From positions 1 to 64,000 of the forward strand of contig CALKJI010000007.1 of the NCBI GenBank assembly GCA_937995655.1: 64,000 nucleotides of DNA, in the 5' to 3' direction. Below, piece after piece: positions 1 through 64,000 of this stretch; position 1 is the first letter of the stretch; the number at the start of each line of letters is the position of its first letter. A program made the position numbers and the translations under genes. The DNA comes from an uncultured Pseudothermotoga sp. GTDB lineage: Bacteria; Thermotogota; Thermotogae; Thermotogales; DSM-5069. The notes under the pieces are model-generated. The model was not told where the DNA came from. It ran no database searches and was given only the letters and a program-made list of their open reading frames with translations.

Positions 1-285
1 AGCCCTCAGCTCCACTGTGAGAGGATCACTGATGTATGGTTTGTACCACACATAACCACTTAAAACAGTAAAAGTACTGTCAAAGGTCACCGTAAATCCT
101 GTTGTACCATCGCTACCACTTGCAGAAGCTCCCCAAGAAGCACTTGGTGCTACAGACCAACTAAGGGCGCTGGTCGATGCGTTGTAGGTGATGCTTGTGG
201 TAACGCTAAGAGATCCGCTCAAGTTAACTGCTGCAAAAGATGCGACTGTTACCAAGGCCAGTAAAACTACCAGAAGTTTTTTCAT
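1..285 (-). CDS. OmpB-like toga outer-membrane protein, N-terminal fragment
   Basis: This is the first 95 codons of a minus-strand gene that runs off the left edge. It starts with ATG at 285, behind an AAGGAGGG site at about 296-303. The protein opens with a classic signal peptide (MKKLLVVLLALVTVASFAA). The mature part is rich in Ser, Thr and Gly with alternating hydrophobic residues, as in a beta-barrel. It lies directly downstream of an OmpA toga gene, and in Thermotoga the ompA-ompB pair encodes the two main toga proteins. The OmpB assignment rests on signal peptide, composition and neighbour only, since the barrel itself is outside the window. Confidence 0.6.
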   Translation of the reverse strand, partial: MKKLLVVLLALVTVASFAAVNLSGSLSVTTSITYNASTSALSWSVAPSASWGASASGSDGTTGFTVTFDSTFTVLSGYVWYKPYISDPLTVELRA

Positions 286-346
286 ACCTTTACACCCTCC
301 TTCACCTTTAAGAATATAGTGTTGATTTTACCCCAATAGGGGAAGA

Positions 347-1558
347 TCAATAAATTACTCCCAAGATCAAAGCTGTTATCGCAACTATTATTGAGCCAAC
401 CACAGCACCTGTGAGGGCCATGTTTGCCTTTTCAAGTTCACCGATCTTTTTGTTGAGTTCGTTTTTGAGATTTTCAATAGAGGTTGTACTTTGAGCAAAC
501 TGTGCCTTTGTATCCTCCCTGAGTGTGAAAAGACCTTCACGGAGTTCTTCGATCTGTGTATTGACCATGTCGAGCTCATCAAGGATGTAGTTGATCTGTT
601 CTTCATGCATTGCAACAAAATCTCCAAAGTTTGATTCAAGATTAGAAAGTACCTTTTCAAGTGCAGCAAATCTGTCAGCAGAATCTTTTCTGAGTGCTTC
701 GATGGCCTTTGTGTTGGCCTCGATGCCCTTTGCCTTTTCCTCGAGTGCCGCTACTCTGTCTGTGAGCTTGGTCAGATTCTCTTGAGTTCTGTCCAGTTTT
801 ATGGAAAGATAACCAAGCGTCATCACTGCGTTGTCAAGTGCTGCGCTCAGATCGCCTAACTTTGCCTCTGCCGCACCGATCCTTTCACCCTGTGCAGAAA
901 CCTTGCTTGTAAGATCTCGCAGGACATTTTTCATAGGCTCGAGTGTAAAGAGCTTCTTTTGCATGGCTGTGATCTTTGAGTTGAGTTGGCTAGCTGTTGC
1001 TTCCAGTGCTGCCACCCTGTCGAGGGTTGCTGCGTTGGCATTACTGAGTTCTGCAAGCTTCATCTCTGTGCTTTTCTGCATGTTTGCAATGGATTCGTAC
1101 AATTTGATGACATCTTTGTCGTGTATGTTCACCGTTTGTTTGAGCATCTCTACAGTCTTGGCCAGGTCTGAAACCTGCGATCTAAGTGAAGCGATTTCAC
1201 CGGGGGTTGTACTCATGGCGTTGATTTTCTTTTCAAGCTCATCCACTTTCTGCACCGTTGCTCCAAGTTTTAAGCTGATTGCATCGAGCACTCTGAGGAC
1301 ATCGGAAATATGTGGGGCAACTATTTCAGTTTCGATCAAGCCAATCAATCTGCTGATCATTGCTGCTTCTTCATAGCGGGTGATATTCCGTTCACCTTTG
1401 AAGGTACCATCAGGATAACCAATGACAATACCCTTATTTTTTAAGTGTTCAACGTATGGGTAAGCCCAGTGTGTTTTGGGAACATCAGGGAACATCCCCG
1501 CAGCAAGTACCCCAACTGCTACAAAGAGCGCCAAGACTGATAGTACGAGTTTCTTCAT
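347..1558 (-). CDS. ompA: Toga protein OmpA-alpha (SLH domain plus long coiled coil)
   Basis: A 403-residue structural protein linking the cell body to the toga, the outer sheath of Thermotogales. Residues 1-20 are a signal peptide. Residues 23-72 are one SLH domain (FPDVPKTHWAYPYVEHL, then IGYPDGTFKGERNITRYEEA). Residues 80-375 are almost wholly heptad-repeat coiled coil. A hydrophobic anchor (VVGSIIVAITALILGVIY) closes the protein at about 385-403. This order of SLH, rod and C-terminal anchor is that of Ompalpha, where SLH binds peptidoglycan and the C-terminus sits in the outer membrane. The start is ATG behind GGGAGGTTGGAGCT. Its own promoter lies at 1644-1673. The OmpB-like gene follows 61 bases downstream, so the two are probably co-transcribed. 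Confidence 0.9.
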   Translation of the reverse strand: MKKLVLSVLALFVAVGVLAAGMFPDVPKTHWAYPYVEHLKNKGIVIGYPDGTFKGERNITRYEEAAMISRLIGLIETEIVAPHISDVLRVLDAISLKLGATVQKVDELEKKINAMSTTPGEIASLRSQVSDLAKTVEMLKQTVNIHDKDVIKLYESIANMQKSTEMKLAELSNANAATLDRVAALEATASQLNSKITAMQKKLFTLEPMKNVLRDLTSKVSAQGERIGAAEAKLGDLSAALDNAVMTLGYLSIKLDRTQENLTKLTDRVAALEEKAKGIEANTKAIEALRKDSADRFAALEKVLSNLESNFGDFVAMHEEQINYILDELDMVNTQIEELREGLFTLREDTKAQFAQSTTSIENLKNELNKKIGELEKANMALTGAVVGSIIVAITALILGVIY

Positions 1559-1643
1559 AGCTCCAACCTCCCTTCATATTATTTTCGACGGTGGGAACCT
1601 CATTCCCCCCACTTGTCAAAGACCAAAACAAGGATCAAGATAG

Positions 1644-1673
1644 ATTATAGCATCAATCAGAATCAAAAATCAA
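1644..1673 (-). promoter_or_regulatory. Sigma-A promoter of the toga genes
   Basis: On the minus strand TTGATT (1673-1668), an 18-base spacer and TATAAT (1649-1644) form a good sigma-70-type promoter. The -10 box is extended (TGC just before it). It lies about 85 bases upstream of the ompA start and just past the tyrS stop. The untranslated leader holds GGGAA/TTCCC arms that can pair, perhaps stabilising this structural-protein mRNA (inference). Confidence 0.7.
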
Positions 1674-1687
1674 GAGTACGAATAAGT

Positions 1688-2881
1688 TTACTGCCTTGTG
1701 AGTTTGAAGAACTGTCTTTTACCAACCTTTAGAATTTTTTCTTTTTCTACAGAGATTTTAGCATAGATATCTGTTATCTTTACATCGTCTAATTTTACTC
1801 CACCTTGAATTATCAATCTTCTTGCTTCACTTTTACTTGCTACGACTTGCAACTTCATGAGTAATTCTACCAATTCGACCTCCTCTTTGTCAAGTACGAC
1901 GACAGGCATTTCACTTGGTAACTGCTTTTTTCTAAAGATCTTTACAAATTCATCTTCGGCTTCCTTTGCACGTTCTAATCCGTGGAAGAAAGTGGTTATC
2001 TCAAAGGCCAGTTTCATCTTAACATCCCTGGGGTTTACAGAGTTGTTTTGCATCAATCTTTCGTACTGGTCTATCTCTTCTTGAGGTAGGTTCGTCAAAA
2101 GTTTCATGTATTTGATTATCAATTCATCTGGTATAGACATAAGTTTCCCGTACATCTCAAAGGGTGTGTCGTTGAAGGCTATGTAATTTCCATAGCTCTT
2201 ACTCATCTTCATCTTACCATCGGTTCCTTCAATGATGGGCATGGTCATAACAACCTGAGGTTCTTGGCCCATTTCTTCTTGAATCTTTCTTCCCACCAAG
2301 AGATTGAAGTACTGATCTGTACCACCGAGCTCTACATCGGCACCAATTGCAACTGAATCGTAGGCTTGTGCCAGCGGATAGAGAAATTCAGATATGGAGA
2401 TTGGGATGTTGGAAGAATATCTCCTTGAAAAATCATCCCTTTCAAGCATCCTTGCAACGGTGTACTTTGAGGCAAGTTTTATTACGTCTTTAAAGGTCAT
2501 CTTTGAAAGCCATTCACCGTTGAAACGAACCTCTGTTCTTTCTTTGTCTAATATCCTAAAGGCTTGTTCTTGGTATGATCTTGCGTTTTCCTTTACCTCT
2601 TGTTCCGACAACATGGGACGGGTTGAGTCCCTTCCCGATGGATCACCTATTTGGGCGGTGAAGTCTCCTATTATCAAGACCACTTGATGGCCAAGATCTT
2701 GAAACTGCCTGAGTTTGAACAATACAACTGCATGACCAAGGTGAAGATCTGGTCTTGACGGATCAACACCTAATTTCACGCGAAGTCTCCGCTTGGTCTG
2801 GAGTTTTCTCAAGAGATCTTCGTCATTTACAAAATCTACCACATTTTTCTTCAAAATCTCAAGTTGTTCCTTTGGTTGCAT
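1688..2881 (-). CDS. tyrS: Tyrosyl-tRNA synthetase
   Basis: A class I synthetase of 397 residues that charges tRNA-Tyr in the cytoplasm. The HIGH-type motif is HLGH at 47-50 (PSRPDLHLGHAVVLFKLRQF), the KMSKS loop is intact (GKMKMSKSYGNYIAF), and GGTDQYFNLLVGRKIQ lines the tyrosine pocket. Residues from about 335 form an S4-like RNA-binding domain (LVASKSEARRLIIQGGVKLD is its core pattern), so this is the TyrZ-like subtype. The ATG start follows GAGGTGATGTA. It sits 4 bases behind secG and next to ompA, an order that I recall from T. maritima. Confidence 0.95.
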   Translation of the reverse strand: MQPKEQLEILKKNVVDFVNDEDLLRKLQTKRRLRVKLGVDPSRPDLHLGHAVVLFKLRQFQDLGHQVVLIIGDFTAQIGDPSGRDSTRPMLSEQEVKENARSYQEQAFRILDKERTEVRFNGEWLSKMTFKDVIKLASKYTVARMLERDDFSRRYSSNIPISISEFLYPLAQAYDSVAIGADVELGGTDQYFNLLVGRKIQEEMGQEPQVVMTMPIIEGTDGKMKMSKSYGNYIAFNDTPFEMYGKLMSIPDELIIKYMKLLTNLPQEEIDQYERLMQNNSVNPRDVKMKLAFEITTFFHGLERAKEAEDEFVKIFRKKQLPSEMPVVVLDKEEVELVELLMKLQVVASKSEARRLIIQGGVKLDDVKITDIYAKISVEKEKILKVGKRQFFKLTRQ

Positions 2882-2885
2882 TACA

Positions 2886-3116
2886 TCACCTCGACATGAA
2901 AAAGGCCGTCAAAACGCTGCTTATGAAAAAGGCTATGGACAGCCAAAGGGTGATCTTACCCGATGTATCAAGACCTTTTTTTCTACCAAAGATCGTGTGT
3001 AATGACCCTGAACCGAAGGCACCACCAAGCTCTGCAAATTTGCTCATCTGCTGAAGTACCATGTAGATCAACCCTGCGCTGATCAATGAATGAACTATCA
3101 TCATGACGGTTTTCAC
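2886..3116 (-). CDS. secG: Preprotein translocase subunit SecG
   Basis: A small membrane protein of 76 residues with two transmembrane helices (about 1-22 and 54-74) around a Gly-rich loop (GGAFGSGSLHTIFGRKKGLD). That is the SecG pattern of the SecYEG channel. The start chosen is GTG at 3116, 7 bases after the AAGGAGG site at 3123-3130. A longer frame starting at 3155 would place that site inside the gene, so I rejected it. It is followed 4 bases later by tyrS. No strong promoter is obvious upstream. Confidence 0.88.
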   Translation of the reverse strand: MKTVMMIVHSLISAGLIYMVLQQMSKFAELGGAFGSGSLHTIFGRKKGLDTSGKITLWLSIAFFISSVLTAFFMSR

Positions 3117-3459
3117 CAAGACACCTCCTTCTTTGTTTATAGTATCATATACCAAAATAATATAACACCGAAAGATTTTGCCATGTAAGAAAGCCCAACA
3201 ACCCTATAAATGTCAAGTGAAACCTCTAGTTGTGCCGTTAACTTTCACTTTGCAGACCGCCTAGCATAGATAAGAAATAAAGGGCGATCCTTTGATCGCC
3301 CTGAGTGAACCTTTATAAAGTTGATCTATGTGTCAAAAGGAGGGTGGGGGGTTCTATACACGTTCCGCTTTTTAGACGATTAGGTTCACAGTTTGGTTCA
3401 ATTCAGTTGCGTGACAGTATTGTAAACAAAAAAATCATGCTAGATGGGGAAGGGTTTTC
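3117..3459. other. Intergenic region between secG and the GntR gene
   Basis: No gene is supported here. The region holds the secG ribosome site (3123-3130), a spaced inverted repeat AAGTGAAA (3215-3222) / TTTCACTT (3243-3250), and one clear terminator listed separately. The only purine-rich tract on the plus strand (about 3340-3352) has no reading frame after it. Confidence 0.6.
3275..3301 (-). terminator. Intrinsic terminator downstream of the GntR gene
   Basis: On the minus strand GGGCGATC, a 4-base loop and GATCGCCC (3301-3282) form a perfect 8-bp stem followed by TTTATTTC. It lies about 160 bases beyond the gntR stop. It ends the DUF1292-gntR transcript and insulates secG. Confidence 0.75.
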
Positions 3460-4131
3460 TCAAATTCTGTGTCTTTGAGTGATTTGAACGGATGGATGAT
3501 AATAAAGCAGTGAAAATGCCAATAGTTCACCAACATGGCTCGATAGGAGTAGGGCGCGCCGAATTACAAAGTCTTGATCAACAAGATTCAAGTGTCTCAA
3601 TACAATCTTTGGAGTTTTCACAAGTTCGAAGTTCTCGTCGATTGTACCAGAATGCAGAGTTTGAGCACAAAAATCTATTGGATGGATCTCATCTTGTGAT
3701 TGCAAAAGCTTAAGAGCCATCGGAGTTTTGATAGGATCTACGAAAGATCTTTCAAAACATACAGGGTTCTCATCTTTGTACCATATTATTTCAAAGCATA
3801 AAACAGGTAAGTTCCTGTTGAAATAATCCTGTTCCTTTGGAATCTTGCTCAAGTTCTTTCGAAGAAACTCAAAGTTCCAGCGATCGTCGACAAATCCCTG
3901 CAGGTGTCTTTTTGGCCTTAGAACAACGAAGGTACCGCGACCTTTGATTCTTTTAACGGCACCTTCTTTCACAAGCCTCTCTATAGCCATTCGTACAGCT
4001 TGCTTCCCCGCACCATAAATGGTTGTCAACTGTTTCTCCTCTGGCAGTTTGTTGTTTGTTAAATAGTACCCACTTTCAATCTTGGCTTTCAAATCTTTGT
4101 AAATCGATTCAACAGAATAACTTTTTTGCAA
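3460..4131 (-). CDS. GntR-family (HutC/UTRA type) transcriptional regulator
   Basis: A DNA-binding regulator of 223 residues. Residues 1-72 form the winged helix-turn-helix of GntR proteins (LPEEKQLTTIYGAGKQAVRM, then AIERLVKEGAVKRIKGRGTF). The rest has the outline of a UTRA effector domain (VLCFEIIWYKDENPVCFERS), which usually binds a small sugar-like ligand. The start is TTG 5 bases after the stop of the DUF1292 gene, with GGAGGA inside that gene as ribosome site at a long spacing. The ligand cannot be read from sequence. The nearest plausible target is the divergent ABC-kinase operon at 4.7 kb, whose promoter overlaps a long dyad. Confidence 0.85.
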   Translation of the reverse strand: MQKSYSVESIYKDLKAKIESGYYLTNNKLPEEKQLTTIYGAGKQAVRMAIERLVKEGAVKRIKGRGTFVVLRPKRHLQGFVDDRWNFEFLRKNLSKIPKEQDYFNRNLPVLCFEIIWYKDENPVCFERSFVDPIKTPMALKLLQSQDEIHPIDFCAQTLHSGTIDENFELVKTPKIVLRHLNLVDQDFVIRRALLLSSHVGELLAFSLLYYHPSVQITQRHRI

Positions 4132-4136
4132 AGTTA

Positions 4137-4508
4137 TCAGTTGTCCTCCTCTTGGTCATCTTCATGATCCTGTTCCTCTCCATCATGCTCATGACTGTGT
4201 TCTTCAAAATCGATCATGTTTCTCAAAGTGCCATCCTTTTCTAAAAGCTCATTCCAAGCCGTTGAGACTCTTTCGAACTCTTCTTCAGTCTCTATTGAAT
4301 CAACGAAGAGATCTCCATTTTCGCCCTCTTTGACACGGAATGGATAGATTTCACCAAAGTCTGTGATTTCACCTCTCTCGTCGACCATTATTTCCTCGCA
4401 AACCCAGTACTTCTTACCGGAATCTTCGATTTCGGCCAACAATACAAAATGATGGTCAACGTTGTTCTCGTCGGTCAAAACGAAAACCTCAAAATCCTCT
4501 TTTTGCAT
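4137..4508 (-). CDS. DUF1292 family protein
   Basis: A 123-residue acidic protein with the DUF1292 (YrzB-like) beta-sheet pattern: FEVFVLTDENNVDHHFVLLA, then a predicted strand around KYWVCEEIMVDE. The C-terminus is an extreme Asp/Glu/His tail (EEHSHEHDGEEQDHEDDQEE) that could bind metal ions; that is inference. The function of the family is unknown. The ATG start has GAGGAG 8 bases upstream. It is co-transcribed with the GntR gene 5 bases downstream. Confidence 0.78.
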   Translation of the reverse strand: MQKEDFEVFVLTDENNVDHHFVLLAEIEDSGKKYWVCEEIMVDERGEITDFGEIYPFRVKEGENGDLFVDSIETEEEFERVSTAWNELLEKDGTLRNMIDFEEHSHEHDGEEQDHEDDQEEDN

Positions 4509-4609
4509 AATATCAGCTCCTCAAAGCAGTCTTGTAACTACATGATACCATAAAAGATAAAAAATAATTTGATTTTGAAAGACAAAAAGATGAAGAAAAA
4601 CCAAAGGAT

Positions 4610-4664
4610 TTGACAGCCTATTGAAATGTGGTAAAATAATTTCGATAGCTAGCGAAATAATTTT
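4610..4664 (+). promoter_or_regulatory. Promoter with overlapping 32-bp dyad operator for the BMP-ABC/kinase operon
   Basis: TTGACA (4610-4615), 16 bases and TAAAAT (4632-4637) make a near-consensus promoter. A dyad centred at 4648.5 covers 4633-4664, with only two mismatched pairs (4638/4659 and 4645/4652). Its half-sites read AAAAT-ATTTCG and CGAAAT-ATTTT around a TAGCTA core. It overlaps the -10 box and start point, the usual place for a repressor. Candidate binders are the RpiR protein inside the operon or the GntR protein encoded divergently. Confidence 0.78.
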
Positions 4665-4717
4665 GACTATCTCCCTTACACCTACATAATCAATTTTACA
4701 ACAGGGGTGATTATAAA

Positions 4718-5701
4718 ATGAAAAGGTTTTTTGTAATTTTTGGAGCCATTTTTTCAGTGATCGTCGCCGGCTACAGTGTGGCGCTTTTAATAACTGGCGA
4801 AGTTGGTGGGAATGCCATATACGAAATGATGGTTGAAGGTGCCATGAGGGCATCAAAAGAACTTGGTTTTGATGTGAAAATCGTCGAAGGTGGTTATAAC
4901 TCATCAAAATGGGAACCCTTGTTGATCAGCCTCGCGTCGACCAAGTCCTATGACTTGATAGTTACCTTCACCGAAGGAATGCCAAAGAGCGTTGAAAAGG
5001 CTGCCAAAATGTTCCCAAGTCAAAAATTCGCACTCATAGATGGTATAGCTGCCAATCTTCCCAATCTTTATTCACTGGGCTTCAGGGACGAAGAAATGAC
5101 ATATCTTGCAGGTTACTTCGCGGGCCTTGTAACAAAGAGCAAACTCCCTGGAGTCAACCCAGACTTAAAAATCGGAATGATTGCAGGCGATATCTATCCA
5201 GCCATGACCGAGAAGATGAAGCCTGCCTATGAAAATGGCGCAAAGGCTGTCGATGAAAAGATCCAAGTTCTGTTCTCCGTAGCAGGAAGTTGGGCCGATC
5301 CAAACAAAGGTGCCCAATTGGCTCAAATTCAGTTCGCACAAGGAGTGGATGTGATCTTTTTGGTTGCTGGTGGTACAGGAATAGGGGCTATTCAGAAAGC
5401 CAAAGAATTTGGTAAGTATATAGTCGGTGTTGACGCGAATATCATAGATCTGGCACCAGATGTGATCTTGGCTTGTGCGTTGAAAAAAGCAGATATAGCT
5501 ATTCATAACGTTCTCACAAGAGCCTATCAAGGTAAATTACCCTTTGGACAGAGTGAACGATGGGGAATAAAGGAAGGTGTCATCGGTTTCACCTTCGAAG
5601 ATCCTTATTATCTACAGAACGTGCCAGAGGAAATTAGGCAAAGGATGCTCGATCTGTTTGAAAGGTTAAGGCAAGGGGCAGTCAATGTTCTTGGTGAGTG
5701 A
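4718..5701 (+). CDS. BMP/PnrA-type ABC substrate-binding protein
   Basis: A periplasmic binding protein of 327 residues from the basic-membrane-protein family, which in studied cases binds purine nucleosides. A signal peptide of about 19 residues precedes VALLITGEVGGNAIYEMM, the N-terminal strand and ligand loop of the fold. FALIDGIAANLPNLYSLGFR and EEMTYLAGYFAGL are the family's most recognisable stretches. There is no lipobox cysteine, as is common in Thermotogales. It is the first gene of a six-gene operon and overlaps the ATPase gene. Because a FGGY sugar kinase closes the operon, the ligand may be a sugar or polyol rather than a nucleoside (inference). Confidence 0.85.
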   Translation: MKRFFVIFGAIFSVIVAGYSVALLITGEVGGNAIYEMMVEGAMRASKELGFDVKIVEGGYNSSKWEPLLISLASTKSYDLIVTFTEGMPKSVEKAAKMFPSQKFALIDGIAANLPNLYSLGFRDEEMTYLAGYFAGLVTKSKLPGVNPDLKIGMIAGDIYPAMTEKMKPAYENGAKAVDEKIQVLFSVAGSWADPNKGAQLAQIQFAQGVDVIFLVAGGTGIGAIQKAKEFGKYIVGVDANIIDLAPDVILACALKKADIAIHNVLTRAYQGKLPFGQSERWGIKEGVIGFTFEDPYYLQNVPEEIRQRMLDLFERLRQGAVNVLGE

Positions 5702-7223
5702 AATGAGCCCACACATAGAAATGAGGGAAATTTACAAAACCTTTCCCATTAGTCATACCATAGCATTGAAAGGTGCCAACCTTTGTGTGGAAAGGGGTAC
5801 AATCCACGCATTACTTGGAGAAAACGGTGCAGGTAAAACAACTTTGATGAAGATTTTGTGTGGATTAGAAAGAATGGACAGTGGAAAGATATTTTTGAAA
5901 GCTAAACAAGTAAGTATAAGAAACCATCGCGACGCATTAAAGTATGGCATAGCCATGGTTCATCAGAATCTGAACTTGATAGAAGATTTCACGGCTTTGG
6001 AAAACATCATCTTACAAAAGATGCCTCCAAAGTACCTTCTGTTTTTCGATTCCACGAAAGCCAAGCAGATGATCAACAATGTCATGGAGCAAAACGGTAT
6101 CTTCGTCGATCTACAAAAGAAAGCAGCTGATTTGCCCGTTGCCGAGAGACAGAAGGTAGAGATACTGAGGGTACTGTACCTTGGTGCAGAGATTTTGATC
6201 TTTGATGAACCCACTTCTTACCTCAATGAATTGGAATCTGAGCAGTTTTTCAAAGTGATGAAGAAACTGAAAGAATCTGGAAAAACCATCATCTTCATCA
6301 CACACAACGCCCAGGATGCCCTTGCTGTGTCAGACAAAATAACAATTTTGAGAAACGGTGTCACTGTGTACTCTTCAAAGGGAAGTAGACCTTCCTTGAG
6401 CGAACTCACTCTCATGATGGCTGGTGAAACAGAGATCGTCCGTAAGCAATTTACTGGCTATGGTTCAAAGAAGGTACTACAGGTTGAAAACCTCGTCTTC
6501 AAAAGCGAAAGGCAAATCGTTGGACCGATTTCCTTCGAAATCAAAGAGGGTGAGATATTGGGGCTGATAGGTTTTAATTCATCTGGTGCTGTGGAATTGA
6601 CTGAGGCTATCGCCGGTATGAGGAAAACATTAAACGGCAAAATCACCTTCCATGGAAAGGATATAACAGAAAAAGATATGGCTGAGCGAAGAAAGCTTGG
6701 TGTGGGTTATATTCCTCAGAAAAAGACACAGGTTGGTCTTTCGACAAAGCTCCCTGTGGCAGAAAACTTGATCATTAACAAGTATAAAGAACTTTCCTGC
6801 CTTGGTTGGCTAAAGTACAAGGAGATCGGAGAGTGGTCTAATAAGCTCATAGAAGAATTTGAAATCAAAGTCTTTTCCCCTTGGCAGCCAGTTGAGACTC
6901 TATCAGGTGGAAATATGCAACGGGTCGTCATAGCAAGAGAAGTAAGATCAATGCCAAGATTGTTGATTGCCTGTGATCCTACGTCTGGACTGGATTTGAG
7001 ATCGGTGAATTTCGTACACAAAAAGTTTTTGAAACTGTGTGAAGAAGGATCATCGATTCTTATGTACTCAAGTGATCTTGATGAGATACTGAAGATCTGT
7101 GACAGAATACTCATAATGTCGAAGGGAAAGTTGGTTGCACAATATGAAAAAGATCCTTCCTTGACAAAGAATAAATTGATAGAGGCGATTTTGTCCAATG
7201 AGAGTAGAGCAGAACTGGCTTAG
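5685..7223 (+). CDS. ABC importer ATPase with two ABC domains (RbsA/NupO type)
   Basis: A 512-residue tandem ATPase. Domain 1 has a perfect Walker A (GENGAGKTT) and Walker B (LIFDEPTS) but a weak signature (LPVAERQ). Domain 2 has a degenerate P-loop (GFNSSGAVE), a good signature (LSGGNMQRV) and LLIACDPTSG. This asymmetry is normal for RbsA-like ATPases, which have one competent site. The start at 5685 has AAGGGG 7 bases upstream and overlaps the binding-protein gene by 17 bases. ATG at 5703 is an alternative. Confidence 0.9.
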   Translation: MFLVSEMSPHIEMREIYKTFPISHTIALKGANLCVERGTIHALLGENGAGKTTLMKILCGLERMDSGKIFLKAKQVSIRNHRDALKYGIAMVHQNLNLIEDFTALENIILQKMPPKYLLFFDSTKAKQMINNVMEQNGIFVDLQKKAADLPVAERQKVEILRVLYLGAEILIFDEPTSYLNELESEQFFKVMKKLKESGKTIIFITHNAQDALAVSDKITILRNGVTVYSSKGSRPSLSELTLMMAGETEIVRKQFTGYGSKKVLQVENLVFKSERQIVGPISFEIKEGEILGLIGFNSSGAVELTEAIAGMRKTLNGKITFHGKDITEKDMAERRKLGVGYIPQKKTQVGLSTKLPVAENLIINKYKELSCLGWLKYKEIGEWSNKLIEEFEIKVFSPWQPVETLSGGNMQRVVIAREVRSMPRLLIACDPTSGLDLRSVNFVHKKFLKLCEEGSSILMYSSDLDEILKICDRILIMSKGKLVAQYEKDPSLTKNKLIEAILSNESRAELA

Positions 7224-8226
7224 AGTGTTTCTCTTTACAACAATAGTAGCCTTTGTGTGTGGTTCTGTAATAATTGTGTTCACAAGCAAAAATCCATCGC
7301 TAGCAATGAGATGGTTCTACCTCGGTCCTTTGAGCAACGGCTATTTTTTTGGAAACATGCTCAGTGGTTCCATACCGCTGATTTTCACTGGACTTGCCGC
7401 CGTGATAGCCTTTTGTGCTGGGACATTCAATCTTGGGCTGGAAGGACAGCTGTACTTTGGTACGCTCTGGGGAACCTTTGTAGCCATCAATCTGACAGAT
7501 ACTTCGACTCTTTTGGCTATGTTGATAGCCTTCAGCGTTGGAGCCCTCATAGGAGCTCTGTGCGGTCTTTTGAAGATCGTTTTAAAGGTAGATGAGCTAC
7601 TCTCTTCCTTTTTGATAAGTCTTGCTTTGATTCACATCACAGATTACTTTTTGAACAACCCTCTGAGAGACCCGTTGGCTGGTCTTTCGGCAACAAAGTA
7701 CGTGAAGGAATCTATCATGTTTTCAAAGATATTGCCTCCTTCGAACCTACACAGTGGTATCTTCATAGCGGTTACGGCTGTGTTTTTGACCTATCTTTTA
7801 ATGAACTTCACAACCTTTGGGTATCAAATCAAAGTAACAGGTTCTAACTATGAATTTGCCCGATATGGGGGCATAAAGGTCTATAGAGTCTGGCTTTCAG
7901 CACTGTTCTTAAGCGGTGGAATGGCTGGGCTTGGCGGCATGATAGATGTTTTGGGTGTGCATGGGCGTATGATAAGAGGTTTCTCCTTCGGTTATGGTTT
8001 TAACGGCATAGCTGTCGCGTTGATCGCAAGAAATAATCCAATATTTGTTATACCAGCTGCATTGTTGTTCTCGTACCTTGAAATGGGAACACAGATCAGT
8101 TCCATCATGGCAGATATAACGCCAGAGATCTCCAAGATCCTTCAAGCCACTATATTTTATTTAATCACAGCAGAAAGGCTCGTACAGTTCATAGTCAGAA
8201 AGAAGGAAAAAATTCATGGCAGCTGA
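7198..8226 (+). CDS. ABC importer permease (BPD_transp_2, YufP type)
   Basis: An integral membrane protein of 342 residues with about nine hydrophobic helices. It carries the family stretch FCAGTFNLGLEGQLYFGTLW and, near the C-terminus, GFGYGFNGIAVALIARNNP, both typical of the larger permease in BMP-type nucleoside importers. It overlaps the ATPase gene by 26 bases and the second permease by 11, so translation is likely coupled. Confidence 0.9.
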   Translation: MRVEQNWLRVFLFTTIVAFVCGSVIIVFTSKNPSLAMRWFYLGPLSNGYFFGNMLSGSIPLIFTGLAAVIAFCAGTFNLGLEGQLYFGTLWGTFVAINLTDTSTLLAMLIAFSVGALIGALCGLLKIVLKVDELLSSFLISLALIHITDYFLNNPLRDPLAGLSATKYVKESIMFSKILPPSNLHSGIFIAVTAVFLTYLLMNFTTFGYQIKVTGSNYEFARYGGIKVYRVWLSALFLSGGMAGLGGMIDVLGVHGRMIRGFSFGYGFNGIAVALIARNNPIFVIPAALLFSYLEMGTQISSIMADITPEISKILQATIFYLITAERLVQFIVRKKEKIHGS

Positions 8227-9100
8227 TTTTGTACATTCGGTGATCTCTTCATCTGTTCCAATTATCTTGGCAGCCTTGGGAGGGATGTTCACAAATCTGG
8301 TTGGAAAGCTCAATGTAGCTCTTGAGGGCATGATGCTTACCTCGGCCTTTGTAGCTATATATGTTGCAGAAAAAACAAGAAGCCTTTCCATAGCCTTATT
8401 GGTATCGATTTTAGTGAGCTGCATCTATGCAATGTTGATCGTCCTTGCAAACAATTTGAAGGCAAATATCTTCCTTGCCGGATTGGCGATCAACCTCTTT
8501 GCAAGTGGATTGACCAGTTTTCTCATGACCTTTCTTTTTGGTTCAAAAGGTACCATTGTATCTCAAAATTCACCGATTTTGAAAAAAATAAAACTGCCAT
8601 TCATTGACAGTCTTCCCTCCTTTGGCAAGGTACTTAGTGGATACAACATCTTGGAGTATTTGACTTTTCTACTCACCTTCCTGTGTTATGTACTGATCAG
8701 CAAGACTACATTAGGGTATCGCATGAGAGCTTGTGGAAAAAATCCATCTGTTGCCAGAAACCTTGGTATAGATGTTGACAAAATGATAGTTACAAGCTTT
8801 CTCCTTTGTGGAATTTTTTCGGGATTTGCCGGTGCTATCTTGTCATTGTCCATGAGGTCCTTTGTAGCTGGTATGAGCAACAACAGAGGATGGTTGGCCC
8901 TGGTGGCAATCATAATTGGTAGGGAAAATGTCTTCAAGGTTGTTCTTACATGCTTGATCTTTGGATCGTTCAGCTTTCTTTCAGATTTTCTTCAACCATT
9001 CTCGAAGATTCCAGCTGAACTATTGATGAGTCTTCCTTATGTTCTCACAGTTGTTGTTATATTATTCTATGGTTACCTAAGAAAAGGGGTAAGGATATGA
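8216..9100 (+). CDS. ABC importer permease (BPD_transp_2, YufQ type)
   Basis: The second membrane subunit, 294 residues, starts at ATG behind AGAAGGA. It has the smaller-permease hallmark LGGMFTNLVGKLNVALEGMM near the N-terminus and the coupling stretch MRACGKNPSVARNLGI, equivalent to the EAA loop. Together with the preceding permease it forms the heterodimeric channel. Its stop overlaps the RpiR start as ATGA. Confidence 0.9.
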   Translation: MAADFVHSVISSSVPIILAALGGMFTNLVGKLNVALEGMMLTSAFVAIYVAEKTRSLSIALLVSILVSCIYAMLIVLANNLKANIFLAGLAINLFASGLTSFLMTFLFGSKGTIVSQNSPILKKIKLPFIDSLPSFGKVLSGYNILEYLTFLLTFLCYVLISKTTLGYRMRACGKNPSVARNLGIDVDKMIVTSFLLCGIFSGFAGAILSLSMRSFVAGMSNNRGWLALVAIIIGRENVFKVVLTCLIFGSFSFLSDFLQPFSKIPAELLMSLPYVLTVVVILFYGYLRKGVRI

Positions 9101-9948
9101 ATGTGGTGAGTATCTTTCAAAGCATGAAGGATATGTTGCCAACTCTCAGCGACTCACAAGGACGAATAGCAAAACTCATCATAGAACAACCCACAAAGGT
9201 ACTGCAGTTGAGCATAGTTGAATTTGCTCGTTTGTGTAAAACTTCTCCTTCAACGATCGTCGAGCTTTGCAAAAGGCTTGGTTTCTCTGGTTTCAAGACT
9301 TTGAAAATTGCGATTGCCCAGGAGATAAATTTGTTGCAGACTATGAGACCAGATCCATCAAGAATAGGTCAAATAAACAAGAACTTCTTTGACTTTGTCT
9401 TTTCAGAGCTCAAAGAATCGATTCAAATTGTGAATGAAGATCACATAAGAGATGCCGCACAGATCATTCTATCGAGCAGTATCGTTGAGATCCTCGCTTA
9501 TGGTTTTGATGCCATAGCCGGGAAGGATCTTTTTCTGAAACTGAAGGAATTTGGGTTTCAAGTAAATTTCTTTGATAATCCCTTTTTGCAAAGCATATCT
9601 GCTGCACATCTTGGCAAGAAGGGATGTGCTGTAGCCATCTCTAGCAGTCATTCTTCAACCGATCTCCTTGATTCCATGAATTACTCGAGAGGTTCCGGTG
9701 CGAAGGTCATAGCCATAGCCTCTCCCGCCTCTAGAATTGCCCAAGCCTGTGATATATTACTACCTACATATGTCAAGACCGAGGTTTTCTCAGAAGGTGG
9801 CTTTTTGACACGGTACTTACAACTACTCATTGTAGATTTTGTAATTTTGAAGATGTATGAACTGGACAAAGGGAAATTGGAAGAACATTACAGAAGCTTC
9901 GAACAGATATTGGCTCACAAAAGAAGGGGAGATAAAGGTGTATTCTGA
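9097..9948 (+). CDS. RpiR-family transcriptional regulator (HTH plus SIS)
   Basis: A sugar-phosphate-responsive regulator of 283 residues. Residues 1-77 are the HTH_6 domain (LSIVEFARLCKTSPSTIVEL, then CKRLGFSGFKTLKIAIAQE). Residues 120-255 are a SIS domain (GFDAIAGKDLFLKLKEFG, then CAVAISSSHSSTDLLDSM), which binds phosphosugars. Its place between the permeases and the sugar kinase suggests that it senses the kinase product. The dyad at 4633-4664 is the obvious operator candidate. The start GGGGTAAGGATATG overlaps the permease stop. Confidence 0.9.
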   Translation: MNVVSIFQSMKDMLPTLSDSQGRIAKLIIEQPTKVLQLSIVEFARLCKTSPSTIVELCKRLGFSGFKTLKIAIAQEINLLQTMRPDPSRIGQINKNFFDFVFSELKESIQIVNEDHIRDAAQIILSSSIVEILAYGFDAIAGKDLFLKLKEFGFQVNFFDNPFLQSISAAHLGKKGCAVAISSSHSSTDLLDSMNYSRGSGAKVIAIASPASRIAQACDILLPTYVKTEVFSEGGFLTRYLQLLIVDFVILKMYELDKGKLEEHYRSFEQILAHKRRGDKGVF

Positions 9949-11335
9949 ACTCTTTGCAGCCATAGACATTGGCACAACCAATGTCAAAGTAGCAGTCTTC
10001 GATGAAAATTTTGACACAGTCTTTGATTTTCAACGAAGGTGCACTGAATCTAAAGCAAACAACACACACGAGATTGACCCTGAAAAGTGGTGGAAGATCG
10101 TTGCACAGGGTTTTCACACTATGGACCAAAATTTGAGAAAAAAGATTGTCTCAATTTGCACAACGGGCCAGGGACCAACGACTGTACTCGTTGACAAAGA
10201 TGGTAGAACGGTCAGAAAAGCTATCACTTGGCTTGACAAAAGAGGATATGAATATATCAATTCTATAATCGAGAGAGGAATCGATGAGCAAATCGCTACG
10301 GTGATCTCCCATCTCCTTTCAATTGAAAAAGATATTGATCAAGCTTATCTGATTCAGCCTAGTGATTATATAGTTCTGAAATTGACAGGTTCCATAGTGA
10401 ACGCAACCTTTCCATTTGAAGGATATCTTCCGTGGGACAAGAAAACTTTAGAAATTTATGATTTGGATAAGACCTTCCACATACCGGAGTTGGTACCAGC
10501 AGGAAGCATAATCGGTAAGATCAGTAAAGAAGTTTCCAAAACCTTGGGACTGAACGACCAAGTTAAAATCGTCGCCGGATCTGTAGATTTTGCCATGGCC
10601 CTTGTCGGTACAGGTGTTTTGGAAGATGGGATGCTCTGCGATCGAGGCGGCACATCTCAGGGATTGACACTTTGCAGTAGGGAAAGATTTTGTTGTCAAG
10701 GTCTAATAACGGTGCCCTTTTTCATAAAGGACCATTGGAAAGTAAGCGCTGTCATGACAACGACAGGCAAGTCCTACGAATGGCTGTCACGAAATGTGAC
10801 CAGAACAAGATTGGTGGAACTATCCCAGTTGATCGCTGTGAAAAGGCCAACGAACGTGATTTTCTTGCCACATTTGAACGGTGAAAGAAGTCCATATTGG
10901 AACAAAGACCTCAAAGGAGTATTCTTTGGATTGACGCTGAAGGATGATTGGAGATCTCTTTTAGTCTCTGTAATTGAAGGTGTTGCCTATGCCATGAAAA
11001 ACATTGTTCAGATAATGGAGTCGTGTGGATACAAGATAAAGACCATCAGGGCAACAGGCGGCCAAGCCATGAATGAACTATGGAACCAGATAAAGGCAGA
11101 CGTCTTAGGAAAAGAAATTGAAGTACCAGAGGTTTTCGATTCAGAACTGCTCGGTTGCGCAATAATCTCAAAGTCGGCTTTGACGGGAGAAAGTTTCACA
11201 GAACTGAGTAAAAAGCTTGTAAAGATTTCAAAGGTATTTACCCCTTTGATGGCCAGACACGACGAATACGAAAGATGTTTCCAAGTCTACAAGGAACTGC
11301 ATGAACGCAATATCGATCTTTTCAGTAAGCTGTGA
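9938..11335 (+). CDS. FGGY-family carbohydrate kinase
   Basis: A 465-residue kinase of the xylulokinase/gluconate kinase superfamily. The phosphate-1 motif is AIDIGTTNVKVAVFDENFD at the N-terminus. ICTTGQGPTTVLVDKDGR, TWLDKRG and ATGGQAMNELWNQIKAD complete the ATPase fold and the C-terminal FGGY signature. I start it at GTG 9938, behind AAGGGGAG; longer in-frame starts lie deep inside rpiR without a ribosome site. The substrate is not clear from sequence. Operon context (BMP importer, RpiR regulator) suggests it phosphorylates the imported compound. Its TGA shares the hexamer TGATCA with the stop of the convergent gene. Confidence 0.87.
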   Translation: MYSELFAAIDIGTTNVKVAVFDENFDTVFDFQRRCTESKANNTHEIDPEKWWKIVAQGFHTMDQNLRKKIVSICTTGQGPTTVLVDKDGRTVRKAITWLDKRGYEYINSIIERGIDEQIATVISHLLSIEKDIDQAYLIQPSDYIVLKLTGSIVNATFPFEGYLPWDKKTLEIYDLDKTFHIPELVPAGSIIGKISKEVSKTLGLNDQVKIVAGSVDFAMALVGTGVLEDGMLCDRGGTSQGLTLCSRERFCCQGLITVPFFIKDHWKVSAVMTTTGKSYEWLSRNVTRTRLVELSQLIAVKRPTNVIFLPHLNGERSPYWNKDLKGVFFGLTLKDDWRSLLVSVIEGVAYAMKNIVQIMESCGYKIKTIRATGGQAMNELWNQIKADVLGKEIEVPEVFDSELLGCAIISKSALTGESFTELSKKLVKISKVFTPLMARHDEYERCFQVYKELHERNIDLFSKL

Positions 11336-12301
11336 TCATCCAAGATTACAGAAGAATTCGACGGCAGCAGAGGCATTTGCCCTCGGATTGTATCCTCCTT
11401 CTTGAATGACCAGTGTTGGCAACTTCAACTTTGAAATCTGTTTTGCAACTTTTGCATAATCTTCATCTTCTAAATTGAACTTACCAAATGGATCATCTTT
11501 ATGGGTGTCAAACCCAAGAGAGAGTATGAGCACATCAGGATAGTAATCCCTTATCTCTCTAATGGCATAAGAAAGTGCTTCAGAATACTCTTTCCAATCT
11601 GCACGTGGTGGCAAAGGTAGGTTCAAATTGAAGCCTTCACCTGCTCCTTCTCCAATCTCACTCTCTTTACCGCTGATCCAAGGATAGAAAATCTTTGGAT
11701 CACCATGAATCGATATATAGTAAACAAAATCAACGTTGTAAAAGATCTGTTGGGTCCCATTACCGTGATGAAAATCAAGATCCAGTATGACTATCCTTTC
11801 GGTCCCTCTCTTGATGAGATAACTTGCCGCAATGGCTGCATTGTTGAAATAACAATAGCCTCCGCATAAATTCCGTGTAGCATGATGCCCCGGTGGCCTA
11901 ACCAAAGCATATACGACATTAACATCTGATTCTATAATCGATGCTGCCGTCAAGGTCACATCAACGGCCCTTTTGGCAACATCAAAGGTGTTGTGAAGAA
12001 TGGGCGTTCCTGTATCAAAACACATATCATAGCCAAAGACCTCTAGTATGTATTCCTCATTCTCTGCCACTGATGCCGATTTTGTTTTCAACCACTCCAC
12101 ATATGCTTCCTCGTGTACCATGTAAAGATAATTTATGGGGAACCTACTCGGCGGAACAAGATTATCAAAACCATGAAGTATCAGTGCTTCTTTTATAGTA
12201 TCTATTCTGTCTGGTTTTTCAGGATTCTCTATGAACCTACCATTGTCGATCTCCTTGGTTGGTCTGTAAGTTGAATGGAAGGAATCATAGACTATTTTCA
12301 T
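11336..12301 (-). CDS. Histone deacetylase-superfamily amidohydrolase (acetylpolyamine/AcuC-like)
   Basis: A zinc deacetylase of 321 residues. The catalytic His pair is in RPPGHHATRNL. The zinc ligands are in DLDFHHGNGTQ and LSLGFDTHKDDPFG, and EGGYN closes the pocket, so all active-site elements are present. Bacterial members deacetylate polyamines, acetoin-pathway enzymes or unknown amides; the N-terminal region with ENPEKPDRIDTI fits the acetylpolyamine type best. The start ATG overlaps the rpiB stop by 4 bases (ATGA), with GAGGAGATGGACAA before it. It is the last gene of the metG-to-HDAC run. Confidence 0.87.
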   Translation of the reverse strand: MKIVYDSFHSTYRPTKEIDNGRFIENPEKPDRIDTIKEALILHGFDNLVPPSRFPINYLYMVHEEAYVEWLKTKSASVAENEEYILEVFGYDMCFDTGTPILHNTFDVAKRAVDVTLTAASIIESDVNVVYALVRPPGHHATRNLCGGYCYFNNAAIAASYLIKRGTERIVILDLDFHHGNGTQQIFYNVDFVYYISIHGDPKIFYPWISGKESEIGEGAGEGFNLNLPLPPRADWKEYSEALSYAIREIRDYYPDVLILSLGFDTHKDDPFGKFNLEDEDYAKVAKQISKLKLPTLVIQEGGYNPRANASAAVEFFCNLG

Positions 12302-12735
12302 TTGTCCATCTCCTCAATTTTTTTCACGCGCTTTTCATGCCTTCCTCCTTCAAATCTCTCACTCAAGAACACTTCTGTTATCCATTGTGCAAGCTCACTG
12401 CTTATGAGCCTACCGGGGAGCACAAGTACATTCGCATCGTTGTGCAATCTTGCAAGCCTTGCCATCTCAGGAAACCAACAGAGTGCGGCACGTATACCTT
12501 TTATCCTGTTTGCCGCTATACTCATTCCGATTCCAGTACCACAAATCAATATTCCAAAATCAGCGTTTTTACTTTTTATATCATTTGCTACCTTCTTTGC
12601 AAAATCTGGATAGTCAACGGAATCTTCAGAATATGTTCCCTCATCGAGAACCTTGAAATCTTTCGATATTAAAAAGCCCTTGAGGGCTTCCTTGAGCTTG
12701 AATCCAGCGTGATCCGAGCCAAGGGCAATTTTCAA
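12298..12735 (-). CDS. rpiB: Ribose 5-phosphate isomerase B
   Basis: The 145-residue enzyme interconverts ribose 5-phosphate and ribulose 5-phosphate in the pentose phosphate pathway. It has the substrate-phosphate motif GSDHAGFKLKE at the start, the catalytic Cys65 in LICGTGIGMSIAANR, and ARLHNDANVLVLPGR, all as in RpiB/LacAB proteins. The start is TTG, with GGAGAG upstream. It lies 6 bases downstream of the STAS gene. Confidence 0.93.
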   Translation of the reverse strand: MKIALGSDHAGFKLKEALKGFLISKDFKVLDEGTYSEDSVDYPDFAKKVANDIKSKNADFGILICGTGIGMSIAANRIKGIRAALCWFPEMARLARLHNDANVLVLPGRLISSELAQWITEVFLSERFEGGRHEKRVKKIEEMDK

Positions 12736-12741
12736 TTACAA

Positions 12742-13095
12742 TCACTCTCCAAAAAAGACTTTCAAGGCCTCTTCAATGGACTCACGCATCGAGAAAACTG
12801 AATCGAGCATCGTCATCTTGAAAATTCTTTTCAAGTTGCTTTCAAGCCCACAGAGCACCAGGGTACCACCACTCATCCTGCACGATCTTTGAAGGCTTAT
12901 CAAAACACCAAGTGCCGTACTGTCAATGTAATCGACTTGAGATAGATCAAGGATGATATTCACCTTGCCTTGTTGTACGAAATTTGTTTTGATGTCTTCT
13001 TTAAAGTCTAAAGCATTACTCATATCAAGTTCTCCGTTGGGACGAATTATCCAAACGTTCTTTATATTAGTCGTACTGTAAAGTTTGTTATTCAT
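12742..13095 (-). CDS. STAS-domain anti-sigma factor antagonist
   Basis: A single STAS domain of 117 residues. The loop LSQVDYIDSTALGVLISL holds Ser59, the residue that a partner anti-sigma kinase phosphorylates in SpoIIAA/RsbV proteins. No kinase, phosphatase or sigma factor is encoded nearby, so the partner must lie elsewhere. The start overlaps the lexA stop by 8 bases, which implies translational coupling to the SOS repressor. Confidence 0.88.
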   Translation of the reverse strand: MNNKLYSTTNIKNVWIIRPNGELDMSNALDFKEDIKTNFVQQGKVNIILDLSQVDYIDSTALGVLISLQRSCRMSGGTLVLCGLESNLKRIFKMTMLDSVFSMRESIEEALKVFFGE

Positions 13096-13687
13096 AAACT
13101 CTTATCACTCCCACCACTTTCCCGACGATCTTCACCCGTGATGAATCAATCTCTACTGGCTTTAGTTTGTAATTTGCGGGTTGAAGAATCACTTTTTCCT
13201 CTTGCAGATAAACCCTTTTCAAAGTGGTTTCGTTGTTGTCTATCAGGACTGCGGCTATGTCACCGTTTTCAATAAGCTCTTGCTTTCTGACGACTACATA
13301 ATCCTTATCTATGATGTGTTCTTCTATCATGCTGTCGCCCTTCACTCTCAATAGAAAATGTTCAAAGCCACTCTTCACCATGCTGATTGGTACTTCAACA
13401 AGTTCGTTTGGATTTTCCACTGCCTCAATGGCAGTCCCGGCAGCGATATTACCAATGACAGGCAATCTAACCGATTCAGATCTACCCAGGACCTTTATAC
13501 TCCTTGCCTTTCTGCCTCTTGTGATGTAACCTTTCCTTTCTAAAGCATCAAGATGGATCATGGCGCCTCTTGGAGTTATGCGAAAAGCCCTGGCAACATC
13601 CCTAACACTTGGAGGATACCCGTGTTTATCTAAATAAGAAAGGACAAAATCGAGCACTCTCTTTTGCCTTTCTGTCAATTCTTTCAT
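13088..13687 (-). CDS. lexA: SOS repressor LexA
   Basis: A 199-residue repressor-protease. Residues 1-65 are the winged helix (YPPSVRDVARAFRITPRGAM). The self-cleavage bond is Ala83-Gly84 in IAAGTAI. The catalytic dyad is Ser119 (VKGDSMIEEHI) and Lys157 (TTLKRVY). All are intact, so RecA-stimulated autocleavage is expected. It overlaps both neighbours (archease by 4 bases, STAS by 8). It is thus cotranscribed with gyrA, placing the damage response and supercoiling on one transcript. Confidence 0.95.
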   Translation of the reverse strand: MKELTERQKRVLDFVLSYLDKHGYPPSVRDVARAFRITPRGAMIHLDALERKGYITRGRKARSIKVLGRSESVRLPVIGNIAAGTAIEAVENPNELVEVPISMVKSGFEHFLLRVKGDSMIEEHIIDKDYVVVRKQELIENGDIAAVLIDNNETTLKRVYLQEEKVILQPANYKLKPVEIDSSRVKIVGKVVGVIRVYE

Positions 13688-14061
13688 GTGTCAAACACCA
13701 CCTTCAGGATTATCTTACCTTCTTTTTGTGTGATTTTCAATTCGTGATATGTGAGAGCCTTTAACTCGATACCTTGAAGCTTTGAAAAAGTGACAAAATC
13801 ACATTTTAAGGTATTGTCAATTCTGCAACTGTGCACGAAAAGTTTTTTTGCATCTATCATATATATCCAGTCATTGACTGTGTCAAAAACTAAGTCTTCC
13901 ATCTCTTTGATTGGATACTCTTTCTCAAGAACCGGTGTTTTTCCAAGTACCGGCTTGTAGTTATCCATCAAAATCTGAATTAGATCACTGAAGAGTGACT
14001 CCATGTCATGGCAGATCAATTCATATCTCAGATCTGCAGTATGATCTAACTCTCTGTACAT
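13684..14061 (-). CDS. Archease family protein
   Basis: A 125-residue archease. The family's metal-binding residues appear in [10 protein letters not shown] near the N-terminus, in the stretch around [11 protein letters not shown], and in the final VVFDT. In archaea and animals archease activates the RNA ligase RtcB. No rtcB is in this window, so the partner is elsewhere or the protein has another role. The start overlaps the gyrA stop by 16 bases. Confidence 0.88.
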
Positions 14062-16472
14062 GGTTCTACCACCGCAAAATGTGAAACTTCATCTGACTCT
14101 GACAGTTCAACGATCTTAACTCCTTTAGCCATTCTACTCAACAAGCTTACCGTCGAGGCCTTGAATCTTATGGACTGACCATTTTTAGTCATAACTATCA
14201 CATCGGAATCAGGATCGGTTATTACATCTATGCCGCATAGCTCGCCGGCTTTTTCTACGCCAGGCATCGTTTTTATGCCGATACCGCCTCGGCTTTGTAT
14301 CCTATATTCACTCAATGGAGAACGCTTTCCAAAACCCCTTGCCGTTATGGTGAGAATTTCGCAATTTTGATCTGAAATATTCACCATACCAACTACTTGG
14401 TCGCCTTCTCTTAACCTAATACCCGTGACGCCCATTGCCCCCCTGCCCATCTGCCTTACTTCCTTGAGCTGGAACCTAATCGACATTCCGTGCTTGGTTG
14501 CAAGAATTATATGATCGTCTTCATTGCTAGATAGTGTCGCTGCAACAACCATGTCACTGTCTTCGAAGGTTATAGCTCGGATACCACGACTGGTAACATT
14601 CTCAAACTCTTTCAGGGGCGTCCTCTTTATTTTACCATTCTTGGTTACTAAGACCAGATCACCCAGCCATTCATCGAAAGATATCATTGTCAAAACAGAT
14701 TCATCTTCTTCAAGGTTCAGATAAACTTTCACCGGTTTTCCCTTACTGTCGCGTCCTGTAATTTCTATCTCATAGTTTTTCAGTATGTATGCCTTGCCCT
14801 TTGAGGTGACAAACAGTGTTTGAGAGTGCGTTCTACTCGTACAAACAGTGAGTATTTCATCATCTTCGGTGGTCCTAACACCAACGATTCCCTTTCCACC
14901 TCTCCTTTGACTGCGATAATCTTTCAGATTTGTAGACTTCAGATAACCCTTTTCAGTGAGCGTGATCACTATCTCTTCATTTGGTATGAGATCTTCAGGC
15001 ATGTACTCTAATTCTTCTAAAGCATTCTCGATCTTTGTCTTTCTATCATCTGCATATTTTTTCTTAAGTTCCTCAAGTTCCTGATACATCACATCGTAGA
15101 CTCTTTCATCACGCGTAAGAATGTCTTTAACATCTTCGATCTTTTTGACTAGCTGCGAATATTCACTCTGAAGTTTTTCAATCTCAAGGCTCGTCAATCT
15201 ACCAAGTCTCATGTCGAGGATAGCCTTTGCCTGCTCTTGTGTTATGGAAAGCGTTTCAATCAAATTCTTCGAAGCTTCATCGGTATCTTTGCTCGATCGA
15301 ATTATATCCACTACTACACCAACTGCACGAGCGGCCTTCATAATACCTTCCAAAAGGTGTGCTCTCCTTGAATAAAGATTCAGCTCAAACTGAGACCTTG
15401 CTTTGATAACATCGTATCTATGTTTTATGAAAGCCTTGAGTAATTGGACCAGATTCATTAACTTTGGTCTTCGGTTATCAATCACGAGCATCTGAACACC
15501 AAAAGATGTCTGTAAAGATGTATGTTTGTACAAGTTATTCAATATGATATTGTATTTAGCATTTTTCGGGAATTCTATAACGATTCTTGTACCTCTTTTA
15601 TCTGATTCATCTCTGATATTCTTTATCGTTATCTTGGGATTCCTCTGGGCATAGGCAGCTATTTCTTCTATGAGTGCCGCTTTACTGACATTGTACGGGA
15701 TCTCAGTTATCACCAAGTTGTCGTATTTCTTACCCTCTTCAAACTCAACCTTAGCCCTGAGTACAATTCTGCCCTTCCCAGTGGCATAGATCTCGGGCAA
15801 TTCGTTGGCGTTGACAACCACCGCGCCTGTTGGAAAATCTGGACCTTTGATCTCTTCAAGCAATTCAGAGATAGTCATGTTTGGGTTTCTTATTAGCCTC
15901 TGGGTAGCATTTATAACTTCTTTTATATTGTGTGGTGGTATGCTCGTTGCCATACCGACGGCTATTCCACTTGCCCCGTTGATCAAAAGATTTGGCACCT
16001 TCGATGGCAAAACAACTGGCTCATCAAGTGAATCATCAAAGTTCTTCATCATTGGTACGGTTTCTTTATCGAGGTCTTGCAATATCTCTTCTGCAAGCTC
16101 TGAGAGCTTTGCCTCGGTGTATCTCATGGCTGCAGGGGGATCTCTGTCTATGGAGCCAAAATTTCCCTGACCTATCACCAAAGGATATCTCATCGTGAAG
16201 GGTTGAGCAAGCCTCACAAGTGCATCATAAACAGAAGCATCGCCATGAGGATGATACTTCCCCAAAACCTCACCAACTATCCTTGCACATTTTTTAGATT
16301 GAGCATTATGAGTCAAACCAAGTTCATACATAGCGTAAAGAATTCTGCGCTGAACTGGTTTTAATCCGTCACGCACATCGGGAATAGCGCGTCCTATGAT
16401 GACGCTCATTGAATAATTCATGTAAAGTTCTACAAGTTCTTCTTCTATATTTTTTGGAAGAACATCTGCCAC
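14046..16472 (-). CDS. gyrA: DNA gyrase subunit A
   Basis: An 808-residue topoisomerase subunit. The catalytic Tyr118 is in [11 protein letters not shown]. The helix-turn-helix region [19 protein letters not shown] (quinolone-resistance region) is canonical. The C-terminal pinwheel contains the GyrA box QRRGGKG, which marks a true gyrase rather than ParC. The start is GTG with AGGAGG 8 bases upstream. It lies 12 bases behind metG and leads into archease, lexA and STAS. Confidence 0.96.
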
Positions 16473-16484
16473 TCTCAGACCCTC

Positions 16485-18362
16485 CTATGAGATCGTCGCG
16501 CCAGGAGCGATATCTCCATCTACCGTTAAAACTCTCAGGTTAGTACTATCCTTCGCCGCAAGTAACATCCCCTGTGATTCGACTCCCATCAACTTCGCCG
16601 GCTTGAGATTTACAACTACGATGATAGTTTTGCCAACAAGACTTTCTGGCTCATAATATTTCGCAATACCTGCTACGATTTGCCTTTGACCAAGGTCGCC
16701 TACATCAACAATGAGTTTGAGCAACTTATCAGATTTTGGTACCCTCTCAGCCGAAAGCACCTTTGCCGTTCTCAGTTTAACCTTTTTGAATTCATCAAGC
16801 TCGATGAGATCATCCATTCTCGGTTCACTCTCCTTTTTCTCAGTGGCAAATTCCTTCTTTTCAAACAAAGGTTTCCCATGGACTATTCTCACAGAGGGTT
16901 TCAAAATACCCCATCTATCGAGAAGTTCTTTGGAAGGTCCCCAATCAAAGCCAACTCTTAACAAAACTTCCCTAGAAGAATCTGGCATTATTGGTGAAAA
17001 CATCACAGCCACCTTCATCAGGGCTTCACAGGTGTTGTACAGGACCGTAGAGAGCCTTGAAAAGTCCTTCTGTTTTGCCAAAATCCATGGTCTTTTCTCA
17101 TCGAAGTATTTGTTCGAAAGCATTAGAATCTCCAAAATTTTCTCCACCGCTTGTGTCAAAGAGTATTCTTCCATCAACTTTTCATATTCTTTTACACGCT
17201 GCATGACATCTTCTTTGAATCTTTCATCTATTTCATCATGCTCTTTTGGCTCTGGTAAGACCGATGAATAATGTTTTTCCAGCATGGCCAGTGTTCTGTG
17301 CAAAAGATTGCCATAATCATTCGCAAGATCTGAATTCAATCTGTTCACAAGATTTTTTTCAGAGAAATCTCCATCTTTACCAAAGTTGATATCTCTCAAA
17401 AGATAAAATCTAAGAACATCGTTACCGTACTTTTCAACGAAATAACTTGGATCTATAGCATTGCCCAAAGATTTGGAGATCTTCTGACCGTCGACCGTTA
17501 GCCAACCGTGAGCAAAAACGGTCTTGGGTAAAGGTAATCCAACAGAGATAAGCATGGCTGGCCAAACAATGGAATGAAAGCGGTTGATCTCTTTACCTAT
17601 CAAGTGTAAATCGGCAGGCCAGTATCTGTTGAATTTCTCCGTATCAAAAGGATAACCTATCGCTGAAATATAATTTATCAATGCATCAACCCAGACATAT
17701 ATAACATGTTCTGGATCGTCTGGCATAGGGACTCCCCACTTGAAGGTTGTCCTAGTGATACTCAAATCTTTTAAGCCACCTTCAAGGATCTTTAGCATCT
17801 CGTTTCTTCGAAAATCTGGCTGAACAAACTCAGGATGATTTCTGTAATGTTCTAAAAGCGCATCTGTATACTTTGAAAGCCTGAAAAAATAGTTTTCCTC
17901 AGTTATATACTTCAATTCTCTTCCACAGGAAGGACAAAGTCTTTCAGCTCCTATCTCCTCTTCGTTCCAATAACTTTCACAGGGCACACAGTACCAACCT
18001 TTATACTCACCCTTGTATAAATCTCCATTTTCCATCATCTTTTTGACAAAATACTGCACTACCTTCATATGATCTTGGTCTGTCGTTCTTATGAAACCAT
18101 CGTTCGTGATTCCAAGTTTTTTCCATAGTTTTTTGAATCTGCCCGCAAGCTCGTCACAAAAACTCTGCGGGTCTTTTCCGGCATTGGTTGCTGCCTGTAA
18201 GATCTTCTGGCCATGTTCATCTGTACCAGTCAAGAAAAAAACATCGTACCCCATCATACGTTTGTACCTTGCTATGATGTCAGCAATTATGGTCGTGTAA
18301 GCACTACCAACATGGGGGTCAGAGTTCACATAGTATATGGGCGTAGTGATATAAAACTTCAG
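16485..18362 (-). CDS. metG: Methionyl-tRNA synthetase with C-terminal tRNA-binding domain
   Basis: A synthetase of 625 residues. It has FYITTPIYYVNSDPHVGSAY (HIGH motif), KISKSLGNAIDP (KMSKS) and a zinc knuckle (CVPCESYWNEEE, then CPSCGREL). Residues from about 520 are the EMAP/Trbp111-like domain (VKLRTAKVLSAERVPKSDKL) that dimerises and holds tRNA. The start is unusual. The strong GGAGG at 18375-18371 sits 8 bases before CTG 18362, which gives the standard N-terminus (M)KFYITTP. An in-frame GTG at 18377 overlaps that site and is less likely. Confidence 0.95.
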   Translation of the reverse strand: MKFYITTPIYYVNSDPHVGSAYTTIIADIIARYKRMMGYDVFFLTGTDEHGQKILQAATNAGKDPQSFCDELAGRFKKLWKKLGITNDGFIRTTDQDHMKVVQYFVKKMMENGDLYKGEYKGWYCVPCESYWNEEEIGAERLCPSCGRELKYITEENYFFRLSKYTDALLEHYRNHPEFVQPDFRRNEMLKILEGGLKDLSITRTTFKWGVPMPDDPEHVIYVWVDALINYISAIGYPFDTEKFNRYWPADLHLIGKEINRFHSIVWPAMLISVGLPLPKTVFAHGWLTVDGQKISKSLGNAIDPSYFVEKYGNDVLRFYLLRDINFGKDGDFSEKNLVNRLNSDLANDYGNLLHRTLAMLEKHYSSVLPEPKEHDEIDERFKEDVMQRVKEYEKLMEEYSLTQAVEKILEILMLSNKYFDEKRPWILAKQKDFSRLSTVLYNTCEALMKVAVMFSPIMPDSSREVLLRVGFDWGPSKELLDRWGILKPSVRIVHGKPLFEKKEFATEKKESEPRMDDLIELDEFKKVKLRTAKVLSAERVPKSDKLLKLIVDVGDLGQRQIVAGIAKYYEPESLVGKTIIVVVNLKPAKLMGVESQGMLLAAKDSTNLRVLTVDGDIAPGATIS

Positions 18363-18450
18363 AAAAATCACCTCCACTGTTGTTTTTATTTTACCTCATT
18401 TTCATTTCTAAAAAATTTCAGCTTGTGCCCCGTTTTGTTTATGAAGAATT

Positions 18451-20010
18451 TCACAAATAAAAGAGTTGCTGTGTAATCACCTTTTGTCCCCAACGCTTGA
18501 CAAACCATCCTCTGTCCGTTGTGTGAACAGGCAATATGAACTCTGGATTAAGATCATTTATCAATTGCTCAAGTTTTTCAGCTCCCACATGCCCAGAGGC
18601 GTGAAATTGTTTATTAAATAGGACTTTACCATCTTCGGTAATCTCAAAACCATGTGTCTGTATAGAGAACTTCCTTGTCCAGTTAGCAAACCTCAAAAAA
18701 TCCATCTGTTGTTCCTCTGAATAAGCTTCGCTCGATGAATGAATGTATATAGAACCCTTTAAAACTTCCTCATCCAGATCGAGTATGTTGTGAAAATCCC
18801 AGTATCCTGCCGAAACCATATAGTTTGACGGGCGCAAATTGATGGAATCTGGTGACAACAAAATTCCACTGATCTTTGCCTGTTCCATGATATCTCTCTC
18901 GAGCCCCACAAAAGACGACTTGGCCGTGTGAAAAACCCTAATATGTTTTGTCTCATCGTCAGATAATCTCCATATAGGTTCTACTTCGCCCATTTTGACA
19001 AGATAGGCATAATCCTTTGGCATCAAAACGAGCAGCCTGTTGGTATTTAGGGCAATCTTTAAAAAACTCATCATCCTTTCAAGGTGTTTTACAGAAAAAT
19101 CAACTATCACAAGCTTGTTGGTCTTTTGAACAAGTTCAAGGGCCCTCTGATAAACATCTTTTTCGCTACCTTGCCAATGGTCCTCTCGAGCCACATTCGT
19201 TCCTTCGGTGATCAACAACAGGGGATGTTTGTCTTTCAGAAATTGGAAAAAACTGTTGGTTCTCATTGAGAGTTCGAGTCTACTTTCTCCCAAGCTTTCT
19301 GCCCAGAAACTTTCTTCTTTTGTATCGGGACCCGTTCTAAAATCTCCAGTGTAGACAACCCACCAATCGTCAACCTTTGCAACCAGACCGGCTGCTCCGA
19401 TGACTGAATGATAAACAGGTAATACATACAACTGATCTTTCCAGAGTTCCTTGATATCTAAATGGATAAAATACTCTGGATCTAGGGACCAAGAAGTTTC
19501 CGAGCGATTTTTTACACAGATCTTCCTTTTGATGAATGACTTTTTTTCGGCTTTTAGCACATCGGGCCTGTAGATATCATCATCTTGAGATCTTTGCCTC
19601 TTTCGCAAATACAACTCGTTCCACACTTGTTGCTTGATTTGAGCATTTGTCTCAAGGATTGCCAGAGTTTCGTTTGTGGTCAATATGGGTATTTCTTCAC
19701 TCACTAACCCGTTAAAACCGGTATGATCCTCGTGGCCATGACTCAGAAACAAGAAATGTATGTGCTTATCTTTTTCAAACTCAGGTGGCTCGAGATCTTT
19801 TCTATAGATATCGATCCTCGGTAATAATTCCAGTTTGAGAAGATCGTGTAGAATTTTACCAGTTCTTGGCTTCAAATACTCTTCAAAGTACAAGGACCAC
19901 TTTGAAAAATTCAAACCAAAGTCTAGCAGGAAACCGTCGTTAGAATTATCGATCACCAGGATCTTGTTACCACCTATGCAATCAAATCCATCCAAGACTT
20001 CTACCTTCAA
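18451..20010 (-). CDS. Beta-CASP metallo-beta-lactamase protein (RNase J-like)
   Basis: A 519-residue zinc hydrolase. The metal motif is FLSHGHEDH, and YTGDFRTGPDT supplies a downstream ligand. The beta-CASP region carries SSSEAYSEEQ, FHASGHVGAEKL and ILPVHTTDRGW, in the order expected of RNase J/CPSF nucleases. It is divergent from ordinary RNase J, so RNA as substrate is inferred from the family. The start is TTG at 20010, 6 bases after AGGGGGA; an ATG at 20043 would bury that site. It is transcribed towards metG and is divergent from the sugar ABC operon. Confidence 0.85.
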   Translation of the reverse strand: MKVEVLDGFDCIGGNKILVIDNSNDGFLLDFGLNFSKWSLYFEEYLKPRTGKILHDLLKLELLPRIDIYRKDLEPPEFEKDKHIHFLFLSHGHEDHTGFNGLVSEEIPILTTNETLAILETNAQIKQQVWNELYLRKRQRSQDDDIYRPDVLKAEKKSFIKRKICVKNRSETSWSLDPEYFIHLDIKELWKDQLYVLPVYHSVIGAAGLVAKVDDWWVVYTGDFRTGPDTKEESFWAESLGESRLELSMRTNSFFQFLKDKHPLLLITEGTNVAREDHWQGSEKDVYQRALELVQKTNKLVIVDFSVKHLERMMSFLKIALNTNRLLVLMPKDYAYLVKMGEVEPIWRLSDDETKHIRVFHTAKSSFVGLERDIMEQAKISGILLSPDSINLRPSNYMVSAGYWDFHNILDLDEEVLKGSIYIHSSSEAYSEEQQMDFLRFANWTRKFSIQTHGFEITEDGKVLFNKQFHASGHVGAEKLEQLINDLNPEFILPVHTTDRGWFVKRWGQKVITQQLFYL

Positions 20011-20244
20011 TTTTCTTCCCCCTAATTGTGTTGAAAAGATCACCTATAATGTTACAACATCTTTTGAAAAGTCTAAACTAAAAATCAATAGTGAACTCTT
20101 CAATCATGTTCTATTAGAAAGCCTCTTGCCACAAAGTTGAAGTAACTCAGCCACAAGGTTCCCTAAAGTCCAAGGTTTATGTGCGTTTTTGACTACTGAT
20201 CTATCATCTGGAACTCTCTAAAACTACTTTATATAGCTTAATGG

Positions 20245-20284
20245 TTGATTAATATCAAAAGTTGTAAAATAATTTTGGTAACTT
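20245..20284 (+). promoter_or_regulatory. Probable promoter/operator of the CUT1 sugar ABC operon
   Basis: TAAAAT at 20265-20270 is a good -10 box, but the nearest -35 (TTGATT, 20245-20250) is only 14 bases away, so activator help is possible. A near-palindrome surrounds the -10: AAGTT (20059 plus 200, i.e. 20259-20263), the 11-bp AAAATAATTTT (20266-20276) and AACTT (20280-20284). TTGATTAATATCAA just upstream is a second short dyad. The rest of 20011-20302 holds nothing else that I can support. Confidence 0.4.
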
Positions 20285-20302
20285 AGAAGAGGAGGTGAGG
20301 TT

Positions 20303-21604
20303 ATGAAACGTCTGATCTTGGTTGTCCTGTTTATGACCGTCCTTAGTCTCATAGTTCCCGCAAAAACGACGATCACTCTTTGGCACGCCATGAGTGGAGC
20401 AAATCTTACAGCTCTTGAAGCCATCGTCAAAGACTTCAATGCAAGCCAGTCAGAGGTTGAGGTAGTTCCTGTCTTCACAGGTACATATGCTGAAACACTC
20501 ACCAAAGCTATCGCCGCATTCAGAAACAATACGCATCCGCACATCGTTCAAGTGTATGAAGTGGGACTCCAAACGATGCTCGATAGTGGCGCTATCGTTC
20601 CCGTTTTTGAATTGGCAGAACCTGGTTTTGACTGGGGAGATATCGTAGTACCTATTCTCAACTATTACTCTGTGGATGGAAAACTTTACTCCATGCCATT
20701 CAATTCCTCAACGGCTATTTTGTATTACAACAAAGATATTTTCCAAAAGGCAGGTCTGGACCCAAATAAGCCACCTACAACCTTTGACGAAGTTTTTGAA
20801 TACGGAAAGAAGATAGTGGAATCAAAAGCTGCCTTGGGCGGCATCGCCTTTGGTTGGCCTGCGTGGGTCTTCGAACAAATGCATGCACTCCATGCACAGT
20901 TTTACGCAAACAATGAAAACGGAAGAAAAGCAAAGGCAAGCGAAGTTTATTTCAACAAAGACTTCGGTGTCAAGGTCTTCAGCGAATGGATCAGATGGGC
21001 GCAGAGCGGCGTACTCGTTTATGGTGGTAGAGAATACAATGCCAACAACGCATTCTTGGCAGGGCAAGTTGCCATGCTAATTCAATCTACATCATCAGTG
21101 GGTTCGATAGAGAGTAAAGCCAGTTTCAAGGTTGGCACGACCTTCTTGCCAAGAATTCCTGGGTATCCAAAAGGCAATTCAGTCATAGGCGGTGCAACCC
21201 TTTGGGTCATGAAAGGTAAATCAAAAGAAGAATATAAAGCCGTTTGGGAATTCCTTAAATTTGTAGCAAAACCTGAAGTTTCACAAAAATGGCACAAATC
21301 TACGGGCTACTTCCCAACCAGCAACAGCGCTTTGAAGGGACTACTCGATGAAGGGTGGTTTTCGGTCCGTCCAAACCATCTAACGGCTTTCCTCCAAATT
21401 CTCAGCGGAATCAACAGACCTGAATCTCAAGGGGTGAGACTTGGCAACTTTGTTGCAATAAGGGACGTTGTCGATTCTGCCTTTGAAAAGGCTTTACAGT
21501 ATAAGGGACCTGATATCGAAAAAACAGCAAAGGCTATACTGGACGATGCAGCCAAACAGTGTAACCAAATTTTGAAAGACTACATTTCTCTGTACGGTAA
21601 ATGA
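20303..21604 (+). CDS. CUT1 ABC sugar-binding protein (UgpB-like)
   Basis: A 433-residue periplasmic binding protein. The signal peptide (residues 1-20) leads to TTITLWHAMSGANLTALEA, which resembles the glycerol-3-phosphate/maltooligosaccharide class. SMPFNSSTAILYYNKDIFQK and KAGLDPNKPPTTFDE are the family's signature. There is no lipobox. The ribosome site GAGGAGGTGAGG is very strong. UgpB-type proteins bind glycerol 3-phosphate or its diesters, but many thermotogal relatives bind oligosaccharides, so the ligand is open. Confidence 0.88.
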   Translation: MKRLILVVLFMTVLSLIVPAKTTITLWHAMSGANLTALEAIVKDFNASQSEVEVVPVFTGTYAETLTKAIAAFRNNTHPHIVQVYEVGLQTMLDSGAIVPVFELAEPGFDWGDIVVPILNYYSVDGKLYSMPFNSSTAILYYNKDIFQKAGLDPNKPPTTFDEVFEYGKKIVESKAALGGIAFGWPAWVFEQMHALHAQFYANNENGRKAKASEVYFNKDFGVKVFSEWIRWAQSGVLVYGGREYNANNAFLAGQVAMLIQSTSSVGSIESKASFKVGTTFLPRIPGYPKGNSVIGGATLWVMKGKSKEEYKAVWEFLKFVAKPEVSQKWHKSTGYFPTSNSALKGLLDEGWFSVRPNHLTAFLQILSGINRPESQGVRLGNFVAIRDVVDSAFEKALQYKGPDIEKTAKAILDDAAKQCNQILKDYISLYGK

Positions 21605-21658
21605 TATTATGGGGGAGATATTCCCCCATTCTTGATTTGAAAATGGACGGTGATCTTG

Positions 21659-22540
21659 GTGAATACTAAATTCCCAAATAGATTCATGCCTTATTTTTTG
21701 TTACTTCCTTCCATAACAGTTATCTTGATCTTCTTTCTGATACCAACGATCCGTTCCATATACCAAAGTTTCTTCAGAGTTTCTCCATTTGGGGATAGGC
21801 GTATCTTTGTAGGTTTTGGAAATTTTTCAAGACTTTTCACGTCTTCCGCCTATGTGAACAGTTTGGTCAGAACGCTTATCTTTGCGGGTTCTGTGGTGGT
21901 TATAGGTCTTGTCTTCTGTGTAATTGTCGCCGCATTGCTCAACCAAAGGCTCAGAGGGATGAGCATTTATAGAACCTTTTTCATATGGACCTACGCCATT
22001 TCACCTGCCATTGCAGGAACAGTTTGGGCCCTAATGTTCAATCCCGCAACGGGCCCTGTAGTTTATTTGATAAGACTACTAACCGCTAGGACAATGAACT
22101 GGATGAACGATTCAAACCTTGCCCTGGCTATCGTCATCATTGCAGCTGTTTGGAAGATGATGGGTTACAACGTTATATTCTACCTTGCAGGTTTACAAAC
22201 CGTTCCAGATGAGCTCTTAGAAGCCGCATCTATCGATGGAGCTAATGGGATTAAGCGATTTTTTAAAGTAACGTTACCTTTACTCTCACCAACGACCTTT
22301 TTCTTACTCATAATGAATATGCTCTATGCTTTTTTTGAGGTATTTGGTTTGATAGATATCATGACAAAAGGTGGTCCGGGGAACGCCACAGAAATATTAG
22401 TCTACAAGTTGTACAGAGATGGTTTCATAGCAATAGATATTGGTTTTGCTTCGGCTCAGTCTGTTGTCTTGTTCGTCTTCGTTACAATATTGACGATCTT
22501 ACAGTTCAAATACACTCAACAAAAAGTCTTCTACGGATAG
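21659..22540 (+). CDS. CUT1 ABC sugar permease (UgpA-like)
   Basis: A membrane subunit of 293 residues with six helices. The EAA loop that contacts the ATPase reads ELLEAASIDGANGIKRFFKV. I start it at GTG 21659, because GGTGATC lies just upstream; GTG at 21650 is also in frame. It is the first of two permeases; no ATPase gene follows, so a shared MsmK/UgpC-type ATPase encoded elsewhere is likely. Confidence 0.88.
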   Translation: MNTKFPNRFMPYFLLLPSITVILIFFLIPTIRSIYQSFFRVSPFGDRRIFVGFGNFSRLFTSSAYVNSLVRTLIFAGSVVVIGLVFCVIVAALLNQRLRGMSIYRTFFIWTYAISPAIAGTVWALMFNPATGPVVYLIRLLTARTMNWMNDSNLALAIVIIAAVWKMMGYNVIFYLAGLQTVPDELLEAASIDGANGIKRFFKVTLPLLSPTTFFLLIMNMLYAFFEVFGLIDIMTKGGPGNATEILVYKLYRDGFIAIDIGFASAQSVVLFVFVTILTILQFKYTQQKVFYG

Positions 22541-22549
22541 GTGATACCT

Positions 22550-23380
22550 GTGAGAGCTTACAAAAGTCAGAAAATCCAGGTTTATACAACACTTACAATA
22601 TTGACACTAGTAGTGATGTTTCCCATCTATTATACCTTTGTGATGGCAACTTTGAATTCGGCACAATCTTACAGCTATCCCCCAAGATTTATACCAAGCT
22701 CCCATCTGCTCGAAAACATGAAAGAAGCATGGAGAAACGCTGGAATGGGAAGATTGATGTTCAACAGTGCCTTCAGTGCAACAATTGTAGCCGTGGCAAA
22801 GATATGCTTTTCCATCCTTGCAGCCTTTGCCTTCACCTATTTTGGAAATTTCAAAGGTAAATATCTGTTTTTTGGATTGATTTTGATAACCCACATGCTG
22901 CCACTTCCAGTAAGGCTGCTCCCAACATATGATATGATGAAAACCTTTGGATGGGTAAACACCTACTATGCCCTAACGGTACCATTCTTTGCCAGTGCCA
23001 CTGGAACACTTCTTTTTAGACAACTCTTTCTCACCGTCCCAACTTCACTAGCCGATGCAGCAAGGATCGACGGAGCTGGTCCACTCAGATTTCTCTGGCA
23101 TATCCTTGTCCCACTTTCGAAAACCAACATGGGTGCCCTGTTCCTGATAGAGTTCAACTACATATGGAATGAATATCTCTGGCCACTCATAATAACCACA
23201 ACAAAAGAGATGAGGGTTGTACAGATAGGTATAAAGATACTCTTAGCCTCTGAAGCTCAAGCTGCTGATTGGAATATCATTATGGCAGGAACAATAATGG
23301 CTATGTTGCCACCTCTGATAATGTTGCTCATCTTTCAAAAAACTTTCATGGAAGGCTTCAGTATGAAGGAAGAAAAATAA
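22550..23380 (+). CDS. CUT1 ABC sugar permease (UgpE-like)
   Basis: The second membrane subunit, about 276 residues, with the EAA loop SLADAARIDGAGPLRFLWHI and six helices. GGTGAT (22540-22545) lies just before GTG 22550; GTG 22541, immediately after the upstream stop, is the alternative. Its stop codon is part of a bidirectional terminator, and the operon ends here. Confidence 0.88.
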   Translation: MRAYKSQKIQVYTTLTILTLVVMFPIYYTFVMATLNSAQSYSYPPRFIPSSHLLENMKEAWRNAGMGRLMFNSAFSATIVAVAKICFSILAAFAFTYFGNFKGKYLFFGLILITHMLPLPVRLLPTYDMMKTFGWVNTYYALTVPFFASATGTLLFRQLFLTVPTSLADAARIDGAGPLRFLWHILVPLSKTNMGALFLIEFNYIWNEYLWPLIITTTKEMRVVQIGIKILLASEAQAADWNIIMAGTIMAMLPPLIMLLIFQKTFMEGFSMKEEK

Positions 23381-23401
23381 AAGGGGCTTATAGCCCCTTT
23401 T
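23379..23401. terminator. Bidirectional terminator between convergent ABC operons
   Basis: A 10-bp perfect stem (AAAAGGGGCT / AGCCCCTTTT) with a 3-base loop. T-runs follow on both strands. It includes the last bases of both convergent stop codons, so it ends the sugar ABC operon on the plus strand and the DUF3798 ABC operon on the minus strand. Confidence 0.85.
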
Positions 23402-24456
23402 CAATGTTTTCCTTTCTTTGCACTCCAGCCATGCATGGCGAGCGCAAAAGCAATGACTGCATAGGCGAGAAACTCTCTGAAGAATTCCCCTACCTGTGGT
23501 TGGCCAAACAATTTATTACCGGCACTGGGTGCAACAACAAAGAGAGTGTGGAACAGCAAAACGCCTATTATTGCGTTCCAAATAGAGGCCCTTCTCGTCG
23601 AGGCACCACCAACGAGTAATGCAGCGATAGAGAAAAGACCAACCTGTTCATGACTGTTGTAAGTGTTTATCGTACTGATATCTTGAAGATAGATAATCTG
23701 GCCTATTGCAGCAAGAACCGTTGACATGATTACAGCTATTATCCTAATTTTATTGACTTTTATTCCTGCAACCTCAGCTATGTGCATATCTTGACCAACT
23801 GCTCTGATGTCTTGACCAAGTTTTGTCTTAAACAAAAAGTAAATGAGAAAACAAAGACCAACTGTTATGAGGATCGGCACCACAAAGACCCTTACCGTAC
23901 CTATTCGAACAATCCATACTTTGTTCAAAGCCGAAGCAATACTCCCATAAAGATCAACGGTATTTCTCAGACCCACACCTTCAGGTAGCAAAAACTGCCT
24001 TGTTTTGAAGGGTATTATCGAGCCTATGAAGAACAGAAAGATCAACTGGTAAACACCGTTTGCAAAGAAACCAAGGATCATGGATGTGATCATTTCTCTC
24101 CCCTTAGCTCTGTTAAGCACAAGCCCTGCCAGCCACCCCAGCAAGGTCGCAATTACTGAGCCAAGGATCATTGCCACAATGACACCAGGTATGTCCTTGA
24201 TCTTCCAATCCACAACGAAAAACATCGCTGCCTGCCCTGCCATAGCACCGAGCACTATACCAAAGTTCAGTCCCATTCCTGCTACAATTGGAATCAAGAG
24301 TGACAAAACCAAGAAGGTATTTCTGCTTAGCCTTCGAACTATCTCGCTCACCAAGAACAATGGGGGTATCCTTGCTACTAAAACAGCAGAGATGGAAAGA
24401 GCCAAGAAGGCTATCGGTACAGCGTTGGAAACAAGTATTCTTTTGAACTTCTCCAT
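23401..24456 (-). CDS. ABC importer permease 2 of the DUF3798 system
   Basis: A BPD_transp_2 permease of 351 residues, with the conserved MGLNFGIVLGAMAGQAAM early on and, near the C-terminus, ALLVGGASTRRASIWNAIIG. Its paralogue just upstream carries the same GGAS-RRAS motif, so the two form a heterodimer from an old duplication. It lies 1 base after the preceding permease gene and ends in the shared terminator. Confidence 0.87.
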   Translation of the reverse strand: MEKFKRILVSNAVPIAFLALSISAVLVARIPPLFLVSEIVRRLSRNTFLVLSLLIPIVAGMGLNFGIVLGAMAGQAAMFFVVDWKIKDIPGVIVAMILGSVIATLLGWLAGLVLNRAKGREMITSMILGFFANGVYQLIFLFFIGSIIPFKTRQFLLPEGVGLRNTVDLYGSIASALNKVWIVRIGTVRVFVVPILITVGLCFLIYFLFKTKLGQDIRAVGQDMHIAEVAGIKVNKIRIIAVIMSTVLAAIGQIIYLQDISTINTYNSHEQVGLFSIAALLVGGASTRRASIWNAIIGVLLFHTLFVVAPSAGNKLFGQPQVGEFFREFLAYAVIAFALAMHGWSAKKGKH

Positions 24457-24457
24457 C

Positions 24458-25498
24458 TCAGTTCGCCTCCTTCGGAGCCCTGGTGAGCGCGTACAGAATC
24501 ATTCCGTTACTCACTATCAGCCTCATAACTTCGGTTATATCTCCTCTTGTAACTTGGCTTAAAACAGGTAGAGCTATCGTCAAAAGCGTCTGAAAGGCGA
24601 TTGTACCAACAACAACGTTGGTTATCGAAGCCCTCCTTATAGAAGCTCCACCTATGAGAATAGAGGCAACAGCTGGGAAGGTCATGAACAAAGGAGCTTG
24701 GTACAACTGCAAAAACCCATAACTCTGTGCATAAACGATTATTCCGACTCCACCTATGATTGTTGATAAAACCACGGCTATCAGTCTGGCACGTTTGGTG
24801 TTCACACCCGAACTTATCGCATAGCGCTCATTTTGCCCGGTTAAATCGATGGCAAGGCCCATTCTTGTTTTGAAAAAAATGTATACAACTAAACACGCAC
24901 CAACAAAGAAGAGCAACAACCCTGTTGGCACTTCCAACCTACCTACTTTGAACTTGAGAAAGTTGTTCAAGACATATCCAAAGTAGTCCTGGAGTGTCAA
25001 GGTGTACCTTAACCCTCTACCACCAATTGCCCAGACCATGTCAGGATTAGAGAAAGGTAACAACAACCACATGATGGACATGAATGCAACTATCGAGTAA
25101 CCCATGTAAGTTCCCACCATCATCTCTTGCCCGCGGACCCTTTCGAGCAACCAGCCATACAGGATGCCAATAGCTGTACACAGAACAATTGCCAATAGTA
25201 CAGAAACCCAAAACCCAAAATAACCGACCAGACCAAGCTGCATGCTCACAAGAGCTCCTATGAGCCCCCCTATTATTCCAATTGGAAGTCCAAAGTTTGG
25301 TCCAATACCAGATCTTATCGTTGGTACCATTGCGAGTACCAGAACACCATTCATCCCTATTCTTTTGAGTGAATCACTGAGTAAGGATGGTATAGAAACC
25401 TTTGTGAAAGCCGCAAGAATAAATAGACTTATTAAGAAAACAAAGATTATCAAAGTTGGTATATCAACACGCTTTAGGAGATCAAAGAGTTTATTCAC
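24458..25498 (-). CDS. ABC importer permease 1 of the DUF3798 system
   Basis: A BPD_transp_2 permease of 346 residues. It has IRSGIGPNFGLPIGIIGGLI in the N-terminal half and ASILIGGASIRRASITNVVV near the C-terminus. It overlaps the ATPase gene by 8 bases. Similarity to its partner (RxxxGxNFGxxxG and GGASxRRAS) is visible by eye. Confidence 0.87.
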   Translation of the reverse strand: MNKLFDLLKRVDIPTLIIFVFLISLFILAAFTKVSIPSLLSDSLKRIGMNGVLVLAMVPTIRSGIGPNFGLPIGIIGGLIGALVSMQLGLVGYFGFWVSVLLAIVLCTAIGILYGWLLERVRGQEMMVGTYMGYSIVAFMSIMWLLLPFSNPDMVWAIGGRGLRYTLTLQDYFGYVLNNFLKFKVGRLEVPTGLLLFFVGACLVVYIFFKTRMGLAIDLTGQNERYAISSGVNTKRARLIAVVLSTIIGGVGIIVYAQSYGFLQLYQAPLFMTFPAVASILIGGASIRRASITNVVVGTIAFQTLLTIALPVLSQVTRGDITEVMRLIVSNGMILYALTRAPKEAN

Positions 25499-27083
25499 TG
25501 GCCTTCACCTCCTGCAACTCTCCAGCCATTGCAAGACCAAATTCCGCATCTGTCGCATTTGGTGGTAAAATTGCAGCCAACCTACCCTCCGCTACAATGG
25601 CTATCCTGTCACAGATCGTCCTGAGTTCGGCAAGTTCGCTGGAAGTCATGACTATCGTGATGCTATGATCTCTGTTCATCTTCACTAGATGATCTAATAC
25701 GAGCTTCTTTGCCCCTACGTCTATACCCCTTGTAGGTTCTGATACGAAGAGAATCCTTGGCTTTAAAGTGAAGGCTCGAGCCAAGCACACTTTTTGCTGG
25801 TTACCGCCACTCAATCTTCTCACTGGCTGTGTGGGAGATTTACATCTTATATCAAGCTCTTTGATCATCTCAAGGGCGTGATTCCTGATAGACTTCGTAT
25901 CGTAAATTTTGAACAAAAAGAATCTTTTAGTAAATTGGTCAAAAGCTTCTATTGCCGTTGCTGCTATATTCATCTCTATTGATTCATTCAACAGAAGGCC
26001 GACACCCCTCCTGTCTTCAGAAAGATACACTATGCCATTGTTTAAGGCATAAGCGGGATTGTTCAACCTGTAGGGCTTCCCATCCAAAGTGATTTCGCCA
26101 GAAGCTGGAAAGATACCTGCTATACCGTTTGCTATACCAAGTTTTCCATGACCAGCCAAACCTCCTATACCCAAGATCTCTCCCCTTCGAATATCTATGC
26201 TGAAATCCTTCACACTCTCACCGGGCATAGCTACTTTCAAACCCCTTATGGACATTATAATGTCCTTATCTGAAGGCTCAGTTTTTCTTGGGGGCAGTCC
26301 AACCATATCTATCTTTCTTCCAACCATCTTTTCGGCAATCTCAGATATCGTGAATGATGAAGCCGGTCCCTGATCAACGATTGCTCCATCTCTCAAGATG
26401 GTAATTCTGTTTGAAACCTTCAGCACCTCGATGAGTCTGTGGGAAATGAAAAGGACCGATATGCCCTTTGAAGAGAGAAATCTAATGGCGTCGAGAAGTT
26501 TTTCAGCCTCCGTTTCGGACAAAACGGCTGTTGGCTCGTCCAGAACAAGTAATTTTAGATTCTTCTTGTCTATCTCTCTGGCGATTTCTATGAATTGCTT
26601 GTGACCAACTGGTAAACCTGCCACGGGTAGATACTCATCAACGGTCATACCAATAGAAGCAAGTGCTTCTTTTGCATCCCTTCTCATCTTTGAAAAATCA
26701 AGAGTTTCGAGGGACTTTCCAAGCAATTTACTGACAAAATTACTTTTTGTGATCTCTCTATTCAATTTTATGTTCTCTGTTATGGTAAAACCGGGGAGCA
26801 ACATGAACTCTTGATGAACCATGCCAATTCCAAGTTCCATAGCTTTTCTTGGAGAATCAATCTCAACTTTCTGCCCTCCAACAAATATCTCGCCTTCAAA
26901 ACCACCAGTTGAATGAATCACTGGCATTCCAAAAAGGATGTTCATCAAGGTTGACTTGCCGGCACCGTTTTCTCCAACGAGCCCGTGAACTTCACCTGGC
27001 ATTAGATCAATACTCACATTTTTGAGAACCTGGTTACCGTAAAAAGATTTGCTGATGTTCCTCATTTCAAGAGCTTTTTCCAC
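25491..27083 (-). CDS. ABC importer ATPase with two ABC domains (DUF3798 system)
   Basis: A 530-residue RbsA/MglA-type tandem ATPase. Domain 1 has GENGAGKSTLM and LLVLDEPTAVL, with a weak signature (LPVGHKQFIEI). Domain 2 has a degenerate P-loop (GLAGHGKLGIANG), a strong signature (LSGGNQQKVCLARAF) and ILFVSEPTRGIDVG. I start it at GTG 27083, 7 bases after GGGAGG. An upstream ATG at 27089 lies 1 base from that site and is unlikely. A stem-loop separates it from the binding-protein gene. Confidence 0.88.
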   Translation of the reverse strand: MEKALEMRNISKSFYGNQVLKNVSIDLMPGEVHGLVGENGAGKSTLMNILFGMPVIHSTGGFEGEIFVGGQKVEIDSPRKAMELGIGMVHQEFMLLPGFTITENIKLNREITKSNFVSKLLGKSLETLDFSKMRRDAKEALASIGMTVDEYLPVAGLPVGHKQFIEIAREIDKKNLKLLVLDEPTAVLSETEAEKLLDAIRFLSSKGISVLFISHRLIEVLKVSNRITILRDGAIVDQGPASSFTISEIAEKMVGRKIDMVGLPPRKTEPSDKDIIMSIRGLKVAMPGESVKDFSIDIRRGEILGIGGLAGHGKLGIANGIAGIFPASGEITLDGKPYRLNNPAYALNNGIVYLSEDRRGVGLLLNESIEMNIAATAIEAFDQFTKRFFLFKIYDTKSIRNHALEMIKELDIRCKSPTQPVRRLSGGNQQKVCLARAFTLKPRILFVSEPTRGIDVGAKKLVLDHLVKMNRDHSITIVMTSSELAELRTICDRIAIVAEGRLAAILPPNATDAEFGLAMAGELQEVKASE

Positions 27084-27106
27084 GCACATTCCTCCCGTAA
27101 ATGGAA

Positions 27107-27134
27107 AAGATGTCGGCCTTAAAGCCGACATCTT
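27107..27134 (-). terminator. Intercistronic attenuator hairpin behind the binding-protein gene
   Basis: AAGATGTCGGC / GCCGACATCTT form a perfect 11-bp stem with a 6-base loop. On the minus strand it is followed by TTTTCC, a short T-run. It lies between the DUF3798 protein and its ATPase. The likely effect is partial termination or 3'-end protection, giving more binding protein than transporter. Confidence 0.7.
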
Positions 27135-27165
27135 AATAAGAGAAATTCACAGATTCATAATTTCA

Positions 27166-28284
27166 TCAGAACTGAGTTACTCCAAAAATGACGGAATCAC
27201 ATATGACAAGATAATAATTACCTGCATTGGGATATTTGCTTATGGATTTCAAACCAAATCCAGAGACTTTCTGAGAAATAACTCTGTCAATAACGGCCTT
27301 TACACCTGCCATATCATTTGCTTTCACAGTCTTCTTAACAAGCTCGATTGCCAAATCCACACCGGCTTCAACAAAGACCATATTCATGGGTATTGGCCAG
27401 GTTGCAAATCTGCCAGCTCCACCGAGCTCAATTATCTTGTCATTGACAACCTTCAGAATGTAGTTGATGTCACCCTTCTTTTCGGGTGGAATAGATATAC
27501 CAAGAGATCCTGGGAATCCATGTGTTGGTGATGGGCAGCATGGTTCTGCGTATATGCCACCATGGCGTAAGATAGCCTTCTGCAGAGGCTCCTGCATTCC
27601 ACAGTTTGTTGAGAAGAAGGCTGTATCTTTTCCATACTTTGCAATCTGTCTTGGTACATCCTCAAGGATGAACTGTTGTGCACCAGTCAACCCTTGTTCT
27701 CCAAGTGGGTCTGGAGCTGAAACAAAGATGAACTCTATCCCAAGTTCCTTAGAGCGTTTTTCCATGATGTCGCGTCTCTCTGCAAGCAATTTGTAGCTCA
27801 TGTGTCTTGGGAATGAATAATGAATTAATCTCTTCGCGCCCATCTTGTAAGCTATATCAACGATCGTGACACCACGTCCGGGTGTATCGGTTTCTAAAAC
27901 TGCATCAGCGATGGGGCCGACAACTTCGGGATCCTCATGGGGAACACCAACCACAAAGATCATATCTGGCCTGAATTCCTTGACTCTCCTCATGGCTGCC
28001 ACCGTTCCTGGCACACCTTGACAGATCACTATCGCCTTAACAGTTGGGTCATAAGCAAGCTCGACTATTCTTGCGATCGTCGTTTCTTGTTCTTGCATGA
28101 ACTTGTCTGGGTAGGTGACATGAATGATCTCTTTACCGTACTTTCTTATAACGTTCTCCGCGCCACGGTACTCGTCCTCACCTTGAGATACTGTACCCGT
28201 TACGACTCCTACCTTAAAGCCTAGAGCCGCAAAACTCAGAGTCACGGCAAACACCAGTAAAAGAATCAAAACTGACCTTCGCAT
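27166..28284 (-). CDS. DUF3798 family ABC substrate-binding protein
   Basis: A 372-residue secreted protein. After a signal peptide (about 1-20) it begins LGFKVGVVTGTVSQGEDEYR, the DUF3798 hallmark. The fold is that of two-lobed periplasmic binding proteins. CGMQEPLQKAILRHGGIYAEP and CCPSPTHGFPGSLGI are strongly conserved-looking stretches with adjacent cysteines. No lipobox is present. The ligand of the family is unknown to me. The start is ATG 28284; longer frames reach into the upstream gene. It heads the transporter genes 23.4-27.1 kb. Confidence 0.83.
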   Translation of the reverse strand: MRRSVLILLLVFAVTLSFAALGFKVGVVTGTVSQGEDEYRGAENVIRKYGKEIIHVTYPDKFMQEQETTIARIVELAYDPTVKAIVICQGVPGTVAAMRRVKEFRPDMIFVVGVPHEDPEVVGPIADAVLETDTPGRGVTIVDIAYKMGAKRLIHYSFPRHMSYKLLAERRDIMEKRSKELGIEFIFVSAPDPLGEQGLTGAQQFILEDVPRQIAKYGKDTAFFSTNCGMQEPLQKAILRHGGIYAEPCCPSPTHGFPGSLGISIPPEKKGDINYILKVVNDKIIELGGAGRFATWPIPMNMVFVEAGVDLAIELVKKTVKANDMAGVKAVIDRVISQKVSGFGLKSISKYPNAGNYYLVICDSVIFGVTQF

Positions 28285-28321
28285 CCTACAGACACCTCCT
28301 GTATAAGATTTTGGACGATAT

Positions 28322-28327
28322 ATTATA
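28322..28327 (-). promoter_or_regulatory. Possible -10 box before the DUF3798 gene
   Basis: A perfect TATAAT on the minus strand lies 38 bases before the start codon, within an AT-rich spacer after the 115-residue gene. No -35 of good quality is present at 16-18 bases. It may give the transporter a second promoter besides read-through from the DUF1576 gene. Confidence 0.4.
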
Positions 28328-28358
28328 TCATATACAAATCTTTCATAAAAGTTCAAGA

Positions 28359-28706
28359 TCACTTAGAACGCACAACAAAACTTATTCTCAAAAGGCTATC
28401 GTTCTTGCTGTAGTTGATCTGTACCGAGTTCACCAACATGGAGATCAACATTAAATCTTCATCTGAACCGTATTCACCGGCAAGTGGCAGATAATAGTAT
28501 GCCATCTCTTCATGACTCTCGACTTTAAGATAACTGTTAAGCAAATGTAAATCTTGCTCGCTCAGTGCGATCTTAGACTCTATCACAACAAAGATTTCAT
28601 TTTCCAAGCTGCGTATGTCTATGTTCATCCTCTCAGCCGACCTCGAAAGGAGAAACCTAATCAATTGTGTTGATAGTTTTGTAACAATTTCGATTTTTCT
28701 TGGCAT
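28359..28706 (-). CDS. Unrecognised 115-residue protein next to DUF1576
   Basis: I do not recognise this protein. It is soluble, without signal peptide or membrane helix. Residues 5-30 look like an amphipathic helix (LSTQLIRFLLSRSAERMNI), then alternate strand and helix. The end (LMLISMLVNSVQINY, RISFVVRSK) vaguely recalls the last strands of a GHKL ATPase lid, but no ATP motifs are present. The start is ATG with GGAGG 11 bases upstream inside the DUF1576 gene, and only 3 bases separate the genes. The two products probably act together. Confidence 0.6.
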   Translation of the reverse strand: MPRKIEIVTKLSTQLIRFLLSRSAERMNIDIRSLENEIFVVIESKIALSEQDLHLLNSYLKVESHEEMAYYYLPLAGEYGSDEDLMLISMLVNSVQINYSKNDSLLRISFVVRSK

Positions 28707-28709
28707 CCT

Positions 28710-29957
28710 TCATTTTGCCTCCCTGTAAAAGACCCGGATCAATGGAACCAAGAACATCGCAACCAGCCCACCTGCAAAGCCATTGTTGTAAAGATTGAGC
28801 CCCCCATGCAAAAAGCCAACATTGTTCACAACTGCAGTATGCACAAAACCTGCTATTACGCCCCATACGGGCCCAAATTCACCGGCCACAGGAGCAAGCG
28901 TTGTCCCAAAGAGTGCAGCCAAAACATTATTTGGCTCGTTCAAAGCATATTTGTTTGTTATGGCGCTGATAGTTACTCCAATCAATATAGGTATAACATT
29001 TTTGAGATGCTTACCAAAAGCCGCAAAACCTACTACAGTCATGATCCCGCCTATCGTCGGGCCGTTCAGTTGACTACCAGTTAACAGTACGTACAAAGTT
29101 GTCAGAAAGCCAAGAATTCCCATGTTTAGGAGCGTCACGGGAAAACCTTCCAAGATAACGAAATCGCTGACAAGCTTGCCAGAATGTTTTATCAACTTTC
29201 CGTAACCTTTGAAGGATCTATCATTCATTCTCCAACCATAATATGTCAGAAAGAAAAAGATAAGGAACATAAAGATCGACAGCACAAGGTTGTTCCCAGT
29301 AGACCAAACTTTTCTAGAGGGTATTTCATATCCGTAACTCCTCATGAATGCCGCCGCAACCATTCCAACCATACCACATGTGAAACCCACATTGTACAAA
29401 TTGTAGCCTTTATGTGTTGTTAGAAAATGAGCAGCAAGGTCTGTCAAAAAGAAACCAATGATGATAGCAATAAAATAAGATAGAATCACCTGTCTTATTC
29501 CACTCACAGGGAAAAAGAATGCAAGCTGAGTCACAAGGGGTGCTATGGCTGTACCAAAGTATGACACATACACATATCGTGCAAATGGTTCACGTTTGTA
29601 TTTCGAGTAAAGAAAAACACCTATCAGTATGGGCCAGACATTGAAGACATTCTTACCAAAGAGCGCAAATCCACCAACGGTGAGTACACTGGCAAAAGAC
29701 AGTCCTGTGATTGGAAGTCTGAGAAACTGAAGTATCCAAGAGAAAAGGACCATCAAAAGACCGGAGTTGACAAAAGCGCCTGAAAGACCTCCTATTTCAA
29801 TATAATCTGTCAGAAGATAATCTGGCACGATCACTATCTTTACCAAATTCTTACACAGTTCAATAGGATGCCATAAACCTCCGGAAAATAAGCCAAATAG
29901 AATAAAAAACAAACCGAATGAGTAAAGAAAAAACCATCTTGAAGATTCAGACGGCAT
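28710..29957 (-). CDS. DUF1576 family polytopic membrane protein
   Basis: A 415-residue membrane protein with about 11-12 helices and a clear internal duplication. VGGFALFGKNVFNVWPILIG (first half) matches VGFAAFGKHLKNVIPILIG (second half), and GYNLYNVGFTCGMVG matches GLNLYNNGFAGGLVA. GTAIAPL and GTTLAPV form a further repeated pair. Such inverted or tandem repeats are typical of transporters, but no substrate is known for the family. The start ATG has AAAGGAGG 6 bases before it. It is the first gene of the minus-strand run ending at 23.4 kb. Confidence 0.82.
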   Translation of the reverse strand: MPSESSRWFFLYSFGLFFILFGLFSGGLWHPIELCKNLVKIVIVPDYLLTDYIEIGGLSGAFVNSGLLMVLFSWILQFLRLPITGLSFASVLTVGGFALFGKNVFNVWPILIGVFLYSKYKREPFARYVYVSYFGTAIAPLVTQLAFFFPVSGIRQVILSYFIAIIIGFFLTDLAAHFLTTHKGYNLYNVGFTCGMVGMVAAAFMRSYGYEIPSRKVWSTGNNLVLSIFMFLIFFFLTYYGWRMNDRSFKGYGKLIKHSGKLVSDFVILEGFPVTLLNMGILGFLTTLYVLLTGSQLNGPTIGGIMTVVGFAAFGKHLKNVIPILIGVTISAITNKYALNEPNNVLAALFGTTLAPVAGEFGPVWGVIAGFVHTAVVNNVGFLHGGLNLYNNGFAGGLVAMFLVPLIRVFYREAK

Positions 29958-29985
29958 AACAAACCTCCTTTGTTCTTCTACTTCA

Positions 29986-30063
29986 TTTATACCAAAACCG
30001 TTGATTCTTTGACCTTCAAAGATAATTGTACAGTGAAGGGAACTTCAATGATATAGTTGAAGT
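29986..30063. promoter_or_regulatory. Divergent control region with two inverted repeats (DUF1576 / ferredoxin-AOR)
   Basis: On the minus strand TATAAA (29991-29986), preceded by TGG, is a fair extended -10 for the DUF1576 gene. On the plus strand TATAGT (30052-30057) may serve the ferredoxin gene. Two dyads lie here: TCTTTGA/TCAAAGA (30006-30012 and 30016-30022), between the promoters, and ACTTCAA/TTGAAGT (30042-30048 and 30057-30063), over the plus-strand -10. They are operator candidates; no -35 is strong. Confidence 0.45.
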
Positions 30064-30117
30064 GAAAGAAATTATTCTCCTGGGCCGAAGTTTTTCTCTT
30101 TGATGGGAGGGTAGATC

Positions 30118-30546
30118 ATGAAAAGGAAACTCGTCGTTAAAGACAGAGAAAGATGTATTGGTTGTTATTCTTGTATGTACGCATGTACTAGATCGTGGCA
30201 TAACATAATAGGCATAGAAAAGTCTGCGATGAGAGTGAAGAATTATCCAGGAATTGAAGGAGCCTTTTCAGTGAGAGTCTGCCAAGCTTGTATCGATCCA
30301 GAATGTGCTGAAGCTTGCCCAACTGGTGCACTTAAACCATCTAAGAGAGGTTATGGTGTTGACCTAGAAAAAGAAAAGTGCATTCACTGTATGAAATGTG
30401 TTAGAGCCTGCAGTGCAAATGCACTCCAATGGGATGAAGAAACAAGAATGCCATTACCTTGTCTGCACTGCGGAATCTGCGTGATGTATTGTCCAACAAA
30501 TGTCTTAGAGATGCAGGAGGTGATGATCAATGTACAGAATGCTTGA
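30118..30546 (+). CDS. Four-cluster ferredoxin-like electron-transfer subunit for AOR
   Basis: A 142-residue iron-sulfur protein. It holds 16 cysteines in four groups: CIGCYSCMYAC (from residue 13), CQACIDPECAEAC, CIHCMKCVRAC and CLHCGICVMYC. Each group has the spacing of a [4Fe-4S] site, so four clusters are predicted. Small subunits of this kind accompany some tungsten aldehyde oxidoreductases and pass electrons to ferredoxin. The start ATG follows GGGAGGGTAGATC. It overlaps the AOR gene by 17 bases, which supports a complex. Confidence 0.88.
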   Translation: MKRKLVVKDRERCIGCYSCMYACTRSWHNIIGIEKSAMRVKNYPGIEGAFSVRVCQACIDPECAEACPTGALKPSKRGYGVDLEKEKCIHCMKCVRACSANALQWDEETRMPLPCLHCGICVMYCPTNVLEMQEVMINVQNA

Positions 30547-32302
30547 GATAGATTTGAGTACAGGTGAAACGAAAGTCAAAGACATATCTGGACTCTTTTC
30601 CAAGTTCATTGGCGGTACAGGAGTTTTAACCTATCTTGCCCTCAGAGAACTAAGCAGCCAGCTGGACCCTCTATCACCACAGGCACCGATCTTTCTTGGT
30701 ATAGGGCCCTTCAACAGTTATTTCCCCAGTGCATCAAAAACAGTGGCAATCTTTAAATCCCCTTTAACAGGAGATCTTGGTGAATCCCACGCTGGTGGGA
30801 GATTGGCAATGGCTATCTTTGCCAGTGGTTTTCACGTTGTAAAAATAACGGGAAAGGCAGAAAAACCCCTTTATCTGTCCATAGACAATGAGAAAGTAAA
30901 CTTGGTTCCCTGTCGATCTTTGTGGGGAAGGAGTGCCCTCTCAGTTGAAAGAATTTTGCGTGAAAAGGAAGACAATCGAAAGGGTAAAAAGAGTATTCTC
31001 CGTATAGGTCCCGCTGGAGAAAGGCTTTCACCCATCGCATCTGTCACTGTGGATTCTTCAAGGCACTTTGGAAGACTGGGTCTGGGGGCTATCTTTGGAT
31101 CGAAGAACCTCAAAGCCGTTGTGATTTCAGGTAACAGGTATGAAACCATACAGAATAAGAAAGATTACCTGAGCCTTTACAACGAACTCTTTAAGGATCT
31201 GGCATATTCTGAAAATACTTACAAATACAGAGATCTTGGGACCTCAGCAAATGTTTTACCTTTGTCAAAAATAAACAGCTTACCCACACGCAATTTCTCT
31301 CAAGGGTTTTTTGAAAGTGCTGAAAGAATAAGTGGGGAATACTTCGCGGAAAACTTCCTTGCCCAGCAAATTTCATGTGCACACTGTCCCATAGGTTGTA
31401 TACACATTGCAACTCTCAGAGAGCTCTTTGCAGATCCACATATGTACAAAACGATAAAGGTTTCCTATGACCATGAGTTGATCTACTCTGTGGGATCTAA
31501 TTTGAGTATAGCAAATGCGGCAGATGTACTAAAATTGCTACAGTTCATCGAAAGACAGGGTTGGGACGCTATAAGCATTGGTGTGGTTTTAGCATGGGCT
31601 ACAGAGGCATTTCAAAGAGGTGTGATTAGCATCTCAGATACTGGTGGTCTTGCCCTGAGTTTTGGTGATAGCCAAACCTATTTGAAGGTGCTCGAAAAAA
31701 TAGCCTCTGGAGAGAATGAATTTTATAAAGATCTTGAAAAAGGCGTCTATCATTGTGCACAAAAATATGGAGCGCAGGATCTGGCAATGCATTTCAATAA
31801 AAACGAAGCACCAGGTTACATGACGGGGCCCGACGCTTTCGTTGGTTATGCCGTTGGTGTGAGACATTCTCACCTTGATTGTGCCGGGTACAGCATCGAT
31901 CAAAAATTCTTGGGAAGACAACAGGATATAGAGAAGGAAGTCAAGATGATGTATGAAGAGTCTCTCTGGAGAATGGTAACTAACTCTCTGGTCACCTGTC
32001 TTTTTGCAAGGGGCTCATACACACCAAATGTTGTTGAAAAAGGTTTGAGACTTCTTGGATACGACGTAGACCTCCAGTGGCTTACTAAGACCTCACGTAT
32101 AATTCATGGGATGAAATATCTTCTAAAAGAAAAGCTCGGCTTTGATTTTGAAAAACTTGAGTTACCATCGAAGCTGACGAAAATTTACACTGGTCGGGGA
32201 ATGATGAGTACAGTTGACTTCAAAGAGAGAGTCAAAGTCTATGCAAAGTTAGTCTCACAAGACATGTATCTGGCTAAAGAAGCATTGAATCAGCAACTCT
32301 AA
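30530..32302 (+). CDS. aor: Tungsten-type aldehyde ferredoxin oxidoreductase
   Basis: A 590-residue enzyme that oxidises aldehydes to acids with ferredoxin, using a bis-pterin tungsten or molybdenum cofactor. The [4Fe-4S] ligands are Cys283, Cys286 and Cys290 (CAHCPIGC) and Cys490, which match Cys288/291/295/494 of the Pyrococcus enzyme as I recall them. RLGLGAIFGSKNLKAVVI is the pterin-binding stretch. The context before the last Cys is NSLVTC rather than the usual Asp-x-x-Gly-x-Cys, so the subfamily is divergent. The substrate is unknown. Cofactor genes are not in the window. Confidence 0.92.
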   Translation: MYRMLEIDLSTGETKVKDISGLFSKFIGGTGVLTYLALRELSSQLDPLSPQAPIFLGIGPFNSYFPSASKTVAIFKSPLTGDLGESHAGGRLAMAIFASGFHVVKITGKAEKPLYLSIDNEKVNLVPCRSLWGRSALSVERILREKEDNRKGKKSILRIGPAGERLSPIASVTVDSSRHFGRLGLGAIFGSKNLKAVVISGNRYETIQNKKDYLSLYNELFKDLAYSENTYKYRDLGTSANVLPLSKINSLPTRNFSQGFFESAERISGEYFAENFLAQQISCAHCPIGCIHIATLRELFADPHMYKTIKVSYDHELIYSVGSNLSIANAADVLKLLQFIERQGWDAISIGVVLAWATEAFQRGVISISDTGGLALSFGDSQTYLKVLEKIASGENEFYKDLEKGVYHCAQKYGAQDLAMHFNKNEAPGYMTGPDAFVGYAVGVRHSHLDCAGYSIDQKFLGRQQDIEKEVKMMYEESLWRMVTNSLVTCLFARGSYTPNVVEKGLRLLGYDVDLQWLTKTSRIIHGMKYLLKEKLGFDFEKLELPSKLTKIYTGRGMMSTVDFKERVKVYAKLVSQDMYLAKEALNQQL

Positions 32303-32317
32303 TGTATTCAAGGGGGA

Positions 32318-32626
32318 TTGCACCACGGGGAAGACCTTCAATCTGCTGATTTCTTGAAACAGTACGACGTCTTGGGCCTTGCGGTAGCTATTATCATCGG
32401 AGGAAAACTGAACCAGTTTGTGAGTTCATTTGTGAATGATCTTCTAATGCCCTTGACCTTTCAACCAGCACTGAAAGCGACAAAAATCGAGTCAATAGAG
32501 CGGTTTCAATAGAAAGCAATCTGCTGGGGTATCGATTTTTTGATAGTTGCTTCCGTAGTCTTTTTATTGATCAAAGCGATGACAAAGACCACTGAGACGT
32601 TTAAAAAACAAAGACAAAAGGGCTAG
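32318..32626 (+). pseudogene. MscL-like mechanosensitive channel gene interrupted by one in-frame TAG
   Basis: Reading one frame from 32318, the first half gives FLKQYDVLGLAVAIIIGGKL and then FVSSFVNDLLMP, the first helix of a short MscL-family channel. TAG at 32510-32512 stops it. The same frame then continues KAICWGIDFLIVASVVFLLI (second helix), a basic tail ending KKQRQKG, and a stop at 32624-32626. Only the amber breaks the gene, so the lesion is recent, a sequencing error, or recoded. No good start codon with proper ribosome-site spacing is visible (TTG 32318 is 2 bases from AAGGGGG), which favours a pseudogene. Confidence 0.68.
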
Positions 32627-32699
32627 ACAGTCCTTGCCTTCAAAGATACCGTTCGTTTCGATTGCAAATGTTACATGTTAGTTAGGAATGACAAGAAGA

Positions 32700-32723
32700 G
32701 TAAGGTGAACGAACACACCTTAC
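32700..32723. other. Stem-loop between convergent AOR and glycerate kinase genes
   Basis: GTAAGGTG / CACCTTAC (32700-32707 and 32716-32723) form a perfect 8-bp stem with an 8-base loop. No T-run follows on either strand, so it may be a weak terminator or an mRNA 3'-end structure. The remaining 32627-32846 is AT-rich and holds nothing I can support. Confidence 0.5.
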
Positions 32724-32846
32724 CCAAAGTGAATTTGAAGAAAAAAGCGACCCATCCCCTCGATGGACGGCGCACTTTAAGGAATTCTTATTCTTTGAGA
32801 TTAGAAAATAATTAGAAAATGGCAGGATTTGTTTTGGGTCAAAGAC

Positions 32847-34103
32847 TCAACGATCAATCAGGGCTAGGATCAAATCGTTGACGTTGGTCCCCGTTGGTCC
32901 AGTCACCACAAGATCACCCACTGCCTTGAGTGCATTGTAAGAATCGTTGTTTAAAAGCATTTTCACAGGATCAATGCCCAGAGCTTTCATTCTTGCACAG
33001 GATGTACCATCGATTATGCCGCCCGCTGCATCGGTTGGTCCATCGGTACCATCGGTACCAACAGAGCAGATAACGACATCTTCAAGTCCATCTATCTCGG
33101 TGGCAGCAGAGAGTGCCAGCTCTTGATTCCTTCCACCTTTTCCACTTCCCGTTACGTGTACCACCGTCTCTCCACCCAGTATCAGGGCTGCTGGCTTAGA
33201 GATCGGTCTATTATTTTCGACAATTTCTTTGACTATAGATGATATAAACTTGCCAGCCTCTCTTGCTTCGCAAGAAAGCGTTGTTGTAATTATGAGTGCG
33301 TTATATCCAAACTGTGTTGCCAATTGATATGCCCTTTCACATGCAACCTTCACACTTCCTATCAAATAGCTTTCAACGTTTTCCAGTCTCTTGGGAGTTT
33401 CTTCAGAAAGTTCCTTTAAAATCGAGTCATCGACATCTATCTTGTATTTTTCAATTATCTTTAAAGCATCCTCACTGGTACTGGAATCTGGCCAGGCAGG
33501 TCCAGAAGCGATACTGTCTAGTCTATCACCTAAAACATCTGATAGAACAAGCGAAACTATCCTTGCTGGGTAAACACTTTGTGCAAACCTTCCACCCTTC
33601 ACAGATGAAAGATGCTTTCTGACTGTGTTGATTTCCACAATAGTTGCACCACTTTTTAAAAGCTGGTCTGTCAGATTTTGGAGCTGCCCAAGCGTGATCT
33701 TACCCTTTGGTTTTTCAAAGAGTGCAGAACCACCGCCTGAAACCAAGAACAACACAGTATTCTTTTTGTCCATCTCACTCACCATCTGTAGAACCCTTTG
33801 TGTAGCAATGATTGTGTTTTCGTCAGGTATGGGATGTCCTGCTTCATAGATCTCTAATCCTTCTATTTTTCCTTCACTGTGTCCGTATTTGGTAATGACT
33901 ATACCTTTGGTAACCCTTTCACCCAGAAAATCTTTTGCACTCTTGGCCATTCTCCATGCTGCCTTCCCTATAGCGATTATCACGACATTCTCATCTAGAC
34001 AAATCTCTTTGAGAACTCTTTTGACTGCATTATCAGGTAGAACATAATTGATCACTTGATTGACTATCTCAGTTGCATTTTTCCTGAGCGCTTCTTGTGC
34101 CAT
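32847..34103 (-). CDS. Glycerate 2-kinase (MOFRL family)
   Basis: A 418-residue kinase of the GckA/TtuD type, making 2-phosphoglycerate from D-glycerate. The N-terminal domain has VIIAIGKAAWRMAKSAKDFL and LVSGGGSALFEKPKGKITL (nucleotide loop). The C-terminal MOFRL domain has ALILGGETVVHVTGSGKGGR and GTDGTDGPTDAAGGII. The start is ATG 34103 with AAGGATGG before it; a longer frame to 34145 lacks a ribosome site. It is a single-gene unit, convergent with the AOR genes. Confidence 0.92.
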   Translation of the reverse strand: MAQEALRKNATEIVNQVINYVLPDNAVKRVLKEICLDENVVIIAIGKAAWRMAKSAKDFLGERVTKGIVITKYGHSEGKIEGLEIYEAGHPIPDENTIIATQRVLQMVSEMDKKNTVLFLVSGGGSALFEKPKGKITLGQLQNLTDQLLKSGATIVEINTVRKHLSSVKGGRFAQSVYPARIVSLVLSDVLGDRLDSIASGPAWPDSSTSEDALKIIEKYKIDVDDSILKELSEETPKRLENVESYLIGSVKVACERAYQLATQFGYNALIITTTLSCEAREAGKFISSIVKEIVENNRPISKPAALILGGETVVHVTGSGKGGRNQELALSAATEIDGLEDVVICSVGTDGTDGPTDAAGGIIDGTSCARMKALGIDPVKMLLNNDSYNALKAVGDLVVTGPTGTNVNDLILALIDR

Positions 34104-34769
34104 TCTGACCATCCTTTCAAACCGTCTGTATCGAGCTAAAATCATAATCTTTGTATTGCAACACCAGAAAGATTGAAAATCGGTTCATACCTTGAGCGAG
34201 CACCCTATGTGATTGAAAACGCTCAAAACAAATTCTTCTAATTTCAGGAGCGCGCCAAAAAGTTTATAGATATAAAAGCCACAAGTTTTTTCCAATCACA
34301 TTCCATCAACAATTTTAGCACAGGCTTGTGCAGCTACAACTCAAGGGTTTGCCTTTTGCTGGCCTTCGATCGTTGGATAAAAAATTCAGCGAAGGCCCTG
34401 ATGGACCAATAAGATGCGACAGTAAAATTGTCTATGATGCAATCTTTCACAGATGCAACCGTAGCCTGTCTCACATTTCGATAAAATTCTTATAATTTAA
34501 GATTGTTTTGTTAGCCGAGCTTCAAAAAGAGATTATACACGACTCCTTTTGAAAAATGACTTGTACAAGACAACTTTGTCATGAATAATACTGAACACAA
34601 GATTTTTATAAAATTTTTCTGAAATCACATAAACTATGGTATATGAAATATAATAGATATTACGAAATCAAGCTTGTGTGAATTTTTTCATAAAGACCTT
34701 GGAAAAGTATCCTTGCGCTGTGCTCTATGTTTCACAAAGTGATATACTCTATAACAAGAGGGTGAATGA
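34104..34769. other. Long intergenic region before the secretion operon
   Basis: About 660 bases with no supported gene. Structures seen are GGCCTTCG (34361-34368) / CGAAGGCC (34390-34397) and TTGAGCG (34192-34198) / CGCTCAA (34220-34226). There are several AT-rich -10-like boxes, for example TATAAT near 34491 and near 34650 and TATACT near 34744, but none has a good -35 at 16-18 bases. It must contain the promoters of the secretion operon and of glycerate kinase. A small RNA is possible but unproven. Confidence 0.5.
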
Positions 34770-35963
34770 ATGGCTTTTTATAAATACACTGCTGTTGACA
34801 AGACAGGTAAAAGGGTCAAGGGCGTTTTAGAGGCCGATAGCCAATCACAACTCATAGATTTGTTGAAGAAAAGACAGTATGCTGTATTGAATGTAGAGCA
34901 AGTAGGTTCAAGGAGAGAGAATGTCTTCTTTGGCTTATCACTTGCTGAACTGGTTATCTTTTCAAGACAGCTTTCGACGATGGTAGGTGCAGGTGTCCGA
35001 ATCAAAGATGCTTTGGCAATTCTTTCTAATCAAGTAGTCTTTTCAAGCAGATTTCGCAAGATCATAAATCATCTTGTTGTTTCACTGGAAACTGGTTCAA
35101 GCTTCTCTGAAGCTTTGAGGAACGAGAAGGTCTTTGACTCGATCTTCATAAACTTGGTATCTGCGGGTGAAGAAGGTGGTATTTTAGACAAATCACTTGA
35201 AAAGGCTGCTGATTTTTATGAATCCTCCAAGAAATTGCAAGATGAAGTCAAGTCGGCCATGGCTTATCCAATATTCGTTTTAGTGTTTGCAATAGGTGTA
35301 ATATTCATAATATCCTTTTATATATTACCAAGGTTGATAGGTGCCTTTGGAAGTATACCAGTCTCTGGCATCATAAGATTTCTCATGAATGTCAACGCAT
35401 TCTTGAGCACTAATTGGCTTAGTTCATTGATTACAGCTATTTTTGTGGTTTTTGGATTAATGATTTTCATGAAAACAAGATATTCAGCTTATGTAAGAGA
35501 ATTCCTCTCAAGTTTGTTCCCGCCTGCTGCTAAATTGCGAAATATGATGAGCATTGAACGTTTTTGTAGAACCCTTTCAGTTTTAACGGGTAGTGGTGTT
35601 CTGTTAACAAAAGCTGTAGAAATGGCTGCCGCGGCCTCAAACAGCCCAAAAGTCATAAAGAAAAGCAAACAGGTGAGCGAAAGAATCAAAGAAGGTGCGA
35701 GCTTAAGGCAAGCAATGATAGAAGCAGGAATTTTTCCTCAGCTTGTTTACGAATTAGTTGGTACAGGGGAAGAAACGGGAAAACTTGAAGAAGTCCTGGC
35801 AAAGGTCGCAGATTTTTACGAAGATCAAGTGAGAGTTGGCGTAAAAAAATTGGTCTCATTGATCGAACCGATGCTGATCGCCGGAGTAGGCGGTTTTATA
35901 GCTTTCATGGCCTTCACGATGTACAGTACCATCTTCCAGCTGCAGCAAACAATTGGAAGGTGA
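34770..35963 (+). CDS. pilC: Type II secretion/type IV pilus inner-membrane protein (PilC/GspF)
   Basis: A platform protein of 397 residues with two T2SSF domains. The first has FSRQLSTMVGAGVRIKDALA and the second has FCRTLSVLTGSGVLLTKAVE, the repeated family pattern. LVSAGEEGGILDKSLEKAA and LVGTGEETGKLEEVLAKVA follow each. Three membrane helices are at about 167-190, 215-235 and 370-392. It opens the operon; the assembly ATPases and pilin genes are not nearby. The start ATG has AGAGGG at good distance. Confidence 0.92.
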   Translation: MAFYKYTAVDKTGKRVKGVLEADSQSQLIDLLKKRQYAVLNVEQVGSRRENVFFGLSLAELVIFSRQLSTMVGAGVRIKDALAILSNQVVFSSRFRKIINHLVVSLETGSSFSEALRNEKVFDSIFINLVSAGEEGGILDKSLEKAADFYESSKKLQDEVKSAMAYPIFVLVFAIGVIFIISFYILPRLIGAFGSIPVSGIIRFLMNVNAFLSTNWLSSLITAIFVVFGLMIFMKTRYSAYVREFLSSLFPPAAKLRNMMSIERFCRTLSVLTGSGVLLTKAVEMAAAASNSPKVIKKSKQVSERIKEGASLRQAMIEAGIFPQLVYELVGTGEETGKLEEVLAKVADFYEDQVRVGVKKLVSLIEPMLIAGVGGFIAFMAFTMYSTIFQLQQTIGR

Positions 35964-35969
35964 AGGCTT

Positions 35970-36371
35970 TTGTTGTTAGAACTGTTGTTTAAAATTCTTG
36001 TGATGGTTAGTTTTTTGTGCTGTATTGTTTTTGGTTTTTCCTGGATAGATAAGATAAATGACGAAATTCAACCTTACTATGTTAAATGTACGATCTACAA
36101 GGCTTTAGATTGGGTTAGTGGTGAAATACCAGGTACAGTAACGGTTGGACAGTACGGAAAAGGTCTAAGAATCAGAGCGATTCCAATAGCAAATTCTAGA
36201 GACCCAAAGACACTTGTGATTGAAACGAATGACTACATAAGAGTAGAAGGGAAAGATGGCTTGGCTATATCTATAGCACCCAACAGTGTTCTTAGAGCTG
36301 GAACTGTTCAGTCAAGTAACTGGATTATTACCTTTCCACCTGTGGTAACAAAGGTGAATATTAAGAGGTGA
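35970..36371 (+). CDS. Unrecognised single-helix membrane protein in the secretion operon
   Basis: A 133-residue protein with one N-terminal helix (residues 2-24) and a probable beta-rich periplasmic part (VTVGQYGKGLRIRAIPIAN, then LAISIAPNSVLRAGTVQSS). It lacks the Gly-Phe-x-x-x-Glu processing site of prepilins, so it is not an ordinary pilin. The start is TTG behind AAGGTGAAGG, 6 bases after pilC. Its place between pilC and pilM implies a role in the assembly machine. Confidence 0.65.
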   Translation: MLLELLFKILVMVSFLCCIVFGFSWIDKINDEIQPYYVKCTIYKALDWVSGEIPGTVTVGQYGKGLRIRAIPIANSRDPKTLVIETNDYIRVEGKDGLAISIAPNSVLRAGTVQSSNWIITFPPVVTKVNIKR

Positions 36372-36375
36372 TGGA

Positions 36376-37362
36376 ATGCAGATATTTCACAAAATGATCA
36401 CAGCGATAGATATGACCAGCCATTATGTGTCATTGGCAAGAGGTAAAAAGTCAAGAGGCATCCTTTCCCTAATTCAGAGTTTTTATAGGAATATCAAAGA
36501 GAATGAAAATTCATCTCAGATACTGGCAATGCTTGCCAAGCAAATTCAACCAGATGCCGAAGATATAGTCTGTGTGAACTTCCCTAATGAAAACCTTTTG
36601 TTCTATACTATAGAAGTACCAGTTGGCCTGAGATCTCAAGAAGATAAAAATTATGCAAGGACCGAAGTCTCAAGACTGCTGAATCTACCGGCTAATGAAA
36701 TTGTTGTAGAATCAATTAGAAACACCTTGAATAAAATGCTTGTTGTAGTTGCACGACAAAGGGACATAAATGACATTGTATCTACAATTACTCAAAGTGG
36801 TTTCTTGGAACCAGATGTTGTTTTGCCAGATTTATTCAAGTATCTCGAACTAATAGATTTGCCAACTACATCTACATCTGTTTTGTTTCTCTTCACCCCA
36901 GATTATGGTGCAACGGTGATATTCGTAGCCAAGATTCCCGTAGCGATCAGGACTTTTGCGTATTCAACATGGGAACTGATACAGATTCTTACAGAAGAAA
37001 CCGGTATTTCACAGGAAGAGATACACAAGAATGCGGATGCACTGAGCTCAACAAGTATTACATATTTGCTGAGCTCGCTTCTTGCCGATCTACCTTACAC
37101 TGTGGAAAGAGAAACGATATTTCTACTGAATAGTGTTCTGCCAAATACCTCTATAAGAGATGTGTCAAGTTTCTATGTCTTATGTGACCCACCAGCGCTG
37201 AACGAATACTACGTCAAAGTATTTGATCAGTTTGAGTCATTCCAGGGTAAGTCTCAGAGTGCAAAGCTGTCTGTAAAATGTACCGAAGTGGGCCTCGGTG
37301 TAATGGGCATGCTTGTGAGGGGTGGTGCTGAATTTGGAAAAAATAAATTTGTACAGGTATAA
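36376..37362 (+). CDS. pilM: PilM-like actin-fold protein
   Basis: A cytoplasmic protein of 328 residues. The N-terminus MITAIDMTSHYVSLARGKK is the first strand-turn of the actin-like PilM fold. ARTEVSRLLNLPANEIVVES and VVVARQRDINDIVSTITQSG match the middle of PilM/GspL-type proteins. The family binds the N-terminal tail of PilN and links it to the assembly ATPases. The nucleotide motifs are weak, so assignment leans on gene order. The start ATG follows AGAGGTGATGGA. Confidence 0.72.
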   Translation: MQIFHKMITAIDMTSHYVSLARGKKSRGILSLIQSFYRNIKENENSSQILAMLAKQIQPDAEDIVCVNFPNENLLFYTIEVPVGLRSQEDKNYARTEVSRLLNLPANEIVVESIRNTLNKMLVVVARQRDINDIVSTITQSGFLEPDVVLPDLFKYLELIDLPTTSTSVLFLFTPDYGATVIFVAKIPVAIRTFAYSTWELIQILTEETGISQEEIHKNADALSSTSITYLLSSLLADLPYTVERETIFLLNSVLPNTSIRDVSSFYVLCDPPALNEYYVKVFDQFESFQGKSQSAKLSVKCTEVGLGVMGMLVRGGAEFGKNKFVQV

Positions 37363-37912
37363 AAGGCAAATTCTGAAACTTTCATCCTTTTTTATACTGC
37401 TGGCAGCGCTTCTGGCTCCAGTCTTTGCGATCAGATTCACAAGTGAATTCTATAAAAAATCTGTCATAGATTCTCTAAAATCTGAACACAGCTATGTAGT
37501 ACAAAAATATAAAATTGAACTGAAGACTTCCACGATGAAAGACCAACTAAAAAATGTGATCGATCAAAACCAGCTTCTGTACGCCATGAGCAAGAAACTG
37601 CAAGAAAGGATAGACCTACTCGAAACACATATTTTGAATTATTCAAGTAGCAATGCTCACATAAAGGAAGTATTGAATCTTTGGAGCAAGAACCCGAAAA
37701 ACTGGATGATGCTTTCACAGATGAACTTCGACGGTCAGTTGTTCCTTACAACCTACGAGCTATATGTACCTGAAAGCCAACCAACGACTGAGAAAATCGC
37801 TCAGAAAATGATTGAACTCGGTTACAAGGTGGATAAACTTGTAGAGTACAACACTCCTATGAGTTTCATATCAATGCAACTTGCAAAGATCACTATTCAA
37901 GGTAGGCGATGA
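37325..37912 (+). CDS. pilN: PilN-like bitopic inner-membrane protein
   Basis: A 195-residue protein. A short cytoplasmic N-terminus LNLEKINLYRYKRQIL holds the NLL/INLxP-like PilM-binding motif. A helix follows (about 15-37), then a coiled coil and a small periplasmic domain. It overlaps pilM by about 40 bases. GTG 37325 and TTG 37334 are both possible starts after GTGAGGGG. The order pilM-pilN-pilO-pilP-secretin supports the call. Confidence 0.75.
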   Translation: MLNLEKINLYRYKRQILKLSSFFILLAALLAPVFAIRFTSEFYKKSVIDSLKSEHSYVVQKYKIELKTSTMKDQLKNVIDQNQLLYAMSKKLQERIDLLETHILNYSSSNAHIKEVLNLWSKNPKNWMMLSQMNFDGQLFLTTYELYVPESQPTTEKIAQKMIELGYKVDKLVEYNTPMSFISMQLAKITIQGRR

Positions 37913-38379
37913 TCGTGCCACGCAAAGTTGGGATCCTGCTAGCCATCTTAATCTTCATAGGTTTTGCAGGTTATTTTGATGTTTATGACTACCTCAGATT
38001 CAACACACTCTCTAAGAAGATAGACGCCGAACTTGTCAGGCTTTTCGAGTACGACAAGAATGTCATGGCAAAAAGAGATTACGTCGATGGACTTGAGAAA
38101 ACAATAGAGCCAAGAATAAAATTGAGCGAAATCAAGGATCTAGCCCAGGAGCTCGGTTTGAGTTTCTCGGCGCAAAAGGATGGAACATACACAATACAAG
38201 GAGAGAGTTCATCACAAATTTTCTCAGATATGTTATGTAAGATCTTGAATTCAGCAAACGTGAGCATCAAATCGCTGGTTGTCACAAACAATCTAAAGGT
38301 ACCAGTAGAAGTTTTTGGCATTAATGGTAAAAAGACCGTGACCTTTAAGATCGTCCTTGCGGGTGTGATGTTAGAGTGA
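37909..38379 (+). CDS. pilO: PilO-like inner-membrane protein
   Basis: A 156-residue protein with a helix at about 7-25, a coiled coil (LSKKIDAELVRLFEYDKNVM) and a ferredoxin-like periplasmic domain (DLAQELGLSFSAQKDGTYTI). It would pair with PilN. Its ATG overlaps the pilN stop (ATGA) and its own stop overlaps the next start (GTGA), so translation is coupled along the operon. Confidence 0.72.
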   Translation: MIVPRKVGILLAILIFIGFAGYFDVYDYLRFNTLSKKIDAELVRLFEYDKNVMAKRDYVDGLEKTIEPRIKLSEIKDLAQELGLSFSAQKDGTYTIQGESSSQIFSDMLCKILNSANVSIKSLVVTNNLKVPVEVFGINGKKTVTFKIVLAGVMLE

Positions 38380-38846
38380 ATAAGAGAATTGTTTTTCTAT
38401 TGATCATATTAATTGGTGTGTGGGGTGCGGCTATATATTTTCTATTCTTCTACGGCAAAACAACTAAACCTTCTACGATTGCCCAGACGTACCAACAGAT
38501 TCCACCGCTTAGAAGGAGGTTAGGACCCGAAGATTTGAAAAATATATCACAAAAATACCAGCAGACCGTGCAAAGTGTTAATCCCTTCGAGCCTTATTTG
38601 CTCAATTTCGACAAAGAAAGATTGAATGTTGATATGCTTTCTTTAATTGAACCTCTGACTGACTACAGGTTTGTGGGTTATGCAAAGGGTGAGAATGAAA
38701 GATTTGTCCTTTTGAGCATTCAAGGCCAAATTCTCAAAAGATCACCAGATGATGTTCTCGATGGTAGATATTTGATTTTGCACGTGACAAGTTTCGCGCT
38801 GGCAGTTCTTGATCTGCAAACAGGAAACCTACTGACAATAAAGTGA
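38376..38846 (+). CDS. pilP: PilP/GspC-like secretin-linking protein
   Basis: A 156-residue protein with one N-terminal helix (about 5-25), a linker, and a C-terminal beta domain (DYRFVGYAKGENERFVLLS, then GQILKRSPDDVLDGRYLIL) of the HR/PilP kind. It would connect PilN-PilO to the N-domains of the secretin. It has no lipobox, so it is anchored by its helix as GspC is. The start is GTG. Confidence 0.72.
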   Translation: MNKRIVFLLIILIGVWGAAIYFLFFYGKTTKPSTIAQTYQQIPPLRRRLGPEDLKNISQKYQQTVQSVNPFEPYLLNFDKERLNVDMLSLIEPLTDYRFVGYAKGENERFVLLSIQGQILKRSPDDVLDGRYLILHVTSFALAVLDLQTGNLLTIK

Positions 38847-38858
38847 GGGGGGACATTT

Positions 38859-41800
38859 ATGAAGAAAATCTTGTTTTTAACGCTGGTACTGATTACAGCA
38901 ATTTTGTGCGGCGCACAAATAACGAGTATAAGCCCGATCTTTCAGGAAGGGCAGGTGATCTTTCGGATCGATACTGATATAAACTTGGTCAAAGATAACA
39001 TCTTCATAGAGAAAAATGCCGCCGGTTCTCTTGTTTCAGTTCACCTTAAGAACGTGAGCCTGAGTAATTCTCCCTTCTTCTTGCCCGTAGCCTATGGACC
39101 AGTCGACTCACTGAGGGCCATCGGTACGTATCAAGGTTCACTGATCTTGTTCCAATTGGTTATACCCAAAGAGCCTTTTATAGAGATTTCTGGGAAAACT
39201 TTGAAGGTGACCTTTAAAGCTTCTGATAAGCGTATTGACCTTGTTCTAACTGAGGGTAGTAGCCTCGAAACCGCCGTAAAGTTCCTGGCCGAAGAACTCA
39301 ATCTGAACGTTGTCTTGTCAGATACGGTCAAGACAGCCAAATTAGCCTTGAAGCTTTCAAATATAACGCCCGAAGAAGCTCTAAGAAATCTGCTTCTCAC
39401 CGTTAGAATAGGTACTGAACCGTTAGCTTACAGCTATATGCCCGACGGTACACTCCACATAGGAACAAAGAAAGAGATTTCACAAAGGTTTGCCCAATTT
39501 TGGGGTATCTATGAAGTGAGTGAAGATATAGTCCAAAGGATAGAAAAGATCCTTTCTCCAGCAACGGTAATGACTTATCTACCCAATAAAGCTTTACTGT
39601 TCGTATATGGAGATCTGTATGAACAAGAACTGATCTCTAAAATACTCTCTGTTGCTCCTCCTTCCGTAACAAGAGAGATAACCGTTACTGTGCCGGTAGA
39701 AGATGTTTCAAAGCTTCTCAGTTCACTTAAAAATGTCTATACCTTTGAATTCAATCTGCTCCAGGGTCTTGATAAGTTCATAATTACAGGTGATTCGAAA
39801 ACTGTCCAAACGGTTATAAACTATGTTTTACAGTTGGAAGAAAGGTTCAAAAAGACGAAACTGGAACTGCCAACCGATCAAGCAACAAAAACAGTGGAAA
39901 TTCAGATCCAATCAAGACAGTTCAAGGTAATTTACCCTCAGGAAGCATCAAAAACACTTCAAAATATGGGCTTTCAAGTAGTTGAACTACCTTTTGGTAC
40001 CCTGGAAGTCAAAGGACCAGAGTTTCAACTACAGCTTGCAGAATCAATCTTATATGACTTAGGCTTTAATGATCGTGCTCAGATCGAACCACTGAGTATT
40101 CCAAAACCAATTCAAGAAAAGGTGATTTCTGCTGTAAGTACTGTTTTTGGTATTCCAACGTCAAGATTCATTGATCTACAGGAAGGTTTATTCGTTATAG
40201 CACCGTCGCAAATTAGAGATGGCATCAAAGCTATTACAGCTGAATTGACACGTTTCTACTACACCTTGAAACGACCGGAAATCTTCTTTTTGAGTGATGA
40301 ACAAACTGCAGCACAGATATCACAAATATTGAACCAGATATATGGAATTGAAAGTACAAACGTTCAAAATATACTCAAGATCACAGGATCAGAAGAAGAT
40401 CTGAACAAGGCAAAAACTTTTCTCAAAACCTTTGTCAAAGACAGACTGGTAAGGACCGTGGATGTCGCTTTTGATGACCCAGTGTACGCTGAAGTCAAAG
40501 TACTCATTGAGAGTACATTCGACGTTCGGATCGAAGCAAACTTGAGATCTCTTGGAAGGATTATAATCAGTTCCTACAATCAAAATGACCTACAGCTGGC
40601 TGTAGAGGAATTAAGAAAGATCCATTCCTCAACCAGACCTACAGTGCGTCAAAGAATAGTAAAACTCTTACCCGTGGTGGAAAGATTCAAATTTGAAGAT
40701 GCCAAATTGGTACTTTCAAGACTCTATGAAGTAGACCTTGAGGCAACAGATTTCTTCTATGTAATAACCGGTGAAGAGTCCAAAGTCCAAGAGGCACAAA
40801 AGTTCCTGGAGGGCATTAGAAAATCACTGCAAAAAGAAGAGACATATGTCATAGTACAGGTGCCAGAAGGTTATCAAGCCAAAGACGTATCGGAAATATT
40901 GAGCAGAATAACCCGAGTAAATATCTACACGGCAAATCAAACGATGATATTGCACGGTGAAAAAGAAACAATAGAAAAGGCACAAATTCTGTTAGATCAG
41001 ATTCAGGCCACTGTACCTAAGGTAAAACCCGACGAGTCAAAACCAGATTTGATAGCACGAGTTCTTGAGTACAAACAAGAAGTTCCCACCGACGAGTTGC
41101 AAAGTTTTCTCCAATCTATTGGTAATACAGCAATGATAAAGGCATATCCAAAATTGGGCATCGTTGTGATTGTTGGGATTCCTTCAGATGCTGAAAAAGC
41201 TGTCGCAGAATATGAAAAATTTTCTGAAAAACTCCAACGAAAGATCCAAGCGCTGAAGGCAGAAAGTCAGCCTATTCAAATAAAGAAGAACGACGATGGA
41301 ACAGTCTCAATAATCTGTGATGATAAACCCCTTAAAGAGGTAATATCATCCGTTGCCGATATATTAAAGGTATCACTGGTCTTTGTGAGCGTTCCTAACG
41401 AAAACATAACAATGAATCTTTATTCCATAAGCTGGGAACAGTTCAAAAAGTTGATTCAAGAACAGTACGGCTATTCCTTCGTTGAGACAGACAGTGTCAC
41501 GGTCTTCATAAAGCCAAAGGTCGAGATCGCCGTTGATCGAACACCAGAACAAAGATTCATCTATAACCTGCCTCACAACTTAGACAGAGTAAAAGCTTTG
41601 GCTGAATTTTACGGTGCAAAGGTTTATGTAGATGATCTCAAAGGTTTGATCATAATTACAAACTTAAGTACCCAAGCAAAAGAACAGATCGAAAGCCTGA
41701 TAGTAGATGTGTCAAAACCTCTAAAACAAGTGGAAATCGAAGCGCGATTGATCGACAGATCACTACTCGACAGTCTTGAAAGATCTTTCTCCTTTGGGAT

Positions 41801-42413
41801 TGGTTTGGCCGGAACCAATACGGCGATCAATCTAAACAACGGAACACTCAGTATTACAACGAATGTTATAAGTCTATTCGATTACCAAAAGTTGCTGTCG
41901 CTCATACCAGGTGCTACTGTCTCTATGACTGCAAACCTCAGTGATTCAAATAATCTGGATAATTTACTGGCAAGCCCAAGGGTTGTCACAAGCAGTGGAA
42001 AAGAGGCAAGAATATTGATTGGAGACAGAATACCATACCAAACAGTCGATGCCCAAGGCAATGTCACCGTAAACTTCTTAGATACAGGCATAGAATTAAA
42101 AATAACACCGTATGTAAGAAATGACGAGACGATCGAACTTACAGTTTTCACAAAAGTGAGTAAGGTAACTTACTATCCGAACATAAATATACCTGGCGAG
42201 AGTACACGTGAAGCCCAAACACATGTCATCCTGAAGAATGGCGATACCTTGGTCATAGGTGGACTGATTAGGGAAATGAAGACCCAAACAGAATCAAAGA
42301 TACCTTTCCTTGGAGACTTACCATTCATTGGACAACTGTTCAGAACTAAGACAGACGAAACGGACAAGCGTGAACTGATAATCTTTATCAATGCGAAGGT
42401 GATAGAAAGATGA
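38859..42413 (+). CDS. pilQ: Giant secretin with expanded N-domain array (PilQ/GspD-like)
   Basis: An outer-membrane channel protein of 1184 residues, far longer than the usual 600-750. After a signal peptide (about 1-19) come an AMIN-like domain (about 20-125) and an STN-like domain (about 128-205). Then about nine repeats of 65-75 residues follow (roughly 215-840), each with an N1-like beta-alpha-beta pattern ending in phrases such as KFIITGDSKTVQTVINYVLQ, ILKITGSEEDLNKAKTFLKT and TMILHGEKETIEKAQILLDQ. A second STN/N1 unit and the secretin barrel close it (LLASPRVVTSSGKEARILIG; VIGGLIREMKTQTESKIPFL). The start ATG follows GAGGGGGGACATTT. Confidence 0.88.
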   Translation: MKKILFLTLVLITAILCGAQITSISPIFQEGQVIFRIDTDINLVKDNIFIEKNAAGSLVSVHLKNVSLSNSPFFLPVAYGPVDSLRAIGTYQGSLILFQLVIPKEPFIEISGKTLKVTFKASDKRIDLVLTEGSSLETAVKFLAEELNLNVVLSDTVKTAKLALKLSNITPEEALRNLLLTVRIGTEPLAYSYMPDGTLHIGTKKEISQRFAQFWGIYEVSEDIVQRIEKILSPATVMTYLPNKALLFVYGDLYEQELISKILSVAPPSVTREITVTVPVEDVSKLLSSLKNVYTFEFNLLQGLDKFIITGDSKTVQTVINYVLQLEERFKKTKLELPTDQATKTVEIQIQSRQFKVIYPQEASKTLQNMGFQVVELPFGTLEVKGPEFQLQLAESILYDLGFNDRAQIEPLSIPKPIQEKVISAVSTVFGIPTSRFIDLQEGLFVIAPSQIRDGIKAITAELTRFYYTLKRPEIFFLSDEQTAAQISQILNQIYGIESTNVQNILKITGSEEDLNKAKTFLKTFVKDRLVRTVDVAFDDPVYAEVKVLIESTFDVRIEANLRSLGRIIISSYNQNDLQLAVEELRKIHSSTRPTVRQRIVKLLPVVERFKFEDAKLVLSRLYEVDLEATDFFYVITGEESKVQEAQKFLEGIRKSLQKEETYVIVQVPEGYQAKDVSEILSRITRVNIYTANQTMILHGEKETIEKAQILLDQIQATVPKVKPDESKPDLIARVLEYKQEVPTDELQSFLQSIGNTAMIKAYPKLGIVVIVGIPSDAEKAVAEYEKFSEKLQRKIQALKAESQPIQIKKNDDGTVSIICDDKPLKEVISSVADILKVSLVFVSVPNENITMNLYSISWEQFKKLIQEQYGYSFVETDSVTVFIKPKVEIAVDRTPEQRFIYNLPHNLDRVKALAEFYGAKVYVDDLKGLIIITNLSTQAKEQIESLIVDVSKPLKQVEIEARLIDRSLLDSLERSFSFGIGLAGTNTAINLNNGTLSITTNVISLFDYQKLLSLIPGATVSMTANLSDSNNLDNLLASPRVVTSSGKEARILIGDRIPYQTVDAQGNVTVNFLDTGIELKITPYVRNDETIELTVFTKVSKVTYYPNINIPGESTREAQTHVILKNGDTLVIGGLIREMKTQTESKIPFLGDLPFIGQLFRTKTDETDKRELIIFINAKVIER

Positions 42414-43249
42414 AACGTTTGCCTGTGGTAGCAGGAAGCTTCTACCCAGGATCGGCCTTAAGGCTGGAATCAACTATCAAAGAATGTTTTCTATCAAAAC
42501 TTGGCCCTGGTTACATTCCAAACAAACCCGATAAGTTACTTGAAAAAAACTTTGCCATAATCGTGCCACATGCAGGTTATATTTACAGTGGACCTGTTGC
42601 TGCCCATGCCTATGCCCAGATCACAAAATTTGGGAAACCAGAGCTTGTAGTTTTGGTTGGACCCAATCATACAGGGCTTGGCTCACAGATCGGCATTTGG
42701 GATGAAGGGGAATGGTTCACTCCCTTGGGCTCTACAAAAATCTCTAAAGATGCAGCACAGGTATTTTTGAAAAGCTGTGATGAAGCCCTTATAGACTACC
42801 AAGCACACATGAATGAACACTCGCTCGAGGTACAGCTACCATTTCTGCAATACCTGTTTGGGGAGTTTGAAATACTTCCCATATGTGTCTTTCCTGTCTT
42901 TGCCAATGTTTGTCAGAAAATAGCATCCGGTCTAGATGAACTGGCTCAACGATTCTCATCTGTTCTGTTCGTTTTTTCTACAGATCTCAACCATTATGAA
43001 AGTGATGAAATAACTAAACAAAAGGATGAAATGGCAATAGAAAAGATAGCTGAAAAGGACCCCTTTGGCCTCTACACGGTGGTAGCAAAACAGAAGATAA
43101 CGATGTGTGGCCTTTCATCAGTTGCATCTTTGTTATTCATGAAACACTTTGCAAAACCAAGACTGCTGAAGCATGCAACGAGTGGTGACGTCACAAAAGA
43201 TAAGACGCAGGTAGTTGGTTATGCCAGTTTCATTTGCGAATCAATCTGA
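42410..43249 (+). CDS. MEMO family protein (AmmeMemoRadiSam system protein B)
   Basis: A 279-residue protein of the MEMO1 dioxygenase-like fold. Its metal-type histidines are in VPHAGYIYSGPVAAHAY, VGPNHTGLG, NEHSLEVQLPFLQYL and STDLNHYES. The substrate is unknown in bacteria; many genomes pair it with an AMMECR1 protein and a radical SAM enzyme, neither of which is nearby. Its ATG overlaps the secretin stop, so it is translated with the secretion genes. Its end overlaps the convergent murJ by 20 bases. Confidence 0.88.
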   Translation: MKRLPVVAGSFYPGSALRLESTIKECFLSKLGPGYIPNKPDKLLEKNFAIIVPHAGYIYSGPVAAHAYAQITKFGKPELVVLVGPNHTGLGSQIGIWDEGEWFTPLGSTKISKDAAQVFLKSCDEALIDYQAHMNEHSLEVQLPFLQYLFGEFEILPICVFPVFANVCQKIASGLDELAQRFSSVLFVFSTDLNHYESDEITKQKDEMAIEKIAEKDPFGLYTVVAKQKITMCGLSSVASLLFMKHFAKPRLLKHATSGDVTKDKTQVVGYASFICESI

Positions 43250-44672
43250 AGAGTTCTTTGAGCTCTGAGAGTTTGAGCAGCTTACACATGAAGACGTAGA
43301 TTGCTACGCCCAAGAGCACCAGCAAGATTGTAAAAAGGCGTGACTGGTTATAAAGGGAGAAAATAGATAGGATAAAAACCATAACGGTAGAAGCCAAAAG
43401 TACCTTTGTTAGATGGATCAAATCGAATCTTGGCTTTATTTTATACACCAGATAGACCATACCAAAAAAACCTGCAACGGATGTTGCCATGGCTATTCCT
43501 GCCACACCGAGGGTCAAACCCAGCAAAAAATCTAATACACCATTGACTACAAAGGAGATAACTGTAGCCTTGAATGGTGTTTTCATGTCTTTTCTTGCAT
43601 GGCAAGCCCTTGAAAGAACAGCCATGATTGAATACAGTGGAAGGCCTATGGAATAAAAGAATAGTACAACACTTGTTCTGAGAGTATCTTGATAAGTAAA
43701 AGCACCATGTTGATATATGAGAACTATGAGTCTTTTGCTGAGCAACATTAATCCGGCCATGGAGGGCACTGTGAGGAACAAAGACAACTTGATAGAATCA
43801 AACAAGTGTTTTTCAAATTTTTCAGATTCATTCACCATCATTGGTAAAACCACGGTCGCCATGGCAACCCCAAAAACACCAAATGGCAGTTGATAAAACC
43901 TGTTTGCATACTGCATCGCCGAAACGTTGCCAGGTCCAAGTAAAGAAGCAACATTGATATCTATCAAGACGTTGAATTCCGAAACCGTCATAGCCAGAAG
44001 TGCGGGGAAGAATAACCTTAGAAACTCCCCAATACCTTTGACAGAAGGTCTGTATCTAAACCCAATTCTTCTTGACCCAGGTACCAGAGAGATGAACATC
44101 AACAGACCACCGAACGTAAAACCAAAGGTGGGACCGAGTATCTTTGTATTCAAGAGATCTGCAAAGAGTGTACCCAGAATAACACCTACGTTCATCAATG
44201 TGGGAGAGAGGGCAGGAACAAAGAAAATGTTATTAGAATTTTGTATAGCATATAAAACAGCCCACAAAAAGATAAATATCACAAAGGGTATACTTATCCT
44301 TGCAAGTGACGAAGTTAGAATCTTAGCTTCATCGTTGGCACCACTCGACAGTAGAATAGGAACGATTTGGGGAAAGATCTCAATCAAAAGGGTGAGCGAG
44401 ATGGTTACGATTCCAAGTACTGTGATGACAGAAGAAGCAAATTGATTGCTCTTGCCTTTCTCGTTGTAAAGTGGTACGAAGGCTGAAGTCATTGCACCTT
44501 CAGCAAAGGCACGACGAAGTAGGAATGGAAAGGAAATGGCAACAACATAGGCATCAAATTCAATACCTGCACCAAACTTGTGGGCAAGCAAGATGTCTCT
44601 TAGTAAACCAGTTACTCGAGAAATAAAAGTAGCTATGGCAAACAGGGCGCCATATTTTAGCATTTGTGTCAT
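43230..44672 (-). CDS. murJ: Lipid II flippase MurJ
   Basis: A 480-residue membrane protein of the MVF family with 14 predicted helices. It has the N-terminal signature FISRVTGLLRDILLAHKFGA and the charged cavity stretch FAEGAMTSAFVPLYNEK. It moves the peptidoglycan precursor lipid II across the inner membrane. Only one base separates it from the aminotransferase gene upstream. Confidence 0.92.
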   Translation of the reverse strand: MTQMLKYGALFAIATFISRVTGLLRDILLAHKFGAGIEFDAYVVAISFPFLLRRAFAEGAMTSAFVPLYNEKGKSNQFASSVITVLGIVTISLTLLIEIFPQIVPILLSSGANDEAKILTSSLARISIPFVIFIFLWAVLYAIQNSNNIFFVPALSPTLMNVGVILGTLFADLLNTKILGPTFGFTFGGLLMFISLVPGSRRIGFRYRPSVKGIGEFLRLFFPALLAMTVSEFNVLIDINVASLLGPGNVSAMQYANRFYQLPFGVFGVAMATVVLPMMVNESEKFEKHLFDSIKLSLFLTVPSMAGLMLLSKRLIVLIYQHGAFTYQDTLRTSVVLFFYSIGLPLYSIMAVLSRACHARKDMKTPFKATVISFVVNGVLDFLLGLTLGVAGIAMATSVAGFFGMVYLVYKIKPRFDLIHLTKVLLASTVMVFILSIFSLYNQSRLFTILLVLLGVAIYVFMCKLLKLSELKELFRLIRK

Positions 44673-44673
44673 T

Positions 44674-45870
44674 TTATCTCTTCTCTATATATGCTTTCAA
44701 GCCAAGTGCCATTATTCTGACAGCATCACGAAGTTTTTCCTGATCAAGTACATAGGCGATCCTGATTTCGTTCAAGCCCACGTTGGGTGTTACATAAAAT
44801 CCATCCAGTGGGGCTACCATGGTCGTCTTCCCATCTACTTGGAAATCAGAGAGCATGAATTTAACGAACTTTTCTGAATTATCTATGGGCAACTTCACAG
44901 ACACATAGAAGGCACCATGAGGTTTCTTGAAAACGGCGCCGTCAATCTTTTTGAGTTCATCATAGACCGCATCTCTTCTGTTTTCATATTCTTTCTTAAT
45001 CTGCTCTATATAGCTATCATCAAGTTTGAGAAGTCCGATCGTTGCGTACTGGGATGTCATAGCAGGGCACAATCTTGCTTGAGCAAACTTCAAAGCAGCT
45101 TGATAAAATTCCTTATTTTTTGTCAGATAAGTACCTATTCGTGCGCCGCATGAACTGTATCTTTTAGAAATACTATCCACAACGATGGTCCTGTCGATAA
45201 TCTTGTCAAAGGTCATCATGGATATGGCTTTGTAACCATCGAAAGCAAATTCCCTATAGACTTCATCGGAAATTACACACAAATTCTTTTCTAAAGCTAC
45301 ATCTGCGATAGTCTGAAGTTGTTTTTCATCATAAACAGCACCAGTTGGATTACAGGGGTTGGAAAAGATTATGGCTTTTGTCTTTGGACCTATCTTTTCA
45401 AGGAATGATTCCTTAGCAGGTACAGCGTAGCCATCCTCAGGATAGGTTCTGACGGGGACCAATTTTATACCAAGTTGTGCTGCAAAACCAGCATAATTAG
45501 CGTAAAATGGCTCCAACACTAAGATTTCGTCATCTGAATCTGCAACGACTGCCATAGCAAACAAAACAGCCTCACTTCCACCGTTGGTTACGATTATTTC
45601 TGATGGCGTGACATTTACATTGAACCTTTCATAGTACTTTGTGAAGGCTTCTCTGAGTTCCAAAAGCCCAGCAGAGTGTGTGTAAGCAACAACCTTTGGC
45701 TTGTATTTCTCTGCGTACTCGAAATATATGCTGGGTGTCGGGATGTCGGGTTGACCAATGTTCAAATAATAAATCTTTTTACCTTTCTTGGCAGCCTCTT
45801 CTGCAAAGGGTACCAACCTTCTTATGGGACTTGCTGGTGCTTGCTGAGCCCTAAGAGAGATATTCATCAT
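44674..45870 (-). CDS. Class I/II aminotransferase (aspartate aminotransferase type)
   Basis: A PLP enzyme of 398 residues. The Schiff-base lysine is in DSISKRYSSCGARIG, the cofactor Asp in VISDEVYREFAF, and the substrate region in FSNPCNPTGAVYDEKQL. The start is ATG 45870 or the adjacent ATG 45867, after GGAGGCGGG; the stop of the upstream gene overlaps as ATGA. The amino-group donor cannot be told from sequence. Confidence 0.87.
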   Translation of the reverse strand: MMNISLRAQQAPASPIRRLVPFAEEAAKKGKKIYYLNIGQPDIPTPSIYFEYAEKYKPKVVAYTHSAGLLELREAFTKYYERFNVNVTPSEIIVTNGGSEAVLFAMAVVADSDDEILVLEPFYANYAGFAAQLGIKLVPVRTYPEDGYAVPAKESFLEKIGPKTKAIIFSNPCNPTGAVYDEKQLQTIADVALEKNLCVISDEVYREFAFDGYKAISMMTFDKIIDRTIVVDSISKRYSSCGARIGTYLTKNKEFYQAALKFAQARLCPAMTSQYATIGLLKLDDSYIEQIKKEYENRRDAVYDELKKIDGAVFKKPHGAFYVSVKLPIDNSEKFVKFMLSDFQVDGKTTMVAPLDGFYVTPNVGLNEIRIAYVLDQEKLRDAVRIMALGLKAYIEKR

Positions 45871-47012
45871 GCCCGCCTCCAAATTTGCATTATGTAAAAT
45901 TTCAGATACCTCGTTTCAGATACATCGAGCAAAATAGGATGGTCTGCTGGTTGAGATCCTCTATAAAGTATACAGTTTTGAACCTTACAATCATCGGCAG
46001 CATCTTGTAAAACTTGTTCGAACTCCTGCTCTGATAAAACTTGCGTACAACAGGAACTGATCAAAATTCCTGGCTTTTTCAACATCTTCATCGCTCTAAG
46101 ATTGATCTCTTTATGACCACGCTGGGCAGAGGTTTTTGAAGTTGCAGACTTTGCAAAAGAAGGTGGATCAAGCACGACTAAGTCATATTTTTCTTGGCAG
46201 GATTCCTCTTTGAGCCAATCGAAAGCATTTTCATTTATCAGTTCGTATTTTCCATCAAAACCATTCAATTTCATCAACTGCCTGGCTATTTCTAGGGAAC
46301 GCTCTGAATAATCAACAAGTTTCACATGTTTGGCACCGTACTTGAGTAAGTGCAATGAAAAATTACCGGTGTATGAGAAGGCATCAACACATACCTTGTC
46401 GTATGCATAAGGCTGAGTAGCCTTAGCATTGAATCTTTGATCTAAGAAAGCACCTGTCTTTTGGCCTTTCAAATCTGCAGCGAGTGTCAGACCATCGGAA
46501 TGATAAAAGATCACCTCCGGTCCCGTACCATAGAGCCATTCGCATATTGGGCTCAGTCCTTCTTTCGATCTCACAGATGAATCGGACTTTTCATAGATTC
46601 CAGTGATATTCATTTTTGTTATGAGCGCCTTCACAATTAGATCTTTAAGTTTATCCATGCCAAGGGTATTAACCTGAAGAACCAAGTAAGGACCATATTT
46701 ATCAACAATCAAACCAGCGAGCCAATCCGATTCACTGTAGATCAAACGGCAGGCTTCCTCAGATCTAAATATGTATTCACGCCTTTTGAGAGCTTGCTCG
46801 ATCCTCTCTTCAACAATCTGCTGAGCAGTTTTTGGTTGAGTTGTCAAAAGACGAACACTTATCTTTGATCTTGTGTTTATATAACCACGTCCAAAGAACT
46901 TCCCATCCTGAAGAAAAATATCTACGATTTGTCCCTCTTCAAATTCTCCATCTATTTTGAGTATCTCCGTAAAATATATCCAAGGATGATAATTCCTTCT
47001 GGTTTTGTTCAA
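45867..47012 (-). CDS. RlmI-like class I SAM-dependent rRNA methyltransferase
   Basis: A 381-residue protein with an N-terminal PUA domain (HPWIYFTEILKIDGEFEEGQ) and a Rossmann methyltransferase (CVDAFSYTGNFSLHLLKYGA; then LVVLDPPSFAKS). RlmI/RlmO-type enzymes make 5-methylcytosine in 23S rRNA. The start is uncertain. TTG 47012 is the first ordinary start, but the codons just before it (GTC ATT) restore the usual family opening (RVIL-K), so an upstream rare start is possible. Ribosome-site signals are weak here. Confidence 0.85.
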   Translation of the reverse strand: MNKTRRNYHPWIYFTEILKIDGEFEEGQIVDIFLQDGKFFGRGYINTRSKISVRLLTTQPKTAQQIVEERIEQALKRREYIFRSEEACRLIYSESDWLAGLIVDKYGPYLVLQVNTLGMDKLKDLIVKALITKMNITGIYEKSDSSVRSKEGLSPICEWLYGTGPEVIFYHSDGLTLAADLKGQKTGAFLDQRFNAKATQPYAYDKVCVDAFSYTGNFSLHLLKYGAKHVKLVDYSERSLEIARQLMKLNGFDGKYELINENAFDWLKEESCQEKYDLVVLDPPSFAKSATSKTSAQRGHKEINLRAMKMLKKPGILISSCCTQVLSEQEFEQVLQDAADDCKVQNCILYRGSQPADHPILLDVSETRYLKFYIMQIWRRA

Positions 47013-47025
47013 AATGACTCGTGCA

Positions 47026-48114
47026 CTAATTTGCTCTCATCCTCTCATAAAGTTTTCTGATACTAAATTCATCGAATGTGCCGCGTGTCCACTGCATATG
47101 CTTAGCCGTCAATACCCTCTTGGTCCATTTCTCGAGTTCTTCATCAGTCATCTGCAATTTTATTTCTAAACCTGCTACTTCAATGAACTTTCTTATATCA
47201 CCGAAGATCTCCCTTATTTTGTCAACCTTCTGGGGAACCTCACTCTGTGCTTTTTGGACAACCACATCAAGAAATGCAGCTGTGGCATCTCCATGCCTGA
47301 TTCCTTTGAAAGTGCTCAAAGGATATCCAAGCACATGTGCGAGGGTTGTACTAGTCTGACTAATCACCATACCAGCTAAACAAGAAGCAAAGGACATAGC
47401 TGCCCTCGCTTCAAAATCGTTTTGATTTTCAAGGGCTCTAGGCAAGTTTTGCTTTATAAGTCTCATCGATTCAAGTGCATATAGATCGGATATAAGAGTG
47501 GCTCTTTTGGAAAGAAAACCCTCGACCGCATGGCAGAGAGCATCAAGGCCCGTTGATCTCGTTAAAGAGACACTCATGCTCATAGTGTACAAGGGATCTA
47601 TCAAGGCAACGGTAGGGAAGATCAAATCGTGTGCAAATCCTCTTTTGAAACCTGTATCATCGGTCAGAACTGAGTACTGAGTAACTTCGCTTCCTGTTCC
47701 CGATGTGGTTGGAACAGCTATTATGGGAAGAGACGAGTTATACTTACTGGCATCGTACAAATCTTCCACAGGGAGCGATCTGTTCTTCAATAAAACAGCT
47801 ATGGCTTTCGCTGAATCAAGAGGGCTTCCACCACCTACGCCAACAACAAAATCAAAACTGTAAGATTCAAGCTCTTTCACGGCTTGACGAATTTGTTCAA
47901 AAGTAGGATTCTCCTCTATCTTGTCATAGGTATAGAATTCTATAGATAATGATTTGAGCACATTCTCAATATCATCCAAAGAGCCGTTGAGTCTCGATGA
48001 GGTCTTTCCAGTTACAATAAGAGCCATTTTACCGAAATTTTTAAAGACCTCCTTATTTTTCTCAACAACCTTCTGTGAAAAGAAAATCTTTGTTGGCATG
48101 AAATACTGCCACAT
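47026..48114 (-). CDS. Iron-containing alcohol dehydrogenase
   Basis: A group III alcohol dehydrogenase of 362 residues. NAD(P) binding is by VVGVGGGSPLDSAKAIAVLL and PTTSGTGSEVTQYSV. Metal ligands are in the stretch STGLDALCHAVE and the later LAHVLGYPL and IRHGDA. It probably reduces aldehydes during fermentation. I start at ATG 48114, 8 bases after AGGAGG; a GTG at 48123 overlaps that site. Only 3-20 bases separate it from its neighbours. Confidence 0.92.
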   Translation of the reverse strand: MWQYFMPTKIFFSQKVVEKNKEVFKNFGKMALIVTGKTSSRLNGSLDDIENVLKSLSIEFYTYDKIEENPTFEQIRQAVKELESYSFDFVVGVGGGSPLDSAKAIAVLLKNRSLPVEDLYDASKYNSSLPIIAVPTTSGTGSEVTQYSVLTDDTGFKRGFAHDLIFPTVALIDPLYTMSMSVSLTRSTGLDALCHAVEGFLSKRATLISDLYALESMRLIKQNLPRALENQNDFEARAAMSFASCLAGMVISQTSTTLAHVLGYPLSTFKGIRHGDATAAFLDVVVQKAQSEVPQKVDKIREIFGDIRKFIEVAGLEIKLQMTDEELEKWTKRVLTAKHMQWTRGTFDEFSIRKLYERMRAN

Positions 48115-48126
48115 CTTGGACACCTC

Positions 48127-48807
48127 CTAAAAAGAAAGTTTATCACTTTTAGTTCGCCCTTTCTGTGAAATCAAATGTGCAATTCTCGTAGGCTCTGGTA
48201 ATCTATAAGAGGTACAACACCTCATAACAAGATCAATAGATGATCTGAGATCGATCATGTGCCCAGGTGACACAAATACAGGTTTTGACATTCTCTGAGT
48301 TCTGAGAACAGCACCTATGATCTCACCCTGGTCGTCATACAGATATTCATAATTTCCTCGATCATCACCCGGGTCTGTGTATCTACCATAGAGATGAGAC
48401 TTTGCAACACCTATCGTGGGAAGTTCCAAAAAAAGGCCCATATGGGCTGCTATACCCATATGTCGTGGATGGGCAATTCCCTGGCCATCAAACATGACTA
48501 CGTCTGGCTTTGACTGCAATTTCTCCCAAGCTTTGAGAAAGGCAGGACCTTCTCTGAAAGCAAGTAATCCCGGAACGTAGGGAAAGGAAATGGGTGAACT
48601 TTCTGCTACACATTCGACCATCTGCATAGTTCTCATATCGATAACTACTATTACAACATACCCTTGGTCAGCTCTTGGAAAGGATAGGTCCACACCGGCT
48701 ACTAAGTTGGCATTTACCAACGGTACTTGTTTTAATAACTCTCTCAACTTCAATTGCTGCTCCTTAGCCTCTTGCACCGTCAAGTCCCAAGAGTGAAGCT
48801 GCCTCAT
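48127..48807 (-). CDS. nfi: Endonuclease V
   Basis: A DNA repair enzyme of 226 residues that nicks next to deaminated bases such as inosine. The catalytic Asp is in AGVDLSFPRADQGYVV, the wedge motif is PYVPGLLAFREGP, and FDGQGIAHPRHMGIAAHMG holds the second acidic residue. The hypoxanthine pocket fits the well-studied Thermotoga enzyme. ATG 48807 overlaps the stop of the LCP gene. Confidence 0.93.
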   Translation of the reverse strand: MRQLHSWDLTVQEAKEQQLKLRELLKQVPLVNANLVAGVDLSFPRADQGYVVIVVIDMRTMQMVECVAESSPISFPYVPGLLAFREGPAFLKAWEKLQSKPDVVMFDGQGIAHPRHMGIAAHMGLFLELPTIGVAKSHLYGRYTDPGDDRGNYEYLYDDQGEIIGAVLRTQRMSKPVFVSPGHMIDLRSSIDLVMRCCTSYRLPEPTRIAHLISQKGRTKSDKLSF

Positions 48808-49994
48808 CACTTAGTCACCAGCACAATGGCATCATATGGAAAGGTTGGATAAATTCTATTTTCAGCCATCTTTTTTATGATGAACAAATACTGTTCGAAA
48901 ACATCACTTTCTGAAGACAGTTTGAAGACAAAACCATAATTAGGATATACCTTTTCTATGATCGATTTCACTTGTTCTTGTTTCCCTTTGTCGAGTATTA
49001 TGACTATGTTCCTGTCAGAACTTACCCCCACTTCTTCCCAGACAATTTGACTTGGCAAGAGATCTACTTTCTGGTTCCAAAGGTCTTGAGAACGTATAAG
49101 AAATCCTCGTGATTTATCGGGCGAACAATTGAGTAGAAGAATTTTCGGTGTCGATTTTGTTTGTGGCATATTCAAGGATGCGATAACGTTTTTGTAATCA
49201 GAAAGTTTTTGTGCATCAATTACTACATCGCCGTCCTTGTTGATCAGATAAGGAAAGGAAGCAAAACCAATACTCATATTCTTTTTCAATCTCAAAAACA
49301 GATATATCAGTTCACCTATGTCCACATTCATAGAGACACTCTTTCGCAAGCTTGAGAATATAGAAGCAATTTGAAAAACGTCAAGATTTCTTGCCTTTTC
49401 AGCCAGTTTTATGAGAACCTCTTTCTGCCTTTCTATCCTTGCAAGGTCACCCATTGCTTCTCGACGATATCTTATGTAACCAAGTAATTCATGCCCCTTC
49501 ATTTGATAGACCCCTGGCTGAAAATCTATGTGAAGATTCTGAACTGTGTCGACATACTTCATGGGTTCTTTCACCTGTATTTCAATGGGACCAAGCTTGT
49601 CACCAAGATACTTGAAGACACTGTAATCTATGATGGCATAACCGTCAAATTCGATGCTCAATAACTGTTTCAGCGTTTCCTGAAGGCCCTTCATGCCAAA
49701 CTTCTCGTACAGAGAATTTATCTTGTTTTTGCCGATTAATAGGTCTCTTGGAACATTGGTTATCAAAATCTTTCCCAGTTGGTGGTCGATAATTACTATC
49801 ATGATAGCATCGGTTCGGACCGTTTTTTCTATAACAGCATCCGTTCCTACAACAAGCAGGCAATATGGATTTTTCTCAACTCTTTTGTACAGAACCTGCA
49901 CCAACATCTGACCTGGTATCATAAAGCCAATTACAATTATTAAAATACTCATGAATAGAGCCGAAAGCAGAATAATGAAAGCAACCCTTGGCAG
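48807..49994 (-). CDS. LytR-CpsA-Psr family glycopolymer transferase
   Basis: A membrane-anchored protein of about 395 residues. One helix (about 6-26) is followed by the LCP domain: VRTDAIMIVIIDHQLGKILI, TNVPRDLLIG and YIRYRREAMGDLARIERQ hold the Arg/Asp residues that bind polyprenyl pyrophosphate. Residues from about 280 resemble a LytR_C domain. Such enzymes attach glycopolymers to peptidoglycan; in a diderm toga organism the acceptor is unclear. The ribosome site GGAGG (50007-50003) lies 8 bases before CTG 49994, so a CTG start is suggested; TTG 50027 has no ribosome site. Confidence 0.85.
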   Translation of the reverse strand: MPRVAFIILLSALFMSILIIVIGFMIPGQMLVQVLYKRVEKNPYCLLVVGTDAVIEKTVRTDAIMIVIIDHQLGKILITNVPRDLLIGKNKINSLYEKFGMKGLQETLKQLLSIEFDGYAIIDYSVFKYLGDKLGPIEIQVKEPMKYVDTVQNLHIDFQPGVYQMKGHELLGYIRYRREAMGDLARIERQKEVLIKLAEKARNLDVFQIASIFSSLRKSVSMNVDIGELIYLFLRLKKNMSIGFASFPYLINKDGDVVIDAQKLSDYKNVIASLNMPQTKSTPKILLLNCSPDKSRGFLIRSQDLWNQKVDLLPSQIVWEEVGVSSDRNIVIILDKGKQEQVKSIIEKVYPNYGFVFKLSSESDVFEQYLFIIKKMAENRIYPTFPYDAIVLVTK

Positions 49995-50016
49995 CTTTTG
50001 CACCTCCAATGGAATT

Positions 50017-50050
50017 TTACCATTCAAAGTTGTACAATGTGTAATGGTAA
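50017..50050. promoter_or_regulatory. 34-bp dyad in the divergent LCP / Mrr-pair promoter region
   Basis: Outer arms TTACCATT (50017-50024) and AATGGTAA (50043-50050) and the inner palindrome TTGTACAA (50030-50037) share one centre at 50033.5. On the plus strand TACAAT (50033-50038) is a possible -10; on the minus strand TAAAAT within the outer arm is another. The symmetry and position suggest binding of a dimeric or tetrameric regulator controlling both directions. Confidence 0.6.
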
Positions 50051-50063
50051 TGGAGTGATAAGG

Positions 50064-50462
50064 TTGTTTTTAGTGAAACTGACGATCTTCATTATCTTGA
50101 GTTTCGTATTGATCAGAATCGCAAAGCAATCAATGAAAAGTAAGAGAATACCAAAACTACAGGTACAAAAAAAATTACAGGAAGATGGCTGGACCTGCTT
50201 AGCTCATACTTACTATGGCAAAAGCTGGATGGCCGTCTACAAAAAGTTGATACAAAAGCGAGTGGTTCTTGTGAATGAAAACCAACTCACATTCGATGAT
50301 CTAAGAAAAGCAGTGATCATGGCACTGTTATCGAATATTCATCAAGTGGATCTATACTGTGATCAAATCACTCCTCATGCTAAGAAAGCGCTTCGTTTGC
50401 TTTCTAAATATCAAAAGCTTCATGGAATAAAATTGGTCACACGGGAGCTTGTAAGATGTTGA
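50064..50462 (+). CDS. Membrane-anchored protein resembling a degenerate Mrr-like domain
   Basis: A 132-residue protein with an N-terminal helix (LVKLTIFIILSFVLIRIA) and a small soluble domain. I start it at TTG 50064, 8 bases after GGAG. The tail QLTFDDLRKAVIMALLSNI followed by KLVTRELV lines up with SISPKALEEALMAAALYGV and VLISRSEI of the next gene, and both begin with a membrane helix. The nuclease residues of that neighbour (Asp, Gln-x-Lys) are absent here, so it looks like an inactive paralogue. This similarity is by eye. Confidence 0.6.
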   Translation: MFLVKLTIFIILSFVLIRIAKQSMKSKRIPKLQVQKKLQEDGWTCLAHTYYGKSWMAVYKKLIQKRVVLVNENQLTFDDLRKAVIMALLSNIHQVDLYCDQITPHAKKALRLLSKYQKLHGIKLVTRELVRC

Positions 50463-50929
50463 TGGAAATAACGATAGCTATCGTCATAATCAGTTTACTG
50501 CTCCTGAGCCTTAAGGGAAGATCACCCAGGTTGTCAGATTTGCGAACAAGGTGGGCAAACGGCTTTAAAGATGGATGGACTTTCGAACAGTTCATGGCAG
50601 ATCTTTTCAACAGTCTGGGTTATAGGGCTGTAGTAACCAAAGGCTCTCACGATTTTGGAGTCGATCTGATAGTCAAGAACGGCAAGGCTACTTACATATT
50701 CCAAGCCAAGTACTACAGCAACTCCATATCACCAAAAGCACTTGAAGAAGCCTTAATGGCGGCTGCGTTGTACGGTGTCGATAGAATTGGTATCATCACT
50801 AACGCCGAGATTCCACAGGCAGTAAAAAATTTGGCTCAGGAGATCTGTAGGAAAACCTTTGTCAAAAAGGTTGTTCTGATCAGCAGATCAGAGATAGAGA
50901 AGATGCTGACAGGTGAAAAACTTATCTGA
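50456..50929 (+). CDS. Membrane-anchored Mrr-type restriction-endonuclease-like protein
   Basis: A 157-residue protein. A helix at 4-19 anchors it. Residues 42-150 form a PD-(D/E)xK Mrr_cat domain: Glu44 (WTFEQFMADLFNSLGY), Asp70 (GSHDFGVDLIV) and Gln83-x-Lys85 (IFQAKYY) are the nuclease residues, all present. YGVDRIGIITNAEIPQAVK is the usual following stretch. Stand-alone anchored Mrr proteins are found in several bacteria with unknown targets. The ATG overlaps the previous stop, with GGGAG 8 bases before it. Confidence 0.82.
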   Translation: MLMEITIAIVIISLLLLSLKGRSPRLSDLRTRWANGFKDGWTFEQFMADLFNSLGYRAVVTKGSHDFGVDLIVKNGKATYIFQAKYYSNSISPKALEEALMAAALYGVDRIGIITNAEIPQAVKNLAQEICRKTFVKKVVLISRSEIEKMLTGEKLI

Positions 50930-50942
50930 GGAGGTTTCAAAG

Positions 50943-52199
50943 ATGAGAGATTATAGGCAAATCCCCATTTGGAATAATGTTACACAAGAAGAATGGAATG
51001 ACTGGCACTGGCAACTGAGCAACAGAATAATGGATCTTGAGACATTACAAAAGGTTGTGAACCTAACTGAACAAGAAAGAGAAGGTGTCAGACATTGTCT
51101 AAAGTTCTTAAGGATGGCTATAACACCTTACTATGCAACTTTGATGGACCCAGATGATCCAAAATGCCCGGTGAGAATGCAAGCCATTCCGACCGCTAAG
51201 GAACTGAAAATTTCCAGCGAAGAGATGACCGATCCTCTACATGAAGACGTTGATTCGCCAGTGAAAGGATTAACACATAGGTATCCAGATCGCGTCCTTT
51301 TGTTGGTAACAGACCAATGTTCCATGTATTGTCGGCATTGTACTAGAAGAAGATTTGCTGGCGAAACCGATGCTCCCCTCCCTGAGGAATATTTGAACAA
51401 AGCTATCGAGTATATTAAAGACAATAGGAAGATCAGAGATGTCCTACTATCGGGAGGAGACCCTTTAACTCTTTCAACAGAAAAACTTGAGAGCATAATC
51501 TCTAAGATCAGAGAAATAGACCATGTCGAGATCATAAGAATAGGTACCCGTGTCCCCGTAGTACTACCTATGAGAATCACTGAGGAACTTGTGAAAATGC
51601 TGAGAAAATACCATCCAATATGGATAAACACACATTTCAACCACCCGAAAGAATTCACTGAACAATCAACCAAAGCACTGGCAATGCTTGCAGACAGTGG
51701 AATTCCACTTGGAAATCAAAGTGTTTTACTCAAAGGAATCAACGACTGTCCCCAAATTATGAAAAAGTTGGTGCATGAGCTAGTGAAGAACAGAGTGAGA
51801 CCATATTACATATATCAGTGTGATCTTTCCAAGGGACTGTCGCACTTCAGGACGACCGTTTCAAAAGGCATAGAAATCATAGAATATCTCAGAGGCCATA
51901 CCTCTGGCTTCGCTGTACCTACCTATGTGATCGATGCACCTGGTGGTGGAGGTAAGATTCCAATCGAACCTCAGTATTTGATCTCAATGGGTGAGGGAAA
52001 GGTAGTGATGAGAAACTACGAGGGAGGAATCTTTGTGTACCATGAACCACAAGACTACAAAAGTGAATGTGAAAACAATTATATCGAGGAAGAAAGGAAA
52101 AGTGAGGACGGTATTGCATCGTTGCTAAGCGGAAAGCGTAGATACCTGCTCCCTGAAGAAAGCGATAGAATTCGGAGGTTGAAAGATTGGGAAAAGTAA
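50943..52199 (+). CDS. kamA: L-lysine 2,3-aminomutase
   Basis: A radical SAM and PLP enzyme of 418 residues that turns L-lysine into beta-lysine. The cluster cysteines are 126, 130 and 133 (CSMYCRHC). The PLP lysine is in DAPGGGGK. Two Asp residues (YQCDLSKGLSHFR and YVIDAPGGGG) are those that bind the lysine side-chain amine in the clostridial enzyme; glutamate 2,3-aminomutases lack them, so lysine is favoured. The start ATG 50943 has GGAGG 8 bases upstream. The next gene resembles KamB. Confidence 0.9.
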   Translation: MRDYRQIPIWNNVTQEEWNDWHWQLSNRIMDLETLQKVVNLTEQEREGVRHCLKFLRMAITPYYATLMDPDDPKCPVRMQAIPTAKELKISSEEMTDPLHEDVDSPVKGLTHRYPDRVLLLVTDQCSMYCRHCTRRRFAGETDAPLPEEYLNKAIEYIKDNRKIRDVLLSGGDPLTLSTEKLESIISKIREIDHVEIIRIGTRVPVVLPMRITEELVKMLRKYHPIWINTHFNHPKEFTEQSTKALAMLADSGIPLGNQSVLLKGINDCPQIMKKLVHELVKNRVRPYYIYQCDLSKGLSHFRTTVSKGIEIIEYLRGHTSGFAVPTYVIDAPGGGGKIPIEPQYLISMGEGKVVMRNYEGGIFVYHEPQDYKSECENNYIEEERKSEDGIASLLSGKRRYLLPEESDRIRRLKDWEK

Positions 52200-53086
52200 T
52201 CTACGTTGTTGGTAACGAAAAAAATGTTGGTAAAACAACTGTGGTCAAACATCTTCTACAACAGATGAACAATGTCTGTGTCACGAGCATCGGTTTTGAT
52301 GGAGAAGAGACCGACAATATTACCGGATCGCCCAAACCTTTAGTCAAGCTCAAGCAAAATGATTTTGTCATAACCTGCGAAAGATTTCTTGATGCCTCAC
52401 ATTTCTCAGTAATTGAAGCAATTGATGAAAATCTTTTGGCTGGCACAGTTGTTTTGGCCCAATGTGTGCTTCCAACACATGTGATTATCGCAGGTGCGAC
52501 ACCCAGAGCTATTGAATTAGCCACCAAGAGAGAGTATTTCGAAACACTCATAGTTGATGGAGCTTTAGATAGGCTTGTGCATGCTGGATTCATAGATAAC
52601 GCAAGTATTATCTTTGTGATCGGTGTACAGCAGCAAGCAGAAGCAGAACTTCAGAGATCTATAGAACGCGTTCTGAGAGCCTTTCAAATTCCATTGGCAC
52701 CCCAATCTGTAACAGAAGTGTTCAGAAATTGCACCAATGTCTGCGGCTTGAGGAGCACCGGTATATTAGAGAAACTGAGCCCATCTTTACTGAACAACAC
52801 AATCCCAAACCAGGATAAATACGAATGGATCTTTGTTCCAGGCGTGCTTTTAGAGGAGACTGTAAGAAAATTCAGACAGACGAAATTTTGTCTATCCAAT
52901 CCCTTTTCGTTTTTCGCAAACCCACAAAAATTTGATAATATATATACGATGAAAAAATTGAAACTCAGTAGAATATATGTGAACCTTTTTGAAAAGCCCT
53001 GGTACGAAGAGAAGGTTTTCAAAATGGTCAAATCCTATGGATATGAAATTTTTGATATACTCCGTGCTGACTCTCAGGAGGGATGA
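52187..53086 (+). CDS. KamB-like P-loop protein (putative aminomutase reactivase subunit)
   Basis: A 299-residue protein with a Walker A loop, VGNEKNVGKTTVVKHLL, followed by CVTSIGFDGEETDNITGSP. This pair of motifs recalls KamB, a reactivase subunit for the B12-dependent lysine 5,6-aminomutase in clostridial lysine degradation. KamC, KamD and KamE are not nearby. The C-terminal 60 residues look unrelated and basic. The start is TTG with GGAGG 8 bases before it, overlapping kamA by 13 bases, which supports a joint function. Confidence 0.6.
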   Translation: MGKVIYVVGNEKNVGKTTVVKHLLQQMNNVCVTSIGFDGEETDNITGSPKPLVKLKQNDFVITCERFLDASHFSVIEAIDENLLAGTVVLAQCVLPTHVIIAGATPRAIELATKREYFETLIVDGALDRLVHAGFIDNASIIFVIGVQQQAEAELQRSIERVLRAFQIPLAPQSVTEVFRNCTNVCGLRSTGILEKLSPSLLNNTIPNQDKYEWIFVPGVLLEETVRKFRQTKFCLSNPFSFFANPQKFDNIYTMKKLKLSRIYVNLFEKPWYEEKVFKMVKSYGYEIFDILRADSQEG

Positions 53087-53088
53087 GA

Positions 53089-54189
53089 ATGAAAGTTGCC
53101 GTAGAGGCAAATGAACTTTCTAATAAGATCTCTATCGTTTCAAAAACTGTTCCCTCTAAGACTATCAAACCTATAATGTCGTGCGTTCTGTTTGATGTTT
53201 CACACGATGGAACATATCTACATGCCACAGATCTTGAAACTGGTGTGAAGGCTCGTGTACAATGTGAACCTGACGGCGAAGGAAGGTTTGCCGTAGACGC
53301 AAAGATTTTGTACGAAATCGTGAGAACTCTTCCCAGTGAAGGAAAGGTTCAGTTGAGTTTTTCTTCAGGTTTGTTAGCTGTCGAATGTGGACGTAGTAAG
53401 TTTAGAGTTCCCACCATGGACCCAGCAGAGTTCCCGGAAATCTCGCTGCCATCGGAAGGCTACGCACTGGACATAGAGGCCAAGACGCTCTCAGAGATGA
53501 TTGATCGGGTAGTTTTTTGCGCTGCTAAAGACGAATTCATGCGGAATTTGAACGGTGTTTTTTGGGAGATTGGTAAGGGTTTCCTCAGACTAGTTGCATC
53601 TGATGGTTTTCGTTTGGCTCTTGCAGAGGAAAGACTTTCAACACAGAGTGAATCCAGTTTTTTGATATCACTTAAGAGTATGAAGGAGTTGCAAAACATA
53701 ATCCAGAGTTGTTCTGAAACAAGGATAACCATCCGTTACGACGGAAAACGTTTATCCTTGAGTACTTCGAATATTGAAACAGTTATGAGAGTAGTGGAAA
53801 TAGATTTTCCAGATTATAAGAAAGTCTTGCCCAAAGCTTTTAAGAGCAAGGTGATCTTCTCGAAAGATGACCTGATTGAAGCACTCAGAAGAACAATGGT
53901 CATAGCAAAGAGGGGAAGTGAATCGGTCAGAGTTGAAATAGCAGAAGACGTTCTGTCCCTGAGCAGTAGAAGCCCAGATTCCGGTGAGGTAAGCGAAGAG
54001 ATTTCTATTAGAAAAGAAGGTGAAGACATAATTGCCGCATTTAACCCTCTGTTTTTGATGGAAGCCTTGAGACATGTCCATACAGATGAAGTGGAATTCA
54101 ACTTTGTAGACAGCACCAGTCCACTACAGATAAACCCACTCAACGTGGAAGGATACCTTTACATAGTTATGCCCATAAGGATTGTATAG
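53089..54189 (+). CDS. dnaN: DNA polymerase III beta sliding clamp
   Basis: A 366-residue clamp with three similar domains. MKVAVEANELSNKISIVSKT opens domain 1; GVFWEIGKGFLRLVASDGFR lies in domain 2; the end YLYIVMPIRIV is the standard C-terminus of the hydrophobic pocket. It encircles DNA and holds the polymerase. The ATG 53089 has GGAGG 7 bases upstream; an ATG two codons earlier abuts it. Its place downstream of kamA rather than beside dnaA is unusual. Confidence 0.95.
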   Translation: MKVAVEANELSNKISIVSKTVPSKTIKPIMSCVLFDVSHDGTYLHATDLETGVKARVQCEPDGEGRFAVDAKILYEIVRTLPSEGKVQLSFSSGLLAVECGRSKFRVPTMDPAEFPEISLPSEGYALDIEAKTLSEMIDRVVFCAAKDEFMRNLNGVFWEIGKGFLRLVASDGFRLALAEERLSTQSESSFLISLKSMKELQNIIQSCSETRITIRYDGKRLSLSTSNIETVMRVVEIDFPDYKKVLPKAFKSKVIFSKDDLIEALRRTMVIAKRGSESVRVEIAEDVLSLSSRSPDSGEVSEEISIRKEGEDIIAAFNPLFLMEALRHVHTDEVEFNFVDSTSPLQINPLNVEGYLYIVMPIRIV

Positions 54190-54192
54190 AAC

Positions 54193-55032
54193 ATGAAGAT
54201 AATTTGTAAAAATATCAGCAAATCTTTTTCAGGTAAAAGAGTACTTGAGGGTATCACATTTGAATCTAAAGAAAGTTGTGTAGCAATTTTGGGAGCTAAC
54301 TCTGCGGGAAAGACTACTTTACTAAAAATTTTTGCCACCATTCTCAAACCCGATTTTGGTGATATAAAAATCGATCAGATCGATATAGTAAAAGAACCCA
54401 AAAAGATTAGAAGAATACTCAGCTTTGTGCCAGAAAACCCTTTTCTGCTGAGAGAACTCAGTGCCATCGATAACATAAAACATTTTTCTTACTTGAAAAA
54501 GGTCAAAGTAAATCCAAAACAGGTGATAGAACAGTTTTGTATACCATTCACAAATAATCCTGTCAGAACTCTTTCAAAAGGAATACAACAAAGACTGATG
54601 GTTGCCATCGCCCTGATGAGCAATCCAAGGTTGTTGATACTTGATGAACCCACAAATAGCATTGATCGTGAATCAAAAGAAGTTTTGTGGAAATTACTCG
54701 TTCAGATGAAGGAAGAAGGAAAGATTGTACTGCTAAGCACACACGATGAGGAAGAAGTTTTAGCTCTCGCAGATTATGTGATCATTCTGGATCAAGGTAG
54801 AGTACTTTTCAGTGGGCATGTTAAGGAGCTCCCCGTTGGAAAATTTTACGTGGTTCAGATACAGGATCAGTTACTCTTGGGGAGCCATACTTTATCAGAT
54901 TCGAATGGGAAAGCTTCCCTCCTTGTCGAATACGAGGAACTGCCCAAGCTAATTAGTCAGCATAAAGTTTTAGGCATCAAGAATATTGGATTGAAAGAGT
55001 TATTAGATCTCAAAAATAAACAGTTGTCATGA
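54193..55032 (+). CDS. Orphan ABC transporter ATPase subunit
   Basis: A single-domain ATPase of 279 residues: Walker A GANSAGKTTLLKIFATIL, signature LSKGIQQRLMVAIALM, Walker B LLILDEPTNSIDRES and switch His in LSTHDEEEVLALADY. The C-terminal 60 residues are an extra domain. The pattern is that of exporter (ABC-2 type) ATPases, but no permease gene is nearby. It lies 3 bases after dnaN with a weak ribosome site, and overlaps the convergent glnQ-like gene by 23 bases. Confidence 0.85.
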   Translation: MKIICKNISKSFSGKRVLEGITFESKESCVAILGANSAGKTTLLKIFATILKPDFGDIKIDQIDIVKEPKKIRRILSFVPENPFLLRELSAIDNIKHFSYLKKVKVNPKQVIEQFCIPFTNNPVRTLSKGIQQRLMVAIALMSNPRLLILDEPTNSIDRESKEVLWKLLVQMKEEGKIVLLSTHDEEEVLALADYVIILDQGRVLFSGHVKELPVGKFYVVQIQDQLLLGSHTLSDSNGKASLLVEYEELPKLISQHKVLGIKNIGLKELLDLKNKQLS

Positions 55033-55741
55033 AATTTCTTGCATTTTCTGACGCCGGCTGTGTGAAAAAGCCATCAGGGTCTGAATCCTCGACTATGATG
55101 CCGTTTTCCATATACAATACCCTTGAAGCCACGCTTTTTGCAAAGTTGATCTCGTGTGTTACCACTATCATCGTATGACCTTGCGACGCCAATTTTTTCA
55201 TCACTTGATGAACTTCCCCAACCAAGGTTGGATCGAGGGCTGATGTTGGCTCATCAAAGAGTATGAGCTCTGGTTTCATCGCAAGGGCACGTGCAATCGC
55301 GACCCTTTGTTTTTGACCCCCTGAAAGTTGGGATGGATAACTCTGCGCCTTCTCGGTCAATCCAACTATTTCAAGAGATTCTTGCGCTATTTGATAGGCC
55401 TTGTCCCTGGGAAGTCTCTTGACCTTCATCAAACCGAGCACAACATTTTCCAAGGCTGTCATATGGCTGAAGAGATTGAAATGTTGAAATACAAAACCAA
55501 TCTGTGATCTTATCTGCCTCAGAATCGACTGGTCATCTACAACTCTTTGGTCCTTGAAAAATACTTCACCTTCATCGGGAGGTACCAGATAATTTATCGT
55601 TCTGAGCAACGTTGATTTACCAGCACCAGAAGGTCCCATTATGACAACTATCTCACCCTGTTCTACTTCAAAAGAGACACCTCTCAAAACCTCTGTTTTT
55701 CCATACCTTTTGTGAATATCGACCACTTGCAATAGGCTCAT
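55010..55741 (-). CDS. glnQ: Polar amino acid ABC importer ATPase (GlnQ-like)
   Basis: A 243-residue ATPase with GPSGAGKSTLLRTINYL, LSGGQKQRVAIARAL and LILFDEPTSALDPTLVGEV; the pattern VFQHFNLFSHMTALENVVLG is specific to polar amino acid importers. I start it at ATG 55741, overlapping the permease stop as ATGA; a TTG at 55768 is too far into the upstream gene. It is the third gene of the leader-controlled operon. Confidence 0.92.
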   Translation of the reverse strand: MSLLQVVDIHKRYGKTEVLRGVSFEVEQGEIVVIMGPSGAGKSTLLRTINYLVPPDEGEVFFKDQRVVDDQSILRQIRSQIGFVFQHFNLFSHMTALENVVLGLMKVKRLPRDKAYQIAQESLEIVGLTEKAQSYPSQLSGGQKQRVAIARALAMKPELILFDEPTSALDPTLVGEVHQVMKKLASQGHTMIVVTHEINFAKSVASRVLYMENGIIVEDSDPDGFFTQPASENARNFMTTVYF

Positions 55742-56457
55742 GGTATGGCAAGCCTCCTCTCTAACCAATTTCCGAAAACTGAAAGGACACTTGTGACTGC
55801 AACATAGAAAATTGCTATAGTCAGATAACTTTCAAAAGATGCCAAAGTTTGCGTTCCAACCTGTCTACCTGTCATCGTCAATTCAGCCAGTGCTATGACC
55901 GACGCCAAAGAACTGTCCTTTACAAGACTGATCGATTGGCCTATCAATGCAGGTAGTGAGATCCTAAGAGCCTGAGGAAAGTGAATGTACAGGAACACTT
56001 CTGCCCTGGTTAAACCAAGAGAAAAACCTGCTTCTAGTTCTCCTTTATCCACAGCATCAAGGCCAGAACGAATTATCTCTGCAAGATATGCACCCTCAAA
56101 AGCCGATAAACCAAAGACGGCAGCCCAAAATCTGTCAAAAGGTATTACACTACCAAGGCCATAGTAAGTCAAAAGTATCACAACAAGAAGTGGCGTGTTT
56201 CTGAAAAAGAAGATGTAGAGTAGGGCAAATTCCTTTAAAATTCCTGAAGATCTTCTCATCAAAGCAAAGACAATACCAATTGCAAATGAAATGAGTAGCG
56301 AAAAACCACTCAAGTTCATTGTGGTAAGTAATCCCTTCAAAAACACGACACGATACCTATAGACAATCGACCAATTGAAAGGATAAATCTGAGCCATGGA
56401 AAAATATATCGCAGCCAAAACTATTATCGTAAAAAATATCGCATAGAGCTTTTTCAT
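55738..56457 (-). CDS. Polar amino acid ABC importer permease (GlnP/HisM-like)
   Basis: A 239-residue membrane subunit with about five helices. The conserved loop is GLSAFEGAYLAEIIRSGLDA, then VDKGELEAGFSLGLTRAEVF. IYIFFFRNTPLLVVILLTYY is the family's N-terminal pattern. I start it at ATG 56457, 7 bases after GGGGG; a longer frame runs through the hairpin and into the binding-protein gene. A single permease implies a homodimeric channel. Confidence 0.9.
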   Translation of the reverse strand: MKKLYAIFFTIIVLAAIYFSMAQIYPFNWSIVYRYRVVFLKGLLTTMNLSGFSLLISFAIGIVFALMRRSSGILKEFALLYIFFFRNTPLLVVILLTYYGLGSVIPFDRFWAAVFGLSAFEGAYLAEIIRSGLDAVDKGELEAGFSLGLTRAEVFLYIHFPQALRISLPALIGQSISLVKDSSLASVIALAELTMTGRQVGTQTLASFESYLTIAIFYVAVTSVLSVFGNWLERRLAIP

Positions 56458-56472
56458 CCACATACCCCCAAG

Positions 56473-56494
56473 AATGAGGGCAGGAGCCCTCATT
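56473..56494 (-). other. Intercistronic stem-loop between binding-protein and permease genes
   Basis: AATGAGGGC / GCCCTCATT form a perfect 9-bp stem with a 4-base loop, overlapping the stop codon of the binding-protein gene. The T-run is poor, so an mRNA-stabilising or partially terminating role is likelier than full termination. It would raise binding-protein output over that of the permease. Confidence 0.65.
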
Positions 56495-57248
56495 CGGCGC
56501 CAAGCCACTTTTTGTAGAGTTCATCGATCAAACCAGTGGTTTTAACCCACTGCACGAAGGTGTCAAGCCACCTCAAAGTCTCCATGTCCCCTTTTCTTAT
56601 GGCAATCCCCAGATCCTCAAGGCTCAACAATTCTTGCACCATCCCAATCGTGTCGTATTTCTGTGTAAAGAACTTCACATAGATTGAATCATTCACCATG
56701 ATGTCGGCGCGTTTTGACACAACCTGAAAAGCTGCTTCATCCATTGTCGAAAAGGTTAATATCTTTGCCTTAGGGAACATTCTCCTTGCTGTGAATTCAC
56801 CTGTAGTGCCTAACTGAACCGCTATGGTTAACTGTTTTTGAGAAAGTTCCTGATAGGTTGGTGGTGTTTTGAAAACGGCTTTGTTGTATAATATAGCCTG
56901 TCCAACAGTCAAGTAAGGTATAGAAAAATTCACCTTTAGAGCGCGTTCGGGCGTGATTGTCATACCGGAAAAGATCATGTCAAACTTCCCAGAAAGGAGT
57001 GCCGGTATGACACCATCCCAGTTGACGATGACGTATTCTACCTTTACTCCAAGGATCTCGGCCATCTTTTTGATCAGTTCAATCTCAAGCCCGACGCGCT
57101 CCCCTTTTTCGTTTGTGCCATACAACGGCATGTAACCTTCGTCCTGACCGATCCTCAAAACACCTCTTTTTTGAATATCTTCGATCAACGAAGCAAAGCT
57201 CAATGCCGTAACTAGAACCAAGAAAATCACCACTAAAGACCTTTTCAC
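56490..57248 (-). CDS. Polar amino acid ABC substrate-binding protein
   Basis: A 252-residue periplasmic protein of family 3 (SBP_bac_3). The signal peptide covers about 1-19. LRIGQDEGYMPLYGTNEKGE and MIFSGMTITPERALKVNFS are the hallmark ligand-pocket stretches, and VQLGTTGEFTARRMFP is the hinge. No lipobox is present. The likely ligand is glutamine, arginine or lysine; the usual Asp for the alpha-amine is replaced by Asn in the stretch ADIMVNDSIYVK, so specificity is open. The start is GTG, 8 bases after GGAGG, below a terminator-containing leader. Confidence 0.9.
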   Translation of the reverse strand: MKRSLVVIFLVLVTALSFASLIEDIQKRGVLRIGQDEGYMPLYGTNEKGERVGLEIELIKKMAEILGVKVEYVIVNWDGVIPALLSGKFDMIFSGMTITPERALKVNFSIPYLTVGQAILYNKAVFKTPPTYQELSQKQLTIAVQLGTTGEFTARRMFPKAKILTFSTMDEAAFQVVSKRADIMVNDSIYVKFFTQKYDTIGMVQELLSLEDLGIAIRKGDMETLRWLDTFVQWVKTTGLIDELYKKWLGAE

Positions 57249-57451
57249 CTAAACCACCTCCGTATAATAAAAAAACCGGGCTGTTTTTCACAGCCCGGTT
57301 TTTAGTCCCTTAAGCCTATCAGGTGGCAACCAACGAAGTACCACCCGGGGAATAAACCGGGCCGTACCTCGTATGGTGCTTTATTTCAACTATTGACGGT
57401 CGAAGCTTGCCATAAAAACTACTCACCATTGCGCCACCCTTTTACTTTGTT
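57249..57451 (-). promoter_or_regulatory. Structured leader RNA (candidate riboswitch) of the amino acid ABC operon
   Basis: The roughly 200-base leader folds by eye into three helices. P1 is GGTGGC (57438-57433) with GCCACC (57327-57322). P2 is ATGGTG (57429-57424) with CACCAT (57378-57373), and above it AGTA and GAA face each other as in a loop-E motif. P3 is ACGAGGTAC (57372-57364) with GTACTTCGT (57341-57333), topped by GCCCGG/CCGGGT. GCCCGGTTT (57362-57354) can instead pair with AAACCGGGC (57301-57293), the 5' arm of the terminator. That is a complete on/off switch. It lacks the signatures of lysine, T-box, SAM, TPP, glycine or glutamine RNAs as I know them. Confidence 0.7.
57269..57298 (-). 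terminator. Leader terminator of the amino acid ABC operon
   Basis: CCGGGCTGT (57298-57290) and ACAGCCCGG (57284-57276) form a perfect 9-bp stem with a 5-base loop, followed by seven T residues (57275-57269). It lies 20 bases before the start codon of the binding-protein gene, so it must be conditional for the operon to be expressed. Confidence 0.9.
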
Positions 57452-57457
57452 TGCATA

Positions 57458-57486
57458 ATCATACTATGACAAAAAATATTTGTCAA
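57458..57486 (-). promoter_or_regulatory. Promoter of the leader and amino acid ABC operon
   Basis: Perfect TTGACA (57486-57481), a 17-base spacer and TATGAT (57463-57458) on the minus strand. It begins 8 bases after the stop of the TldE-like gene. Transcription would start near 57451, about 13 bases before P1 of the leader. Confidence 0.88.
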
Positions 57487-57493
57487 GAGTCAA

Positions 57494-58825
57494 TCAAGAC
57501 CCACTTCCCGCTACGTCGATATATTCAACCAAGACCGATGGGACATAAGAAGAACCCGAAACCAAATCGCAGTCATCACCTATATCTTCAATACTTTTGA
57601 GCACTTCTAGGATATTTCCCGAAATAGTGATCTGTTCTACGGGCTTGACGATCGCACCATTTTCAACGTAGTATCCCAAAGCGCTCACAGAAAATTCACC
57701 AGATACAGTTCTAACACCAGAATGTAGTCCATCGAGCGCGGTTACTATCACGCCCCTGTCAAGTTGTTTAATCAGATCTTGGTAACTCTTTTGACCAGCT
57801 GGGACAACTACATTCAACGGTACACATTTGTAGGTAAAAACATTGCCAGTGGGTTCGATACCATCCCTCTTTGCAGATTTGAGAGAATGAAAATATGTCG
57901 TTAACACACCCTGGTCGATGAAGGACTTCTCCTTTGTAGGTACTCCTTCGTTGTCAAAGGACCTCTTTATCGGTGCCTTTTCAAAAAATGGGTCATCGAT
58001 GATGGTGAGTTTTTCACTGGCAATCTTTGAATTGAGCTTACCTTTCAATGGTGATAAACCTTTTTGTACCAATTCAGCAGAAAAGATGGGCATGAAGGCA
58101 AACAGCAACTCTGAAAAGACATTGCGTCTGAGAATTGCTCTGTATTTACCCGATGGGATACTTTCAGCGCCGAGTTGAGAGATCGCCTCCTGAGCGGCTT
58201 CGGTGACAATCCTGTCTGGATCGATGTCGTTGGGTCTTGATCCAAACCTGACCTTCAAACCTCTTTTTGGTGTTTTTCCGTCCGAAGCAACAAGATACAG
58301 ATAAGCGACACCAAGACCGGCACTCTCTGAGAGGGACAATCCCTTTGTGTTGAATATGGATATTTCGTATCTTTCATGGGAATATACACTCATCATCACC
58401 ATAGCTATACGTTTATCAAAGTTCATTGCCTTTTGCTCCATGATCTTTGCAAAATCTATCTTGCTCTTTACAGGTATCTTTTCAAATTCGTCTTCAAAGT
58501 GCCTCGGATCAGAGTATTCGCCAGAACCATCGTGTATAGAGTCTTCTTCCAACGTATCGGTTACCAAAAAATTCTCATAGGCACTGTTTACTAAAAATTC
58601 TACAGAATCCTCATCAACGATCTCACATGAAGAAAAAGCAGCCTTTGAATCCTTCAAACCCTTGAATGTAACCCTTAAAGAATCTGCATCATTGTAGTTA
58701 TCAATATTCTGTTTACTCACAACGACTCCAAATTCCCTCTCCCTATTGAATCGAAGTTCGCATTCATCAAAACCTTTCTTCTTGGCATATGAAAAAACTT
58801 TGTCTTTAAAATCTTCTATTCTCAT
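57494..58825 (-). CDS. pmbA: TldE/PmbA-type metalloprotease subunit
   Basis: A 443-residue partner of TldD in the PmbA/TldD protease, which matures or degrades small modified peptides. It lacks the HExxxH site, as expected for TldE. Family stretches are DSLRVTFKGLKDSKAAFSSC, FDNEGVPTKEKSFIDQGVLT and GEFSVSALGYYVENGAIVKP. The ATG overlaps the tldD stop (ATGA), so a 1:1 heterodimer is likely. No ribosomal-peptide cluster is adjacent. Confidence 0.9.
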   Translation of the reverse strand: MRIEDFKDKVFSYAKKKGFDECELRFNREREFGVVVSKQNIDNYNDADSLRVTFKGLKDSKAAFSSCEIVDEDSVEFLVNSAYENFLVTDTLEEDSIHDGSGEYSDPRHFEDEFEKIPVKSKIDFAKIMEQKAMNFDKRIAMVMMSVYSHERYEISIFNTKGLSLSESAGLGVAYLYLVASDGKTPKRGLKVRFGSRPNDIDPDRIVTEAAQEAISQLGAESIPSGKYRAILRRNVFSELLFAFMPIFSAELVQKGLSPLKGKLNSKIASEKLTIIDDPFFEKAPIKRSFDNEGVPTKEKSFIDQGVLTTYFHSLKSAKRDGIEPTGNVFTYKCVPLNVVVPAGQKSYQDLIKQLDRGVIVTALDGLHSGVRTVSGEFSVSALGYYVENGAIVKPVEQITISGNILEVLKSIEDIGDDCDLVSGSSYVPSVLVEYIDVAGSGS

Positions 58826-60210
58826 CTGCTTCGCCCCCCAACTATCAGTTCAGTCACCCTGATCGTGGGCTGTCCGACATCTGCTGGCACGCTGCCAGAG
58901 ATCGATCCACACATTCCCTGTCCACGTGATAGGTCATTTCCAACCATATCGATCCTTTGAATTACATCTGCTCCTTTGCCTATGAGTGTCGCACCCCGAA
59001 CAGGTTTTGTTATCTTACCTTTTTCTATCAGATAACCTTCAGCGACGGCAAAGTTGAATTCGCCCGTGGCAGGATGGACCGATCCTCCGCCCATGGTTTT
59101 TGCATACAATCCATAATCCGTTGCAGCGATTATCTCTTCTGGCAGATACTTTCCGGGCAGTATGAAAGTGTTACTCATTCTCGAGGTTGGGGCAAATCTG
59201 TAATTTTGTCTTCGACCGCATCCGTTAGATTCTATGCCCATCTTTTTGGAATGGAAACGATCGACCAGGTATGTTTTAAGAACACCGTTCTCTATGAGTA
59301 GGTTTCTTTGTGTTGGAGTTCCTTCGTCATCAATATTGTTTGATCCCCAAGCATTTGGTATCGTACCGTCATCTACAGCAGATACACAATCGGAGGCAAT
59401 CTTCTGGCCTAGTTTTCCTGCGAAGACAGACGCGCCCTTCGCAACGGAGGTCGCCTCAAGCGCATGGCCACAAGCCTCGTGGAATATGACTCCACCAAAG
59501 GCATTCGAGATGACAACGGGCATCTTCCCAGCAGGCGCGTATTCTGCCCTAACCATTCTATCGGCTATTCTTGCGGCTTCAGCCCCTACATCGTAAGGAT
59601 CCAGCAAGTTGAAAAGCTCTATTCCCATCGCTGCTCCTGGCCCAAAAAAACCTGATTCCTGCTCTGAATCTTTTGTTGCAACAGCACTGACCATCAACCT
59701 TGTTCGAACACGTCGATCTTGTGCTATCAAACCATCTGAGTTGGCTATAAAGATCCTCTGATCATAATCCCAGTATCTTACGACAACTTGGCTTATGAGA
59801 TTTGAATAGTTCTTTGCCCCTTCATGTGCCTTTTTCATGATCTTTGCCTTTTCAGATTTTGAAATTTCTTGAGGATAGAAGAAGACTAAATGCGAGTTTT
59901 TTACATCCTTGTTCATCATGTTGATCGATCTTTTCTCGCTACCTTTGATTTCAAGTGCATCTATCAATCTATCGAGTATCATAGAAAGCTGCTTCTCAGA
60001 AAGATCATTTGTGTACGCATAGACTTGCTGTCCATTCTTGAAAATTCTTAAACCCACTCCAAACTCACGGCCGCTACTTGCAACCTCTACTCTTCCATCG
60101 ATCATAGTCATCTCTGTACCGCATCTGTCTTCGGCGAAGATCTCTACAAAATCAGCACCATTGTTGATACCTTTGTTTATCAGCCGCTCGACAATTTTGC
60201 TTTCTAACAA
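58822..60210 (-). CDS. tldD: TldD-type metalloprotease subunit
   Basis: The catalytic 462-residue subunit. The zinc site HEACGHALEA fits HExxxH. NIDDEGTPTQRNLLIENGVL and GVGLRIFKNGQQVYAYTNDL are further family marks. I start at TTG 60210, 8 bases after GGGAGG; an in-frame ATG at 60255 would put that site inside the gene. Upstream is a direct repeat of AATCTTATCA. Confidence 0.92.
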   Translation of the reverse strand: MLESKIVERLINKGINNGADFVEIFAEDRCGTEMTMIDGRVEVASSGREFGVGLRIFKNGQQVYAYTNDLSEKQLSMILDRLIDALEIKGSEKRSINMMNKDVKNSHLVFFYPQEISKSEKAKIMKKAHEGAKNYSNLISQVVVRYWDYDQRIFIANSDGLIAQDRRVRTRLMVSAVATKDSEQESGFFGPGAAMGIELFNLLDPYDVGAEAARIADRMVRAEYAPAGKMPVVISNAFGGVIFHEACGHALEATSVAKGASVFAGKLGQKIASDCVSAVDDGTIPNAWGSNNIDDEGTPTQRNLLIENGVLKTYLVDRFHSKKMGIESNGCGRRQNYRFAPTSRMSNTFILPGKYLPEEIIAATDYGLYAKTMGGGSVHPATGEFNFAVAEGYLIEKGKITKPVRGATLIGKGADVIQRIDMVGNDLSRGQGMCGSISGSVPADVGQPTIRVTELIVGGRSR

Positions 60211-60229
60211 AAAATTCACCTCCCACAAG

Positions 60230-60254
60230 AATCTTATCATGCCTAATCTTATCA
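60230..60254. repeat. Direct repeat upstream of tldD, in the 313-base spacer
   Basis: AATCTTATCA occurs at 60230-60239 and 60245-60254, a 15-base period, immediately upstream of the tldD ribosome site. It may be a protein-binding site or chance in AT-rich DNA. The rest of 60211-60523 holds the tldD ribosome site, the plus-strand promoter listed next and no supported gene. Confidence 0.35.
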
Positions 60255-60475
60255 AGGCTAACCAATGTCATTTTGATGAGCGTTCTATTTTCAGACTCTT
60301 GAATAAAACTCTAAAACAATATAAGGTTGAACTAGCAATGTGTTGTCCCATGAGCAGCTCAAATACAAAGCCTTTTGATTCAGAGTATTAATCCTTTAAA
60401 GAACCTACCAAAAGTGATCTTTTGAACTTTTCCATTTCCCTAAGCCTTCATCTCGATAATGCTCATCTTTTTCCT

Positions 60476-60504
60476 TAGACTAAGTAGGCAATATTTGTTA
60501 CAAT
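60476..60504 (+). promoter_or_regulatory. Promoter of the RlmL-like gene
   Basis: TAGACT (60476-60481), a 17-base spacer and TACAAT (60499-60504). It lies 20 bases before the GTG start, so the transcript has a leader just long enough for the ribosome site GAGGTG. Confidence 0.7.
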
Positions 60505-60523
60505 CAACCACAGAGGTGTTGAG

Positions 60524-61597
60524 GTGGAGTTTGTTGCTCTGTGCACTTGTGGACTTGAAGGTGCTGTGTGTATCGAACTGAAAAGACTTGGTTTCAAAAT
60601 AAAGATGGTTACAGCGGGACACATACACTTTCATGGACAGCTGCAAGATGTTCCTTTGCTGAACTTGAAGCTCAACAGTGCCGATAGAATTTTGATACAC
60701 ATGGTGTCTTTTCAAGCTCATAATTTTGACGACCTGTACGATGGCACTCAGAGTGCTCAATGGCAACAAATAGTTCATCAGAGAGCAAACCTTGTGGTTG
60801 AAAAAGTGAAGGTGAGAAATTCGAAACTTTCTGCAACAGGCGCAATTGCATCTGTCGTCAAGAAGGCGATCTATGACAAAATCAAATCAACTGGCAAGGG
60901 CGATGGAACAGAATATCCCCTTTATGTCTATTTGAAAAATGATCTTGTTTCCATAATGATCGATACGACAGGCAAGGATGCATTGAACAAAAGGGGATAC
61001 AGAATCAAAACCTCGATGGCACCATTGCGTGAAACGATTGCTGCAGCATTGATTCTATTGAGCCATTGGGACAATGAGACGCCTTTGATAGACCCTTTTT
61101 GTGGAAGTGGCACAATACCTATAGAGGCTGCAAGGATAGCATTAAGGTTGTTAAACAACAAGAGGGTCTTTGCATTTCAAGAATGGCCAATATTCGGTGA
61201 TTACCATCTTGATTTTCATGAAAAGGTGGTTCTGAAAGATAAGATAATCTCTATAGGTTTTGATAAAGACCAACAGATACTCAAAATCGCAGATGAGAAT
61301 GCCAAGAGAGCAGGTGTGAGAAAAAACTTGCTCTTTCACACCAAAGCTTTTGAAGATTTAAGACCATTCAAAGAAAAATTGCACGTTCTCACCAACCCGC
61401 CATTTGGAATCAGGTTGAAGGAAGGTGACTCAAAATTCTACAGAAATCTTTCAAAAATAACTGACTTGTTCCCAAACTCTAAAATATGCCTCATAACCCC
61501 TAGACAAGATCTAGAAAAATTCTTCGCTTGTAAAGCAAAGAAAAAGTTCAAGTTTCAAAACAGCGGTATCTGGACTTGGTGTTACATCTTCGAATAA
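60524..61597 (+). CDS. THUMP-domain SAM-dependent methyltransferase (RlmL-type)
   Basis: A 357-residue RNA methyltransferase. Residues 1-150 are a ferredoxin-like plus THUMP domain. The catalytic part has DPFCGSGTIPIEAARIAL for SAM binding and VLTNPPFGIRL, a variant of the NPPY motif of N2-guanine or N6-adenine methylases. E. coli RlmL is much longer; this is the short stand-alone form. The start is GTG after GAGGTGTTGAG. It is a single-gene unit ending in a shared terminator. Confidence 0.88.
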   Translation: MEFVALCTCGLEGAVCIELKRLGFKIKMVTAGHIHFHGQLQDVPLLNLKLNSADRILIHMVSFQAHNFDDLYDGTQSAQWQQIVHQRANLVVEKVKVRNSKLSATGAIASVVKKAIYDKIKSTGKGDGTEYPLYVYLKNDLVSIMIDTTGKDALNKRGYRIKTSMAPLRETIAAALILLSHWDNETPLIDPFCGSGTIPIEAARIALRLLNNKRVFAFQEWPIFGDYHLDFHEKVVLKDKIISIGFDKDQQILKIADENAKRAGVRKNLLFHTKAFEDLRPFKEKLHVLTNPPFGIRLKEGDSKFYRNLSKITDLFPNSKICLITPRQDLEKFFACKAKKKFKFQNSGIWTWCYIFE

Positions 61598-61605
61598 AGG
61601 TGAAT

Positions 61606-61634
61606 AAAAAGAGGGGCCTTTGCCCCTCTTTTTT
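61606..61634. terminator. Bidirectional terminator between the RlmL-like gene and rpoC
   Basis: AAAAAGAGGGGC (61606-61617), a CTTT loop and GCCCCTC followed by T residues (to 61634) make a strong stem with T-runs on both strands. The rpoC stop codon overlaps its edge. It ends both convergent transcripts. Confidence 0.88.
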
Positions 61635-64000
61635 ATGCCATCTTTTCGGCCTCTGCCGCTCTTGGAGTCTCTTCTATTTGGATGTTTGCAAAGGTTTCTA
61701 AACCGGTGCCTGCTGGTATGAGTTGACCGACGATGACATTTTCCTTTAAACCTTCCAAGAAATCAGTATTACCTTCAACAGCAGCTTCTGTTAAAACCTG
61801 TGGTGTCTGTTGGAACGATGCCGCACCGAGCCACCCTTTTTGTTCCAAAGAGGCTTTTGTTATCCTCAAAAGTCTTCTTCTATACCTCATAGGTTCTTTT
61901 GGAGCAATCTGATAGAATACTGGCTTACCTTCGTCATAGATACAAACTTCCTTTACTCCTGCTTGGATAGCCTCCTCAAGTGCTTCATCGGTCAACTCTG
62001 TTCCTTCTGCTGCTATTTCCTCGATTTGGTCATTGATCTTTGCAACTATCTTCCTGGCAAGGATCTTACCGAGTACAAAATTCTTGTTGCTCTGAACATT
62101 TGCGTTTGCTTTAAGGATTTCTTCATTTATTCTTTCAGCTTCAGCGATAGTCAAAAGTTGACCCGGTAAGTAATCTGTATCACCAGGATCGATGACCTCA
62201 ACTCTCCCAAGCATTTGCTTTATAATAACTTCAAAGTGCTTATTGTGTATTTCAACACCCTGCTCTACATAAACCTTTTGGGTTTCTTTTAGCAAGTACA
62301 TTGCCGTCGATTCAACTCCAAGTGTATCCATCAACTTTCTGAGTCTTATGGTTCCTGTTGTCAGCATCGTACCAGGCAACACTTTTTGCCCGAGCCTGAC
62401 CTTGACCTTCGTCTTCTCGGGAATTTCGTATTCATGTATGCCACCAAGGTAGTCTTCAATATAGATCTTCTGCTTACCTTCCGCATCCTTGATGTCCTTC
62501 ACGAAACCAGCTTCCATTGCAAAAACTCCTTCAGGTTCCTTGAGTTTTTTCCTCGCTTCGAATAGTTCTTCTGCCCTTGGTAGACCCTGTGTTATGTCTG
62601 CTGTCGTTGCTATGCCACCTGTATGGAATGTCCTCATGGTGAGCTGGGTCCCAGGTTCACCTATAGACTGTGCAGCGATTATACCTACAGCCTCTCCTAC
62701 CTGCACAACTCTATGATTAGATAGATCCATACCATAGCACATGGCGCAGACACCTTTTTCGGCTTCACAAGTCAGCACTGAGCGCACATAGATGTTTGGT
62801 CTCACTTTAACATGACCTATACCGTTTTCTTCAAGCAACTTCGCAGTTGTTTCATCTATCTCCTCTTGATAAACAACCAGTTGCTTTTCTCCTTTATTGT
62901 CATCCAAAGTCTGTTGTGAAACAGTCCCCACAACTGGGTAGATCTTTATCTTCAATGATTTCTTACCCGCATTTCTGGCAGCTCTGATAATGTCCCACGT
63001 GAGTTCCGTTCCAACCTCCAGGTAAGTACCGTCGGTTCTAACTTCCTCTGCCAGTTCAGTATAACAATGAGGTAAGTGGAGACTCTGTAAATCCAATGTT
63101 TGTTCAACACAGACCGGTACCGACACCGAGTAATTTGCAAGAAATTCTGCATCATCATCGGAAAGCATGGTATTTCTAACGTACTCTTTCATAGTCTTTG
63201 GGTTCACTACTACTTCTCCAGTCAGCGGGTCGAGAACATCCTTTGCCAAAATTCTTCCAAAGAGAAAATCCTTCAACTTCTGCACCGTCAGATCATCACT
63301 CACAAGCTCTATGGCCTTTATGCCATTTTCTGTACCACAGTCAGTCGTTGTTATCACTACACTCTGAGAAACGTCCACCAATCGGCGTGTCAGATAACCT
63401 GCCGATGAAGTTCTCAAAGCTGTGTCGGCGGCACCTTTCCTGGCACCATGTGTTGAAATGAAAAATTCCATACTGGTTAAACCTTCACGGAAGTTTGAAA
63501 TAATCGGTATTTCAATAGTCTTACCAGATGGATCAGCCATCAAACCACGCATTCCGGCGAGCTGTTTGACTTGGTCGATGTTACCTCTCGCACCTGAATT
63601 GACCATCATGTAAACTGGGTTGAATGGATTCTCACCAAGGGCATCATAAGTGGCAATCTGAACATCTTCCGTAGCCTTGTTCCAAACCTTTATTATTTCT
63701 TTGTACCTTTCTTCAAAGTTTAGAAATCCTTCGTTATATTGACTTTCAATATATTCCACTCTCTGTCTGGCTTGTTCAATTATTTCGCTCTTCTTTCGTG
63801 ATACTATCAAATCCTTCAGAGAGATGGTAAGTCCGGATACAGTAGCATAATGAAAACCGAGGTCTTTCATATTGTCAAGTAAATCGGCAGTAGCATCGAT
63901 ACCATGTCGCTTAAAGGTATCGTATATGACATTCTTGATCTCTTTCTTACCGAAGGTACGTTCATAGTCCCTTAGATCTGGTGGAATGATCTCGTTTAGA
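61633..64000 (-). CDS. rpoC: RNA polymerase beta-prime subunit, C-terminal part
   Basis: About 788 residues of RpoC; the gene continues past the right edge with an open frame to base 64000 ([20 protein letters not shown] just inside it). [20 protein letters not shown] and [20 protein letters not shown] surround the bridge helix and trigger-loop region, [15 protein letters not shown] holds the second zinc site, and [20 protein letters not shown] is near-invariant. The ATG at 63870 is internal, not a start. rpoB is expected upstream. Confidence 0.97.

Follow-up and report, generated by a model that had tools for sequence, protein, structure and literature searches.

The locus and its genes

The 64,000-nucleotide stretch of DNA analysed here (hereafter the window) comes from an uncultured Pseudothermotoga sp. 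(genome G000) and carries on its forward strand, at positions 4718-11335, a six-gene operon encoding a BMP-family lipoprotein, a duplicated ABC ATPase, two permeases, an RpiR-family regulator and an FGGY carbohydrate kinase (Table 1). Every part of the BMP-type importer wired to a kinase and a regulator that an initial annotation had described is present, and profile and domain reading of the operon's genes found no nucleoside phosphorylase or hydrolase, again as that annotation had claimed. Neighbouring genes mostly overlap by a few bases, as expected of an operon, and the sequence reads as having one promoter for all six. The likeliest start of the kinase gene is a GTG preceded by AAGAAGGGGAG.

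Table 1. Features of the BMP-FGGY locus in the window.
Feature	Position	Strand	Evidence
Sigma-70-type promoter TTGACA-16-TAAAAT, TG ahead of second hexamer	4610..4637	+	11/12 matches
Putative RpiR operator ATTTCGATAGCTAGCGAAATAATTTTG, near-palindrome with third half-site	4639..4665	+	similar block upstream in relatives
BMP-family substrate-binding lipoprotein, RfuA branch	4718..5701	+	PF02608, 207.3 bits (gathering cut-off 24.1)
Duplicated sugar/nucleoside-type ABC ATPase	5703..7223 (ORF open from 5685)	+	domain/family matches
Permease 1	7198..8226	+	BPD_transp_2
Permease 2	8216..9100	+	BPD_transp_2
RpiR-family regulator	9097..9948	+	HTH_6 and SIS domain with AISSSHSSTDLLD
FGGY carbohydrate kinase, GTG start	9938..11335 (ORF open from 9857)	+	FGGY_N and FGGY_C

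The operator-like site has a single zero-mismatch match in G000, together with one overlapping reverse match with two mismatches; all other, separate matches carry three mismatches and are no commoner than in a reversed control. A similar TTTCG block lies upstream in all ten f1 genomes read, and a TAAAAT-like hexamer immediately 5' of the site recurs among relatives. The regulator combines an HTH_6 with a SIS domain whose Ser-rich motif, of the phosphosugar type, is intact and conserved among relatives, a motif that we take to indicate a phosphosugar-related role in RpiR regulators. The RpiR protein is the probable binder of the operator-like site. A wider RpiR regulon was considered and rejected for want of a second zero-mismatch site in G000.

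Distribution among Thermotogota

Among 103 Thermotogota genomes, the clade of the window's BMP protein is present in 34 and that of its kinase (40% identity or more) in 17, all of which fall within the 34. Gene order is identical on one contig at 11 further loci (12 with the window). No kinase orthologue was found in the remaining 17 BMP-clade genomes, 14 of which belong to genera g25-g27, whose importer genes are not clustered, and three of which have contigs ending inside the locus; the importer is retained without the kinase in Kosmotogaceae. Several permease loci of this last family are flanked by rpoC and an M32 peptidase gene (proteins checked in L163, L164 and L168 only), and these loci were discarded as a clue to the substrate, as their flanks (rpoC, the M32 peptidase and one nucleotidase) name none.

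Additional genes occur at the locus in seven relatives from four families, all seven with a DhnA/LsrF-type aldolase and five of them with a Zn-dehydrogenase as well; G006 is one relative that combines dehydrogenase, aldolase and kinase. Neither the aldolase nor a close dehydrogenase was found in G000. An aldolase also lies near an FGGY kinase in five of eight annotated plasmid contexts, and the single annotated context read for plasmid BMP matches contains nucleoside hydrolases; the records of Embleya (an aldolase match), Niveispirillum (a BMP match) and one Rhizobium (a kinase match) carried no annotation. In one genome (G001), a NagB-like and a SIS protein neighbour the kinase.

The BMP protein and its pocket

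The premise of the initial annotation that BMP/PnrA transporters serve nucleosides is incomplete, since the riboflavin receptor RfuA (PDB 4iil), the purine/atrazine-related AtzT and an NCBIfam set named "putative B6" belong to it too. The model of the window protein (pLDDT 94.3) adopts a PnrA-type fold, and the list of similar folds is led by RfuA, PnrA, Lbp, BmpD and other BMP proteins (Z 31 to 42.8), with sugar-binding proteins well behind, none scoring higher than Z 23.

For the pocket, we used positions Phe27, Phe151, Phe176, Asp98, Asp225 and Lys242 as given in PMC13325309, and by alignment the pocket of the window protein comprises I34, Y35, D108, K166, W192, V238, D239 and K256. In the comparison with PnrA that had been proposed earlier, the Phe27/Phe176 base sandwich is absent, being replaced by Ile and Trp in all 30 aligned clade members, and Phe151 gives way to a non-Phe residue in the same 30; the ribose contacts are largely kept (Lys242 in 30/30, Asp98 and Asp225 in 28/30 each), and all three are present in the window protein. 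Phe27 and Phe151 are retained in the 11 other Thermotogota BMP proteins examined. G000 itself encodes a paralogue (L071) with a Phe pocket, whose gene follows those of a nucleoside hydrolase and a phosphorylase; besides the window operon, this genome thus has a second BMP system, one that is linked to nucleoside enzymes.

The preserved ribose contacts would suit an importer of nucleosides or other ribosides, read by Ile34 and Trp192 in place of the Phe pair and having their sugar part activated later, and two neighbourhoods point the same way: in G021 (Kosmotogaceae) the ABC genes follow, 79 bases behind, a secreted 2',3'-cyclic-nucleotide phosphodiesterase/5'-nucleotidase-like protein, and in G007 a ribokinase comes after the FGGY gene. 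However, the nucleotidase link concerns one of 13 loci and the ribokinase a single genome, the window operon, which includes no nucleoside enzyme, and the 11 other complete operons are identical in their set of six genes and in gene order, and G000 already has its own nucleoside-linked system. Given the loss of the Phe pair and the lack of a linked nucleoside enzyme, we no longer rank this reading first and consider it unlikely.

The strongest rival is an importer of riboflavin or another flavin, in which the BMP protein would be a thermophilic RfuA that supplies auxotrophic Thermotogota, with kinase and regulator sharing the transcript for some other purpose. RfuA 4iil is the nearest solved protein by fold (VIA-align Z 42.8, vs 37.0 for PnrA) and by single-sequence match (183 bits vs 115 bits), and groups with the window clade at 100% bootstrap support (200 trees), albeit on a very long branch (3.57); a 41-row profile places Lbp, RfuA and PnrA level. 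RfuA and the clade have pocket changes in common. G000 is also devoid of the lumazine synthase gene ribH, which is absent from 31/34 clade genomes and from 35/69 others, a contrast that takes no account of phylogeny. Yet those 35 ribH-less genomes lack the clade, and G057, which has ribH as well as an FMN riboswitch, retains the complete operon, the pocket and the operator-like site; no FMN riboswitch was found in G000, nor any Rfam match in the window. The Phe and Met of RfuA at the positions of V238 and K256 are not shared either, and a test of pocket identity revealed further differences, with Ile where RfuA has Val and Lys where it has Thr. On balance, flavin uptake appears improbable, though it is the first alternative to consider. 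The same comparison limits what the pocket can say: a clade that has lost the Phe pair need not have a non-aromatic ligand, since RfuA shares the V/I-Y-W changes and yet binds an aromatic one.

Import of vitamin B6 was rejected, as the matches to NF047927-NF047930 (46/400, 361/670, 122/400 and 116/465 bits) all fall far below the curated cut-offs.

The FGGY kinase

The kinase has FGGY_N and FGGY_C domains with a conserved catalytic Asp, and in the tree it belongs to an unassigned clade that is separate from XylB with 100/100 support. A plain xylulokinase was rejected: the score against model TIGR01312 (226.4 bits) is below the cut-off of 380.25, and motif and clade both differ. Since the aldolase and the kinase share superfamilies with LsrF and LsrK, the combination of importer, FGGY kinase and LsrF-like aldolase could evoke AI-2-like uptake, analogous to Lsr, but the kinase reaches 89 bits against the LsrK cut-off of 528 and falls outside the LsrK group, and LuxS was detected in 0/103 genomes (the control matched in 5/14), making this reading highly improbable.

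Proposed function

We favour a free sugar or polyol as cargo, most likely sugar-like (resembling a pentose, ketose or polyol). This is probable because a sugar kinase and a regulator that senses sugar phosphates are encoded together with the importer in a single operon, and the deep conservation of the linkage between FGGY kinase and SIS regulator is a point in its favour. The earlier suggestion of a branch importing such compounds gains from this linkage, from the loss of the Phe pair in 30/30 and from the aldolase in seven relatives; it is weakened by the closest relative, RfuA, sharing the pocket changes, by the kinase orthologue missing in 17/34, by the nucleotidase next to the ABC genes of G021, and by the absence from G000 of lumazine synthase, of the aldolase and of a close dehydrogenase.

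In the proposed scheme, the lipoprotein would capture a small ribose-like molecule (a pentulose, pentose or polyol in free form). Asp108, Asp239, Lys256 and Trp192 would hold this ligand, in place of two Phe residues sandwiching a base. The ATPase and the two permeases would import it, and the FGGY kinase would phosphorylate it. RpiR would sit on the operator just 3' of the promoter until the phosphosugar, acting on its SIS domain, caused it to dissociate. For other lineages, we propose that the ketose phosphate may be split into triose phosphate and an aldehyde by the DhnA/LsrF-type class I aldolase, as the same operon there carries this aldolase and the Zn-dependent polyol/sugar dehydrogenase.

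More tentatively, a BMP branch that includes RfuA, its only solved member found here, may have left aromatic ligands across several Thermotogota families for a free ketose or polyol, with a new FGGY kinase and a partly lost Zn-dehydrogenase/DhnA-aldolase route. If true, a pocket-changed clade with a sugar-kinase operon would split by ligand class a family commonly annotated as nucleoside receptors, and the pocket change would supply a residue rule for annotation. Such a clade would further help to assign a substrate to the unassigned FGGY kinase clade, perhaps within a new ketose-phosphate pathway of fermentative thermophiles. Were riboflavin the cargo, the operon would help to explain the flavin supply of many Thermotogota lacking lumazine synthase.

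Comparison with known systems

Our search of the open-access literature found nothing on a BMP-FGGY link or on details of the RfuA pocket. RfuA of Treponema pallidum (Tp0298) resembles the clade in its Val/Ile, Tyr, non-Phe and Trp pocket residues, and differs from the window protein as described above. The nucleoside receptors PnrA/TmpC, BmpA, BmpD and Lbp share with it PF02608, the fold and most of the Asp/Asp/Lys set; it lacks their Phe-Phe sandwich and Phe151, and its operon has no nucleoside enzymes. For the kinase, XylB-type enzymes (E. coli XylB, 2itm) are nearest by model and fold, but the window kinase has Gly-Pro in place of Met-His at XylB 77-78. The Lsr operon of E. coli has in common an importer, an FGGY kinase and, in relatives only, a DhnA/LsrF-type aldolase, whereas the window has a BMP receptor and an RpiR regulator, in a phylum sample without LuxS. 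Clusters in Rhizobium, Roseobacter-type, Klebsiella and Rubrobacter records likewise place an FGGY kinase near a DhnA-type aldolase in a sugar context, sometimes with a Zn-dehydrogenase; their transporters, where seen, are of other kinds (sugar ABC or PTS), and the L145 and L149 kinases cluster with LyxK, outside the window clade.

Operon organization and regulation

The window lies on contig C7 of a 2.11-Mb Thermotogota genome (G000) rated 99.86% complete, and has a GC content of 41%. The parts named in the initial annotation were recovered as six genes on the + strand (Table), with overlaps of a few bases between most adjacent genes. The most likely start codon of the kinase gene is GTG 9938, after AAGAAGGGGAG, within the end of the RpiR gene. 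The convergent HDAC-like deacetylase gene and rpiB are common to genomes of family f1 with contigs reaching that far.

Table. Features of the operon, its surroundings and a paralogous BMP system of the same genome
Feature	Content	Coordinates	Strand or orientation	Basis or remark
Operon	BMP lipoprotein, ABC ATPase, two permeases, RpiR, FGGY kinase	window:4718-11335	+	domain/model searches
Upstream genes	DUF1292 and GntR		divergent	domain/model searches
Downstream genes	HDAC-like protein and RpiB	window:11336-12735	convergent	
Operator-like site	ATTTCGATAGCTAGCGAAATAATTTTG	window:4639-4665		after the promoter
BMP paralogue locus	BMP, nucleoside hydrolase, PNP_UDP phosphorylase	L071:5246-7998		G000 contig C9 near 170 kb

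The operon is preceded by a promoter (TTGACA-16-TAAAAT) and the operator-like site, to which RpiR would bind. All ten f1 genomes read have a comparable block behind a TAAAAT-like hexamer, visible also in G059, where the automatic anchor missed it. In G000, the operator pattern fits with zero mismatches only at this site, which is overlapped by a reverse match differing at 2 positions; every further site differs at 3 positions, and such sites are no commoner than with a reversed-pattern control. Because this is the only zero-mismatch site and the 3-mismatch sites are at control level, RpiR probably controls its own operon alone.

Distribution in Thermotogota

Of the 103 Thermotogota genomes, 34 have a BMP orthologue (at least 46% identity), which in three of them is a partial match; below this clade, identity falls to 39% or lower. 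Kinase orthologues (at least 40% identity) occur in 17 of the 103 genomes, the other kinase matches listed all being at or below 32%, and all 17 belong to the BMP set (Fisher p 2e-10, uncorrected for phylogeny). Besides the window, 11 loci show the full arrangement BMP-ABC-P1-P2-RpiR-FGGY (P1 and P2, permeases) on a single contig, and further copies are divided by contig ends. The 17 clade genomes without a kinase orthologue comprise 14 from three Kosmotogaceae genera, and G005, G018 and G056, whose contigs stop inside the locus. In these genera, the BMP and RpiR genes stand side by side in all 11 loci read, with ABC-P1-P2 located apart in 13 genomes, in several of them between rpoC and an M32 peptidase gene. 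In G021 alone among these, the gene 79 bases before the ABC-permease genes (L164:4910-6703) encodes a secreted, LysM-containing protein that resembles 5'-nucleotidases/cyclic phosphodiesterases.

Ligand pocket and relation to RfuA

The pocket comparison was based on nucleoside-binding residues described in PMC13325309 and PMC7093131, and aligned the window protein and its clade with five solved proteins. Window I34, Y35, D108, K166, W192, V238, D239 and K256 align with F27, N28, D98, F151, F176, V224, D225 and K242 of the nucleoside receptor BmpA, whose numbering is used here. In the 30 of 34 clade members aligned (G005, G024, G031 and G032 were omitted, three of them partial), Phe27 and Phe176 are invariantly replaced by Ile and Trp and Phe151 is never Phe, but Lys242 is kept in 30/30 and Asp98 and Asp225 in 28/30 each. 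In eleven non-clade Thermotogota BMP proteins, both Phe27 and Phe151 are retained, whereas position 176 is either Phe or Trp. A riboside, which we regard as quite an unlikely cargo, is with riboflavin one of the two chief rivals of a sugar or polyol. In G033 and G034, Glu and Asn together replace the equivalents of window Asp108 and Asp239 (L054:4659-5648, L055:2175-3164), a possible sign of an altered ligand.

The main caution for a sugar-type ligand is RfuA, the riboflavin receptor of Treponema pallidum. The AlphaFold model of the BMP protein (pLDDT 94.3) is nearest to riboflavin-bound RfuA (Z 42.8, 34% identity), followed by PnrA (Z 37.0); a single-sequence search gave RfuA 183 bits vs 115 for PnrA, and RfuA joins the clade in the tree with support 100/99, though on a very long branch (3.57). 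A 41-row profile placed Lbp, RfuA and PnrA level (226, 226 and 222 bits). The same eight positions in RfuA are Val, Tyr, Asp, Thr, Trp, Phe, Asp and Met, which means that binding of an aromatic flavin does not require the Phe pair. Lumazine synthase was not found in G000 (control positive in 14/14 genomes) and is missing in 31/34 clade genomes vs 35/69 others (p 6e-5, uncorrected for phylogeny), which suggests widespread riboflavin auxotrophy. Against riboflavin as the cargo, the clade is absent from those 35 other genomes, and G057 retains the operon, pocket and operator-like site despite having lumazine synthase and an FMN riboswitch. Stricter filters revealed no FMN riboswitch in G000, nor did the 64-kb window contain any Rfam match. 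We know of no role in flavin uptake for an FGGY kinase plus a sugar-phosphate-type regulator, and consider riboflavin an unlikely cargo.

FGGY kinase and accessory enzymes

The top model of the kinase is XylB (226 bits vs a cut-off of 380), whose fold it resembles (24% identity, TM 0.80; kinase model pLDDT 87.8). The kinase tree included E. coli XylB, LyxK, LsrK, YgcE, FucK, RhaB, GlpK and AraB, four plasmid kinases, 13 Thermotogota paralogues and the 17 clade members, with D-ribulokinase and erythritol kinase references left out; the 17 formed a single group (support 100/100). The catalytic Asp is shared with XylB, whereas Gly-Pro replaces Met77-His78 of XylB. The protein is thus a sugar kinase by family, to which we assign no substrate. 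FGGY specificity follows a few residues and context, according to PMC3245297.

A DhnA/LsrF-type class I aldolase gene forms the upstream part of the locus in seven relatives from four families, a count including a locus on two contigs (G007), a fragment at a contig end (G034) and 34 residues (G003); a Zn-dehydrogenase gene is adjacent in five. G000 has no aldolase match, and dehydrogenase matches of 25-30% identity only. In G007, a ribokinase gene (308.6 bits vs a cut-off of 299.65) follows the FGGY kinase gene.

Comparison with known systems

Eight annotated plasmid aldolase contexts were chosen among the 15 top-ranking records out of 279. An FGGY kinase gene adjoins the aldolase gene or lies one gene off in five, with a Zn-dehydrogenase also close by in two (L149, L185); the others have a PfkB kinase (L183), an acid-sugar kinase (L186) or no kinase (L184). 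The combination of aldolase and FGGY kinase thus recurs as a carbohydrate theme, served by other transporters. On the Rubrobacter plasmid (L185:5327-9074), FGGY kinase, DhnA-type aldolase and zinc-dependent dehydrogenase genes cluster, with transketolase and rpiB nearby.

The proposal of a BMP branch devoted to a free sugar or polyol has partial support and is the best reading, given the kinase link and loss of the Phe pair, tempered by RfuA being the nearest relative. The BMP protein would bind a free ketose, pentose or polyol resembling ribose, to be imported and then phosphorylated, and the phosphosugar would relieve RpiR; we infer ligand, product and effector alike, and accessory enzymes would vary among lineages. 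Among the open-access papers listed, none describes a BMP receptor paired with an FGGY kinase. RpiR is among the regulator families of Thermotogales sugar regulons in PMC3750489, where BMP goes unmentioned in the main text.

G000 encodes other BMP systems. One paralogue (L072:6557-7546), whose pocket reads F Y D F W V D K, lies near 61.5 kb on contig C9 in a cluster of ABC genes with an ADP-ribosylglycohydrolase gene (PF03747, L072:11089-12417) behind it, perhaps an uptake system for ADP-ribose or a riboside. Another, at L071, has Phe at 27 and 151 and lies directly behind nucleoside hydrolase (370 bits) and phosphorylase (119 bits) genes: this is a textbook nucleoside system, a contrast to the window operon within the same genome.

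Follow-up and report, generated by a model that had tools for sequence, protein, structure and literature searches.

The leader upstream of the amino acid ABC transporter operon most probably acts by ribosome-mediated transcription attenuation, in which translation of a 36-codon leader peptide would sense lysyl-tRNA and, in this copy, perhaps also histidyl-tRNA. Comparison with related leaders and folding around a modelled ribosome both point to this reading, to which a probability of about 0.87 was assigned. The leader is about 200 nt long and lies on the minus strand of the window (the whole stretch of 64,000 nucleotides that was analysed), between a TldE/PmbA-like gene (57494-58825) and the operon. 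The three operon genes, also on the minus strand, encode an SBP_bac_3 amino-acid-binding protein (56490-57248, Pfam PF00497), a permease (55738-56508, PF00528) and an ATPase (55010-55768, PF00005). AncCDT-1, 3k4u and LAO-binding proteins are among the relatives of the binding protein. By sequence, its nearest natural protein of known structure was 3k4u, itself from an ABC transporter and reportedly solved with lysine; a literature search for the lysine ligand of PDB 3k4u returned no papers. A gene for lysine 2,3-aminomutase (radical SAM, LAM_C) was present at 50913-52199 on the plus strand, within a few kb of the lysine-type transporter operon, with an ORF lacking a Pfam match (52187-53086) on its 3' side. 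The proximity of this gene to the transporter is a hint that lysine may be catabolised after import.

All elements of the leader described below are on the minus strand. The promoter (57458-57486; TTGACA, 17 nt, TATGAT) had been called perfect in a first-pass annotation of this DNA; it is present and conserved in two relatives, and with 11 of the 12 consensus bases it is near-perfect. Between the promoter and the terminator lies a short ORF with a ribosome-binding site, as expected of an attenuator. This ORF (57319-57429, ATG at 57429 to TGA at 57319) had been overlooked in the first-pass annotation, and a translating ribosome is the most likely sensor. It encodes the peptide MVSSFYGKLRPSIVEIKHHTRYGPVYSPGGTSLVAT, and homologous leader ORFs were found at three other loci (L002, L012 and L015). 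The sequence AGGGTGG stands just 5' of the ATG, and the probable ribosome-binding site, AGGGTGGC (AAAGGTGG in relatives; 57433-57440), doubles as the 5' arm of a helix, P1, in which this region pairs with 57327-57322. The ORF then passes through the two further helices that had been proposed, P2 and P3. The proposed regulatory codons, AAG CAC CAT ACG AGG (K H H T R; 57367-57381), were assigned by ribosome-position folding and by their position, which matches that of KNAKK and KKAKR in lysine-biosynthesis leaders and of KKHVK in the transporter leaders of a second family, f9.

Just 3' of these codons, the coding sequence overlaps the 5' arm of hairpin P3 (57331-57371; upper stem GCCCGG/CCGGGT), the putative anti-antiterminator. 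The segment GCCCGGTTT (57362-57354) forms the upper half of P3 and is also the exact 9-nt complement of AAACCGGGC (57301-57293), the 5' part of the terminator; both of these alternative pairings had been correctly described in the first-pass annotation, and compensatory changes keep the second across the leader family. The intrinsic terminator (57268-57303) was likewise where it had been placed. Its stem (57303-57271; 10-14 bp) has 14 pairs, 7 of them GC, and is followed by a T run that ends 20 nt 5' of the GTG start codon at 57248. The anti-antiterminator, antiterminator and terminator are mutually exclusive, a further feature expected of an attenuator.

When lysyl-tRNA (here probably also histidyl-tRNA) is scarce, a ribosome would stall on the K-H-H codons and cover the 5' arm of P3, which would free GCCCGGTTT to pair with the 5' arm of the terminator and allow RNA polymerase to read into the transporter operon. 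With ample charged tRNA, the ribosome would continue to the stop codon, P3 would form and the terminator would end transcription. Translation and stalling themselves, and the amino acid or amino acids sensed, are what we infer.

Thirty leaders of the same design were found in 22 Thermotogota genomes, the family having first been found by searching outward from the terminator. All 30 had a leader ORF of 27-44 aa with the antiterminator Pro codon in the same frame, and nearly all had a recognisable ribosome-binding site. In three other genomes of the genus, the same binding-protein gene lay behind leaders encoding MVIGFCCWLQPSIVEIKHHAKYSPVDPRVVLR, MIDLYLRLQPSVVEIKHHAKYSPVDPPGGASRYTIR and MFINLFEKKASQMIKHYNRGSPVFFPGSICCGAA. 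The same architecture was present 5' of dapD in nine genomes of the window's own family (peptides ending, for example, in IEMKNAKKCNRPVITLGGVHVL and MKKDKKCNRPVICGGVRSL), of dapF in one genome (ending in NIKRYCPVIVEGRVCLY), of dapA in three genomes (with NKKAKRSHPL, IIIIKKRNRPP and IIKKTKHNCPL within the peptides) and of an asd-dapF-dapA-dapB-dapD operon in family f2, genera g5 and g6 (ending in MNKKAKRSCPLTGGQLAFGME). We take g5 and g6 to be Fervidobacterium-like and family f1 to be Pseudothermotoga-like. The leaders of the lysine-biosynthesis operons (dapD, dapF, dapA, asd) mostly carried runs of Lys codons (KNAKK, KKAKR, KKDKK) directly 5' of the Pro codon. The window's own genome contained a second lysine leader, before dapD (L041, G000:C1:50493-50583; MVKNFFEQISIEMKNAKKCNRPVIIPGGVHVL). 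A search for asd in the window's own family returned nothing.

A pattern of the three competing segments only, GCCCGS..SCGGGC..GCCCGSTTT, was then run over 103 Thermotogota genomes. It matched 23 of them, nearly all matches being these leaders, and the reversed control pattern gave 0 matches in the same 103 genomes. The match in the 23rd genome (L110 in G027) lay inside a coding gene and was set aside as a chance match. New with this pattern were three family f9 genomes (G020-G022), in which a relative of the binding-protein gene lies 3' of leaders ending in NIKKHVK[GRW]CCPGFLGSTA and a stop codon, as well as one further asd leader and one homoserine dehydrogenase leader (MCEVFVVAQLNSGTTTTSNCPPAERRLLVVV). 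This last leader (L130, G057:C1:390995-391085, minus strand) is of the same design, with a TTTT codon run in place of the Lys run. To judge by its codons it is a threonine attenuator in Thermotogota, and the Thr copy before homoserine dehydrogenase a natural codon swap. As TTTT replaces Lys before this gene, the codons correspond to the pathway downstream (lysine genes with Lys, homoserine dehydrogenase with Thr). The amino-acid logic of regulation that had been suggested earlier was right. In six genomes of the family, the approximately 1.5 kb 5' of hisD contained no His-run leaders, and leuA in G057 was not preceded by a convincing Leu-run leader; leader-peptide attenuation of this design was predicted only for lysine and the one threonine case.

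The ORF family, its in-frame coupling to the switch, the pathway-matched regulatory codons and the exclusive helices all emerge from sequence comparison. Codon counts, which are not independent because many of the sequences are related (independent units number about eight or nine), were strongly skewed towards one frame. Of the first 25 leaders, 25 were open for 18 codons upstream in the frame that contains the antiterminator Pro codon, compared with 2 and 3 of 25 in the other frames, and AAR (Lys) codons filled 69 of the 200 positions in the eight codons before the antiterminator, compared with 12 and 9. Across the 29 lysine-gene leaders, Lys occurred 78 times at positions -8 to -4 relative to the Pro codon, against 15.7 expected when residues were shuffled within each leader. 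All units agreed: transporter f1, transporter f9, dapD f1, dapF, the three dapA, asd f2 and hom. Counts of synonymous and non-synonymous changes were by themselves no proof of coding, the sequences being partly misaligned and of insufficient length. Codons for the regulated amino acid cluster at the switch, as in an attenuator; the window copy has only K and H-H (and R) there. With a single Lys codon in this critical stretch (K-H-H-T-R), as also in the dapF leader of G063, the lysine specificity of the window leader appears weaker than that of the dap leaders.

The first-pass annotation had read the leader as the complete layout of a transcriptional riboswitch, and a new riboswitch class, in which an aptamer of P1-P3 binds the transported amino acid and directly controls the terminator, would account for the strong fold (z-score -6.3, with 0 of 200 shuffles folding equally well), for the combination of P1-P3 with an exclusive antiterminator and for the lack of an Rfam match. 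Rfam 15 gave no match at gathering score in the window or in nine loci holding related leaders, nor any plausible family up to E = 10 for the leader, in line with the earlier failure to match it to a known class. The alignment of relatives that had been proposed to reveal covarying P1-P3 did so for one helix. Among four transporter leaders (the window and three same-genus relatives), P3 showed changes on both sides at 6 of 15 pairs, with 98% of cells paired; P1 showed one such change and was poorly conserved in the remotest of these relatives; P2 showed none. Comparison of relatives thus supports P3 and the terminator/antiterminator switch, weakly supports P1, and does not support P2 with its supposed loop-E-like AGTA/GAA, of which AGTA is not kept in relatives. 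The fold 5' of P3 is also absent from the dap and asd leaders, to which the ORF and regulatory codons are common, and a ligand aptamer would not predict Lys or Thr codons that match the downstream pathway. With only P3 covarying, and a region constrained by coding in place of a conserved non-coding aptamer core, a new riboswitch class is very improbable. What stands of that layout is the switch; the supposed ligand-binding aptamer gives way to a region that encodes a leader peptide in all relatives.

A tRNA-sensing T-box leader was considered because AGUA/GAA and GGGUGGUAC resemble specifier-loop and T-box elements, and the short matches GGGTGGTAC, AGTA and GAA can be seen by eye. The Rfam scans gave no such match, GGGTGGTAC belongs to the 3' arm of P3 and not to an antiterminator bulge, and does not occur in the dap and asd leaders, and AGTA is not conserved. 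A T-box was rejected on these grounds and is the least credible of the readings considered.

The antiterminator was supported across the family, with double-sided changes in 17 cells compared with 8.4 in shuffles, and with 88.9% of cells paired compared with at most 51% when the pairing was slid. Ribosome-position folding was performed on 25 leaders, with a ribosome footprint that reached up to 12 nt past the start of the A site and the RNA cut 5' of the 3' arm of the terminator. In nearly all leaders, the modelled antiterminator was highly probable as long as the A site had not moved past the last Lys codon (K, H, H in the window), and its probability dropped within one or two codons thereafter. 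In silico, a stalled ribosome would therefore free the antiterminator, and one past the codons largely would not. Without a ribosome, the equilibrium fold was the antiterminator in most leaders; termination in lysine-rich cells would therefore depend on P3 forming first during transcription, as we infer that it does, and on ribosome release.

The residues around the switch (K-x-x-K-[KR]-x-[CNS]-[RC]-P-[VL]) recur across distant lineages, which might indicate a nascent-peptide arrest switch of the TnaC or SpeFL type, in which the leader peptide, while in the exit tunnel, responds to free lysine or some other small molecule and not to tRNA charging at the codons. However, it is the RNA pairing segment GCCCG that dictates the Pro and the residues next to it, the N-terminal parts of the peptides are unrelated between lineages, and the homoserine dehydrogenase copy retains SNCP but has Thr in place of Lys, the outcome expected of codon sensing. 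Little weight is accordingly given to arrest by the peptide.

Riboswitch control of lysine genes in bacteria is textbook knowledge. The lysine riboswitch RF00168 was found in 57 of the 103 Thermotogota genomes and in none of the 22 that bear the leaders; its five-helix covariance model had no match in the window or in the whole of genome G000, and a lysine riboswitch was rejected for this leader. Sequence comparison thus shows leader peptides and lysine riboswitch to be complementary in distribution. In six sister genomes (G086, G087, G088, G097, G098 and G099), an orthologue of the window's binding-protein gene (59-65% identity) has a lysine riboswitch 75-177 nt to its 5' side, as in G086:C103, where riboswitch (19006-19190) and gene (18186-18932) are on the same strand. 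This position marks the transporter as a lysine-regulon gene. In G088:C68 (L024), the riboswitch precedes two tandem binding-protein paralogues (matches at 11329 and 13709).

Attenuation through the leader peptide may sense more than lysine in this genus. The critical codons are K-K-H-V-K in distant relatives, and K-H-H-(T/A)-(R/K) or K-H-Y-N-R in the window's genus. hisD had no match in four genomes of the genus (G000, G063-G065), and other genera of the family have it. Given one Lys and two His codons and the lack of a hisD match, combined lysine and histidine sensing by the window leader is possible. More tentatively, and on balance rather doubtfully, the transporter leader of the genus may have become a multi-amino-acid sensor, in which a shortage of any basic aminoacyl-tRNA (Lys, His, perhaps Arg) turns on one broad basic-amino-acid importer.

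Like the his, trp, thr, leu, ilv and phe leaders of Proteobacteria, the present leaders have a short ORF with its own ribosome-binding site, and pathway-matched codons adjoining a mutually exclusive anti-antiterminator, antiterminator and T-tailed terminator. They differ in their lysine codons and in their host phylum, Thermotogota. Unlike in any Rfam leader family, the three competing segments have a GCCCG[GC] core in common and, unlike in trp, the stop codon lies approximately 30-45 nt past the antiterminator segment, so that a terminating ribosome leaves it uncovered. The lysine riboswitch (L-box) serves the same genes, the asd-dap operon and the orthologous transporter, in sister Thermotogota, judging by position, but it senses its ligand directly, whereas the present leaders, without an RF00168 match, would act through translation. 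T-box leaders are alike in sensing tRNA charging and in controlling termination before amino-acid genes, but the present leaders have no conserved specifier loop or antiterminator bulge, and sensing would be by translation.

Attenuators have been listed for His, Leu, Thr, Trp, Ile/Val and Phe, with no lysine type, and are supposed to have arisen in gamma-proteobacteria (PMC3766115). A 2017 survey reported lysine riboswitches before the lysine operon in all Thermotogae species examined, without mention of attenuation, leader peptides, Fervidobacterium or Pseudothermotoga (PMC5584792), and a leader noted in Sinorhizobium contains six Thr codons together with three Lys codons (PMC10117765). No earlier lysine-specific leader-peptide attenuator, nor any leader-peptide attenuator in Thermotogota, was found in the open-licence literature searched, and an earlier description elsewhere is possible.

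With no hisD match found, uptake of histidine would be important to the genus. More broadly, three lineages without a detectable lysine riboswitch carry Lys-codon leader peptides in front of the same genes, orthologous transporter genes among them. If the attenuator reading is true, this would be a natural exchange of lysine sensors, free lysine versus charged tRNA-Lys, and lysine would join the amino acids listed as having leader-peptide attenuators (PMC3766115). Such attenuation would then also operate in thermophiles of an early-branching phylum, in contrast to the gamma-proteobacterial origin supposed for it.
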